Below are positions 1 to 35,840 of a stretch of DNA of 35,840 bases, in pieces; the stretch's first letter is position 1, and each line of letters opens with the position of its first letter. The notes under the pieces were generated by a model. The model worked only from the letters and a program-made list of their open reading frames with translations, did no database searches and was not told where the DNA came from. The position numbers were made by a program, and so were the translations under genes. The DNA comes from Microcaldota archaeon (GTDB lineage: Archaea; Micrarchaeota; Micrarchaeia; Micrarchaeales; CABMGC01): NCBI GenBank assembly GCA_021817125.1, contig JAKAWC010000009.1:1-35840 (forward strand). Direction: 5' to 3'.

Positions 1-126
1 GACACAAGCCGCGACAGCACAGTCCCGCAGACGCTGATGACCGTGCTCATAAAGCCATGGTATCTCGAATCGCCGATAAAGAAAGGCGCAAACGGGAGCG
101 ACCTGAAGCCAGCGGCCAGGGGTTGA
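1..126 (+). CDS. C-terminal end of an unidentified protein (cut by window edge)
   Basis: Reading frame 1 is open from the first base to a TGA at 124-126 and gives 41 residues that include PWYLESPIKKG and end in LKPAARG. Codon choice (ATA for Ile, AAG for Lys, AGG for Arg) matches the neighbouring genes, so this looks like a real coding tail. I do not recognise the family. It ends two bases before the start chosen for the next gene, which suggests one operon. It argues against the longer start of that gene at 57, which would overlap this tail by 70 nt. Confidence 0.55.
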   Translation, partial: DTSRDSTVPQTLMTVLIKPWYLESPIKKGANGSDLKPAARG

Positions 127-128
127 AC

Positions 129-1235
129 ATGGGGGGCAAAGGACTGGTCGAAGAGTTCGTAAGGCTTGCCAAGATGCCGTCGCCCAGTGGAAAGGAGTTA
201 AGCGTAGCCAGATGCATAATCGAAAGGCTCAGGTCTATGGGGCTCTCTCCATATCTAGACAATGCCAACATCGGCACGGCATGCGAGTCCGGCAATGTGG
301 TGGCAAAGATAAAGGGGAGTGGCCCTACCCTGATGTTCCTCGCCCACATCGACACGGTAGAGGCCGGCGACAGGGAGATTAAGCCTTTAGTAAATGGCGA
401 CATCATCAGGAGCGACGGCAAGACCATACTCGGTGCGGACAACAAGGGGGGAGTCGTGAGCCTGCTCGATGCAATGGAGCGTACCGTAAAGCTGCAGGAC
501 CGACCGAACGTGATATGTGCATTCACGGTGTGTGAGGAGACAGACATGCTTGGCGTGAAAGCCATGGAACTCGGTGGCAAGATAGACTACGCTTTTGACA
601 TAGACGGAGGAGGGCCTCCGGGAACGTTCACGACAAAGGCGCTCGGCGTCAGCAGGTTCAGTGCAAGGTTTACGGGCAAGGAGGCGCATGCCGCGAGGGC
701 ACCCGAGAGGGGTAGGCATGCGATAAGGGCGGCGAGCCTATTCGTGACCCGCCTCAAGATGGGCAAGGCCGCGGACGGAAGCACCCTAAATGTGGGCATG
801 GTTCATGGGGGCAGGAGGACCAACGTCATACCCGCAGAAACCGAAGTTGTCGGAGAAGTGCGTGCCTACTCTGACGCCGGGATAAAAAAGAGGCTGTCAG
901 AGGTTGCAGCCGCGTCAAAATCTAGCTGTGCCGACACCGGATGCAGGTATAAGCTAAGCATCGTGCCAGAGGTGCCTCCATTCAGCAGGTCTGCAAGTAA
1001 GGGCATACTGCGTCTGGCAAAGAATGCTTCCATACGCGCAGGGCTCGATTTCGCTCCGCTCACTCTTGACGCATGCATCCAGGCGAATGTCATAGCAGAC
1101 AGGGCAAAGTTCCCCGTGTTGGGATTGTGCAGAGGCGGGCACGAAGCGCACTCTAACAGCGAGTGGACGAGAGCCGGCTACCTGTCCGACGCGAGCAATC
1201 TGATTTTCGAGATAATAAAAGGTGCAAAAGAGTGA
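129..1235 (+). CDS. M20 family metallopeptidase (PepT-like)
   Basis: Predicted cytoplasmic zinc aminopeptidase or deacylase of the M20 family, 368 residues. Visible motifs are LAHIDTV (metal His 73, Asp 75), GADNKGG (bridging Asp 104, where PepT usually has GADDKAG), CEE (catalytic and metal Glu 136-137) and a late GGHEAH with the last metal His. The dimerisation lid lies between, around VSRFSARFTGKEAHAA. Substrate cannot be told from sequence; tripeptidase T or carboxypeptidase are both possible. ATG 129 is preferred over ATG 57 because it follows the previous stop by two bases, has AGGGG just upstream and leaves no unexplained overlap. HMG-CoA reductase follows after 9 nt. Confidence 0.85.
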   Translation: MGGKGLVEEFVRLAKMPSPSGKELSVARCIIERLRSMGLSPYLDNANIGTACESGNVVAKIKGSGPTLMFLAHIDTVEAGDREIKPLVNGDIIRSDGKTILGADNKGGVVSLLDAMERTVKLQDRPNVICAFTVCEETDMLGVKAMELGGKIDYAFDIDGGGPPGTFTTKALGVSRFSARFTGKEAHAARAPERGRHAIRAASLFVTRLKMGKAADGSTLNVGMVHGGRRTNVIPAETEVVGEVRAYSDAGIKKRLSEVAAASKSSCADTGCRYKLSIVPEVPPFSRSASKGILRLAKNASIRAGLDFAPLTLDACIQANVIADRAKFPVLGLCRGGHEAHSNSEWTRAGYLSDASNLIFEIIKGAKE

Positions 1236-1244
1236 GATGATAAA

Positions 1245-2489
1245 ATGGACGAGTCCCAGATATTGAAGAAACTTGAGGATGGCGGGGTGAAGCTATACGA
1301 GATTGAGAAGCTTACCGGAGAAAACGCCAACGAAGCCGCAAGGATACGCAGGAAGTTCCTCGAGCAGAAGTTTAAGACACAGCTGAAGCATGTTGGCTCG
1401 AGCACAATCGATTTCAACGATGCGCTGAACAGGAACATCGAGAATCCGATTGGGGCTGTGCAGGTGCCGTTGGGCTACGCTGGAGACCTGAAGATAAACG
1501 GGGACTATGCCGCTGGCGTGTATCCGATACTGCTGGCCACCACCGAAGGCAGACTAGTTGCCGGAGTAGCGAGGGGAGCCAGTGTAGCGAACAAAGCAGG
1601 AGGAGTGAACGTGTCCGTGGTCAAGGATGGCATGACCCGGGATATCCTCGTGCGCGTCTCCAACGTCAAAGATGCGAAGAAGCTGATGGATTGGGTAAGA
1701 AGCGAGGCTGGATTCTCATTCATCAAAGATGCATTCTCACAGAGCACCAAGCACGGGAAGCTTATCGAAGTGAAACCATATGCGACTGGCAGGGACATCC
1801 ACCTAAGGTTCAAGGCCACCACCGGCGCTGCGATGGGAATGAATATGGTCACCATCGGCGCAAAGACCGCAGCAGAAGCCATGGTAGGGAAGGCAGCAAA
1901 AGAGACCGGCGTCAATATGATAATCATGAGCGAGTCAGGCAACATGTGCTCTGACAAGAAGCCTGCGTACATCAACATGCTCGAAGGCAGAGGAGTATCT
2001 GTAATCGCCGACATAATGGTTCCTGGGGACACGGTGAGAGAGAAGTTTAAGGCCGAGCCTGAACTCATCGCAGAGCTGAATAGGACAAAGAACCTCATCG
2101 GCTCAGCACTGGCTGGCTCGCATGGGTTCAACGCACACCTTGCGAATATGTTATCGGCGTCGTACCTTGCGCTGGGCCAGGACGTGAGCCAGATAGTAGA
2201 GGGTGCCCAGGGCATCACCGAAGCTAGCGTAGTTGATGGGGATATGTATCTGTCCGTCACCATGCCTGCAGTAGAGGTCGGCACCTACGGCGGAGGTACG
2301 GCGAGGGAGACGCAGAAGGAGATACTCAAGCTTCTAGGCCTTTATGGGGAGAACGACCCCGAAGGGAGGACAAGACTGGCTCTTGCAGAACTCATCGCAG
2401 CAACCTGCCTTGTCGGGGAGGCAAATCTCCTCGCAACCGAGGCGTCAGGTACGCTCGCGAGCAGCCACGGAAAGATAAAGAGAGGCTAG
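1245..2489 (+). CDS. hmgA: Hydroxymethylglutaryl-CoA reductase (NADPH), class I
   Basis: Reduces HMG-CoA to mevalonate, the committed step to archaeal isoprenoid lipids. At 414 residues it has the length of archaeal class I enzymes, with no membrane anchor. The motif set is complete: ENPIG at 66-70 (catalytic Glu), TTEGRLVAG near 99-107, DKKPAYIN at 237-244 (catalytic Lys), EGRGVSV, GQD at 311-313 (catalytic Asp), and a C-terminal SSHGK carrying the general-acid His 408. It lies 9 nt behind the M20 peptidase, so cotranscription is likely. Its last bases overlap the stop of the convergent glycosyltransferase through a shared CTAG. Confidence 0.97.
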   Translation: MDESQILKKLEDGGVKLYEIEKLTGENANEAARIRRKFLEQKFKTQLKHVGSSTIDFNDALNRNIENPIGAVQVPLGYAGDLKINGDYAAGVYPILLATTEGRLVAGVARGASVANKAGGVNVSVVKDGMTRDILVRVSNVKDAKKLMDWVRSEAGFSFIKDAFSQSTKHGKLIEVKPYATGRDIHLRFKATTGAAMGMNMVTIGAKTAAEAMVGKAAKETGVNMIIMSESGNMCSDKKPAYINMLEGRGVSVIADIMVPGDTVREKFKAEPELIAELNRTKNLIGSALAGSHGFNAHLANMLSASYLALGQDVSQIVEGAQGITEASVVDGDMYLSVTMPAVEVGTYGGGTARETQKEILKLLGLYGENDPEGRTRLALAELIAATCLVGEANLLATEASGTLASSHGKIKRG

Positions 2490-3541
2490 CCTCTCAGCAT
2501 CTTAAGCGCTCTCCTATACGCATCCAGGGTATCGAGCGCCGTCTTCTCCCACGTGAATCCTCTTGCATAGTCCATCGCGGCTTTCCTGAGCTTGGGGTCA
2601 AAGCCGTTGTCCTTGATGTCCTGGAGCATCTTTGCCATGTCCTCTTCATCCTTGGCTCTTAGGCAGTACCTCGCGGTCTCAGCGGGTACCTTCCCATTTG
2701 CATCTATTATCACGGGTACGCCCCTAGCCTGAGCCTCTAGTATCTCGAGGCACAGCCCCTCATATAACGTCGGAAAGACGAATGCATCGAAGCTCTCGTA
2801 CAATGACACTATGCCATCCTCGGGAGCGAACCCCTTGAACTGTATCCTCTTGTCCCCAGATGCGAGCTTTACTAGGTTGTCGTACTCAAATCTTGGTTTA
2901 CCCCAGATCTCAAAGACCGCATCATCCACACCCAACTTCCTGAATGCATTCACCGCGAACCCAACGTTCTTCCTCAGCCTGAACGAGCCTATGTATCCGA
3001 CCCGGAACCCATAATGGCTCTGCTTTCCAAGAGGCGCCCTATATCTGTCATCTATGCCCGAATGCACTATCGATATCTTGTCCTTAGGATACCCTAGCTT
3101 TACGACATCATCCATTGTCAACTGAGATTGTACTATCAGATAATCCGCCTTTAGCGACCGGTTATAGCCCCACGGTTGAATCACATCCATCCTCATCCGC
3201 CCGGCGAGAGAGTGCCGCAGGTCTGCATTCAGCTCCGGCGAGGTAACCGGCTGGCAGTCGTGGACCGTGGTGATCAGGACAGACTTTCCTTTCCTCATCA
3301 GCTGGATTGGCCGTATGTCTAAGTTGTGAACTAGGTCATACTTTGAGAAGTCCCTGAACATTGAACCAAAGTAGAGCGAGAAGCTCTCCCCAATGCCATT
3401 GACGTTCTTGCATTCCTCCTTGCTCACATCCACTCCCTGCATCTTGCTCAGATGCTCAAGAAGCTCGTAGATGTAGATGGGTACGCCCCGCCCGGTGCCC
3501 GTCCTGAAGTCGCTTGTCACTCCTAGAAGTGCAACTTTCAT
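2486..3541 (-). CDS. Glycosyltransferase family 4 (GT-B fold)
   Basis: Retaining glycosyltransferase of 351 residues, predicted to move a sugar from a nucleotide donor to a lipid, glycan or protein acceptor. The GT-B signs are an N-terminal Rossmann half with a glycine-rich start (GTGRGVPIY), the linker region YIGSFRLRKN, and the C-terminal donor site FPTLYEGLCLEILEA, which carries the E-x7-E pair of GT4 enzymes. The acceptor is unknown and no glycan cluster surrounds it. A TATA-like box read on the minus strand at 3563-3572 sits about 26 nt upstream of the ATG, so the transcript is probably leaderless. It converges with hmgA with a 4-nt overlap. Confidence 0.9.
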   Translation of the reverse strand: MKVALLGVTSDFRTGTGRGVPIYIYELLEHLSKMQGVDVSKEECKNVNGIGESFSLYFGSMFRDFSKYDLVHNLDIRPIQLMRKGKSVLITTVHDCQPVTSPELNADLRHSLAGRMRMDVIQPWGYNRSLKADYLIVQSQLTMDDVVKLGYPKDKISIVHSGIDDRYRAPLGKQSHYGFRVGYIGSFRLRKNVGFAVNAFRKLGVDDAVFEIWGKPRFEYDNLVKLASGDKRIQFKGFAPEDGIVSLYESFDAFVFPTLYEGLCLEILEAQARGVPVIIDANGKVPAETARYCLRAKDEEDMAKMLQDIKDNGFDPKLRKAAMDYARGFTWEKTALDTLDAYRRALKMLRG

Positions 3542-3634
3542 GCTATCTATTCGAAAATAAACATTATTATACGTGGACGCCCTCGCACAACGGCGCAGAG
3601 CCGACGAACCATAAAATATATCAGTTAATATTAA

Positions 3635-3676
3635 TTTCTTTCAACTATTTATTGGAAGAAAACAAACATTTATATA
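3635..3676 (+). promoter_or_regulatory. Promoter and candidate operator of the chaperone operon
   Basis: TATA box TTTATATA at 3669-3676 lies about 28 nt before the ATG at 3700, predicting a leaderless mRNA. Immediately upstream an imperfect inverted repeat, TTTCTTTC at 3635-3642 and GGAAGAAA at 3654-3661 (seven of eight positions pair), sits where an archaeal repressor or activator could bind. The regulator encoded by the first gene of the operon is the obvious candidate ligand; that link is inference. Confidence 0.6.
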
Positions 3677-3699
3677 TCTATTAGCCCATAATATAAAAT

Positions 3700-4134
3700 A
3701 TGCCAAGCGAGGAAAAGATAGTAGTCAAAACAAAGATCAGACCCAAGAGGGAGAATGCAGACCAACTTACCGACTGGTTCTGCAAAGTCTTTGACTTAGC
3801 AACAAGGGAGGACCAGCCTGAACCGGAACTCCTAAAGGATATCATAAGCGGCAGCATACAGGGAGAGGGAGTAACGAGCCTCGAGCTCACAGACAAGTAT
3901 GATATGCCGAGAAGTACTGTAATATATCACCTGAACCGATTCATCGCCACGGGGATAGTAATAAGAAAAGGAAGAAAATACGTCTTACGGGCCGAAGATA
4001 TGGAACAGACCATCGTAGAACTCCGCTCCGACATGATGATGGAGTTCAACAAGATGATGGAGTTCGCAGAAAAACTTGACCAATTCGTAGAAAGGGAGGC
4101 AGATGTCCGAAGAAAAGGAAAACCAAAACGATAA
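3700..4134 (+). CDS. Winged-helix transcription regulator, first gene of the GrpE-DnaK-DnaJ operon
   Basis: A 144-residue protein with an ArsR/MarR-like winged helix at about 45-100. VTSLELTDKYDMPRSTVIYHLNRF gives helix-turn-recognition helix, and IVIRKGRKYVLR gives the beta wing. An Met- and Glu-rich helix follows that could dimerise, then a basic tail. The gene overlaps grpE by 32 nt, so it is cotranscribed with the chaperones. Some archaeal heat-shock repressors (Phr, HSR1) also control chaperone genes, but I cannot show that this protein belongs to either family. Autoregulation through the inverted repeat upstream of its own TATA box is a reasonable hypothesis. Confidence 0.8.
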   Translation: MPSEEKIVVKTKIRPKRENADQLTDWFCKVFDLATREDQPEPELLKDIISGSIQGEGVTSLELTDKYDMPRSTVIYHLNRFIATGIVIRKGRKYVLRAEDMEQTIVELRSDMMMEFNKMMEFAEKLDQFVEREADVRRKGKPKR

Positions 4135-4618
4135 GAATACTGGAAAGACCGCTCCCGAGACCAAAGATGCCGAGGGAAATGATAATCCGAAGGTGGTAGA
4201 GCTAAAGGACAGGCTTCTCCGGCTTGCTGCGGAGTTTGATAATTACAAGAAAAGGACAGCGAAGGACATTGACAACGCAAAGGCGGTTGGAAAAGCAGAA
4301 CTTGCAAGGAAACTCCTCCAGACCCTAGATGAGTTCGAACTCGCGCTCAGGGCGATGGGCAAAGAGGGTGAACATTCCAAAGGGATAGAAATGGTATACT
4401 CGAACTTCCTCGAAGCTCTGAGGTCCGGCGGACTCGAGGAGATAAAGGCAGTTGGAAAGGCAGATCCTTACCAACACGAAGTGATACTTACAATGGAAAG
4501 CAAGGAGAAGGAAGGAACGATAATAGAAGTGGTGAGGAAGGGATATTCTCTCAATGGAATAATGCTTAGACCGGCATCGGTTATCGTCTCAAACGGTAAA
4601 CCAGAGGCCAAGAAATAG
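4103..4618 (+). CDS. grpE: GrpE nucleotide exchange factor
   Basis: Releases ADP from DnaK in the Hsp70 cycle. The protein has 171 residues: a charged, disordered start of about 30 residues, a long coiled coil around [18 protein letters not shown], and the C-terminal beta domain with the GrpE signature region running through DPYQHEVIL to [18 protein letters not shown]. The start lies inside the preceding regulator gene. A strong ribosome binding site, GGGAGG at 4094-4099, precedes ATG 4103. Its place between the regulator and dnaK supports the call. Confidence 0.96.
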
Positions 4619-4629
4619 ATGGTGAAAAC

Positions 4630-6456
4630 ATGAAGATAATTGGAATCGATTTGGGAACATCCAACAGCGCAGCGGCGGTACTCGAAGGCGGAAGGCCAGT
4701 GCTTATACCAAGCAGTGAAGGAACCTCGCTCTACGGGAAATCTTTCCCTAGCTACGTCGCGTTCACGAAAGAGGGCCAGCGAATCATGGGGGAGCCAGCC
4801 AAAAGGCAGGCAGTCTCGAACCCGGAGGGCACGGTATCTGCTTTCAAGAGGAAGATGGGAACTGACTTCAAGTATAAGATATTCGGGAAGGAGTATAAAC
4901 CCCAGGAACTGTCTGCCATGCTGCTCCAGAAGATAAAGACAGATGCAGAGGCATTCCTCGGCGAGGAGGTAAAAAAGGCAGTCATAACCGTGCCAGCATA
5001 TTTCGACGACAACCAGCGTCAGGCGACCAAGGATGCCGGGGAGATTGCGGGGCTTGAAGTAGTAAGGCTAGTCAACGAGCCCACGGCTGCAGCCCTAGCA
5101 TACGGTCTGGATAAGCAGAGCAAGGACATGAAGATTCTGGTATATGACTTCGGAGGCGGAACGCTGGATGTCACTATAATGGAATTTGGCAAGGGGGTCT
5201 TCGAAGTCAAGTCAACGAGCGGGGACACACAGCTCGGAGGCACAGACATGGATGCCGTCCTGACGGGCTTCCTGACCAACGAGATAAGGAAGCAGACCGG
5301 AGTCGACATAACAAAGGACAAGCAGGCGATGCAGAGGGTCAGGGAAGCTGCGGAGAAGGCGAAGATTGAATTATCTACCACTCTCGCCTCGGAGATAAAC
5401 CTCCCATTTATAACCATGGATGCAAACAAGTCTCCTGTCCACTTTACTTACTCACTTACCAGGGCAAAACTCGAAGAGATAGTCGTTCCGATAGTAGAGA
5501 GGACTACAAAACCCGTAATGAACGCCCTCAAAGATGCGAAGATCGAGCCGAAAGACATAGACAAGGTCATACTCGTCGGCGGTCCTACCAGGATGCCGAT
5601 AGTCCAAAGATACGTCGAACAGTTCTTCGGAAAGAAGATAGAGCGCGGAGTCGATCCGATGGAGGCTGTTGCTTTCGGAGCCGCAATCCAGGCTGGAGTT
5701 CTTACCGGAGAGGTAAAGGACATCGTGCTTCTAGACGTAACGCCGCTATCACTAGGTCTAGAAACGCTAGGTGGTGTAATGACGAAAATAATCGATAGGA
5801 ACACTACCATACCTATCAAGAAGTCGCAGGTGTTCAGCACGGCATCTGACAGCCAGCCAAGCGTGGACATCCACATACTTCAGGGAGAGCGGCCGATGGC
5901 GAAAGATAATATAGAACTGGGCAACTTCCAGCTCACAGGCATACCTCCAGCTCCAAGAGGGATGCCCCAGATAGAGGTAACGTTCGACATAGACGCCAAT
6001 GGCATACTCCACGTGACCGCGAAAGACAAAGCCACAAACAAGGAGCAGACTATGAGGGTAGAAGCCCCGCACAAGATGAACAAGGACGAGATAGCGAAGA
6101 AGACAAAGGAAGCAGAGGAGCATGCCGAAGAGGACAGGAAAACATATGAATTCGTGGAGGCAAAGAACAATGCAGAGGCATTGATCTACACTACCGACAA
6201 GGCGCTTAGAGATTACAAAGAGAAGATTTCGAAGGATGTCGTGGAGAAGGTAGATGCTGCAAAAAAGGAACTTGAGTCTGTGCTGAAGAAGAACGACACC
6301 GATGCGATAAAGGAGAAGACAGACGCCCTCCAGAGGATAGTTCAGGAGATAGGCCAGAGCATGTATGGCGCCGGCCCGGATGGGGCTGGGTCAGGCACTA
6401 GCCAAGGGCCTGGGCCAGATGCAGGTGCAGGCCCTGGTCAGGGGACAGACAATTAA
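4630..6456 (+). CDS. dnaK: Molecular chaperone DnaK (Hsp70)
   Basis: ATP-driven chaperone of 608 residues. The nucleotide-binding domain begins [15 protein letters not shown], has [12 protein letters not shown] as the phosphate-2 loop and [11 protein letters not shown] as the adenosine motif. The linker [11 protein letters not shown] leads to the substrate-binding beta sandwich, with the lid following [11 protein letters not shown]. The C-terminal tail is Gly/Pro/Ala-rich, as in bacterial DnaK, with no EEVD end. GGTGA upstream of the ATG is a good ribosome binding site. DnaK systems are patchy in archaea and are usually traced to transfer from bacteria; here the base composition matches the neighbours, so any transfer is old. 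Confidence 0.99.
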
Positions 6457-6467
6457 CAGGAGTATGA

Positions 6468-7193
6468 ATGGCGCAAGACTACTACAGTATATTGGGAGTT
6501 CCAAAAAACGCTAGCCAAGACCAGATAAAACGGGCATACCGCGAGCTCGCCTTGAAGTTGCACCCTGACAGGAACCCGAACAAGGAAGCCACCGAGCAGT
6601 TCAAACAGGTAAATGAGGCATACGCTGTACTTAGTGATGAGCAGAAGAGGAAACAGTACGACTCTTTCGGCCCGGCTGGCTTTCACCAGAGATACAGTGA
6701 AGAGGACATATTCAAAGGATTTGATTTCGAGAGCATACTGCGTCAGATGGGATTCGACTTCGGGTCGTCAGGCTTCAGCGGCTCGGGCTTCGGCGGCGGG
6801 TTCGGAGACATGTTCGGGCAGACCCAGCAGCCTACGATGCTGAACATCTCAGTGTCATTCCAAGACTTGGAGAAGGGCATGGATAGGGTCTTCCAGGTCT
6901 CCCGCAACAAGGTCTGCGACAACTGTAGGGGTAGCGGTGGCGAACCTGGCTCCAAGCTAGAAAAGTGCCAGGCATGCAACGGAGCAGGCACCAGGCGTGT
7001 CCGTCAAGCGACCCCATTCGGCTTCTTCGACATGGCGTCTACATGCAACAGGTGCAGGGGCAGGGGCAAGACATACGAGAAGACCTGCAAGTCATGCAAC
7101 GGCCGCGGGCAAGTGACCGTAACCGAAAATTTCAGGGTAAGGGCAGAGAAGGTCGGTAAAGAGACAGAAAGGAAGCAGAAGGGCTGGTTCTAA
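6468..7193 (+). CDS. dnaJ: Short DnaJ: J domain, G/F region and zinc fingers only
   Basis: Hsp40 partner that delivers substrates to DnaK and stimulates its ATPase. The J domain covers residues 1-68 with the essential HPD at 32-34, the Gly/Phe-rich stretch covers about 95-118, and four CxxCxGxG zinc repeats start at C150, C167, C193 and C207. The protein stops at residue 241. Canonical DnaJ continues for about 130 more residues with the rest of the peptide-binding domains and a dimerisation helix. The convergent gene ends inside this stop region, so there is no space for the missing part and no sign of it in another frame. It appears to be a natural short form, probably monomeric. Confidence 0.93.
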
Positions 7194-8251
7194 GATCTGC
7201 CGCGGGTCAGTGCATAATACATGGGCACGAGCGTTAGCACTCCAACTCCGGCAAATATACCTACCCATGTTATAGGGAGTATGCCCGTGACTGCGGTAGC
7301 GATTGCCAGGGCGAAGTTCATTGACGCATACAGCGGCGGTATTGCAGGCAATGGCACCTGGTACTTCCTAAGTACCGTCATAGTAAGGAGTAGTCCGGCG
7401 CACGCACCTGCAATCAGCATATTTGCAGTAAAGAAGCTTAGGAAAGTGGTGTATGCGCTCACCGATAACATGAGCGGAATCCCAAGGTCTCCGGCACCGA
7501 GCTGAACCTGAGAGAGTACTGGGAGTTTCCCTTCCCGGACAAGTCTCTTTATCACAGGGCTCTTGATTTCCCTTGTGTTTATCGTCTTCCTTATCTCTTT
7601 CTCCTCACTGGCGCTCAGGTATTTCTTAGGGATCACTTCCACGTCAGAGGAACCTATGAGGAACGCAAGGTTCCTGCTGGACACCGCCTTCGCCAGGGTT
7701 ATCATGTGCTTGGTCACGAAGACAGCGACGTAGTCGTAGATAGCGATTATGCCCATGAGGAGCCATGCACTCGCGAACGGGAAGTAGTACCCCAAAGTCA
7801 TCCCTACGCCTATGCTGGCTATGACTGCGGCAAAGTTTCTGACCTGGGGAAATCTCATCTTCGCGAAGACTATGGCCACTCCGATAAGCACCGATGCCAC
7901 GCTGACAGGGATGAGCAGATTCTGCTGTGGGAAGAATGTGATAAGCACGACAAAGAATACGAAAAACGACGCAGCTATTATCACATAAGCCTCAAGTAGG
8001 CGGAGAATGACGTCCCCATGGTAGACCCTGGAGATCATAATCACTACTATTGTCCCTATTACCAAGTAAAGGACCAGCCACAAGACGCTCATCGGTCCTC
8101 CTCCGCTTATCGTGGTGTTCAGGTTCTGCGTCGTGATTGGCGCCTGTGCCGGCAGCAGGAATGCAGTGGTGAGGAGGATGCCACCGAACTGGACTATCAG
8201 GAAGAGCGAAAGGATATATGCGACCTGCCTGTACTCTATTCTCCTATTCAA
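7190..8251 (-). CDS. Presenilin/signal-peptide-peptidase-like intramembrane aspartyl protease
   Basis: A 353-residue protein with about nine hydrophobic spans. It carries the A22-type motifs: YD at 172-173 in the sixth span and GAGD at 252-255 (the GxGD motif), which supply the two catalytic aspartates. The usual PAL motif reads PAI at 302-304, within LPAIPPL. A basic cytoplasmic loop separates the two aspartate helices. Predicted role: cleaving transmembrane segments of remnant signal peptides or membrane proteins. The start is TTG 8251, 15 nt behind the MCM stop; no in-frame ATG lies before the second membrane span. Probably cotranscribed with mcm. Confidence 0.82.
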
Positions 8252-8266
8252 CCAAACCAGCCTAGA

Positions 8267-10312
8267 TTACTCCACGTCTCTCTTTACAATCTTTATAATT
8301 CCAGGCTTAGGGCTATAAATGTCACCGCTCCTTTCAAGCTCTCCTATGAACTTGGTGCAGGTAGTGCGGTCTATGCCCGCCTTCTCTGCTTCTTCAAGTA
8401 TATCTACCATCTTCGCATACTCGTGCTGTGCCTCAAGGCCCTTAATCACTCCAAGTATGGTGTTTATCCTGCCCACCTTCTCCCTAGGCATCCCCGTCAG
8501 CAGGGCGTCGATGTCTCTCCTGCCCCCCTTGTCGACCGCAAGCGTGTTGAGCATATGCTCGAAGAGCGCAATGGCAAGTTCAGCGTCTTTTATGTCTATC
8601 CTGTCGTAGAGCCTGGTCTTCGCACTCGCCTCAGCGAGCCTGACAAGCCCCTCTATCTGCCTGGGGGTTATCGGAGTGGCTCCCTGCTTAATCCCCATCT
8701 TCCTAAGGTCGACATAGTAATCCTGTATCTTCGCACTCGCCTCGGGGGATAGAACCGGTTTCACGTTCTTCCTAGAGTACGCGACATACTTTCTCAATAG
8801 CTCGGGAGTGATTGGAGGCAGCTCTACCTGTTCGTAGTTTTCTACTTCGGCCAGCCTCGCTCCAGCAGCCGAATGCTGCACTAGGATGTGCCTTGCAATC
8901 TTGGTGTCCTGGTCGACGTCTAGCACGTCTTTTATTGGGAATATCAGGTCGAACCTGGACAGCAGCGCCGGCGAAATGTCGAACTGATCCGCAGGGTAAG
9001 CGTTAGGGTCGAACCTTCCGTGCTTTGGGTTTGCGGCAGCAAGGACGGTGGTCTTCGCGTTGAATCTTGCGACTATGCCCGCCTTCGCGACGCTTATCGA
9101 CTGCGATTCTAGCGCCTCAAGCATGGACGACTTGTCATCCTCGCCTATCTTATCGAACTCGTCGATGCTGACCTCCCCTCCCGAGCCCAGGACCAGTGCA
9201 CCTGCCCGAAGTGTCCATCCGCCTTCGGAGAACTCGTCACGCTCAGCGCTAGCCGTGAGTCCGGCCCCTGTCACTGATTTTCCGCTGACATATATCCCCT
9301 TAGGCACTATGCTCGACACCGCTTGCAGCAGCCTCGTCTTGGCGCTTCCAGGGTCTCCTATGAGTAGCATGTGGATGTCGCTCCTTATGGCACCGCCGTC
9401 AACCAGTTTCTTGTCTGGTGTGCCTCCGAACAGCTGCAGAGCGAGTGCCCTCTTGATATCTGTGTATCCATATATAGACGGTGCTATGGACTTCGATATC
9501 TTGTCGAATATGTGCGGGTCTCTCGAGAGCTCTATTATCTGCTTCTCCTCGTCTGGGGAGATCTCCAGCTCGGCGAACTCCTTCTGTTTTGCCTTGACGC
9601 TGACTGTCTCGAAGAACATAGTGAACAGGGCCTTATCCTCCTTCCCCCTAGAGGTCTTCCTTGGCCGTATCCTAAGCATACCTGTTATGTCTACCCTGTC
9701 CCCAGGTATGACCGTGTTGACAAGGTCATCCTCCATCCAGACCTCCAGCTGCCATGTGGGCGTCGATCCTCTCAGCCTCTCAAGAGGGTCCTGTACGGCA
9801 ATTCTCTGGAAATTGACGAAAGACGAGTCCGTATCCGTCTGCTTCATCGACCTCCTCTTGCACTGAGGGCATATCTCCGGTATATTATCCTTCTCGACGC
9901 GGACTTTTACTGTCGTGCCGCAAAAAGCGCACTGGAACGTGCCTATGCTGACTTTTGGCGTTATCTCTGTCCTCTTGACCACGAGCGAGTCGAGGGTGAG
10001 CATCCTGCCAATGTACTCAGAGCCTATCTCCTGTATTAGCGGAGTGGTTATGTCGACCCCGGCGAACCTCGCATAAACAGGTTCCTTTGCCTGCGGGTTC
10101 GGATTTAGCTTCGTAAGCGCAGCGTTGGCACACTTCAGCATCTCATCAGGATTGGTTATCAGCTCTGTGGCCATCTCTGCATCGTACTTCTCAAGGTCCC
10201 TGATCTCGACAATGATGCTGCGCTTTTTAGGGTAGCTGACATACATATCGTTTATGTGGTCCACATAGTAAGCATTAAAGAAATCTATGAACTTCTCCCT
10301 GTAGTTTTCCAT
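8267..10312 (-). CDS. mcm: Replicative DNA helicase MCM
   Basis: Homohexameric 3'-5' helicase for chromosome replication, 681 residues from ATG 10312. Order: N-terminal helical domain; zinc ribbon CAFC and CPQC; OB-fold with the N-terminal beta hairpin; AAA+ core with Walker A GDPGSAKTRLL and Walker B VSIDEFDKI; sensor 1 in AAANPKHGRFD; arginine finger in LLSRFDLIF; and a C-terminal winged helix. The frame stays open to GTG 10345, but a minus-strand TATA box at 10361-10367 would put transcription start near 10338, inside that extension. ATG 10312 also fits archaeal MCM N-termini well. GGAGGGGG at 10337-10344 could instead serve TTG 10327. Confidence 0.97.
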   Translation of the reverse strand: MENYREKFIDFFNAYYVDHINDMYVSYPKKRSIIVEIRDLEKYDAEMATELITNPDEMLKCANAALTKLNPNPQAKEPVYARFAGVDITTPLIQEIGSEYIGRMLTLDSLVVKRTEITPKVSIGTFQCAFCGTTVKVRVEKDNIPEICPQCKRRSMKQTDTDSSFVNFQRIAVQDPLERLRGSTPTWQLEVWMEDDLVNTVIPGDRVDITGMLRIRPRKTSRGKEDKALFTMFFETVSVKAKQKEFAELEISPDEEKQIIELSRDPHIFDKISKSIAPSIYGYTDIKRALALQLFGGTPDKKLVDGGAIRSDIHMLLIGDPGSAKTRLLQAVSSIVPKGIYVSGKSVTGAGLTASAERDEFSEGGWTLRAGALVLGSGGEVSIDEFDKIGEDDKSSMLEALESQSISVAKAGIVARFNAKTTVLAAANPKHGRFDPNAYPADQFDISPALLSRFDLIFPIKDVLDVDQDTKIARHILVQHSAAGARLAEVENYEQVELPPITPELLRKYVAYSRKNVKPVLSPEASAKIQDYYVDLRKMGIKQGATPITPRQIEGLVRLAEASAKTRLYDRIDIKDAELAIALFEHMLNTLAVDKGGRRDIDALLTGMPREKVGRINTILGVIKGLEAQHEYAKMVDILEEAEKAGIDRTTCTKFIGELERSGDIYSPKPGIIKIVKRDVE

Positions 10313-10434
10313 TGCAATTTCGTCCAAAAGCAGCACCCCCTCCACGGACTAAAGAGTAGGTTTATAACGTCAGGATAAGTATATGAATATATCCCATTTA
10401 ACAGAATAGTGGAATTATCCGACTCGGTGAGAAT

Positions 10435-12066
10435 ATGAGATACCTAGTGATATCGGCGCTTCCTTACGTCAATGCAATACCGCACCTGGGCAACCTAACG
10501 GGCTCGATCCTCCCTGCTGATGTCTACTATAAGTACCTCAAGATGGACGGCCAAGACGCCATATACATATGCGGCTCTGACCAGCACGGCACCCCCATCG
10601 AGCTCCGTGCCATAAAGAACGGTGTTCCAGCTGAGCAACTCGCCGACGAGCTGCACGAGAAGGTGAAGGAGCTCTTCGCGCAGTTCGAGATGACGTTCAC
10701 CTACTACGGCAAGACGCACACCAAGGAGAGCCAGGACATAGTGGATGAGAACTTCGGGGCGCTGGACAAGAACGGCTACATAGTGGAGGTCGAGAGCGTG
10801 CAGGGGTACTGCAACTTCGACAAGCGCTTCCTCACTGACAGATTCATAGAGGGCAAGTGTCCATACTGCGGTGGAAGGGGCCGCGGAGACCAATGTGACG
10901 ATTGCGGCAAGCTCCTCACACCACAGCAGCTCATAGAGCCGTTTTGTGCGATATGCGGGAAGAAAGAAGTCACTTTCAAGAAGGTCAAGAACCTCGCACT
11001 CGCGCTGGACAAGCTGCAAGGCGGGATCGAATCTTTTATCAAGCAGAACTCCAAGAACAACTGGACCAAGAACGCGATAAACAAGCCGCTCAGCTACGTG
11101 AAAGAGGGACTCAAGCCGCGTGACATAACCCGGAACATGAAATGGGGCCTGTCTGTGCCAAAGAAGGGGTACGAAGAATCCGTCTTCTACGTCTGGTTCG
11201 AGGCCTTGCAGGGATACATCAGCATAACAAAGGCGTGGGACCAGAAGAGATGGCTCGACTACTGGAAAGGCAAAGACGTCAAGGTCGTCAACTTCATGGG
11301 AAAGGATAATATTGAGTTCCATACGCTCATGTGGCCGGGCATACTCCTAGGCTCCGGGCTGGGCTACAACTTACCAACCACGATACGTGCATCGGAGTAT
11401 CTCAATGCCGTAGGGGTCAAATTCTCCAAGAGCAGGGGCGTAGGACTGAACATCGAGACTGCGCTCAGCATAATGGAGCCGGACTACTGGAGGTTCGCGC
11501 TCATGTATCTCTATCCTGAGACTGCAGACACCGAGTTCACCCTCGACGGCTTCAAGGACATAATCAACAACATACTCAACGACAAGATAGGCAACCTTGC
11601 GCAGCGGGTTCTTAAGCTCAGCAGGTCCAACGAGTCTCTGATAAGTGGGGATCCGAGAGTTCACGATGACTATAAGGTGCAGATGGACAAGCTGCTAGAC
11701 GCGTACAGGGCAAGTTTTGAGAAGGCGGATATAAGAGAGGCGCTGCGCGCCGTGGTCGAACTCGCCGGAGTGGGAAACTCGATAATGAGTGCGAAAGAGC
11801 CGTGGGCGCTTGTCAAGAAGGACAGGGAAGCGTTCACCGACACCATGTCGACCCTCACCTGCATAGTCTACGACATAGCGATAATGCTCTGGCCATTCAC
11901 TCCAAAGGCATCGATGCAGCTTCTCAGGCACTTCGGCATAACTGGGGAACCGTCCCTTGCAATGATTCATCACAGGGTAAGGCTGGACCTGAGCAATGAG
12001 CCGCAGCCGCTGTTCCACAAGATAACAAAGGAAGAGGATGCAAAGCTCAAGGAGACCGCGGGATGA
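10435..12066 (+). CDS. metG: Methionyl-tRNA synthetase
   Basis: Charges tRNA-Met; class I synthetase of 543 residues. The HIGH motif appears as PHLGN at 16-20 and the KMSKS motif as KFSKSRG at about 332. The connective insertion has zinc knuckles CPYC, CDDC and CAIC. The anticodon-binding helical bundle follows around DKIGNLAQRVL. The fused C-terminal EMAP/OB tRNA-binding domain of many MetRS is absent. GGTGAG at 10426-10431 is a clear ribosome binding site, and TATA-like sequence near 10378-10392 is the probable promoter, shared back-to-back with mcm. A methyltransferase follows 4 nt after the stop. Confidence 0.98.
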   Translation: MRYLVISALPYVNAIPHLGNLTGSILPADVYYKYLKMDGQDAIYICGSDQHGTPIELRAIKNGVPAEQLADELHEKVKELFAQFEMTFTYYGKTHTKESQDIVDENFGALDKNGYIVEVESVQGYCNFDKRFLTDRFIEGKCPYCGGRGRGDQCDDCGKLLTPQQLIEPFCAICGKKEVTFKKVKNLALALDKLQGGIESFIKQNSKNNWTKNAINKPLSYVKEGLKPRDITRNMKWGLSVPKKGYEESVFYVWFEALQGYISITKAWDQKRWLDYWKGKDVKVVNFMGKDNIEFHTLMWPGILLGSGLGYNLPTTIRASEYLNAVGVKFSKSRGVGLNIETALSIMEPDYWRFALMYLYPETADTEFTLDGFKDIINNILNDKIGNLAQRVLKLSRSNESLISGDPRVHDDYKVQMDKLLDAYRASFEKADIREALRAVVELAGVGNSIMSAKEPWALVKKDREAFTDTMSTLTCIVYDIAIMLWPFTPKASMQLLRHFGITGEPSLAMIHHRVRLDLSNEPQPLFHKITKEEDAKLKETAG

Positions 12067-12070
12067 CCTG

Positions 12071-12691
12071 ATGAAGGGAGAATCCGCAGTAAGACTGGTC
12101 GAGAAAGGATATGACAAGATACACATGTGCTATTCAAGCCAGCGAATCTGGCGCAGCAATCTGAAAGAGGTCGCCTTGCTGACAAAGCGCATGGAGAAAG
12201 GAGCGTCGATATTGGACGTAGGCTGTGGTGCCGGTGCGATAGCCAAGATACTGTCGAAGAATGGATTCAACGTAACCGGTGCAGACATTTCATCGAACAT
12301 GCTCAGGTTGGCAAAAAAGGCACTGCCCAAGGCGCGGTTCTATAAGATGGACATGCGCCGGTTGAAGCTCCCCAAGGACTCGTTTGATGCGATAACGTGC
12401 TTCTATGCGATAATCCACGTGCCTCGGCAGTATCACCTCAAGGTACTGAAGGGCTTTCGTAGGATCCTGAAGCCGTCCGGCCTCCTCCTGATAAGCATGA
12501 GCACAGGCCCGGCCGAAGGGACAATTGCCGACTGGCAGGATTGGGGCGCACCGATGTACTGGAGCCAATTCGGCAAACGCAGGAACATCCAGCTCGTGCG
12601 AAAGGCAGGCTTCAAGGTATTGTGGAACAGGGTCGACTCCACCGGCCCAAAAGACGACAGGCATCTTTACATCCTGGCACAGAAGAGATGA
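12071..12691 (+). CDS. Class I SAM-dependent methyltransferase
   Basis: A 206-residue Rossmann-fold methyltransferase. Motif I is ILDVGCGAGAIA near residue 48; the acidic end of strand 2 is TGADIS; motif post-I is YKMDMRRLKLP; motif IV is DAITCFYAIIHVP; and LKPSGLLLISM matches motif V/VI. The layout resembles UbiE/Coq5-like small-molecule methyltransferases, but the substrate is unknown. ATG 12071 is chosen over an upstream in-frame ATG at 12038 because it directly follows the metG stop (TGACCTGATG). Cotranscription with metG is likely. Confidence 0.88.
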   Translation: MKGESAVRLVEKGYDKIHMCYSSQRIWRSNLKEVALLTKRMEKGASILDVGCGAGAIAKILSKNGFNVTGADISSNMLRLAKKALPKARFYKMDMRRLKLPKDSFDAITCFYAIIHVPRQYHLKVLKGFRRILKPSGLLLISMSTGPAEGTIADWQDWGAPMYWSQFGKRRNIQLVRKAGFKVLWNRVDSTGPKDDRHLYILAQKR

Positions 12692-12692
12692 C

Positions 12693-13997
12693 TCATTCAG
12701 CTCTGAGTGCCCTTATCGGGTCTATGGTCGATGCCTTCCACGCAGGATAGAAGCTTGCAGCCAGGCTGACCATGATTGCGACAAGTATCGCTGCTATGAT
12801 AGTTACTGGGGCTACCACTGGCGAGAACGTAGGCGATCCATTGTTAGAGCTGCCCCTGGAAAATGTCACACCGCCCCCGCCTCCTCGTTCTCCTCCGCCA
12901 AACCCCGAGCTACTCCCAGTGCCTGGTCCTCCAGAAGAGGATGAGCCGCCCCCGCCGGAAAGCAGGGCCGGCGTAGCGTAAGCAAACCCGCTGCCGACAA
13001 CCACTCCCAGCACCCCGCCGATGCTGCCTATGACCAGCGCCTCCGTCAAGAACATCACTAGTATATCTGACCTCTTGAAGCCTATCGACTTCAGGATGCC
13101 TATCTCATGGGTGCGCTCCGTCACCGATACCATCATTATGCTGAGTATGCTTATCCCCGCGACTATTAATGATATGCCGGCTATCGCACCAAACAGCAGT
13201 CCTATGGTTGCGGTTATGGCCGAGACGGTCTGGGCTATGCTCTGCACTGACAGCACTGTCGCACTGCTGCCGTAGATGTTATCCAACAGCGTATACAAAG
13301 CGTTCACATCGGTGGTGTTCTTCGCCTCAACGAGCATTGCATCATAGCTATACCTGCCCGTGATGCTCTGCGCCTCTTGAAGGGGTACGAACACAGAGTC
13401 GTCAGGCGATACAAGGAATGATGAACCGTAGGCCTTGAGTATACCTACCGGTATCAAGGTTATGCTCCTGCTGCCCGTCAGCGTATGCTCTGTCAGATAT
13501 ATCGGCTGGTCCACTGTAATTGACGATGAGATCTGCCCAAGGTTCGGAAAGGCAACCCCATAACCGACTACTGCCAGCGGCGCAATTGTGGTCTCGTTGT
13601 ACAGCGTACCCTGGTATAGGTTAATACCGCCTATCACCCGGGTGATAGAGTAGTTGTTTACCCCGATCACAGTCACCGTAGACGACGTCCCTCCAACAGA
13701 TATGTTCGCGGAGAACCTCGCCATAGGTATGACCGTGCTGACGTTGGGCAGCGTGCCTATCTCTGCGACATCCGCCGCCGTAAAGATGGTTCCAGTCCCC
13801 TTTGGCATCAAGTATATGGATGACGGGCCGATGGTCTCAAGTGCTTTTGTTATGCTCGCCGATGCGCCGCTCACCGTTGCAATAAGTGCGACTATCGCCG
13901 CCACCCCTATGACTATCGTGAGGATTGTCAGTCCTGTTCTGAGCTTGCGCTCAGCCATGCCTTTGACGCCTAAGAGCAAGATATCCTTCGCACGCAT
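12693..13997 (-). CDS. ABC transporter permease, MacB/FtsX type
   Basis: A 434-residue membrane protein: one N-terminal span (TGLTILTIVIGVAAIVALI), an extracellular MacB-like core of about 220 residues, then three spans of the FtsX domain. The VTERTHEIGILKSIGFKRSDI coupling segment is typical of MacB permeases and contacts the ATPase. Between the third and fourth spans lies an unusual Gly/Ser-rich extracellular loop (about 345-385). The ATG shares bases with the stop of the upstream secreted protein gene (TGATG), so translation is coupled. With the adjacent ATPase it should form a mechanotransmission or export machine rather than an importer; no solute-binding protein is present. Confidence 0.9.
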   Translation of the reverse strand: MRAKDILLLGVKGMAERKLRTGLTILTIVIGVAAIVALIATVSGASASITKALETIGPSSIYLMPKGTGTIFTAADVAEIGTLPNVSTVIPMARFSANISVGGTSSTVTVIGVNNYSITRVIGGINLYQGTLYNETTIAPLAVVGYGVAFPNLGQISSSITVDQPIYLTEHTLTGSRSITLIPVGILKAYGSSFLVSPDDSVFVPLQEAQSITGRYSYDAMLVEAKNTTDVNALYTLLDNIYGSSATVLSVQSIAQTVSAITATIGLLFGAIAGISLIVAGISILSIMMVSVTERTHEIGILKSIGFKRSDILVMFLTEALVIGSIGGVLGVVVGSGFAYATPALLSGGGGSSSSGGPGTGSSSGFGGGERGGGGGVTFSRGSSNNGSPTFSPVVAPVTIIAAILVAIMVSLAASFYPAWKASTIDPIRALRAE

Positions 13998-15625
13998 CAG
14001 CGCACCTTCTTGGTCTGCTTAGGGTGCCTAAACTTTTTGTACCACACGATTACTCCCGCGGCGACCACGAGTATCACGAATCCGAGAAGCGTAGGCAATC
14101 CGATTAGGGTAGGGCGCCTTGACCCTATCCCTCCGCTCTGCGTGGAGTTGGTGTTGTTTGTCGGAAGAGGCACGTTTAGAGAGTAGTAAAATGTCTGGTT
14201 CTGCCTCTGGTTAAGGTTGTTCAGGTAGGATAGGACCACTGGAATGGTGTACTCTCCGGGCTTCGCATACTGCGAGAGCAGGAAACTCATCGTGAATGCG
14301 GTAGGCGTGTCCGTAGGGATGCTGCCTATGAAGGTGGTGTTCTCACCCACCACGGTTATGCCCGCCGGCGGCTGTGGGGTCACTGTCGCTGCGGCTGCTG
14401 TGGTTGAGCCTGAGTTCTGGAGCGTTGACGTGAGCGAGAATATCTGCCCTCTTGTCAGTACGCTAGGCACTATCACGGTGTTCAGCGTCGTGATTCCAGT
14501 GTACCCCGGAGTCAGGAAACTCAATGTCCTAGCGCTGCTCTGTCCGTTGAAGTCCAGCGTGACATCTATGCTCGTGACCACGGATGCGGATGCACCTGCA
14601 TATATCTGCATCGGTATCTTTGCGCTTCCACCCGGCTTGAGACTGCCCACGGAGAAGAGCCCGTCAGAGCCTATCAAGCTGAGCGGAGACTGCGGGCTTA
14701 GCAGGACAGTCACGTTGCCTATCTCTGCATTGCCATCGTTGGTCACAACCAGCGTCATGTTGTTTACCTTTCCGGAGACTATAGTCTGGTTCGACGCCGA
14801 GAGTATCAGCTGGCTCGAGGAGCTCGTAAGAGCGTACATTCCCAGCATGCCGCTCTGCGTTGTGTTATACCCGTATGGGCTTATATAGTGGGAATCGAGG
14901 TTGAAGTTGACCGGTTGCCCAGCAAGCGAAGGACCGACATACACCTCGAACGATTCTGCTGCAGATTGTCCCGGCAGCAAGGAGTTTATGGCTGCTGGCT
15001 GGCTCACTATGCTAAGGCTTGCGGATGAGGAGACTGTTGTCGCGAGGCCGCTGACCATTCCCGTCCCGCTGTTTGTCACGTTAATAGTGACATTGTTCAG
15101 CCCGCCTGCGACAAGCGACGGGTTCATCGACTTGAAGCCTACATTTGGCTCGCCGTACATCGGCACCTGCACGCCCAGCGTCTGGGAGGTCGAGCTGCTG
15201 CCGTTCACGCCCTGCGCTGACACGACAAGATTCACCAGTATGACGTCTCCTTGGCTCGCCTTCGTGCTGTTCGCTATGTTAAGATCGTAGACCATGTTGA
15301 CTATCTGCCCAGGGGTGACGCTCTGGATAAAGTAGTTTGCATAGTTCGTGCCGTTGTAGTTGCTCAGGCCCGTATTCTGCACCTGGAGCTGCCCCTTCAC
15401 GTCGACCAACGTGCACGATGAGCTGTAGCTGGCTAACGTGATCGTGAACGGAACGTCCTGCATCCCAGGTCCGGCTGAAACGTGGTAGGTCGAGTTCCCC
15501 CACTGTACGCCCACAATGTTGAAGCCCGACTCGCTCGTGCCGCACGACGCCATCGCTGCGACTCCCGATTGAAGCATCAGGAGCCCGAATATCAATAATC
15601 CCAGCCTAGAAAAGGTTTTTCTCAT
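13997..15625 (-). CDS. Secreted, membrane-anchored CARDB/NEW3-type beta-sandwich protein
   Basis: A 542-residue cell-surface protein. A signal peptide lies at 1-24 (LGLLIFGLLMLQSGVAAMA). Several Ig-like repeats follow, recognisable from recurring LxxGxxxxxxxxxxNxGxxxxxxxxV patterns such as SLVAGGLNNVTINVTNSGTG and TIVSGKVNNMTLVVTNDGN. There is an Asn/Thr-rich stalk and a C-terminal span (LLGFVILVVAAGVIVWY) with a basic cytoplasmic tail. Many N-x-S/T sequons suggest N-glycosylation. It sits between an ABC ATPase (4-nt gap) and an FtsX-type permease (overlapping start), so I infer it is the extracellular partner of that transporter. COG1361-like S-layer relatives show similar repeats. Confidence 0.8.
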   Translation of the reverse strand: MRKTFSRLGLLIFGLLMLQSGVAAMASCGTSESGFNIVGVQWGNSTYHVSAGPGMQDVPFTITLASYSSSCTLVDVKGQLQVQNTGLSNYNGTNYANYFIQSVTPGQIVNMVYDLNIANSTKASQGDVILVNLVVSAQGVNGSSSTSQTLGVQVPMYGEPNVGFKSMNPSLVAGGLNNVTINVTNSGTGMVSGLATTVSSSASLSIVSQPAAINSLLPGQSAAESFEVYVGPSLAGQPVNFNLDSHYISPYGYNTTQSGMLGMYALTSSSSQLILSASNQTIVSGKVNNMTLVVTNDGNAEIGNVTVLLSPQSPLSLIGSDGLFSVGSLKPGGSAKIPMQIYAGASASVVTSIDVTLDFNGQSSARTLSFLTPGYTGITTLNTVIVPSVLTRGQIFSLTSTLQNSGSTTAAAATVTPQPPAGITVVGENTTFIGSIPTDTPTAFTMSFLLSQYAKPGEYTIPVVLSYLNNLNQRQNQTFYYSLNVPLPTNNTNSTQSGGIGSRRPTLIGLPTLLGFVILVVAAGVIVWYKKFRHPKQTKKVR

Positions 15626-15629
15626 ACAC

Positions 15630-16340
15630 TCATCTTTTATTCTTTCGTTCCGACTCGATCTCGCCGTCCCTCATGTACACGCTCCTGTCCGACAGGAGCG
15701 CCAGCTTGGGGTTGTGCGTCACCATCACTATCGTGACGCCGTTCTCCTTCGCCGTCTTGACCATGACCCTCAGTACAGACTCCGACGTCTTCGAGTCCAG
15801 GTTGCCCGTAGGCTCGTCAGCCAGGAGTATGGACGGCGAGTTCACAAGCGACCTGGCGATCGCGACCCGCTGCTGCTCACCACCGCTCAACTCGCTCGGC
15901 TTCTTCGTAAGCTTGTCCCCCATGCCTATCTCACTCAGTATATGCCTGGCACGGTCTATATATTGTGGCGTGTTCCGCCTATCTACCATGAGCGGCAGTG
16001 TCGTATTCTCGAGCACAGTAAGGTAAGGGACAAGGTTGTAGGACTGGAAGATAAAGCCTATCTTCCGATTCCTGAGGACAGAGAGCTCATCATCGTTCAT
16101 CGCCGAGGTGTCGGTCCCGTCTATGAGTATGTGCCCAGATGTCGGCTTATCTAACGTCCCCATAAGGTTCAGCAGCGTGGTCTTCCCACTACCCGAGGGA
16201 CCTAATATGGAGACAAACTCTCCCTTGAGCACAGAGAGCGACACGTCCTTGACTGCGATGTAGTCCATCTTCGCCGTCTCGTAGACCTTCTTCACGCTGT
16301 CCACCCGTATGACCGCATTGCAGTTCCTGTGCACCGCCAT
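15630..16340 (-). CDS. ABC transporter ATP-binding protein, MacB/LolD type
   Basis: A 236-residue ATPase with Walker A GPSGSGKTT at 47-55, a Q-loop in FIFQSYNLVPYL, signature LSGGEQQRVAIAR, Walker B ILLADEPTGNLD and switch His in MVTHN. The combination DEPTGNLD plus SYNLVPYLTVLEN is characteristic of the MacB/LolD/FtsE group. The start is ATG 16340, which overlaps the stop of the pilin-like gene as TGATG. The frame stays open further upstream, but that stretch is only the other frame of the pilin gene. It powers the permease encoded two genes downstream. Confidence 0.95.
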   Translation of the reverse strand: MAVHRNCNAVIRVDSVKKVYETAKMDYIAVKDVSLSVLKGEFVSILGPSGSGKTTLLNLMGTLDKPTSGHILIDGTDTSAMNDDELSVLRNRKIGFIFQSYNLVPYLTVLENTTLPLMVDRRNTPQYIDRARHILSEIGMGDKLTKKPSELSGGEQQRVAIARSLVNSPSILLADEPTGNLDSKTSESVLRVMVKTAKENGVTIVMVTHNPKLALLSDRSVYMRDGEIESERKNKR

Positions 16341-16885
16341 CAGGTCACCCTTGCCGTCACCGATGCCACTATCTGCGTGACGCTTCCGTACCCTGGCACA
16401 GTGTAGTTGAGCCAGACATATCCGAAGTCCCCTCCACCAAGCTGGTTGTAGTTGACCCCCTTGCTTGCATAGCAGATGGAGTTGAATGTGTATCCGGAGC
16501 CGCTGTACATGTTTATCCCTGTACCTGGGCTGGAGCTGGCTGGATAGTAGGATATGCTGTTTGTCACGTAGATGTTCCCGAAGGCAGGCCTGTTGCCTGT
16601 GCCGTTGTAGGCAGCAGAGCACGCGACACCGTAAACGGTTATAGTACCCCCCGTGGCTTGGAAGAGCTGGAGACTGAGCATCCCGTTCGCGCTGATGGCG
16701 AAAGCACCGCACGCGAAGCCTGGCATCGCCGTGCACGACGGCTGCGCAAGGTTGGGGCTCAGGACGCCCACTTTGTAGATTATCGCTACCGCTATAATTA
16801 TAATAATCAGCGCTATGCCGTAAGAAACCATAAAGTCTACGGCGGCTTGCCCCTTCAACCCCTTACCCGATAAAAGTCCACGCAA
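16340..16885 (-). CDS. Archaeal type IV pilin-like protein
   Basis: A 181-residue protein with an archaellin/class III type signal: a short basic leader KGLKG, then QAAVDFMVSYG and an all-hydrophobic helix (IALIIIIIAVAIIYKVGVL), after which the rest is exported. Cleavage is expected between Gly and Gln. The mature part is rich in Ser, Thr, Gly and Tyr with several Cys. TTG 16885 directly abuts the rpsB stop; a shorter TTG start, giving LKGQAAVDF, is also possible. It is translationally coupled to the ABC ATPase, an odd partner for a pilin. No pilus ATPase or platform gene lies in the window. Confidence 0.78.
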   Translation of the reverse strand: MRGLLSGKGLKGQAAVDFMVSYGIALIIIIIAVAIIYKVGVLSPNLAQPSCTAMPGFACGAFAISANGMLSLQLFQATGGTITVYGVACSAAYNGTGNRPAFGNIYVTNSISYYPASSSPGTGINMYSGSGYTFNSICYASKGVNYNQLGGGDFGYVWLNYTVPGYGSVTQIVASVTARVT

Positions 16886-17503
16886 TTACTTCGCCTTCAT
16901 TTCGACCTTTGCTTCGAAATCGGCTATGCTGTGCTTGAACTCCTCATCGGCCTTTATTAACCCTTTCTCTTTCAGGAACTCCCTCGCCAGCAGGAAGTAT
17001 ATCATCGCGAGCGAGCGCCTTCCCTTGTTGTTGCAGGGGATGATAAGGTCGACGAACTTGACCCAGTTGTCCGTGTCGCAGAGCGCCACTATCGGGATGT
17101 TCGTCTTCGAGGCCTCCTTTACCGCCTGCCTCTCGTTCCTTGTGTCTCCAACAAGAAGTATGCTTGGTTCTGTGAAGTCTCCCCTGTTCGGGTTCGTGAA
17201 CACGCCAGGCATGACCCTGCCGCTCATGAGCGTAGCCCCCGTTATCTCAGCGAACTTCTGCGCAGCGCTGATGGCGTAAATCCTGGATGCGGTCACCACT
17301 ATCTCCTTCGGCTCGTACTTCGCCAGCATCCTCGCCGCGGTCCTTATCTTCTGGTCTATCGTGCCGAGGTCCAGCAGGTAAAGGCCATCTTCGCGAACCT
17401 TGTACACGAACCTCTTTGTGCCAGGCGTCTTGGTCTTGGTACCTATGTGGATTCCCACTTCCAAGTATTCCGACTGGTCAACAAGGAACTCATTTGTCAT
17501 CAT
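16886..17503 (-). CDS. rpsB: 30S ribosomal protein S2
   Basis: Small-subunit protein uS2, 205 residues, archaeal length. Family marks are YLEVGIHIGTKTKTPGTKRFVY near the start, LLDLGTIDQKIRTAARML, the PGVFTNP segment, and the late DLIIPCNNKGRRSLAMIYFLLARE. The start ATG ATG follows GGGTG, a fair ribosome binding site. A tRNA gene ends 19 nt upstream on the same strand, so the two may share a transcript. The pilin-like gene starts immediately after its stop. Confidence 0.98.
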   Translation of the reverse strand: MMTNEFLVDQSEYLEVGIHIGTKTKTPGTKRFVYKVREDGLYLLDLGTIDQKIRTAARMLAKYEPKEIVVTASRIYAISAAQKFAEITGATLMSGRVMPGVFTNPNRGDFTEPSILLVGDTRNERQAVKEASKTNIPIVALCDTDNWVKFVDLIIPCNNKGRRSLAMIYFLLAREFLKEKGLIKADEEFKHSIADFEAKVEMKAK

Positions 17504-17522
17504 TACACCCTGAACATAAATT

Positions 17523-17625
17523 TGGGGCCGCCGAGAATTTCATGCACCGCAATCATGCGCCACATTTTGAACTCGGGTCATGTGCTCCCTAAGCACAGAG
17601 CCTGACCAGACTAGCAGACGACCCC
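17523..17625 (-). tRNA. tRNA-Pro (anticodon AGG) with a 29-nt intron in the T-loop
   Basis: Read on the minus strand from 17625. Acceptor stem GGGGTCG pairs with CGGCCCC (17530-17524), seven pairs including one U-G, with discriminator A at 17523. U8, A14, G15, G18G19 and A21 are in place. The D stem has three pairs. The anticodon stem TGTGC/GCACA has five perfect pairs around loop TTAGGGA, giving anticodon AGG at 34-36. The T stem CCGAG (17576-17572) pairs with CTCGG (17535-17531). The T-loop is normal (TTCAAAT) only if 17565-17537 is removed. CCA is not encoded. A34 is very unusual in archaea, so the decoding assignment needs care; the fold itself is convincing. Confidence 0.85.
17537..17565 (-). 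other. tRNA intron at position 59/60 with bulge-helix-bulge splice motif
   Basis: The four exon bases TTCA (54-57) pair with TGAA (17542-17539) near the intron end, flanked by three-base bulges AA/A and AT/T that place the cuts after A59 and before T60. The outer helix is the T stem. The inner helix pairs intron bases TGTG-GCGC with GCG-GTGCA, with one G-G mismatch, and is closed by a six-base loop. This is the complete motif recognised by the archaeal tRNA splicing endonuclease. Confidence 0.85.
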
Positions 17626-17670
17626 AACAACTCATATTTTAACCACAACCTCTTTTAACACTTGCGTTTG

Positions 17671-17871
17671 TCATCTCCTGCCATAGGTGACTATGTCATC
17701 TATGATATCTACATGGCTCAGCAGCATCCTCCTGCAGCAGTATCTTGACATGCCAAGATCATCAAGGACCTTTCCGGCGTCCTCGTGATTCTTGTTCACG
17801 CGCGTGTTATAATCATCCCACTTGTCAGCTATGACCTTTCCGCAGGAGAAACATCTTACAGGTACCATCAT
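17671..17871 (-). CDS. rpoN: DNA-directed RNA polymerase subunit N (Rpb10-like)
   Basis: Small zinc-binding subunit that joins the RpoD/RpoL platform of archaeal RNA polymerase. At 66 residues it has the typical size. It carries the zinc site CFSCGKV near the start and the atypical paired cysteines CCRRM in the second half, the Rpb10 hallmark. It starts 11 nt after the stop of the unknown 125-residue gene and belongs to the minus-strand rps9 operon. The first or second Met could be used. RpoK and enolase, often neighbours in this archaeal cluster, are absent here. Confidence 0.97.
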
Positions 17872-17882
17872 CTAATCAACCA

Positions 17883-18260
17883 TCACAATCTCAAGCTCTC
17901 CTTCCAGTCGAGAGCCACGCCATAAGCATATGTACCATCGCCATTCCCAAGGACAAGCTCCGCCAAGTCATGGGTCTTCGTAGAGTTCGCCTTCCAAACG
18001 GCCACCTGCTCCACCAGAGTCATATGCTCCCTGGCAACCGCCACGAGTTCGGCAAATAGGTTGTCCTTTCCCCGACGTACATTACCAGGGGCCAGAGTGC
18101 TAATCATTATCGGCTTGTTGAATCTTGGTCCGTCACCTTCAGGGGTACGGAACGCCTCGAACAGCATCCAGCGGTTCGGACCCGCAGCCTCCTGCCTGGG
18201 GGTAACCATTCCCTCAAGTATTGCAATTTTTATCTCTTTTGCTGATGGTGATGGTACCAT
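17883..18260 (-). CDS. Unknown 125-residue protein inside the rps9-rpoN operon
   Basis: I do not recognise the family. The protein reads as a soluble alpha/beta domain with a conserved-looking centre (GPNRWMLFEAFRTPEGDGPRF) and an acidic C-terminal half; there are no cysteines, signal or membrane spans. ATG 18260 follows the rps9 stop by four bases; a longer frame to 18308 would overlap rps9. It occupies a slot in an operon otherwise made of ribosomal and RNA polymerase genes, so a role in translation or transcription is a guess from context. Codon use matches its neighbours. Confidence 0.75.
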   Translation of the reverse strand: MVPSPSAKEIKIAILEGMVTPRQEAAGPNRWMLFEAFRTPEGDGPRFNKPIMISTLAPGNVRRGKDNLFAELVAVAREHMTLVEQVAVWKANSTKTHDLAELVLGNGDGTYAYGVALDWKESLRL

Positions 18261-18264
18261 GATA

Positions 18265-18825
18265 TCATCTGTACGACTTCTGGAACCTGGCCCTCGCTTT
18301 AGGTCCAAGGAACTTCTTAGGCTCGACCAGTCGCACGTCGTCTACCAGGAGCGACCTGTCGTAGTCCATGAACGTCCTCTTTATCGATTCCGAATATGAG
18401 CTAGTCTTCTCGTCAGCGAGGACTTTTGCGAGCGCCGTCCTCGCGGCCTGCGCCTGTCCGCTCGCCCCGCCTCCATAAACGACTATCTTGACATCGGAGT
18501 CCCTGATTATCTCTGCGGTCTTGTCAGAAAGCCTTACCGGCTCGAGTATGAGTTCACGGACCTCCTTCGGCTTCATAAGGTTGACATCCACATTATTGAC
18601 TGTTATCAATCCGTTTCCGGTCGTCAGCCTTGCCCTCGCAACAGCGGTCTTCCTCTTTCCCTTTGAGAGTACGACCTTGACCTTCTTCTTCGCCGGCTTC
18701 CTCACTCCGACCGCCGCCTTCTTCGCGCCCTTCTTTGCGGCTTCCATAGCAGCCACTTCAGGGTTGAGCGCCTCCAACTCCTTATTCAGGTTGTCAAACG
18801 ATGCCGGTGATTTCTCTTCTACCAT
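18265..18825 (-). CDS. rpsI: 30S ribosomal protein S9 with N-terminal extension
   Basis: Ribosomal protein uS9, 186 residues. The conserved domain begins near residue 54 with VLSKGKRKTAVARARL, continues through YGGGASGQAQAARTALAKVL, and ends in the basic GPKARARFQKSYR tail that reaches the P site. About 50 residues precede it, rich in Ala, Lys and Glu (KKGAKKAAVGVRKPAKKKV); archaeal S9 is normally near 130-135 residues. The frame, start codon and spacing to rpl13 (4 nt) support the long form as translated. The extension is probably a flexible RNA-binding tail. Confidence 0.97.
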   Translation of the reverse strand: MVEEKSPASFDNLNKELEALNPEVAAMEAAKKGAKKAAVGVRKPAKKKVKVVLSKGKRKTAVARARLTTGNGLITVNNVDVNLMKPKEVRELILEPVRLSDKTAEIIRDSDVKIVVYGGGASGQAQAARTALAKVLADEKTSSYSESIKRTFMDYDRSLLVDDVRLVEPKKFLGPKARARFQKSYR

Positions 18826-18829
18826 ATAA

Positions 18830-19294
18830 TCATTCCTTGTATCCTAGCTTCTCGACGAGCTGCCTTACAGTCATGGAGTCCTCAAACATCTCCGCCGCGG
18901 TCTTCGACTCGATCTTTGCGAGCGGCTTGCCCTTGAACTCCTCCGGCACTCCGGCATAGACACGCAAAAGCTTGAATGCGACCTTGCCCTTTGGCCTCCG
19001 GTAAGGGAGCATGCCCCTGATTATCCTCTTCACGAAGTAATCCGGTCTCCTGGACCAGTAAGGGGAGTGCTCCGGGTTCGCCTTGTCCTTGAGGTCCAGC
19101 CTCTGCTTCCAGTTTTCGACGTTCGAGCGCATATGCCCGCTTATCACCATCTTGTCGGCGTTGAGCAGTATCACACTGTCGCCGTTGAGCAGCAGCTTTG
19201 CAATCCGGCTTCCGAGCCTGCCTACTATCTTCGAGTCGCCATCGACGATGTGCGTCCTCTTTTCAGCCTGCTTCTGGGTTGTCTTCTGTGCCAT
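18830..19294 (-). CDS. rplM: 50S ribosomal protein L13
   Basis: Large-subunit protein uL13, 154 residues. Marks are IVDGDSKIVGRLGSRIAKLLLNGDSVILLNA at the start, the HSPYWSRRPDYFVKRIIRGMLPYRRPKGK core typical of archaeal/eukaryal L13, and a C-terminal helix. The start is ATG 19294; the frame extends to 19363, but that part overlaps rpl18e and is not conserved sequence. It lies 8 nt behind rpl18e in the conserved archaeal order L18e, L13, S9. Confidence 0.97.
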   Translation of the reverse strand: MAQKTTQKQAEKRTHIVDGDSKIVGRLGSRIAKLLLNGDSVILLNADKMVISGHMRSNVENWKQRLDLKDKANPEHSPYWSRRPDYFVKRIIRGMLPYRRPKGKVAFKLLRVYAGVPEEFKGKPLAKIESKTAAEMFEDSMTVRQLVEKLGYKE

Positions 19295-19302
19295 GCTATG
19301 AC

Positions 19303-19659
19303 CTATATGATTATCCTGAAGTTGCCCTTCCTGACAATCTCCTCTACATCCACTATCTTGCATTTCGAGCCCTTGAGCTTCTCCACGGCGCTGCCAGAGA
19401 ACTCTATCGCCGCGAGGTTGAATGCCCTAGAGACGCGTCCCACTCCGAGCACCTTGCCCGGAACTACGATGCTCTCGTTGTCCTTGACATACTTCTGGAG
19501 CTTGTTAAGGTTGACGATGACCCGCTGTCTTCTCGGCTTGGTGGCGTAGCGCACAAGGTCGTCAACAAGCCCCGCGTTCTTCTCGCTGGACTCGGCGGCC
19601 TTGCTGAGTCTCTGCACCCATTCAGTTATCTCGTCCTTTTCTATCTGTCTCTGCATCAT
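19303..19659 (-). CDS. rpl18e: 50S ribosomal protein L18e
   Basis: Archaeal/eukaryal large-subunit protein eL18, 118 residues. It shows RRQRVIVNLNKLQKYV, then the PGKVLGVGRVSRAFNLAAIEFSGSAVEKL core shared with the L15/L18e fold. GGTG before ATG ATG is a good ribosome binding site. Its start is only 12 nt from the 3' end of tRNA-Leu, so the mRNA is presumably released by tRNA processing. The tRNA-Leu, L18e, L13, S9 order is known from other archaea such as Haloarcula. Confidence 0.97.
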   Translation of the reverse strand: MMQRQIEKDEITEWVQRLSKAAESSEKNAGLVDDLVRYATKPRRQRVIVNLNKLQKYVKDNESIVVPGKVLGVGRVSRAFNLAAIEFSGSAVEKLKGSKCKIVDVEEIVRKGNFRIII

Positions 19660-19671
19660 GACACCTGTATT

Positions 19672-19757
19672 TGCGGGGGGTGAGATTCGAACTCACGCAA
19701 GCACAAAGCTACTGGAACCTCAATCCAGCGCATTTGACCAGGCTCTGCCACCCCCGC
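19672..19757 (-). tRNA. tRNA-Leu (anticodon GAG)
   Basis: Read from 19757. Acceptor GCGGGGG pairs with CCCCCGC (19679-19673), with discriminator A at 19672. The anticodon stem CTGGA/TCCAG closes loop TTGAGGT, giving GAG (19721-19719). A long class II variable arm follows. The T arm is GTGAG, TTCGAAT, CTCAC. The start GCGGGGGTG and end CACCCCCCGCA are the usual archaeal Leu-tRNA ends. No intron and no encoded CCA. It lies 2 nt after the rpoD stop and 12 nt before rpl18e. Confidence 0.97.
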
Positions 19758-19759
19758 AT

Positions 19760-20332
19760 TTATTTCTTAATGGCTTTCTGAATCTCTTTCATGTCCTCGT
19801 GGGCTACCGCGAGGGTCCTGTCCAATATGTCCTTGGCATGCATCTGCCCGAACGACTCTATGTAAAAGTCAAACGTCTTGCCGTCCTCGGACTGCGAGTA
19901 TGTAACGAGCCCCGGCTGGAACTTGGAGCTTATGATTCCCGTCCTGAGAATCGCCTTTCCGTCAAACTTCAGCCTCTGCCCTTCCGCAAGCTTGATGATT
20001 GGAATGTCCTCGTTTGCGACCTTTACTGCCTTGTCACTTGACTTCAAGTCCCTGGAATATAGCGTCCCCGGACCCTCGAAGTCCGCAGAGAGGACAGCCT
20101 CGTCCTTCTCGTCGTAGCCCTTCGGCGTGGCCAGGGGAATGAGACCGAGCCTGTGTGCGACGTATTCGTCGAACATTGAAGTGGAATTCTCGTAGAACGT
20201 GACGCTGTCGATGGCGAAAGTAGGCACGCTGTTTATCGCGAGCCTTCTCAGCGCGTTCGCTGTGTTGACGGATGCGCCGCTCAGGGTGAAACGCAACACT
20301 GTTGGCGTATTCTCAGTGATGTTAATCTTCAT
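19760..20332 (-). CDS. rpoD: DNA-directed RNA polymerase subunit D (Rpb3-like), form without the Fe-S domain
   Basis: Alpha-like assembly subunit of archaeal RNA polymerase. The 190 residues begin KINITENTPTVLRFTLSG and contain NALRRLAINSVPTFAID and the DEYVAHRLGLIPLATP motif. The ferredoxin-like insertion with its Cys cluster, present in Sulfolobus RpoD, is missing: the chain passes directly from GYDEKDEAVLSAD to FEGPGTLYSRDL. ATG 20332 matches the family N-terminus. A TATA box at 20382-20392 would start transcription near ATG 20362, which would add ten residues by leaderless initiation, so the start is not settled. Confidence 0.95.
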   Translation of the reverse strand: MKINITENTPTVLRFTLSGASVNTANALRRLAINSVPTFAIDSVTFYENSTSMFDEYVAHRLGLIPLATPKGYDEKDEAVLSADFEGPGTLYSRDLKSSDKAVKVANEDIPIIKLAEGQRLKFDGKAILRTGIISSKFQPGLVTYSQSEDGKTFDFYIESFGQMHAKDILDRTLAVAHEDMKEIQKAIKK

Positions 20333-20381
20333 GTAACCAGAAATAGGCACGAGCCCTTTCATAAGTATGAGCACAAAAACC

Positions 20382-20392
20382 TATTTAAATAT
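20382..20392 (-). promoter_or_regulatory. TATA box for the rpoD operon
   Basis: The AT-only run TATTTAAATAT lies about 26 nt upstream of in-frame ATG 20362, between tpiA and rpoD. It is the likely promoter for rpoD, tRNA-Leu and the ribosomal genes that follow. Confidence 0.6.
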
Positions 20393-20419
20393 AGCGGATT
20401 TACGTCAGCGGCACTTCCA

Positions 20420-21112
20420 CTACTTTCCGCGCCCCTCGCCCTTCAGTGCAGCCTTCAGCGCCCCAGCGAGCTCGTCCATCTTGTTGAACGGGTCCTCTGC
20501 TGTGGTCATGGCGGATGAGAGCAGGACGCCTCCGCCTCCGAGGCCGATTCCAATAGATATGTCCCTCGCGCTGCCTATGCCTGCGCCAATCAGCAGTCCA
20601 GTATCCTTGGAGACGCGCCTCACCGCGGCAAAAGAGTCGCGTATCAGCTCCGGTCTCACCATCGATATCGAGCGCCCCGAGCCAATCAGTTCGGGCGGCT
20701 CGATGGCAATATAGGTGGGCTCAAACCTCGCAAAAAGGTCGGCTTCCGTAGAGGTCCTTACGCACACTATGCTCTCCATATCCAGATCGCCAAGCCTGCC
20801 GACATACGCCGCTACCTGCTGGAGGGATATGCGGCGCTCGCTGTGGTTGAGTATCACGCCACAGATGCCATAGCGCTGCAGTATCTCCGGGACTGTAGCC
20901 CCGGTGGACTTGCCCACCTTCAGCCCATCGACATGCTGTGCGTACACCGGCAGGTCTGGGAACTCCTTCGCATAGAGCGCAAGCGCAGGACCTGGCGGAG
21001 CTATGGCTATCTTTATCCTGAACGCCCTCGCAGATTGCAGCGCAGCTTCAGCTATCTCCCCACCTCTTGCGCCTGTGGCTTCTGCATAGTTCTTGAGGTT
21101 GACAAGCATCAT
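20420..21112 (-). CDS. tpiA: Triosephosphate isomerase
   Basis: Interconverts dihydroxyacetone phosphate and glyceraldehyde 3-phosphate in gluconeogenesis and glycolysis. At 230 residues it matches the compact archaeal form. Catalytic residues are visible: Lys in VNLKNY near residue 7, His 90 in NHSERR, and Glu 138 in AIEPPELIGSG. Phosphate is held by GAGI and by GGGGVLLSSA. AQHVDGLKVGKSTGATVPEIL is typical of archaeal TIM. The TATA-like GTATATAT at 21145-21152 (minus-strand promoter) puts transcription start just before ATG 21112. Confidence 0.97.
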   Translation of the reverse strand: MMLVNLKNYAEATGARGGEIAEAALQSARAFRIKIAIAPPGPALALYAKEFPDLPVYAQHVDGLKVGKSTGATVPEILQRYGICGVILNHSERRISLQQVAAYVGRLGDLDMESIVCVRTSTEADLFARFEPTYIAIEPPELIGSGRSISMVRPELIRDSFAAVRRVSKDTGLLIGAGIGSARDISIGIGLGGGGVLLSSAMTTAEDPFNKMDELAGALKAALKGEGRGK

Positions 21113-21176
21113 GGCAATCCCGCATCTCCCTTAGATCGCTTCAAGTATATATCCCTTTCTCAGATGCTTCATCGAA

Positions 21177-21190
21177 ACGCATTTAACTAT
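21177..21190 (+). promoter_or_regulatory. Promoter of the LamG-pilin gene
   Basis: ACGCATTTAACTAT contains a TATA-like TTTAACTAT whose centre is about 28 nt before ATG 21215. The same block recurs upstream of the next pilin gene (22258-22271) with one base changed, while the surrounding sequence differs. Confidence 0.6.
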
Positions 21191-21214
21191 TGACAGATGA
21201 TACGGTCTGATACT

Positions 21215-22252
21215 ATGGTGCCCCTGCCGAAGACGCAGAGAAAGCTCCAGTTCACGACGGAGAAACTCTTTAGAAAAGCGTTTTATCAGAAAGCACACTC
21301 AGAGAAACCCTTTGGGAAAGAGTCTCATCCTAAACTTCAGTCAGCGATGGAATACCTGATGACATACGGGTGGGCGATACTCATCATCGCGGTCGTCCTC
21401 GGCGCCCTCTTTCAGCTCGGCGTGTTCAACGCAAACAGCTTCTCGCCGAAAGCGCAGCCTGGTGCATGTCAGATCGTACGGCCTTATGGTCCCGGCACCA
21501 CCACGGATCTTGCTTTGGAGGGCATCTGTAACGGAGAGCTACCGCAGTATGTTGGGACGTTTCCGACCAGCACACGAAATAGCGTACCAGCATCCGGAGC
21601 ACTAGAAAGAACGTGGTTCGGCACTAGCTGGACTATCTCCGCGTGGATAAATGTAGAAGCTACTTCCTCCAATAGTGCGGACATGATAGAAGAGACGTAT
21701 GGGTGCACTTCTGGCATCTTTGAACAGCCTTCGGGCTCTGGAGTCGCATACACAACTAGTATGGCATGGGGCAATGCAGGTCAGTCCTGCTCATCTTGGG
21801 GCACGATTTCAGCAACATCTAATACGCTGCCCCTTAATACATGGGAGTTCGTTACTGGTGTCTTCTATTATGGGCTTCCAGGCAACTGGGTTGCGATATG
21901 TGCCGACGATGTATGTACTAATAGTACATGGACTGGATACACTCCCGCATCGTATAATACGCTGCCCTATAACTTTGTTGCTGGGACCGGAACTACCTGT
22001 TGCGGCGGTGGTCATACATTGACCGTACAGATGGCAAACGTCCAACTTTACAATACATCGCTGACAAACACGGAGATTCTTGCGCTCTATGATGAAGGTA
22101 TCGGCGGCGCACCGGTGAAGCCGCAGAACCTCGTCGTATGGTGGCCGCTCAACGGCAACGCCAACGACTATAGCGGCAACAATAATAATGGTGCGGCAAC
22201 AGCCATCACCTACACCGGCGCCTGGGCCAGCCAGTACACCGGGCCAGTCTAG
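21215..22252 (+). CDS. Large archaeal pilin with a C-terminal LamG-like domain
   Basis: About 345 residues. After an unusually long basic leader (about 40 residues) comes LQSAMEYLMTYGWAILIIAVVLGALFQLGVF, the archaeal pilin-type helix, with cleavage expected just before the QSAMEY segment. The exported part is a concanavalin/LamG-type beta sandwich: TWFGTSWTISAWINVEA, NTWEFVTGVFY, MANVQLYNTSLTNTEILALY and a final VVWWPLNGNANDYSGNNNNG. That fold commonly binds glycans. Eight or more Cys suggest disulfides. ATG 21215 fits the TATA spacing better than ATG 21197. It is probably a surface adhesin assembled into, or anchored like, a pilus. Confidence 0.82.
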   Translation: MVPLPKTQRKLQFTTEKLFRKAFYQKAHSEKPFGKESHPKLQSAMEYLMTYGWAILIIAVVLGALFQLGVFNANSFSPKAQPGACQIVRPYGPGTTTDLALEGICNGELPQYVGTFPTSTRNSVPASGALERTWFGTSWTISAWINVEATSSNSADMIEETYGCTSGIFEQPSGSGVAYTTSMAWGNAGQSCSSWGTISATSNTLPLNTWEFVTGVFYYGLPGNWVAICADDVCTNSTWTGYTPASYNTLPYNFVAGTGTTCCGGGHTLTVQMANVQLYNTSLTNTEILALYDEGIGGAPVKPQNLVVWWPLNGNANDYSGNNNNGAATAITYTGAWASQYTGPV

Positions 22253-22257
22253 CAGCA

Positions 22258-22271
22258 ACGCATTTAATTAT
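22258..22271 (+). promoter_or_regulatory. Promoter of the second pilin gene
   Basis: ACGCATTTAATTAT, TATA centre about 26 nt before ATG 22292, predicts a leaderless transcript. It is one base different from the promoter block of the upstream pilin gene. Confidence 0.65.
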
Positions 22272-22291
22272 TAGCAGAGTGTATTAGTCCT

Positions 22292-22783
22292 ATGCAGGGC
22301 GGCGGGAGAATGAAGTTGCAGTCAGCCATGGAATACATGGTGACATACGGCTGGGCGATAATCATAATCGCTGTAGCGCTCGCCGCGCTCGTGGCTCTCG
22401 GGGTATTTAATCCAGCCACGTTCACCGGTCAGGAGTGCATAATGGCAGCGGGCTTTAGCTGTATCAACTACTTTCTGGCATCGAACGGTGTGCTTACTTT
22501 AAACCTCGAGCAGGCGACGCCTACGACGGTCACGATAACCGCTGTCGGGTGCAACCTCAACCTCACCACCGCGAACATGTACGTCGTCCCGAACAACGGG
22601 GTCAACGTGACTATAGGCGGAAACTACACCTTCACCGGCGTGCAATGCTACAACTACGGCACGGCGTTCAGCGGCTCGGTGGGCTCGCTCTTCAAGGGCT
22701 CGCTGGCAGTGAACTATACGGATACGCAGACTGGCTTCCCGCACACGATATACGGCACGCTGATAGCGAAAGTGACGCAGTAG
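22292..22783 (+). CDS. Archaeal type IV pilin-like protein
   Basis: A 163-residue class III signal protein. The short leader MQGGGRMKL is followed by QSAMEYMVTYGWAIIIIAVALAALVALGVF, almost the same helix as in the preceding gene, then an exported domain rich in Thr, Asn and Val with four Cys and several N-glycosylation sequons. It resembles the pilin-like gene at 16340-16885 in its ending (a LIAKVT versus SVTARVT type strand) and in the IMAAGFSC segment. It has its own promoter; the next gene is convergent, with 7 nt between the stops. Confidence 0.82.
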   Translation: MQGGGRMKLQSAMEYMVTYGWAIIIIAVALAALVALGVFNPATFTGQECIMAAGFSCINYFLASNGVLTLNLEQATPTTVTITAVGCNLNLTTANMYVVPNNGVNVTIGGNYTFTGVQCYNYGTAFSGSVGSLFKGSLAVNYTDTQTGFPHTIYGTLIAKVTQ

Positions 22784-22790
22784 CCCGAAT

Positions 22791-23261
22791 TCAGCTTCCC
22801 TTCCTCCTTGTGGACTTCTTGAACAGGCTGAGCGCAGCCCTGAACTCCTCTGGAGAGTTGAAGTTGTTGTAGACGCTGGCGAACCTTATGTATGCCACAG
22901 GGTCGAGCTTGAAGAGCTCCTTTACCAGCAGGTCCCCTATCCTCTGCGATGAGACTTCCTTGAGACCCTTGGCGCGGATGCGCTGCTCTATCTTGTCGAC
23001 CAACGCCTCCATCTGCTCCCTGGCGACCGGCCTGCGCTCGCAGGCGCGCATTATGCCGTTGAGTATCTTGTTCCTGTCAAAGGACTCGCGCGTGTCGTCG
23101 CGCTTGATGACAGTTATATTTCCAACGTCGATATGCTCGTAGGTGGTGAACCTCTTGCTGCAGCGTTCACACTCCCTCCTTCTCCTTATGCTGTTCCTAT
23201 CCTCTACTTCCCGAGAGTCAACGACGTCAGTGTTGTTGCTCCCGCAGAATGGGCATCTCAT
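22791..23261 (-). CDS. nrdR: Transcriptional repressor NrdR
   Basis: Repressor of ribonucleotide reductase genes that senses ATP/dATP. The 156 residues start MRCPFC. The zinc ribbon uses C3, C6, C31 and C34 and includes the RRRREC segment. The ATP-cone follows from about residue 46 (ITVIKRDDTRESFDRNKILNGIMRACERRPV) to the FASVYNNF segment. ATG 23261 gives the canonical N-terminus. It starts 12 nt after nrdJ in the same transcript. NrdR is mainly bacterial; here it sits beside its expected target, and two NrdR-box-like palindromes lie at the nrdJ promoter. Confidence 0.97.
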   Translation of the reverse strand: MRCPFCGSNNTDVVDSREVEDRNSIRRRRECERCSKRFTTYEHIDVGNITVIKRDDTRESFDRNKILNGIMRACERRPVAREQMEALVDKIEQRIRAKGLKEVSSQRIGDLLVKELFKLDPVAYIRFASVYNNFNSPEEFRAALSLFKKSTRRKGS

Positions 23262-23273
23262 CAAAACACGTGA

Positions 23274-25700
23274 TTACTCGCACTTGGTGTACCCGCAAGA
23301 CTTGCAGATGAAGCATCCGTTCTCCATGACAAGCGTCTGCTCGGTACACTTCGGACATGCTGCTGCCATCGGGGCATCTCCCCCTCTGCCGGCAGGTTTC
23401 ACAGTGGTCTGGTATCCGTCGACATGCGTCTCCGTCTTTCCTTTGGGTGCAGCCAGCGGTGCCATGCTGCCCATCGGGGTTATGCCCGTCGCTATCTCGA
23501 TGGCCTTGGCGATAGCGTCTGGTACGCTGTACAGTTTCACCCCGCGGTCCCAGACTATCGACTGGTTTGACTTTATCCCCTTCAGGCTGTCCACAAGCCC
23601 TGTCACCGTCCCACCGATCTGCAGGTACTTCGAGGCGATCCTGCCTATGGCTTCACAATACGACTTCTCCTCGCTGCCCGTCTTTCCGAGCTGCACGAAG
23701 ACCTCCCGTATCTGCTCGTTGTCGAAGTTTGCGGTCAGGTAAAGCGAACCCTGGGGGACCTTGAGCTTCACTGTCTTGCCTATCATAGCCTGCGGCCTGG
23801 CCCACTCCTGTGGTCTCTGCTGCACGGCAACCGCGCCGGTTCCAGCCTTCGCCGCCTTCTCCTTGTCCTGTATCTCCTTCTGCTCGTCTGTTATGAGTAT
23901 CCCTTCGCGCGAGCCCTCCCTGTACACCGTTATGCCCTTGCATCCCGCCTTCCACGCAAGCAGGTATATGTTGCCAACGTTCTCCGTAGTAGTATCCCGC
24001 GGCAGGTTGACAGTGCTTGATATCGCGCTGTCGATGTGCTTCTGTATAGTGCCCTGCATCCTGACCCTGAACTCTGGCTTTATCTTGTGGGCAGGTACGA
24101 AGAACTCCGGCAGGTCACCCTCCTCCTTTATCTCCGCGTGGTGCGCCATGTACTGCAGCACCAGCGGGTGGTAGACCTTGAAGTGCTCTTGGCTGAGCGA
24201 CTCGCTGCGCCTGTTGTAACTGAATGCGAATATCGGTTCTATGCCGCTCGACGTTCCGGCCAGCACAGACCCGCTGCCTACCGGCGGTATCGTGAGCACG
24301 GCGACGTTCCTGATTCCGCTCTTGTATATCTTCTCCCTGAGCTGGGGGTTGAGTCTCTTGACGAAGCCCATCTTCACGTGCTTCTCCTTGTCGAACAGCG
24401 GGAACGACCCTTTCTCTTTGGCTATCTCGACGCTCTCGTCATAAGCCGTGGTCTTCATCCTGTCGAACAGGCTGTCTATGAAAGCTATGGCCTGGTCGCT
24501 GTCGTACCTTATCCTGAGCTTGACCAGCATGTCTCCCAGTCCCGTGACGCCCACCCCTATCCTCCTGCTGTTGCGCGTTGCATCGCTCTGCGCTTTTAGC
24601 GGGTGTTTATCATTGTTGTAGTCAAGGACGTTGTCCAGGAACCTTACCGAGTAGCGGGTCACCTTCTCGAAGCCGTCCCAATCGAGCCTTGCATCGTCTG
24701 TGAATGCATCAAGCACAAATGCGGAAAGGTTTATGTTGCCCAAGTCGCAAGCGGCATAGTTTTGCAATGGTTGTTCGGAACATGGATTTGTTGTTATAAC
24801 CTCCATTCCGTTGTACTCGCTCGGCGAGTCGCGCTTGACCGCGTCCCAGAAAAGCAGTCCAGGCTCCGCCCAGTCTCTCGCCGACTGCACAAGCTCGTTC
24901 CAGAGCGCACGTGCTTTTACCTTGCGCTCGAACCTTCCTATGACGTCGTTCTCGTACCTGAGCATGAAGTCGCTGTCCGATTCCACGGCGCGCATGAACT
25001 CGTCGGTTATGCGCACGCTGATGTTTGCATATCTCACGTTGCGCATGTCGCGCTTTATCCTTATGAAATCGAATATATCTGGATGGTCGACGCTTAGGGT
25101 TATCATGAGCGCGCCCCTCCTCGCCTTCTGACCTATCGTCCTTGTGGTCTCGCTGAATAGGTTCATGAAGCTGATGCTGCCCGTCGAGTATACTGCAGAG
25201 TTGTTGACATGCGAGCCCCTCGGCCGCAGTATGCTTATGTCAGTGCCCACTCCCCCTCCAAAGCTGTATGTCCTTGCCGCCTCCTTGCACCAGTCGAAGA
25301 TCGATTCTAGAGAGTCGTCTCTGATCCCAACCACATAACAATTAAGGAGGGTCGCCTTCCTGGGCTGCCCGGCGCCGAACATTATCCTGCCTCCCGGTAT
25401 GAACTTGAAATCATAGAGCAGCCACTTGAACTTCTCGTTCCACTCCTTCCTCTTCTCATCGGTGGCTTCAACGTTCGCCATCTCCCTGGCGATCCGGTCC
25501 CACATCTCCAGCGGAGTGTTTTCTAATATATTGTCGTTCAGGTCCTTGAGTGCATACTTCTCGTAGAACACCCTCGCGCGTATCTCATCTCCATCGAAGT
25601 ATTCCAGCGTCTCCTTAGGGAGCGTTATCGCGCCATCGGTCCCCCTATGCTCTCCCTTGGTCTCTTCAACGAATTCGGTCTTTTTCTCGACATCAGCCAC
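23274..25700 (-). CDS. nrdJ: Adenosylcobalamin-dependent (class II) ribonucleotide reductase
   Basis: Reduces ribonucleotides to deoxyribonucleotides with a B12-derived radical, with or without oxygen. The 808-residue barrel carries the active-site Cys in TLLNCYV, the thiyl-radical site NPCSEQPL followed by ACDLGNINL, and the second-half phosphate loop VLTIPPVGSGSVLAGTSSGIEP. The C-terminus has CPKC and CKSCGYTKC cysteines for zinc binding and thiol relay. The GTG 25700 start is chosen because GGAGGGTGG at 25705-25713 is an excellent ribosome binding site; the frame opens further to a TTG at 25736 with no support. Cobalamin must be made or imported; no such gene is in the window. Confidence 0.97.
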   Translation of the reverse strand: MADVEKKTEFVEETKGEHRGTDGAITLPKETLEYFDGDEIRARVFYEKYALKDLNDNILENTPLEMWDRIAREMANVEATDEKRKEWNEKFKWLLYDFKFIPGGRIMFGAGQPRKATLLNCYVVGIRDDSLESIFDWCKEAARTYSFGGGVGTDISILRPRGSHVNNSAVYSTGSISFMNLFSETTRTIGQKARRGALMITLSVDHPDIFDFIRIKRDMRNVRYANISVRITDEFMRAVESDSDFMLRYENDVIGRFERKVKARALWNELVQSARDWAEPGLLFWDAVKRDSPSEYNGMEVITTNPCSEQPLQNYAACDLGNINLSAFVLDAFTDDARLDWDGFEKVTRYSVRFLDNVLDYNNDKHPLKAQSDATRNSRRIGVGVTGLGDMLVKLRIRYDSDQAIAFIDSLFDRMKTTAYDESVEIAKEKGSFPLFDKEKHVKMGFVKRLNPQLREKIYKSGIRNVAVLTIPPVGSGSVLAGTSSGIEPIFAFSYNRRSESLSQEHFKVYHPLVLQYMAHHAEIKEEGDLPEFFVPAHKIKPEFRVRMQGTIQKHIDSAISSTVNLPRDTTTENVGNIYLLAWKAGCKGITVYREGSREGILITDEQKEIQDKEKAAKAGTGAVAVQQRPQEWARPQAMIGKTVKLKVPQGSLYLTANFDNEQIREVFVQLGKTGSEEKSYCEAIGRIASKYLQIGGTVTGLVDSLKGIKSNQSIVWDRGVKLYSVPDAIAKAIEIATGITPMGSMAPLAAPKGKTETHVDGYQTTVKPAGRGGDAPMAAACPKCTEQTLVMENGCFICKSCGYTKCE

Positions 25701-25730
25701 ATTACCACCCTCCTGGCGACATGTAAGAAA

Positions 25731-25746
25731 CCACAACCCATAGTGG
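25731..25746 (-). promoter_or_regulatory. NrdR box 2 (over the predicted nrdJ transcription start)
   Basis: The top strand reads CCACAACCCATAGTGG. It fits 11 of 16 positions of the published NrdR box acaCwAtATaTwGtgt, including both CAC/GTG arms. It lies exactly 32 bp from box 1, about three helical turns, the spacing known for tandem NrdR sites. Confidence 0.65.
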
Positions 25747-25753
25747 TCGCCGC

Positions 25754-25762
25754 CTGTTTAAA
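25754..25762 (-). promoter_or_regulatory. TATA box of nrdJ
   Basis: Minus-strand CTTTAAAC-type box between the two NrdR boxes. It predicts transcription start near 25732 and a leader of about 30 nt that contains the GGAGGGTGG ribosome binding site. Confidence 0.6.
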
Positions 25763-25778
25763 GCACAATTGATTGTGC
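25763..25778 (-). promoter_or_regulatory. NrdR box 1 (next to the nrdJ TATA box)
   Basis: GCACAATTGATTGTGC has seven-base arms that pair perfectly around a two-base centre. It fits 12 of 16 positions of the NrdR consensus. It abuts the TATA box on its upstream side, so a bound repressor would block TBP/TFB. Confidence 0.75.
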
Positions 25779-25911
25779 CGCGAATAAAACTAGAGTATGC
25801 AAGGTATTTAAAGGTAGCTTCCGCGAAAGTCGATTGCCGTGCAGGAAAATTACTTGATGTGTGATGTGTTTATCCAGGTAAAATCCCTGCACCTTATTTA
25901 AGTGCATCCAC

Positions 25912-26616
25912 TTATCTGAAGTAGTCTCCTATCTTCATCTGCCTGATCAGCGTCAGCGTCTTCCAGTACTCGCGGACGTACGGCCGTATGGTGTTCGTGC
26001 CGAGGCTCGCGCGGATCGCGTCGACCGTGACGTGGTCCGAAGGGTATCCGGAACCAAGCTCGATCCCTACAGAGTCCTCTATCTTCGCCATCGCCCTGTC
26101 CCTCGTGACCTTGGCGATTATCGATGCGCTTGACACAACCGGATATCTCAGGTCGGCCTTGTGCTCCGACACGACATGGATACGTTTCTCCCCCCTCTTC
26201 CCGCGGGGGGTCTTCACCCCCTCTACCATCATCGGCTTCTTGGACAGTAGGCTAATCCTCATCCCGAAGCGTTCGGATATTACGTCTGGAGAGTCGAGGT
26301 ATATCCTGTCAAGGTCGATCCCGACCTGGTCTATCAGCTTGGCGAAGTGCATCGCCTCGAGCTCGTTGAGCGATATCTTGCGGTTCATCGCCTCGTTTAT
26401 CTCGCCGTTCGCTATGGCATAGACCTTCACGTCATCGGCAAGAGATTGGATCTCATCGAACAGGTACTCCCTCTTCTTGGGGGTGAGCAGCTTGGAGTCG
26501 CGCACGCCCAACCTGGCGAGTTTCTTCGTCTTTGCATCGCTCATGCTGACAACGCTTACAACAAGAGGGCCGATTACGGCCCCGCGACCGGCTTCATCCC
26601 CGCCAGCAGCGATGAT
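25912..26616 (-). CDS. rnhB: Ribonuclease HII, start codon unresolved
   Basis: Cuts RNA in RNA-DNA hybrids. Catalytic acids are D7 and E8 in GGDEAGRG, D108 in YLDSPDV and D155 in HKADLRYP, numbered from the ATC at 26616; length 234 is normal. The first in-frame ATG (26544) would remove DEAGRG and make a dead enzyme, and no ATG, GTG or TTG exists in frame between the upstream stop and that point. Either ATC 26616 is used (GGTG lies five bases upstream), or one T is missing from the T5 run at 26617-26621, which would join GTG 26624 in frame and give MFFIIAAGGDEAGRG. The PRC-barrel gene stops only 11 nt upstream. Confidence 0.85.
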   Translation of the reverse strand: MIAAGGDEAGRGAVIGPLVVSVVSMSDAKTKKLARLGVRDSKLLTPKKREYLFDEIQSLADDVKVYAIANGEINEAMNRKISLNELEAMHFAKLIDQVGIDLDRIYLDSPDVISERFGMRISLLSKKPMMVEGVKTPRGKRGEKRIHVVSEHKADLRYPVVSSASIIAKVTRDRAMAKIEDSVGIELGSGYPSDHVTVDAIRASLGTNTIRPYVREYWKTLTLIRQMKIGDYFR

Positions 26617-26627
26617 AAAAACACCAA

Positions 26628-26879
26628 CTACATGTTCCTTCTGTCGACAACGATTAGGTCGTTAACGGCGAGAACGGCGCCATAATCCACCCTGAGCTTG
26701 CCGCTCTTCACTTCGAGCTTGTTCACAAACTCGCTGTCCACGTTCGGCTCAAGAATGAGCGCAGTGAGCTTGCCGGTAACCTCGTTGAGTTCCGCATCAA
26801 CAAACTGCCCTAGCTCAAATCCGTCGTTCGTCATTACGCGCTTTCCTATCAGTTGCTCCGCAATCACATATTTTACCAT
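26628..26879 (-). CDS. PRC-barrel domain protein
   Basis: An 83-residue single PRC-barrel: VIAEQLIGKRVMTNDGFELGQFVDAELNEVTGKLTALIL is the usual beta pattern with GxxVxxxxGxxxG, and VNDLIVVDRR closes the barrel. Archaeal stand-alone PRC proteins are thought to be adaptors, for example in cell division and RNA metabolism; the role here is unknown. ATG 26879 is chosen because GGGTGG lies just before it and TATTTATATA at 26921-26930 fits a short leader. The frame extends to 26921, but that part coincides with the promoter. RNase HII follows 11 nt downstream. Confidence 0.88.
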   Translation of the reverse strand: MVKYVIAEQLIGKRVMTNDGFELGQFVDAELNEVTGKLTALILEPNVDSEFVNKLEVKSGKLRVDYGAVLAVNDLIVVDRRNM

Positions 26880-26920
26880 GTTGCCACCCTGGGTCTCTAC
26901 ACCTAGCATAAGCGTGAACA

Positions 26921-26930
26921 TATTTATATA
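26921..26930 (-). promoter_or_regulatory. TATA box of the PRC-barrel/RNase HII operon
   Basis: TATTTATATA on the top strand, read on the minus strand as TATATAAATA. Transcription start is expected near 26901, giving a leader of about 22 nt that carries GGGTGG before ATG 26879. Confidence 0.65.
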
Positions 26931-27025
26931 CCTTTAGCCGAGGACAGAGTAGCCAAATAACGAACATAAACCGGCGCAGCCAGCGCATCCCTCCGGATTT
27001 GGGCGCCCCGGACAGAACGGAAGGC

Positions 27026-27757
27026 ATGTTTATTAATGCCAGCGAGAAACAGGATTCCATGCCATCTGCGGTAATCAGACATGCAGCGACCGATGCCACA
27101 GTGCTGCGTAAGACAAATGGCGCGGCTCCGGTCCGGGATAAATCGAAGGCGAGGCTGCACGGCTGGTGCGGAACGCTAAAGATACTGCCGTGCGGCAGGG
27201 ACGTCGGTGAGTACGAAGCGGAGATAGGCATCCGCGCAGGCGCTCTTCGCGGCAAGCGCGTCCTGGATATCGGCTCAGGGTTCGGGGTGTTCGGCCACGA
27301 GTGCAGGGCAAAGGGCATATATGTGGTCGACGTCGACCCGTCCTACTCAAGCTTCCATACATTGTACACCAATTACGGTGCATGGGTACGCCGCGAATAC
27401 GCCGAAGCGACCAGGGATACGTCTGCCAAAGTGGCAGCGGTGCACGAGACCCTGCCCATCAAGAGCGAGTCTGTAGACATCGTGGTGTCATGCTACTCCT
27501 CCTTATACTATGCAAGCGTCAACCATGGCCATACAGGTGCAGCGCCGGGGGCGGTGCGCACCATGCTGGCGGAGACTCTGCGCGTGCTGCGCAGGGGAGG
27601 CGAGGCGTATCTGATGCTCCCGCCGTGCGCGCCCGAGACCAACGGCGTGCCAGACCTCATGCTGGGCGACATTGCCGACAGTTGCAGTGGCGCATCATGG
27701 AGCCTGCTTCCCGCAAGGTCGGGCAACGGGGTGCTGAAGCTGTCGAAGCGCAGGTAA
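27026..27757 (+). CDS. SAM-dependent methyltransferase-like protein
   Basis: A 243-residue Rossmann methyltransferase: motif I VLDIGSGFGVFG, end of strand 2 VVDVDPSYSS, a motif IV-like region ESVDIVVSCYSSLYY, and LRVLRRGGEAYLMLPP as strand 5. The N-terminal 70 residues are basic and unlike any family I know. The substrate is unknown. The frame is open from TTG 26999; ATG 27026 is preferred, though neither has a good ribosome binding site. It stands alone, with NUDIX 31 nt downstream under its own TATA. Confidence 0.75.
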   Translation: MFINASEKQDSMPSAVIRHAATDATVLRKTNGAAPVRDKSKARLHGWCGTLKILPCGRDVGEYEAEIGIRAGALRGKRVLDIGSGFGVFGHECRAKGIYVVDVDPSYSSFHTLYTNYGAWVRREYAEATRDTSAKVAAVHETLPIKSESVDIVVSCYSSLYYASVNHGHTGAAPGAVRTMLAETLRVLRRGGEAYLMLPPCAPETNGVPDLMLGDIADSCSGASWSLLPARSGNGVLKLSKRR

Positions 27758-27760
27758 AAG

Positions 27761-27768
27761 TTAAATAC
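27761..27768 (+). promoter_or_regulatory. TATA box of the NUDIX gene
   Basis: TTAAATAC centred 25 nt before ATG 27789, which makes that ATG the likely leaderless start instead of ATG 27774. Confidence 0.55.
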
Positions 27769-27788
27769 CCGCGATGGCAATCCCATTC

Positions 27789-28229
27789 ATGACGCATCCG
27801 GCAGCCCACCCTCCGACAGTGCGCCTCGGCGCGGTGCTGCTCCTGCAGAAGGGAGACAAAATCCTCCTCGGCAAGAGGCGCAGCTCTTTCGCCGATGGCA
27901 GGTATATGTTCATGGGTGGACACGTCGAGCACAAAGAACCCGTAAAGAAGTGCCTCGCGCGAGAGATAAAGGAGGAGATTGGCATAAGCATAGCGGAGAA
28001 GGACATGACGCCTGTTCACATCCTGCACGTGCTGGCGGACTACGAAGCAGTATGGGTCGTATTGAAGGCAACGAAATGGAAGGGCAGTCCAAGGAATCTC
28101 GAGCCGGAGAAGTGCAGCGACCTGGGATGGTTCCCGATAAACAGGCTGCCGAGAGAATCAGGCCCGCACGTGAAGGAGATAATGAGGGAGCTGGCAAAGG
28201 GAAGATTCTTCAGCGAGCAGAGGCACTGA
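27789..28229 (+). CDS. NUDIX hydrolase (MutT-like)
   Basis: Hydrolyses nucleoside diphosphates linked to another group, such as oxidised dNTPs or nucleotide sugars. The full Nudix box is present: GGHVEHKEPVKKCLAREIKEEIGI satisfies Gx5Ex7REUxEExGU. The 146 residues are the usual single-domain size. GKRRSSFADGRYMFMGGHVEHKE resembles the MutT/8-oxo-dGTPase-like group that lacks further domains, but substrate cannot be assigned. The start at 27789 follows from TATA spacing. It is 40 nt from the winged-helix gene. Confidence 0.92.
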   Translation: MTHPAAHPPTVRLGAVLLLQKGDKILLGKRRSSFADGRYMFMGGHVEHKEPVKKCLAREIKEEIGISIAEKDMTPVHILHVLADYEAVWVVLKATKWKGSPRNLEPEKCSDLGWFPINRLPRESGPHVKEIMRELAKGRFFSEQRH

Positions 28230-28239
28230 CGACGGAAGG

Positions 28240-28248
28240 CTTATATTC
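28240..28248 (+). promoter_or_regulatory. TATA box of the winged-helix/HAD operon
   Basis: CTTATATTC centred 26 nt upstream of ATG 28270, which predicts a leaderless transcript. Confidence 0.6.
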
Positions 28249-28269
28249 GTTGAAATGTGAATGTAGTGC

Positions 28270-28590
28270 ATGGGTGACCCATTGGGCATGCTGCTCTTCA
28301 AGGAGAAACAGGTCAGACTGCTGCTGAAGCTCCTCGAGACAGGCAAAGAATGGCACATATCTGACCTGGCCAAGGCCACCGACATCACGTACGTGCACAC
28401 CTCGAAGTTTATATCGAGGTGTGAGCAGGAAGGCCTGATAAAGAGCGAGAAGCACGGCAGGACGAAGAGGCTTCTCCTGACGGAGAAGGGGACGGAGATA
28501 GCAACATCCATCTCAAAGATAATGGGGAAGATAAACCTGCCGTCGCCTCCACAACCACAAGAGCAGCCTCCACCGCCAGATAAGAGGTGA
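28270..28590 (+). CDS. Winged-helix DNA-binding protein (MarR-like)
   Basis: A 106-residue regulator. HISDLAKATDITYVHTSKFISRCEQEGLIKSEKHGRTKRLLLTEKG gives the HTH and wing, close to MarR and archaeal small wHTH proteins. A Pro/Gln-rich tail follows (SPPQPQEQPPPPDKR). The start coincides with the predicted transcription start. The gene is followed, with its stop inside the ribosome binding site, by a HAD hydrolase, so it may regulate that pair; the signal is unknown. Confidence 0.85.
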   Translation: MGDPLGMLLFKEKQVRLLLKLLETGKEWHISDLAKATDITYVHTSKFISRCEQEGLIKSEKHGRTKRLLLTEKGTEIATSISKIMGKINLPSPPQPQEQPPPPDKR

Positions 28591-28594
28591 CAAA

Positions 28595-29224
28595 GTGCAG
28601 AAGTACAAGCACCTCATCTTCGACTTCGGCGGTGTGTTCTTCGACTTGAAGACCCGGAAGAAGCACGGATACATCGGAGACGTAGCTGCGATATTGAATA
28701 TACCCCTAGAGACCGCAGGCGAGTTGTGGAGCACACACCGTGATGACCTAATCACAGGCAGAGAAACGCCCGCCCAGTTCCTGGCGAAAGTAAATGGCAT
28801 CCATGGTCCAAGAGTCGACGCCAAGGAAGCCCTGGAGAGGTGGAGGGATCTGCAGGCCGCTGAAAAGGAACGGATTGATTGGAAACTGGTCGACTATGTC
28901 GATGGATTAAGAAAGAAGTACCGGGTGCACCTGTTCACCAACACCATAGACCTATATACCGGCGGCGGAAAGAACCCGCGCAACCATGTCGCAGACCGGT
29001 TCGAACACATTTTTGTATCCTGCGAGGAGGGAGTCACCAAGTCAGACAAGGAGGCATTTTTGCATGTGCTGAAGAAGCCGGGTGCCAAGCCCAGTGAGTG
29101 CATATTCGTGGACGACCACCATCCGTTCGTCGAAGCCGCAAAGGCTGCAGGGATTACCGCTATCCTCTATACGAATCTCGCCGCCCTCAAGAAGGAGTTC
29201 AAGAGGCTCGGAATCGCAGCCTGA
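28595..29224 (+). CDS. HAD-superfamily hydrolase
   Basis: A 209-residue HAD-like phosphatase. Motif I is LIFDFGGVFFDL, with nucleophile Asp but Gly where the second Asp usually stands. Motif II is HLFTNTID, motif III the Lys in VTKSDKEAF, and motif IV FVDDHHPFVEAA. An alpha-helical cap fills residues 20-95. The start is GTG 28595 with GAGGTGA five bases upstream, overlapping the stop of the winged-helix gene. The C-terminus (AAKAAGITAILYTNLAALKKEF) is clearly related to the HAD protein at 30011-30625 on the opposite strand. Substrate unknown. Confidence 0.88.
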   Translation: MQKYKHLIFDFGGVFFDLKTRKKHGYIGDVAAILNIPLETAGELWSTHRDDLITGRETPAQFLAKVNGIHGPRVDAKEALERWRDLQAAEKERIDWKLVDYVDGLRKKYRVHLFTNTIDLYTGGGKNPRNHVADRFEHIFVSCEEGVTKSDKEAFLHVLKKPGAKPSECIFVDDHHPFVEAAKAAGITAILYTNLAALKKEFKRLGIAA

Positions 29225-29287
29225 TGCTGATAATCTCCTGCCGTCAGATCGACTGCAGCGGAAGCCACGCCGCGAAGTTGAGCATAT

Positions 29288-29390
29288 GCCCGCCCTTTCG
29301 GGCGGGCCCCGAATCCTCTCGCCGGTTGGTGAGCAGATGAGTGATCTGCCAAACCCGGATAGAAGATGCCGTGAACGACGGCAATCTTAT
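29288..29390 (+). ncRNA. Candidate structured RNA or leader: three stacked hairpins
   Basis: In the 317-nt stretch between the HAD gene and the next ORF I see a perfect 8-bp hairpin (GCCCGCCC, loop TTTC, at 29288-29307). A longer stem follows (CCGG..GCAGAT, loop GAGTG, ATCTGC..CCCGG, at 29322-29357). A third is a 10-bp stem with one bulged A (AAGATGCCGT with ACGGCaATCTT, at 29363-29388). No promoter is obvious directly upstream. It could be the 3' untranslated region of the HAD mRNA, a stable RNA, or a decayed gene leader. The rest of the stretch (29391-29541) is AT-rich with several TATA-like runs. Confidence 0.35.
29305..29345 (+). repeat. Leader repeat, copy A
   Basis: It shares with copy B (29505-29550) the string CCCGAATC, a pyrimidine stretch, then GTTGGTGAGCA, one variable base, and ATGAGTGAT. 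In copy A the ATG opens a reading frame of only 33 codons (29337-29438), which looks like a decayed or minimal gene. Confidence 0.55.
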
Positions 29391-29504
29391 TGCGCGGGCA
29401 ACTTATTTAAATGTTTCTTTAAGTATATGAACTTATAGTAAAGTATAAGAATATACCCTTACGTATATACAATCACAGAACGCTTTTGCCGGCGTACACA
29501 AAAC

Positions 29505-29550
29505 GGCTCCCGAATCTTCTTTTGCTAACGTTGGTGAGCATATGAGTGAT
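29505..29550 (+). repeat. Leader repeat, copy B, with ribosome binding site
   Basis: Same pattern as copy A. Here GGTGAG precedes ATG 29542 and the ATG opens a 94-codon gene. A short inverted repeat (GCCG..CGGC) lies just upstream, as a GC hairpin does in copy A. Confidence 0.55.
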
Positions 29551-29826
29551 AACCATATCTCGAAACTGGAAGAAGCAGTCCGTTGCGTAGCGATGGCTGC
29601 ATACAGCAGGAAAGACGGTTCGGTAATAGGGATGGACTGCCCGGAACTTCGTGAGAAGCGAACGGCAGACCTGGTGAAAGCCCTTGTATGGCTCGTCGAG
29701 GACGCGGCTCGCAGAAATGCGGCTATCCTCGCTGCCATAGAAGAGCATGCGCCAGCGATTCCTGACAATGTGGCTTATATGGCTCTGGAGCCTGAACGGC
29801 CATACATTGTCTGGTCATCCCAGTGA
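29542..29826 (+). CDS. Small unknown protein, 94 residues
   Basis: I do not recognise it. The protein is mostly helical: LVKALVWLVEDAARRNAAILAAIEEHA could form an amphipathic helix. A leading part holds two Cys, and the end (ERPYIVWSSQ) looks like a short strand. There is no signal or membrane span. GGTGAG four bases before ATG 29542 is a good ribosome binding site, and TATA-like ACGTATATAC at 29461-29470 would give a leader of about 50 nt. It lies between inverted HAD genes in a hairpin-rich zone. It could be an accessory or toxin/antitoxin-type gene; no partner is evident. Confidence 0.55.
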   Translation: MSDNHISKLEEAVRCVAMAAYSRKDGSVIGMDCPELREKRTADLVKALVWLVEDAARRNAAILAAIEEHAPAIPDNVAYMALEPERPYIVWSSQ

Positions 29827-29834
29827 TTACCCAG

Positions 29835-29969
29835 GCGGTCCAAAAGACCGCACTGCTCACCAACGGAGGAAGAGGGCATATCCACCTTCTTCCTCCATCC
29901 ACTCATCGGTTAACACTGACACGTCTGTGATGTCCAGACGTCGCCGTCCGGAATGTGCCGGCGCTTTTT
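29835..29969 (+). ncRNA. Candidate structured RNA: four consecutive hairpins ending in a T-run
   Basis: Downstream of the 94-codon gene come GCGGTC/GACCGC (29835-29851), GGAGGAAGA/TCTTCCTCC (29865-29896), ACGTCTG/CAGACGT (29921-29941, perfect) and CGCCG/CGGCG (29942-29963), followed by TTTTT at 29965-29969. The last hairpin plus T-run could terminate plus-strand transcription. Four perfect stems in 130 nt exceed what a simple terminator needs. Whether one RNA contains all of them is unknown. Confidence 0.35.
29851..29874 (-). repeat. Leader repeat, copy C (inverted)
   Basis: On the minus strand it reads CTCTTCCTCCGTTGGTGAGC followed by AGTG. It matches the pyrimidine stretch plus GTTGGTGAGCAG of copy A. 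The GTG after it opens only eight codons. It lies about 140 nt downstream of the inverted HAD gene, as copy A lies about 80-120 nt downstream of the other HAD gene. Confidence 0.45.
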
Positions 29970-30010
29970 GAAAGCCCGCTCTTACGCTGCAGCAGGGGGA
30001 GAAGTGACTC

Positions 30011-30625
30011 CTAAAAAATCCCGTATCTCCTGAACTCAGCAAACAGTTCCTTGTTCGTTTTGAAAAGTATCACGTTCATGCCCATCTTTTTTGCAACATC
30101 AATGTTCTTCTTGCGGTCATCAACGAACAGGCACTCTTCTGGCTTGGCATCGAGCTCCTTTAACACATCTTTAAGCAGTCCATCTGTCTTGCAATAACCA
30201 TATTGGTAGGAATAAAACTTCCTGTATGACTTAAATCTTCTGTCGAGGGCCTTCCCCAGGCTGACGCTTAACGGTGGTGCATCATCAGAAACGATGCATA
30301 TCCTGATGCTCATCCTACTGAGTTTCCTGATGAAGTGCTCATTCAGCTTCACGCTCAGACCGAACAGCCTGTAATACTCCCCTACAGAAATGCTAGTGCC
30401 AAAAGCGTTGTTGATCACTCTCAGATATTCACTCTGTTTCTTCGCTCCGCTCTCGAGTTCATCCAGATAACGATATAGCAATGCATTGTGCCGGTCATGA
30501 TCCATGCCATACCTCTTCTCCATATATGGAAGGAAACGCTTGGTCCTTCCAGGTTTGGTCAAGACCCCGTGGACGTCTAGGAGGAGATACCGTATCCTAG
30601 GATTCCCCTGTTTCTTCATCTGCAT
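30011..30625 (-). CDS. HAD-superfamily hydrolase with altered motif I
   Basis: 204 residues. Motif I reads LLLDVHGVLT: the nucleophile Asp is kept, but the second Asp, normally the acid/base, is His. Motif II is CIVSDD, motif III Lys in GYCKTDG, and motif IV CLFVDDRKKNIDVAKKMG. A helical cap fills residues 25-95. The C-terminus (NVILFKTNKELFAEFRRYGI) parallels the HAD gene at 28595-29224, making this a diverged inverted paralog. It may start at the third codon (ATG ATG-like MQM). The activity of a DxH motif I enzyme is uncertain. Composition is more AT-rich than the core genes. Confidence 0.85.
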   Translation of the reverse strand: MQMKKQGNPRIRYLLLDVHGVLTKPGRTKRFLPYMEKRYGMDHDRHNALLYRYLDELESGAKKQSEYLRVINNAFGTSISVGEYYRLFGLSVKLNEHFIRKLSRMSIRICIVSDDAPPLSVSLGKALDRRFKSYRKFYSYQYGYCKTDGLLKDVLKELDAKPEECLFVDDRKKNIDVAKKMGMNVILFKTNKELFAEFRRYGIF

Positions 30626-30627
30626 AT

Positions 30628-31041
30628 TCAGACCGACTGCAGCGTGGTCTTCTTCCTCATCGCGTTGAGCACGTGGCCGTAGTCACGGTAGTGGATGTAT
30701 GCGGTGAGGTTGAGCGTGTACTCCCCCTTGTCGGTGCCGCTGTCGCTGAAGACATCTATCTTCTCCCGCTTCTCCTCCTGCGGCGCGAGGGTGCCGAGGC
30801 GCACCTCCTTCTCCTTTATTATGCCCGTCTGGTCGACGCTGAGCTGCTTCGGCACGCTGAGCACCACGCTCGTGAGCACCGGCTCGCTGGTGACGTTGCG
30901 CACCCTTAGCATAAGAGTCGTGGAGCCTCGCCTGTTCGCGCTCACCCGGTAGGGCACGAATTCCGTCGTTATGTGGAAGGGCACGGGCTTCTCGAGCTCG
31001 TCGCTGACATCCTGCTTTCCAAAGAGGTTGAAGAGTTTCAT
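30628..31041 (-). CDS. Unknown beta-sandwich-like protein, 137 residues
   Basis: I cannot name the family. After MKLFNLFGKQDV the chain alternates strands: VPFHITTEFVPYRVSANRRGSTTLMLRVRNVTSEPVLTSVVLSVPKQL, then LGTLAPQEEKREKIDVFSDSG and GEYTLNLTAYIHYRDYGHV. This is the pattern of an Ig-like or arrestin-like sandwich with a basal EKR turn. There is no signal peptide, so it is probably cytoplasmic. ATG 31041 fits a minus-strand TATA-like sequence (CTAAATATC, 31069-31077) for a near-leaderless mRNA; the frame reaches 31065. It precedes the HAD gene by two bases, so the two are likely cotranscribed. Confidence 0.7.
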   Translation of the reverse strand: MKLFNLFGKQDVSDELEKPVPFHITTEFVPYRVSANRRGSTTLMLRVRNVTSEPVLTSVVLSVPKQLSVDQTGIIKEKEVRLGTLAPQEEKREKIDVFSDSGTDKGEYTLNLTAYIHYRDYGHVLNAMRKKTTLQSV

Positions 31042-31117
31042 CCGATCGCCGATACGACTTCTCAACCAAGATATTTAGTTTTTTCTGAGAGAGAAGGACA
31101 TACAGCTATAATCTACT

Positions 31118-32254
31118 TCACGCCTTTGCTTCCCTACGTTCATCCAAGATCTTCTCAAGATTTATCCCTTTCATATATGCTTTCCAGGTTCCTCCAAAGG
31201 GATAAATCTCTGGTGACTTCTCATATGCCTTTACATTTGTTAAAATCCCCTCATAATGATCTAAATGAAATGGCCATTTGCCGATTAAAGTGTCTGTTAA
31301 ACTCGCAGACCTTATTATCGGTTTCTCTGGGCCATAACTTTTCTGCCGCCATTCCGGCCCTAGCTTTGAGAGATGTTCTCCGTCCTTAAAAGTGCAAATA
31401 TCTATCTTATAATATGCACCATGGGTGTCAGCTTCCAAACAATAATCGCTCGTTATAGCATGGAAATCTTCCTTCAAAACTTCTCTCCAAAAGTTCAAAT
31501 ACAAATCAACGTGGTTTCTTCTATACCAACCCATCGAGTAGAAATATGCAATGAAGATGTGCTTATCAGGGGCCTGCGTTAAAGCAGAGAAGGACCTGAT
31601 GAGACTCTCTTTCTTAAGCTTTTTTATCGTGTATACGACTTGCATCTGAGTCATTTTGCTTCTCTTTATTAGTTCCTTCAACTTCATTCTCGAATTCTCA
31701 TTCAAAAGTTTTAGGATGGTCTTCTCCGCCTTGGATATAACCTGACTTAAATCAAGCAAGCTATTGCGAAGTGGAAAGAAACCAAAGCCGTAGTTGTCCC
31801 TATCCGATATCTTAACCTTGATCCCATAGTCACTCAATTGAGCCTGTAACATAATAGTCCACACGCAGAAGGCTTCTGGCGAAAGCCCAACCACGTACAG
31901 TAAGAGGTCAAAATCTCCATTAGATGAATATGCATCCTGCACATAAACACTGTTAATCAAACTTTTCATTAAGATTTCTCTCGTGGGTTTCTCTCTCTTA
32001 AATCTGATTGTAACTACCTTTCCGACAGTAAACCCTAATCTTTGTTCATCTATGCTCAACGTGTACGTCAGTCCATACTTACTCTCCAATTCCGCCAATA
32101 TTTTGGCGACCGTGTGATACGATACCCCAAATTTCTTTCCAAGTTCGCGGGTTGATCGCCTGCAGTCTTTGTACATCTCAGCAAGAAGCAGATACGGCAG
32201 TTCTTTCTTTACAAAGGATTTTCGTTCCTTCAACAAGGATTGTTGGTTCTTCAT
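31118..32254 (-). CDS. Double-HTH Lrp/AsnC-like regulator, paralog 1
   Basis: 378 residues. HTH 1 is at about 25-60 (STRELGKKFGVSYHTVAKIL). An Lrp-type RAM-like alpha/beta domain follows (VVTIRFKREKPTRE through DFDLLLYVVGL). A signature GFGFFPLRNSLL then leads into HTH 2 at about 180-215 (MKLKELIKRSKMTQMQVVYTIKKL) and a second alpha/beta domain with a Trp/Tyr-rich C-terminus. The gene at 32832-34046 has the same order and the same GFFPLR signature. Codon use is AT-rich relative to core genes, suggesting accessory origin. A minus-strand TATA-like GCTATAATTT (32271-32280) lies about 22 nt upstream of the ATG. Targets unknown. Confidence 0.75.
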   Translation of the reverse strand: MKNQQSLLKERKSFVKKELPYLLLAEMYKDCRRSTRELGKKFGVSYHTVAKILAELESKYGLTYTLSIDEQRLGFTVGKVVTIRFKREKPTREILMKSLINSVYVQDAYSSNGDFDLLLYVVGLSPEAFCVWTIMLQAQLSDYGIKVKISDRDNYGFGFFPLRNSLLDLSQVISKAEKTILKLLNENSRMKLKELIKRSKMTQMQVVYTIKKLKKESLIRSFSALTQAPDKHIFIAYFYSMGWYRRNHVDLYLNFWREVLKEDFHAITSDYCLEADTHGAYYKIDICTFKDGEHLSKLGPEWRQKSYGPEKPIIRSASLTDTLIGKWPFHLDHYEGILTNVKAYEKSPEIYPFGGTWKAYMKGINLEKILDERREAKA

Positions 32255-32367
32255 GTTCTCATTTTTGCATAAATTATAGCAATTATCATCTTAAAATAGT
32301 TTAGCGTTCTAAAATTTATACTACAAAGAGATAGAGTTCCATCATCTTTAAATACCATCCCAATCTC

Positions 32368-32796
32368 ATGTCAATCAGCGAAGATGGGGTCATGTTCTCA
32401 GATCCCCTCTCAGGTTTCTGCCCTATCGCCTCATGCTCCGAAGGCAGCAGACGAGAACCCAGTAAGGTAGATGGAATGCAACAAAAACCAACTGGCACCC
32501 GGGCCATAGCCGGGATATCGAAGAGCGTGGCAACGAGCAGCATACTGCTGCTAAGGCCAAAGGAGAATATGGACACCGACAAGACCGCGCAGAGGCTGGC
32601 GCTGTGTGACGGCGTCCAGGAAGTATCCTTGTCGAGCGGCGAGTTCGGATTCGTCGTATCCGCGAAGCACAGGGGCATAGACGGAATTGAGCACGTCAAG
32701 CGCAGCATAAGGTCGGCGCTCAAGAGCGCGGACATAGTGACGCTGACAAAGCACTACGTCTACAGCAAGCAGAGGTCCATGCGCAGGCACCGCTAA
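32368..32796 (+). CDS. Stand-alone RAM/ACT-like domain protein
   Basis: Up to 142 residues. Only the last 90 look like a folded domain: SSILLLRPKENMDTDKTAQRLA, VQEVSLSSGEFGFVVSAKHRG and VKRSIRSALKSADIVTLTKHYVY follow the beta-alpha-beta-beta-alpha-beta pattern of Lrp RAM domains, without a DNA-binding part. The N-terminal 50 residues are low in structure. A TATA-like CTTTAAATAC at 32346-32355 would start transcription after ATG 32368, so ATG 32392 or 32476 may be the true start. It lies between the two double-HTH regulators and could modulate them, as small RAM proteins do; this is inference. Confidence 0.6.
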   Translation: MSISEDGVMFSDPLSGFCPIASCSEGSRREPSKVDGMQQKPTGTRAIAGISKSVATSSILLLRPKENMDTDKTAQRLALCDGVQEVSLSSGEFGFVVSAKHRGIDGIEHVKRSIRSALKSADIVTLTKHYVYSKQRSMRRHR

Positions 32797-32800
32797 GCGG

Positions 32801-32809
32801 GTTTAAGAA
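32801..32809 (+). promoter_or_regulatory. TATA box of the second double-HTH regulator
   Basis: GTTTAAGAA centred about 26 nt before ATG 32832, so initiation is probably leaderless. Confidence 0.5.
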
Positions 32810-32831
32810 CTTTTCATTCGTATAGAGGTGC

Positions 32832-34046
32832 ATGGCGAAAGGGGCAAGGCTGACAGAGGCAGAGGAGCAAAAAGGATCCGCGGAGCAGCACCGATACATA
32901 ATCGGAGAGGGAAAAAGGGAGCATGTGGATAACATTATTCTCCGCATGCTCAGCATGGATGCGAGGACGCCACTCAGCGAGATTGCGAAAGTAGCCAAAG
33001 TCAGTAAAACCACAGTCTTCCATGAGCTCAACCGGCTAATCGTAGAGCAGGATATAAAGTTTGTGCCCGAGGTAAATCTCGCTGAAATGTGGGAGCGAGA
33101 ACTTGTGTTTTCAACTAAAAGAATCGAGAAAAGAGAATTCAGGCAGTTAAAGATACACGGTATAGGTTTCGGTGAGTTTCTTTGCTTTATTAGTTTCCCC
33201 AAAAAGAAACCTACCGATGAACAGATTCTATCCTCTGTAAGTAAAGCGAGGGGCTTGCATGTTCCCCAGTATATCGGTCGAATACTAGAAGCACAATATG
33301 ACATAATCATGTATCTGGTGGCAAGGAATACAAAAGAGGTAACTGACTTCATGACGGACTTCCAAAAGAATCTCCCCGAAGGATGCGAAGCTAAAAGGTA
33401 CGCTTTCCAGATTCTAAGGACACATGGTTTCTTCCCTTTACGCGATGAATTGATAAGTCAGTTCAAGATATCTGATAGATACAAAAAAATGCTGCTAATA
33501 TTAAACCAAAATGCGAGAGGGGAGTTGTCTAAAATGGGCATGAAGAAAGATATGGTTACCTACCTCTATAGGGCACTCCTTAATTATGGAATACTCGAGA
33601 GGGTAACCCTGTATATTAAAAAACCGAAGTACAGCATTACAGGAATAATACGTTTCGACTTCTTAGATAGCCGAAAATGGACAAATGGCTTCAGTAAATG
33701 GGCTAAAAGAGTCATTTCACAAGACTATCTTAATGGATCTTATGTATTCATGGCAGATATTTTCAGCCCCTTCGGTGGTTTATTAATCGTGAATGCGAAA
33801 GATTCGTTGGAGTTTGAAAATATAAAAAACACACTAGAAGATCCCACTTTGGGTATACGGGTAAAGAAAAGCATGTTGATATCTGGGAGTATCCTTGGTA
33901 GTTTAGGGATAAGGAACTTTGATATGGCACACTCTCGTCAGCATATAGCTCTAGAAGAAAGAGGTTTTCTGCCGAGGGTTAATCGCATGTCTCGGGTCAA
34001 AGCAAAGAAACACGGCAAGCCGGAATTCTTCGATTTAGAAGATTAA
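32832..34046 (+). CDS. Double-HTH Lrp/AsnC-like regulator, paralog 2
   Basis: 404 residues with the same architecture as the gene at 31118-32254: HTH 1 (PLSEIAKVAKVSKTTVFHELNRL), RAM-like domain (FGEFLCFISFPKKKPTDE to AQYDIIMYLVARNTKEV), signature THGFFPLRDELI, HTH 2 (GELSKMGMKKDMVTYLYRAL), second alpha/beta domain, and a basic C-terminus (SRVKAKKHGK). The first roughly 230 nt are GC-richer, like core genes, whereas the rest is AT-rich like paralog 1, so the gene may be a mosaic. The stop is 14 nt from the end of the convergent repeat-peptide gene. Confidence 0.75.
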   Translation: MAKGARLTEAEEQKGSAEQHRYIIGEGKREHVDNIILRMLSMDARTPLSEIAKVAKVSKTTVFHELNRLIVEQDIKFVPEVNLAEMWERELVFSTKRIEKREFRQLKIHGIGFGEFLCFISFPKKKPTDEQILSSVSKARGLHVPQYIGRILEAQYDIIMYLVARNTKEVTDFMTDFQKNLPEGCEAKRYAFQILRTHGFFPLRDELISQFKISDRYKKMLLILNQNARGELSKMGMKKDMVTYLYRALLNYGILERVTLYIKKPKYSITGIIRFDFLDSRKWTNGFSKWAKRVISQDYLNGSYVFMADIFSPFGGLLIVNAKDSLEFENIKNTLEDPTLGIRVKKSMLISGSILGSLGIRNFDMAHSRQHIALEERGFLPRVNRMSRVKAKKHGKPEFFDLED

Positions 34047-34060
34047 AATCAAGAAGCAAC

Positions 34061-34216
34061 TTAGCCTCCACCAGTCGAAGCAAACCTAAGTCCACATCCA
34101 CCAGTCGAAGCAAACCTAAGTCCACATCCACCAGTCGAAGCAAACCTAAGTCCACATCCACCAGTCGAAGCAAAGGCAACAGCCAATGCAGACCCATACT
34201 TCATCTGTACATCCAT
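34061..34216 (-). CDS. 51-residue protein built from decapeptide repeats
   Basis: Too short for standard gene calling. From ATG 34216 it reads MDVQMKYGSALAVA, then FASTGGCGLR three times, then FASTGGG and a stop. Initiation signals are good: AAAGGTG at 34224-34230, seven bases before the ATG, and a minus-strand TATA-like TTTTTAAATAC at 34250-34260 that sets transcription start near 34229. The stop falls right after the last repeat unit. Each unit has one Cys and a terminal Arg. It could be a secreted repeat peptide, a modified-peptide precursor with repeated cores, or a chance open frame over a minisatellite. A GNAT acetyltransferase gene is divergent from it. Confidence 0.5.
   Translation of the reverse strand: MDVQMKYGSALAVAFASTGGCGLRFASTGGCGLRFASTGGCGLRFASTGGG
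34067..34174. repeat. 30-bp tandem repeat, 3.6 copies
   Basis: Unit TCCACCAGTCGAAGCAAACC followed by TAAGTCCACA. Copies start at 34067, 34097 and 34127, and an 18-nt partial copy at 34157. Full copies are identical. There are no spacers. The period is a multiple of three, so reading frames are preserved. Confidence 0.97.
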
Positions 34217-34249
34217 TTCATAGCACCTTTACAACAACATGAATATCCA

Positions 34250-34294
34250 GTATTTAAAAAGGTTCCTATCCCCAACTGTTTTAGTGCTAGGAAC
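34250..34294 (-). promoter_or_regulatory. Promoter and inverted repeat upstream of the repeat-peptide gene
   Basis: The TATA-like run (34250-34260) is followed on its upstream side by GTTCCTA (34262-34268) and TAGGAAC (34288-34294), perfect seven-base arms 19 nt apart. The placement suits an activator or repressor site. Confidence 0.45.
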
Positions 34295-34379
34295 AAAACG
34301 ATAATAACCTAATTAAAATGAATAGAAATTTCTTTTCTCTTAGTAAAGACACTCGACTAACGTTCGAGAGAGCTAATGT

Positions 34380-34394
34380 TCATAAATATATATT
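34380..34394 (+). promoter_or_regulatory. TATA box of the GNAT gene
   Basis: ACATAAATATATATT-like run, centre about 26-28 nt before ATG 34415. A small inverted repeat CTCGA/TCGAG (34352-34368) lies just upstream. Confidence 0.6.
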
Positions 34395-34414
34395 GTATGT
34401 TACATACGATTGAC

Positions 34415-34957
34415 ATGATTAAAAAGAACGCAGGCGTAACCATAATAGAATTAGGATGGGATGACCTTCTCGGCACTTACCACATCTACCTCTCGGCCTA
34501 TAACGAAGTCAAAAAGAACCCCGATTTCAATGACGTTATCGGCAAAACAAAGGTGCCTCTTACAGAGCATATTGATGCATTTGCAAAGGTCTTCAAAGAA
34601 GTTATGAATAAAGAAACTGTCTTTTGTATAGCCAAAATGAAAAACGAGGCGATAGGGCAATGTTATGTTAGGCAATATGGAGGACCTGGCGTAGAAACAT
34701 CACATGTTGGTGTACTACGAATATTTATTAAAAAAGAGGCAAGGGGGAAAGGAGTAGGTAAGAAGCTAATTAACGCAGTCATAACGAGATGCAGAGGGAA
34801 ATTTGATTTATTGGAATTGGACGTGGTCTCAAAAAATGATCCTGCAATAGGCTTATACAAAAAATTAGGCTTCAAGACCTGGGGGGTTGCACCATCATTT
34901 TTCAAAAGGAATGGGAAGTATAAGTCATTAGAGCACATGTACCTAAAATTGAAATAA
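34415..34957 (+). CDS. GNAT family N-acetyltransferase
   Basis: Transfers an acetyl group from acetyl-CoA to an amine; 180 residues. Motif A is VLRIFIKKEARGKGVGKKLINAV with the pyrophosphate-binding RGKGVGKKL. Motif B is NDPAIGLYKKLGF. AIGQCYVRQYGG is the preceding strand pair. It resembles RimI/PhnO-type single-domain enzymes, and the substrate could be a protein N-terminus, peptide or small amine. ATG 34415 is chosen from TATA spacing; an upstream in-frame ATG at 34376 overlaps the promoter. AT-rich composition fits the accessory zone. It is divergent from the repeat-peptide gene, which makes that peptide a conceivable but untested substrate. Confidence 0.9.
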   Translation: MIKKNAGVTIIELGWDDLLGTYHIYLSAYNEVKKNPDFNDVIGKTKVPLTEHIDAFAKVFKEVMNKETVFCIAKMKNEAIGQCYVRQYGGPGVETSHVGVLRIFIKKEARGKGVGKKLINAVITRCRGKFDLLELDVVSKNDPAIGLYKKLGFKTWGVAPSFFKRNGKYKSLEHMYLKLK

Positions 34958-34971
34958 AAAGCAATTACTGA

Positions 34972-35352
34972 TTGGGTGGTCTGGAGGGTGGGTCCACACG
35001 CAAAACACTATGGCGCGACGAATCCGATAAATTAGATGCCATAGTTGGAATTGAGCGCAATTCACGTACTCTCACAGAAATGGTCGCAAGAGAGATTGGT
35101 CTCCGTGTACTGGTAGTACGTAATACCGATTCATCAGGGAAGGAGTGGCATTTAGATACTAACCTCCGTATAAAGAATGTTTTAATAATTGACGACGTAG
35201 TATCTACAGGAGGCACTTTAGAAGCCGTAGTCAATTCACTGCGGTCAGTAGGAATGAATGTAAACCAAATCATCACCTTTGCCGATTTTAAGGGTCTGTC
35301 TAGTGTATTAGACGTACCATTAAGCTCTGTTTTCAATGCCAAAGGGACCTGA
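34972..35352 (+). pseudogene. Phosphoribosyltransferase-family fragment, N-terminus missing
   Basis: The 126-codon frame carries the PRPP-binding signature NVLIIDDVVSTGGTL and the preceding DAIVGIERNSRTLTEMVAREIG segment, as in orotate or purine phosphoribosyltransferases. Enzymes of this family normally have 30-50 residues before this point; here the frame begins right after a TGA with only a TTG and no ribosome binding site. The upstream DNA is the GNAT gene and holds no missing part. It is most likely a 5'-truncated remnant. A short functional form starting at TTG 34972 cannot be excluded. Confidence 0.5.
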
Positions 35353-35362
35353 TCAACAATAA

Positions 35363-35746
35363 TTATACTTGAGTTAGGATACTCTCCAAATTTCTTAAGC
35401 TTTCTACGGCTTTCTCCTTAGGTCTAACTTCAATGCAATAGTCTCTCACTCTTGCATTAGTGAACAAGCCTAAATAGTAACTGAAATCTATCACTCCAGT
35501 CTGGATTACCCTATGTGAACGCCCGTTAATCAAGCTATGTAAATGTACCTGGTCAACCTTTAATTTATTCTTAATAAGGAATGCCAAAACCTTCTGATTG
35601 ACCGTGCCATCGCTTGCATAGGTCTTTTCTATATCCCAGCAAAGTTTTAAGTCTGTCTTATCCAAGTATGGTTGCAGCACTTCCATCGTGAAGTCGTAAA
35701 ACCCATAATTTTCAATGCTTTCATCGGCTTCTGAAATCCCTTGCGT
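35363..35746 (-). pseudogene. Xylose-isomerase-like TIM-barrel fragment, N-terminal half missing
   Basis: The open frame from 35746 contains SIENYGFYDF (the IEN metal strand), LKLCWDIEKTY (LCWD strand), VDQVHLHSLINGRSHR (VHLHD-like strand with N-G), VIDFSYYLGLF and CIEVRPKEKAVESL. This strand order is the C-terminal half of the AP-endonuclease-2/sugar isomerase family. There is no start codon before ATG 35686, and the frame is closed by TAA just above 35746, so about half the barrel is absent. The HLHS segment has Ser where Asp is usual. I read it as a decayed gene; translation from ATG 35686 would give 107 residues that could not form a barrel. Confidence 0.55.
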
Positions 35747-35771
35747 TTACGCATGTGGATGAAAGAAGCCG

Positions 35772-35828
35772 CTATATTTTTATCATGAGATTTTCGCGCA
35801 GCGCGGCCTTTGGGCCGCACAGGCGAAA
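35772..35828 (+). promoter_or_regulatory. TATA-like sequence and two-tier hairpin at the right edge
   Basis: CTATATTTTTATC (35772-35784) is followed by an outer stem TTTCGC/GCGAAA (35792-35797 with 35823-35828) enclosing a perfect inner stem GCGGCC, loop TTTG, GGCCGC (35803-35818). An ATG at 35831 follows and runs off the window, so this may be the leader of an unseen gene. Confidence 0.4.
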
Positions 35829-35840
35829 GCATGAATAGTG

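Follow-up and report, generated by a model that had tools for sequence, protein, structure and literature searches.

The window, a stretch of 35,840 nucleotides of micrarchaeal DNA, contains a proline tRNA gene with the anticodon AGG and an interrupted T-loop. Comparison with its orthologues makes it highly probable that this gene encodes a functional tRNA-Pro of the Micrarchaeota, that its transcript is spliced by the endonuclease EndA between tRNA positions 59 and 60, that AGG replaced GGG once, and that A34 is likely left unmodified. It is also probable, with a little less assurance, that a whole archaeal family has exchanged tRNA-Pro(GGG) for a vertically inherited tRNA-Pro that has a genuine unmodified A34 and reads both CCU and CCC. 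If true, this would be a naturally occurring exception to the rule that archaea lack A34, in a codon box where an engineered tRNA with unmodified A34 reads the two pyrimidines about equally.

Read on the minus strand, the gene is GGGGTCG TC TGCT AGTCTGGTCA GGCT C TGTGC TTAGGGA GCACA TGAC CCGAG TTCAAA [29 nt] T CTCGG CGGCCCC A. The coordinates in Table 1 (17523..17625 for the gene) are base-exact, with G1 at 17625 and the discriminator A73 at 17523. The acceptor stem (GGGGTCG/CGGCCCC) and the T-stem (CCGAG/CTCGG) are both complete, and the T-stem strands are separated by 36 nt instead of the usual 7. An earlier note on this DNA had placed a T-loop interruption at 59/60 of a tRNA-Pro and had suspected that standard tRNA searches could miss the gene, and it was right on both counts. 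ARAGORN folds the spliced form into a full 74-nt cloverleaf, tRNA-Pro(AGG), and gives the unspliced form mispaired stems and a wrong 3' end; in the window it calls the gene as 17551..17622. The Rfam tRNA model does not detect the gene in the window, where it reports only the neighbouring tRNA-Leu, at 19672..19757. Even among the three intron-less orthologues, cmscan at the gathering threshold reports only L168 (50.7 bits) and neither L116 nor L085. The earlier note had taken the gene for an ordinary CCU-reading tRNA-Pro; the intron stood up to scrutiny, and the anticodon AGG, with its A34, had been overlooked.

Table 1. Features of the tRNA-Pro(AGG) locus, in window coordinates.
Feature	Position	Strand	Evidence
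tRNA-Pro(AGG) gene; precursor 103 nt, mature tRNA 74 nt without CCA	17523..17625	-	sequence; ARAGORN on spliced form; orthologues
5' exon, tRNA positions 1-59	17566..17625	-	sequence; ARAGORN; strongly conserved in family
3' exon, tRNA positions 60-73	17523..17536	-	sequence; ARAGORN on spliced form
Anticodon AGG; A34 = 17590, G37 = 17587	17588..17590	-	ARAGORN; pattern match ending at 17587
Intron (29 nt) at tRNA positions 59/60	17537..17565	-	removal gives TTCAAAT and cloverleaf; in 98/104 orthologues
5' splice-site bulge AAA, predicted cut after second A	17565..17567	-	sequence; geometry conserved
3' splice-site bulge ATT, predicted cut after second base	17536..17538	-	sequence; AAT, AGT, GCT, ATT or ACT in 98/98
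Core helix, exon strand TTCA (T54-A57)	17568..17571	-	orthologue comparison
Core helix, intron strand TGAA	17539..17542	-	TGAA in 88/98, pairing variants TGAG/TGGA in 7/98 orthologues
Intron hairpin	17543..17564	-	present in predicted T-arm fold
T-stem 5' strand CCGAG, outer helix of motif	17572..17576	-	compensatory changes, 9 orthologues
T-stem 3' strand CTCGG	17531..17535	-	compensatory changes, 9 orthologues
rps2 (ribosomal protein S2), 19 nt downstream of tRNA-Pro	16886..17503	-	Pfam PF00318, E 8.5e-22; linkage conserved

The anticodon loop, TTAGGGA, provides U33, A34, G35, G36 and G37. G35 and G36 are those of a tRNA-Pro anticodon, and G37 is present in all A34 orthologues. In Archaea all ANN anticodons are reported missing (reviews PMC8007984 and PMC11066159), and pyrimidine-ending codons are read by G34; the gene described here departs from this rule. 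The only archaeal exception in the literature we searched is the tRNA-Arg(ACG) of Methanobrevibacter ruminantium, likewise an encoded A34, which has been ascribed to horizontal acquisition from a different domain (PMC8450103). That case concerns a single species, whereas the A34 of the window's family appears vertical and clade-wide, and takes the place of a G34 gene. We found no description of a clade-wide, vertically inherited archaeal A34 tRNA in the literature searched.

Orthologues were collected from relatives taken whole and by scanning GTDB genomes with a pattern, the scan yielding 110 stretches (nearly all from Candidatus Micrarchaeota among the matches listed); deduplication left 104 distinct genes upstream of rps2. 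The AGG pattern matches 70 of the 79 genomes of the window's family, compared with 0/85 of the sister family in the same order; conversely, the GGG pattern matches 52 of the 85 sister-family genomes and a single one of the 79. Eight family genomes match neither. Relaxing the AGG pattern raises the count in the family to 71/79, and finds nothing in 137 additional genomes from other orders of the phylum; because the pattern presupposes this D-arm, A34 tRNAs with a different one would escape it. The sister family's tRNA-Pro(GGG) occupies the same locus upstream of rps2 and has the same body and the same T-arm introns, and the window's family differs from it in having A34 for G34, mostly A38 for U38, and often G73. 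On a tree of ribosomal protein S2 from 107 loci, the A34/G34 label changes once, on a branch with an SH-aLRT support of 95.

Because the A34 and G34 genes share locus and introns, A34 is best explained by a substitution in place; import of the AGG gene by horizontal transfer was rejected, as locus, body and introns are those of the GGG gene. A sequencing error was rejected as well, given 60 distinct A34 genes and the single change on the tree. We take G34 to be ancestral because it follows the archaeal rule. Thus, one G34-to-A34 substitution, in the ancestor of a Micrarchaeota family, would have turned the ancestral tRNA-Pro(GGG) into tRNA-Pro(AGG); on this evidence, the result would be an archaeal A34 tRNA that is inherited vertically and spans a clade. 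Charging with proline is inferred from the anticodon and the synteny with tRNA-Pro(GGG).

Other positions of the tRNA body changed along with the anticodon. Position 38 is A in 56 of the 60 A34 genes, whereas every one of the 44 G34 genes has T there; the discriminator is G73 in 41/60 A34 genes and 1/44 G34 genes. In G029, a family genome assembled as a single contig, the UGG and CGG tRNAs also end in G73, so that all three proline tRNAs share it; G73 is thus a property of the proline tRNA set of this genome and not of A34 alone, which suggests that it co-evolved with the prolyl-tRNA synthetase. Since orthologues at the same locus in the sister family keep GGG, the two families would allow a matched comparison of what accompanies a G34-to-A34 change in codon use, positions 32/38 and 73, the other proline tRNAs and the translation machinery.

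Eukaryotic tRNA-Pro (AGG to IGG) and bacterial tRNA-Arg (ACG to ICG) also encode A34 and have lost the G34 isoacceptor. These tRNAs depend on ADAT or TadA, whereas the window's family has no conserved deaminase. PF14437, a family that covers TadA and matches 12 of 14 control genomes, bacterial ones included, has no match in the window genome; across the two families it is sporadic and shows no link to A34. PF00383 is also absent from the window genome, and was found in 31 of 78 family genomes (7/19 at ≥90% completeness). Most of the strong deaminase matches, read by eye, resemble dCMP or cytosine/guanine-type deaminases. A conserved TadA was rejected on these grounds, both Pfam families being sporadic, and no deaminase proved to be conserved together with A34. 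Because deaminase domains are absent from most A34 genomes, a TadA-type enzyme is not a general explanation and A34 probably stays an unmodified adenosine. The family thus appears to be a natural case of A34 without TadA.

It is nevertheless conceivable that a TadA/ADAT-like or some other enzyme deaminates A34 to inosine, giving IGG as in eukaryotes. Elsewhere, almost every known A34 tRNA undergoes conversion (PMC11066159), and some family genomes do encode proteins of the deaminase fold. We regard this as unlikely, given the sporadic deaminases (of the 19 family genomes that are at least 90% complete, 12 lack PF00383) and PMC8007984, which states that archaea have no identified A34-specific deaminase. 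Codon use, determined from ~220,000 codons from the tRNA-Pro loci, points weakly in the same direction. For the ratio CCC/(CCC+CCU), the A34 loci give 0.33 and the G34 loci 0.41 (adjusted difference, -0.077 +/- 0.018); in the other seven four-codon boxes the per-locus means differ by 0.03 at most. Inosine would not favour such a shift towards CCU and away from CCC, and an unmodified A34 weakly fits it; the shift is modest, and since it accompanies a single evolutionary change it is confounded with lineage.

An unmodified A34 need not impair decoding of the box. In Escherichia coli, an engineered tRNA with anticodon AGG and an unmodified A34 read CCU and CCC at 56:44, inosine being undetected, and the study's authors could see nothing functional that would have kept A34 from evolving in such boxes (PMC11066159). 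Because that tRNA read both codons, the micrarchaeal one plausibly serves CCU and CCC too: CCU would be read through Watson-Crick pairing and CCC as a near-cognate codon, as the strong G35-C and G36-C pairs permit, leaving CCA and CCG to tRNA-Pro(UGG) and tRNA-Pro(CGG).

The proline tRNAs of the window genome are AGG, two of TGG, and CGG (one sequence, found twice, once at the end of a contig); those of G029 are AGG, TGG and CGG. No tRNA-Pro(GGG) was found in the window genome, which is ~85% complete, or among the tRNA-model matches of G029. Within the family, a GGG match occurs in G020 alone (73% complete; match G020:C84:433-459, L266). Its tRNA is intron-less, has a different body and lies on a 3.7-kb contig; it is either a contaminant or a genuine extra gene. 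A tRNA-Pro(GGG) could in principle exist throughout the family and have been missed, because of an assembly gap or a further intron, in which case the AGG gene would be an extra copy. The GGG tRNA of G020, with its other body type, and the fact that the GGG pattern requires the conserved D-arm leave some room for this. We consider it quite unlikely, as 78 of the 79 family genomes, the single-contig one among them, yield no GGG, the same pattern does find GGG in the sister family, and AGG sits in the very locus that holds GGG there. The scan also returned a single match with a CGG anticodon, a tRNA-Pro(CGG) of Candidatus Marsarchaeota G1 archaeon BE_D (L142) that has the 5' end and D-arm sequence of the micrarchaeal gene; chance, conservation or transfer may account for it.

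The preferred reading, a working tRNA-Pro(AGG), implies that the mature molecule is under selection. All 12 pairs of the acceptor and T-stems are kept in 104/104 orthologues. The T-stem is CCGAG/CTCGG in 95 of these, CCGCG/CGCGG in 7, CCGGG/CCCGG in 1 and TCGAG/CTCGA in 1; thus, in nine genes it has been altered in step on both strands. Among relatives, the D-arm and the anticodon arm are conserved while the intron interiors vary. The gene has unusual features: position 9 is C and the 10-25 pair is absent. Minimum-energy folding is uninformative here, as it gives a cloverleaf for neither the whole pre-tRNA nor the spliced tRNA. It might be argued from C9, the absent 10-25 pair and the two UGG copies of the window genome that the locus is a pseudogene in decay or a tRNA-like element with a regulatory role, CCU and CCC being read in another way, such as U34 superwobbling by tRNA-Pro(UGG). 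The presence of the gene in 71/79 family genomes, with stems kept and compensated and with conservation concentrated in the mature tRNA, makes this very unlikely.

The splice motif is preserved too. The precursor would carry, in its T-loop, a strict 3-4-3 bulge-helix-bulge at 59/60: a TTCA/TGAA core flanked by the bulges AAA and ATT, with the T-stem CCGAG/CTCGG as the outer helix. Two 3-nt bulges around a 4-bp helix at the exon-intron junctions are the hallmark of an archaeal bulge-helix-bulge intron. If each bulge is cut after its second base, 29 nt are removed and the loop becomes TTCAAAT; this restores a canonical tRNA, as judged by ARAGORN on the spliced form. The earlier note had described this core, the two bulges, the T-stem as outer helix and an intron hairpin, and had predicted the TTCAAAT loop; the intron, its position, the core, the bulges and the outer helix recur across about 100 orthologues. 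The 59/60 intron is present in 98 of the 104 genes and ranges from 11 to 89 nt, with a freely variable interior. All four core pairs are formed in 95/98, and the inner helix has on average 2.6 consecutive pairs, compared with 0.55 in shuffled intron interiors. Three orthologues have no intron at all. The preservation of stems and core across some 100 genes, set against the variable intron interior, is strong evidence that both the mature tRNA and the splice motif are under selection.

The motif is not the preferred fold of the naked RNA. In the isolated T-arm, ViennaRNA favours a 6x6 internal loop over the motif core by 1.8 kcal/mol, and minimum-energy folding yields the core in just 9 of the 55 orthologues tested; we assume that the splice-competent fold is selected by the enzyme. 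That the insertion is instead retained, in a tRNA that works with an enlarged T-arm, would suit this naked-RNA fold, in which T-stem and intron hairpin persist and the core is dispensable, but is extremely improbable given motif geometry held in 95/98 orthologues despite free intron length, the three intron-less genes, the presence of a suitable endonuclease, and other tRNAs of the window genome, such as tRNA-Tyr, that also appear to need splicing.

The genome has one EndA match, a protein of 385 amino acids that aligns over residues 8-385 with the ε2 EndA of Candidatus Micrarchaeum acidiphilum ARMAN-2 (PDB 4fz2; E 7e-151). ε2 enzymes consist of a single three-unit chain (~390 residues expected). 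Their specificity is broad (PMC6379350, also the source of the residue numbers). The catalytic Tyr236, His251 and Lys282 are conserved, as is Lys161 of the ARMAN-specific loop (ARMAN-2 numbering). By sequence, this full-length orthologue shows no notable difference from the ARMAN-2 enzyme (PDB 4fz2, 9w2k), so the kind of endonuclease that a relaxed motif calls for is indeed encoded here. It would cut both bulges, and ligation of the ends would restore TTCAAAT.

Positions 59/60 and 53/54 are both among the published noncanonical tRNA intron positions (PMC4090602). As 59/60 is already on that list and the genome has an ε2 EndA, the intron alone is unsurprising; it fits an established class well and is ordinary within it. 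Our literature search on Micrarchaeota tRNA introns turned up only reviews and structural papers. Compared with the noncanonical bulge-helix-bulge introns of Thermoproteales and ARMAN, those described here are alike in position, geometry, short variable intron and the occurrence of several per tRNA. They differ in that the 59/60 intron of one orthologous gene is retained by almost every member sampled in two families, whereas a second intron, at 53/54, comes and goes, leaving a six-nucleotide exon between the two introns in most genes that carry it.

The 53/54 intron occurs in 34 of the 104 orthologues and is 11 to 23 nt long. Its motif has the core CCCG/CGGG (all four pairs in 33/34), the bulges AGN and AAT, and an outer helix of only 2-3 pairs. 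Most of these genes carry both introns, which then enclose the exon TTCAAA (among them L040, L042, L044, L049, L050, L069, L071, L072, L074, L076, L077 and L081); two orthologues have the 53/54 intron only. On the S2 tree, the 53/54 intron requires 17 changes, indicating repeated gain or loss, and the 59/60 intron requires 3. The T-stem abuts TTCA only after the 53/54 intron has been removed, so that splicing would have to be ordered: 53/54 would leave first, and the T-stem could then serve as the outer helix for the 59/60 cut. Archaeal introns so close that removal of one precedes formation of the next motif have been described (PMC8450103). Double T-arm introns flanking a 6-nt exon offer a natural series for studying ordered splicing by ε2 EndA.

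An S2 gene lies downstream of the tRNA in 110/110 loci with an S2 match, at a median spacing of 15 nt; tRNA-Pro and rps2, being on the same strand, perhaps share a transcript. Elsewhere in the window, an intron-less tRNA-Leu(GAG) at 19671..19758 is flanked by ribosomal-protein-like and RNA polymerase subunit-like genes, and three proteins have archaeal pilin-like N-termini (e.g. LQSAMEYLMTYGWAILIIAVVLGALFQLGVF): 16340..16885 (-), 21197..22252 (+) and 22292..22783 (+).

A genome-wide pattern search for further T-loop introns gave four matches, two of which (L268, L270) are not tRNA-like. Intron-like T-loop insertions are seen in two tRNAs of the window genome, L063 (G000:C4:21295-21395, minus) and L059 (G000:C14:784-883, plus), one with the anticodon CCT (Arg) and one Leu-like. 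Finally, both family genomes examined contain a tRNA-Ile with the anticodon UAU, L006 in the window genome (G000:C12:2041-2115, minus) and L219 in G029 (G029:C1:209086-209160); IleUAU is listed as lost in Archaea (PMC8007984).
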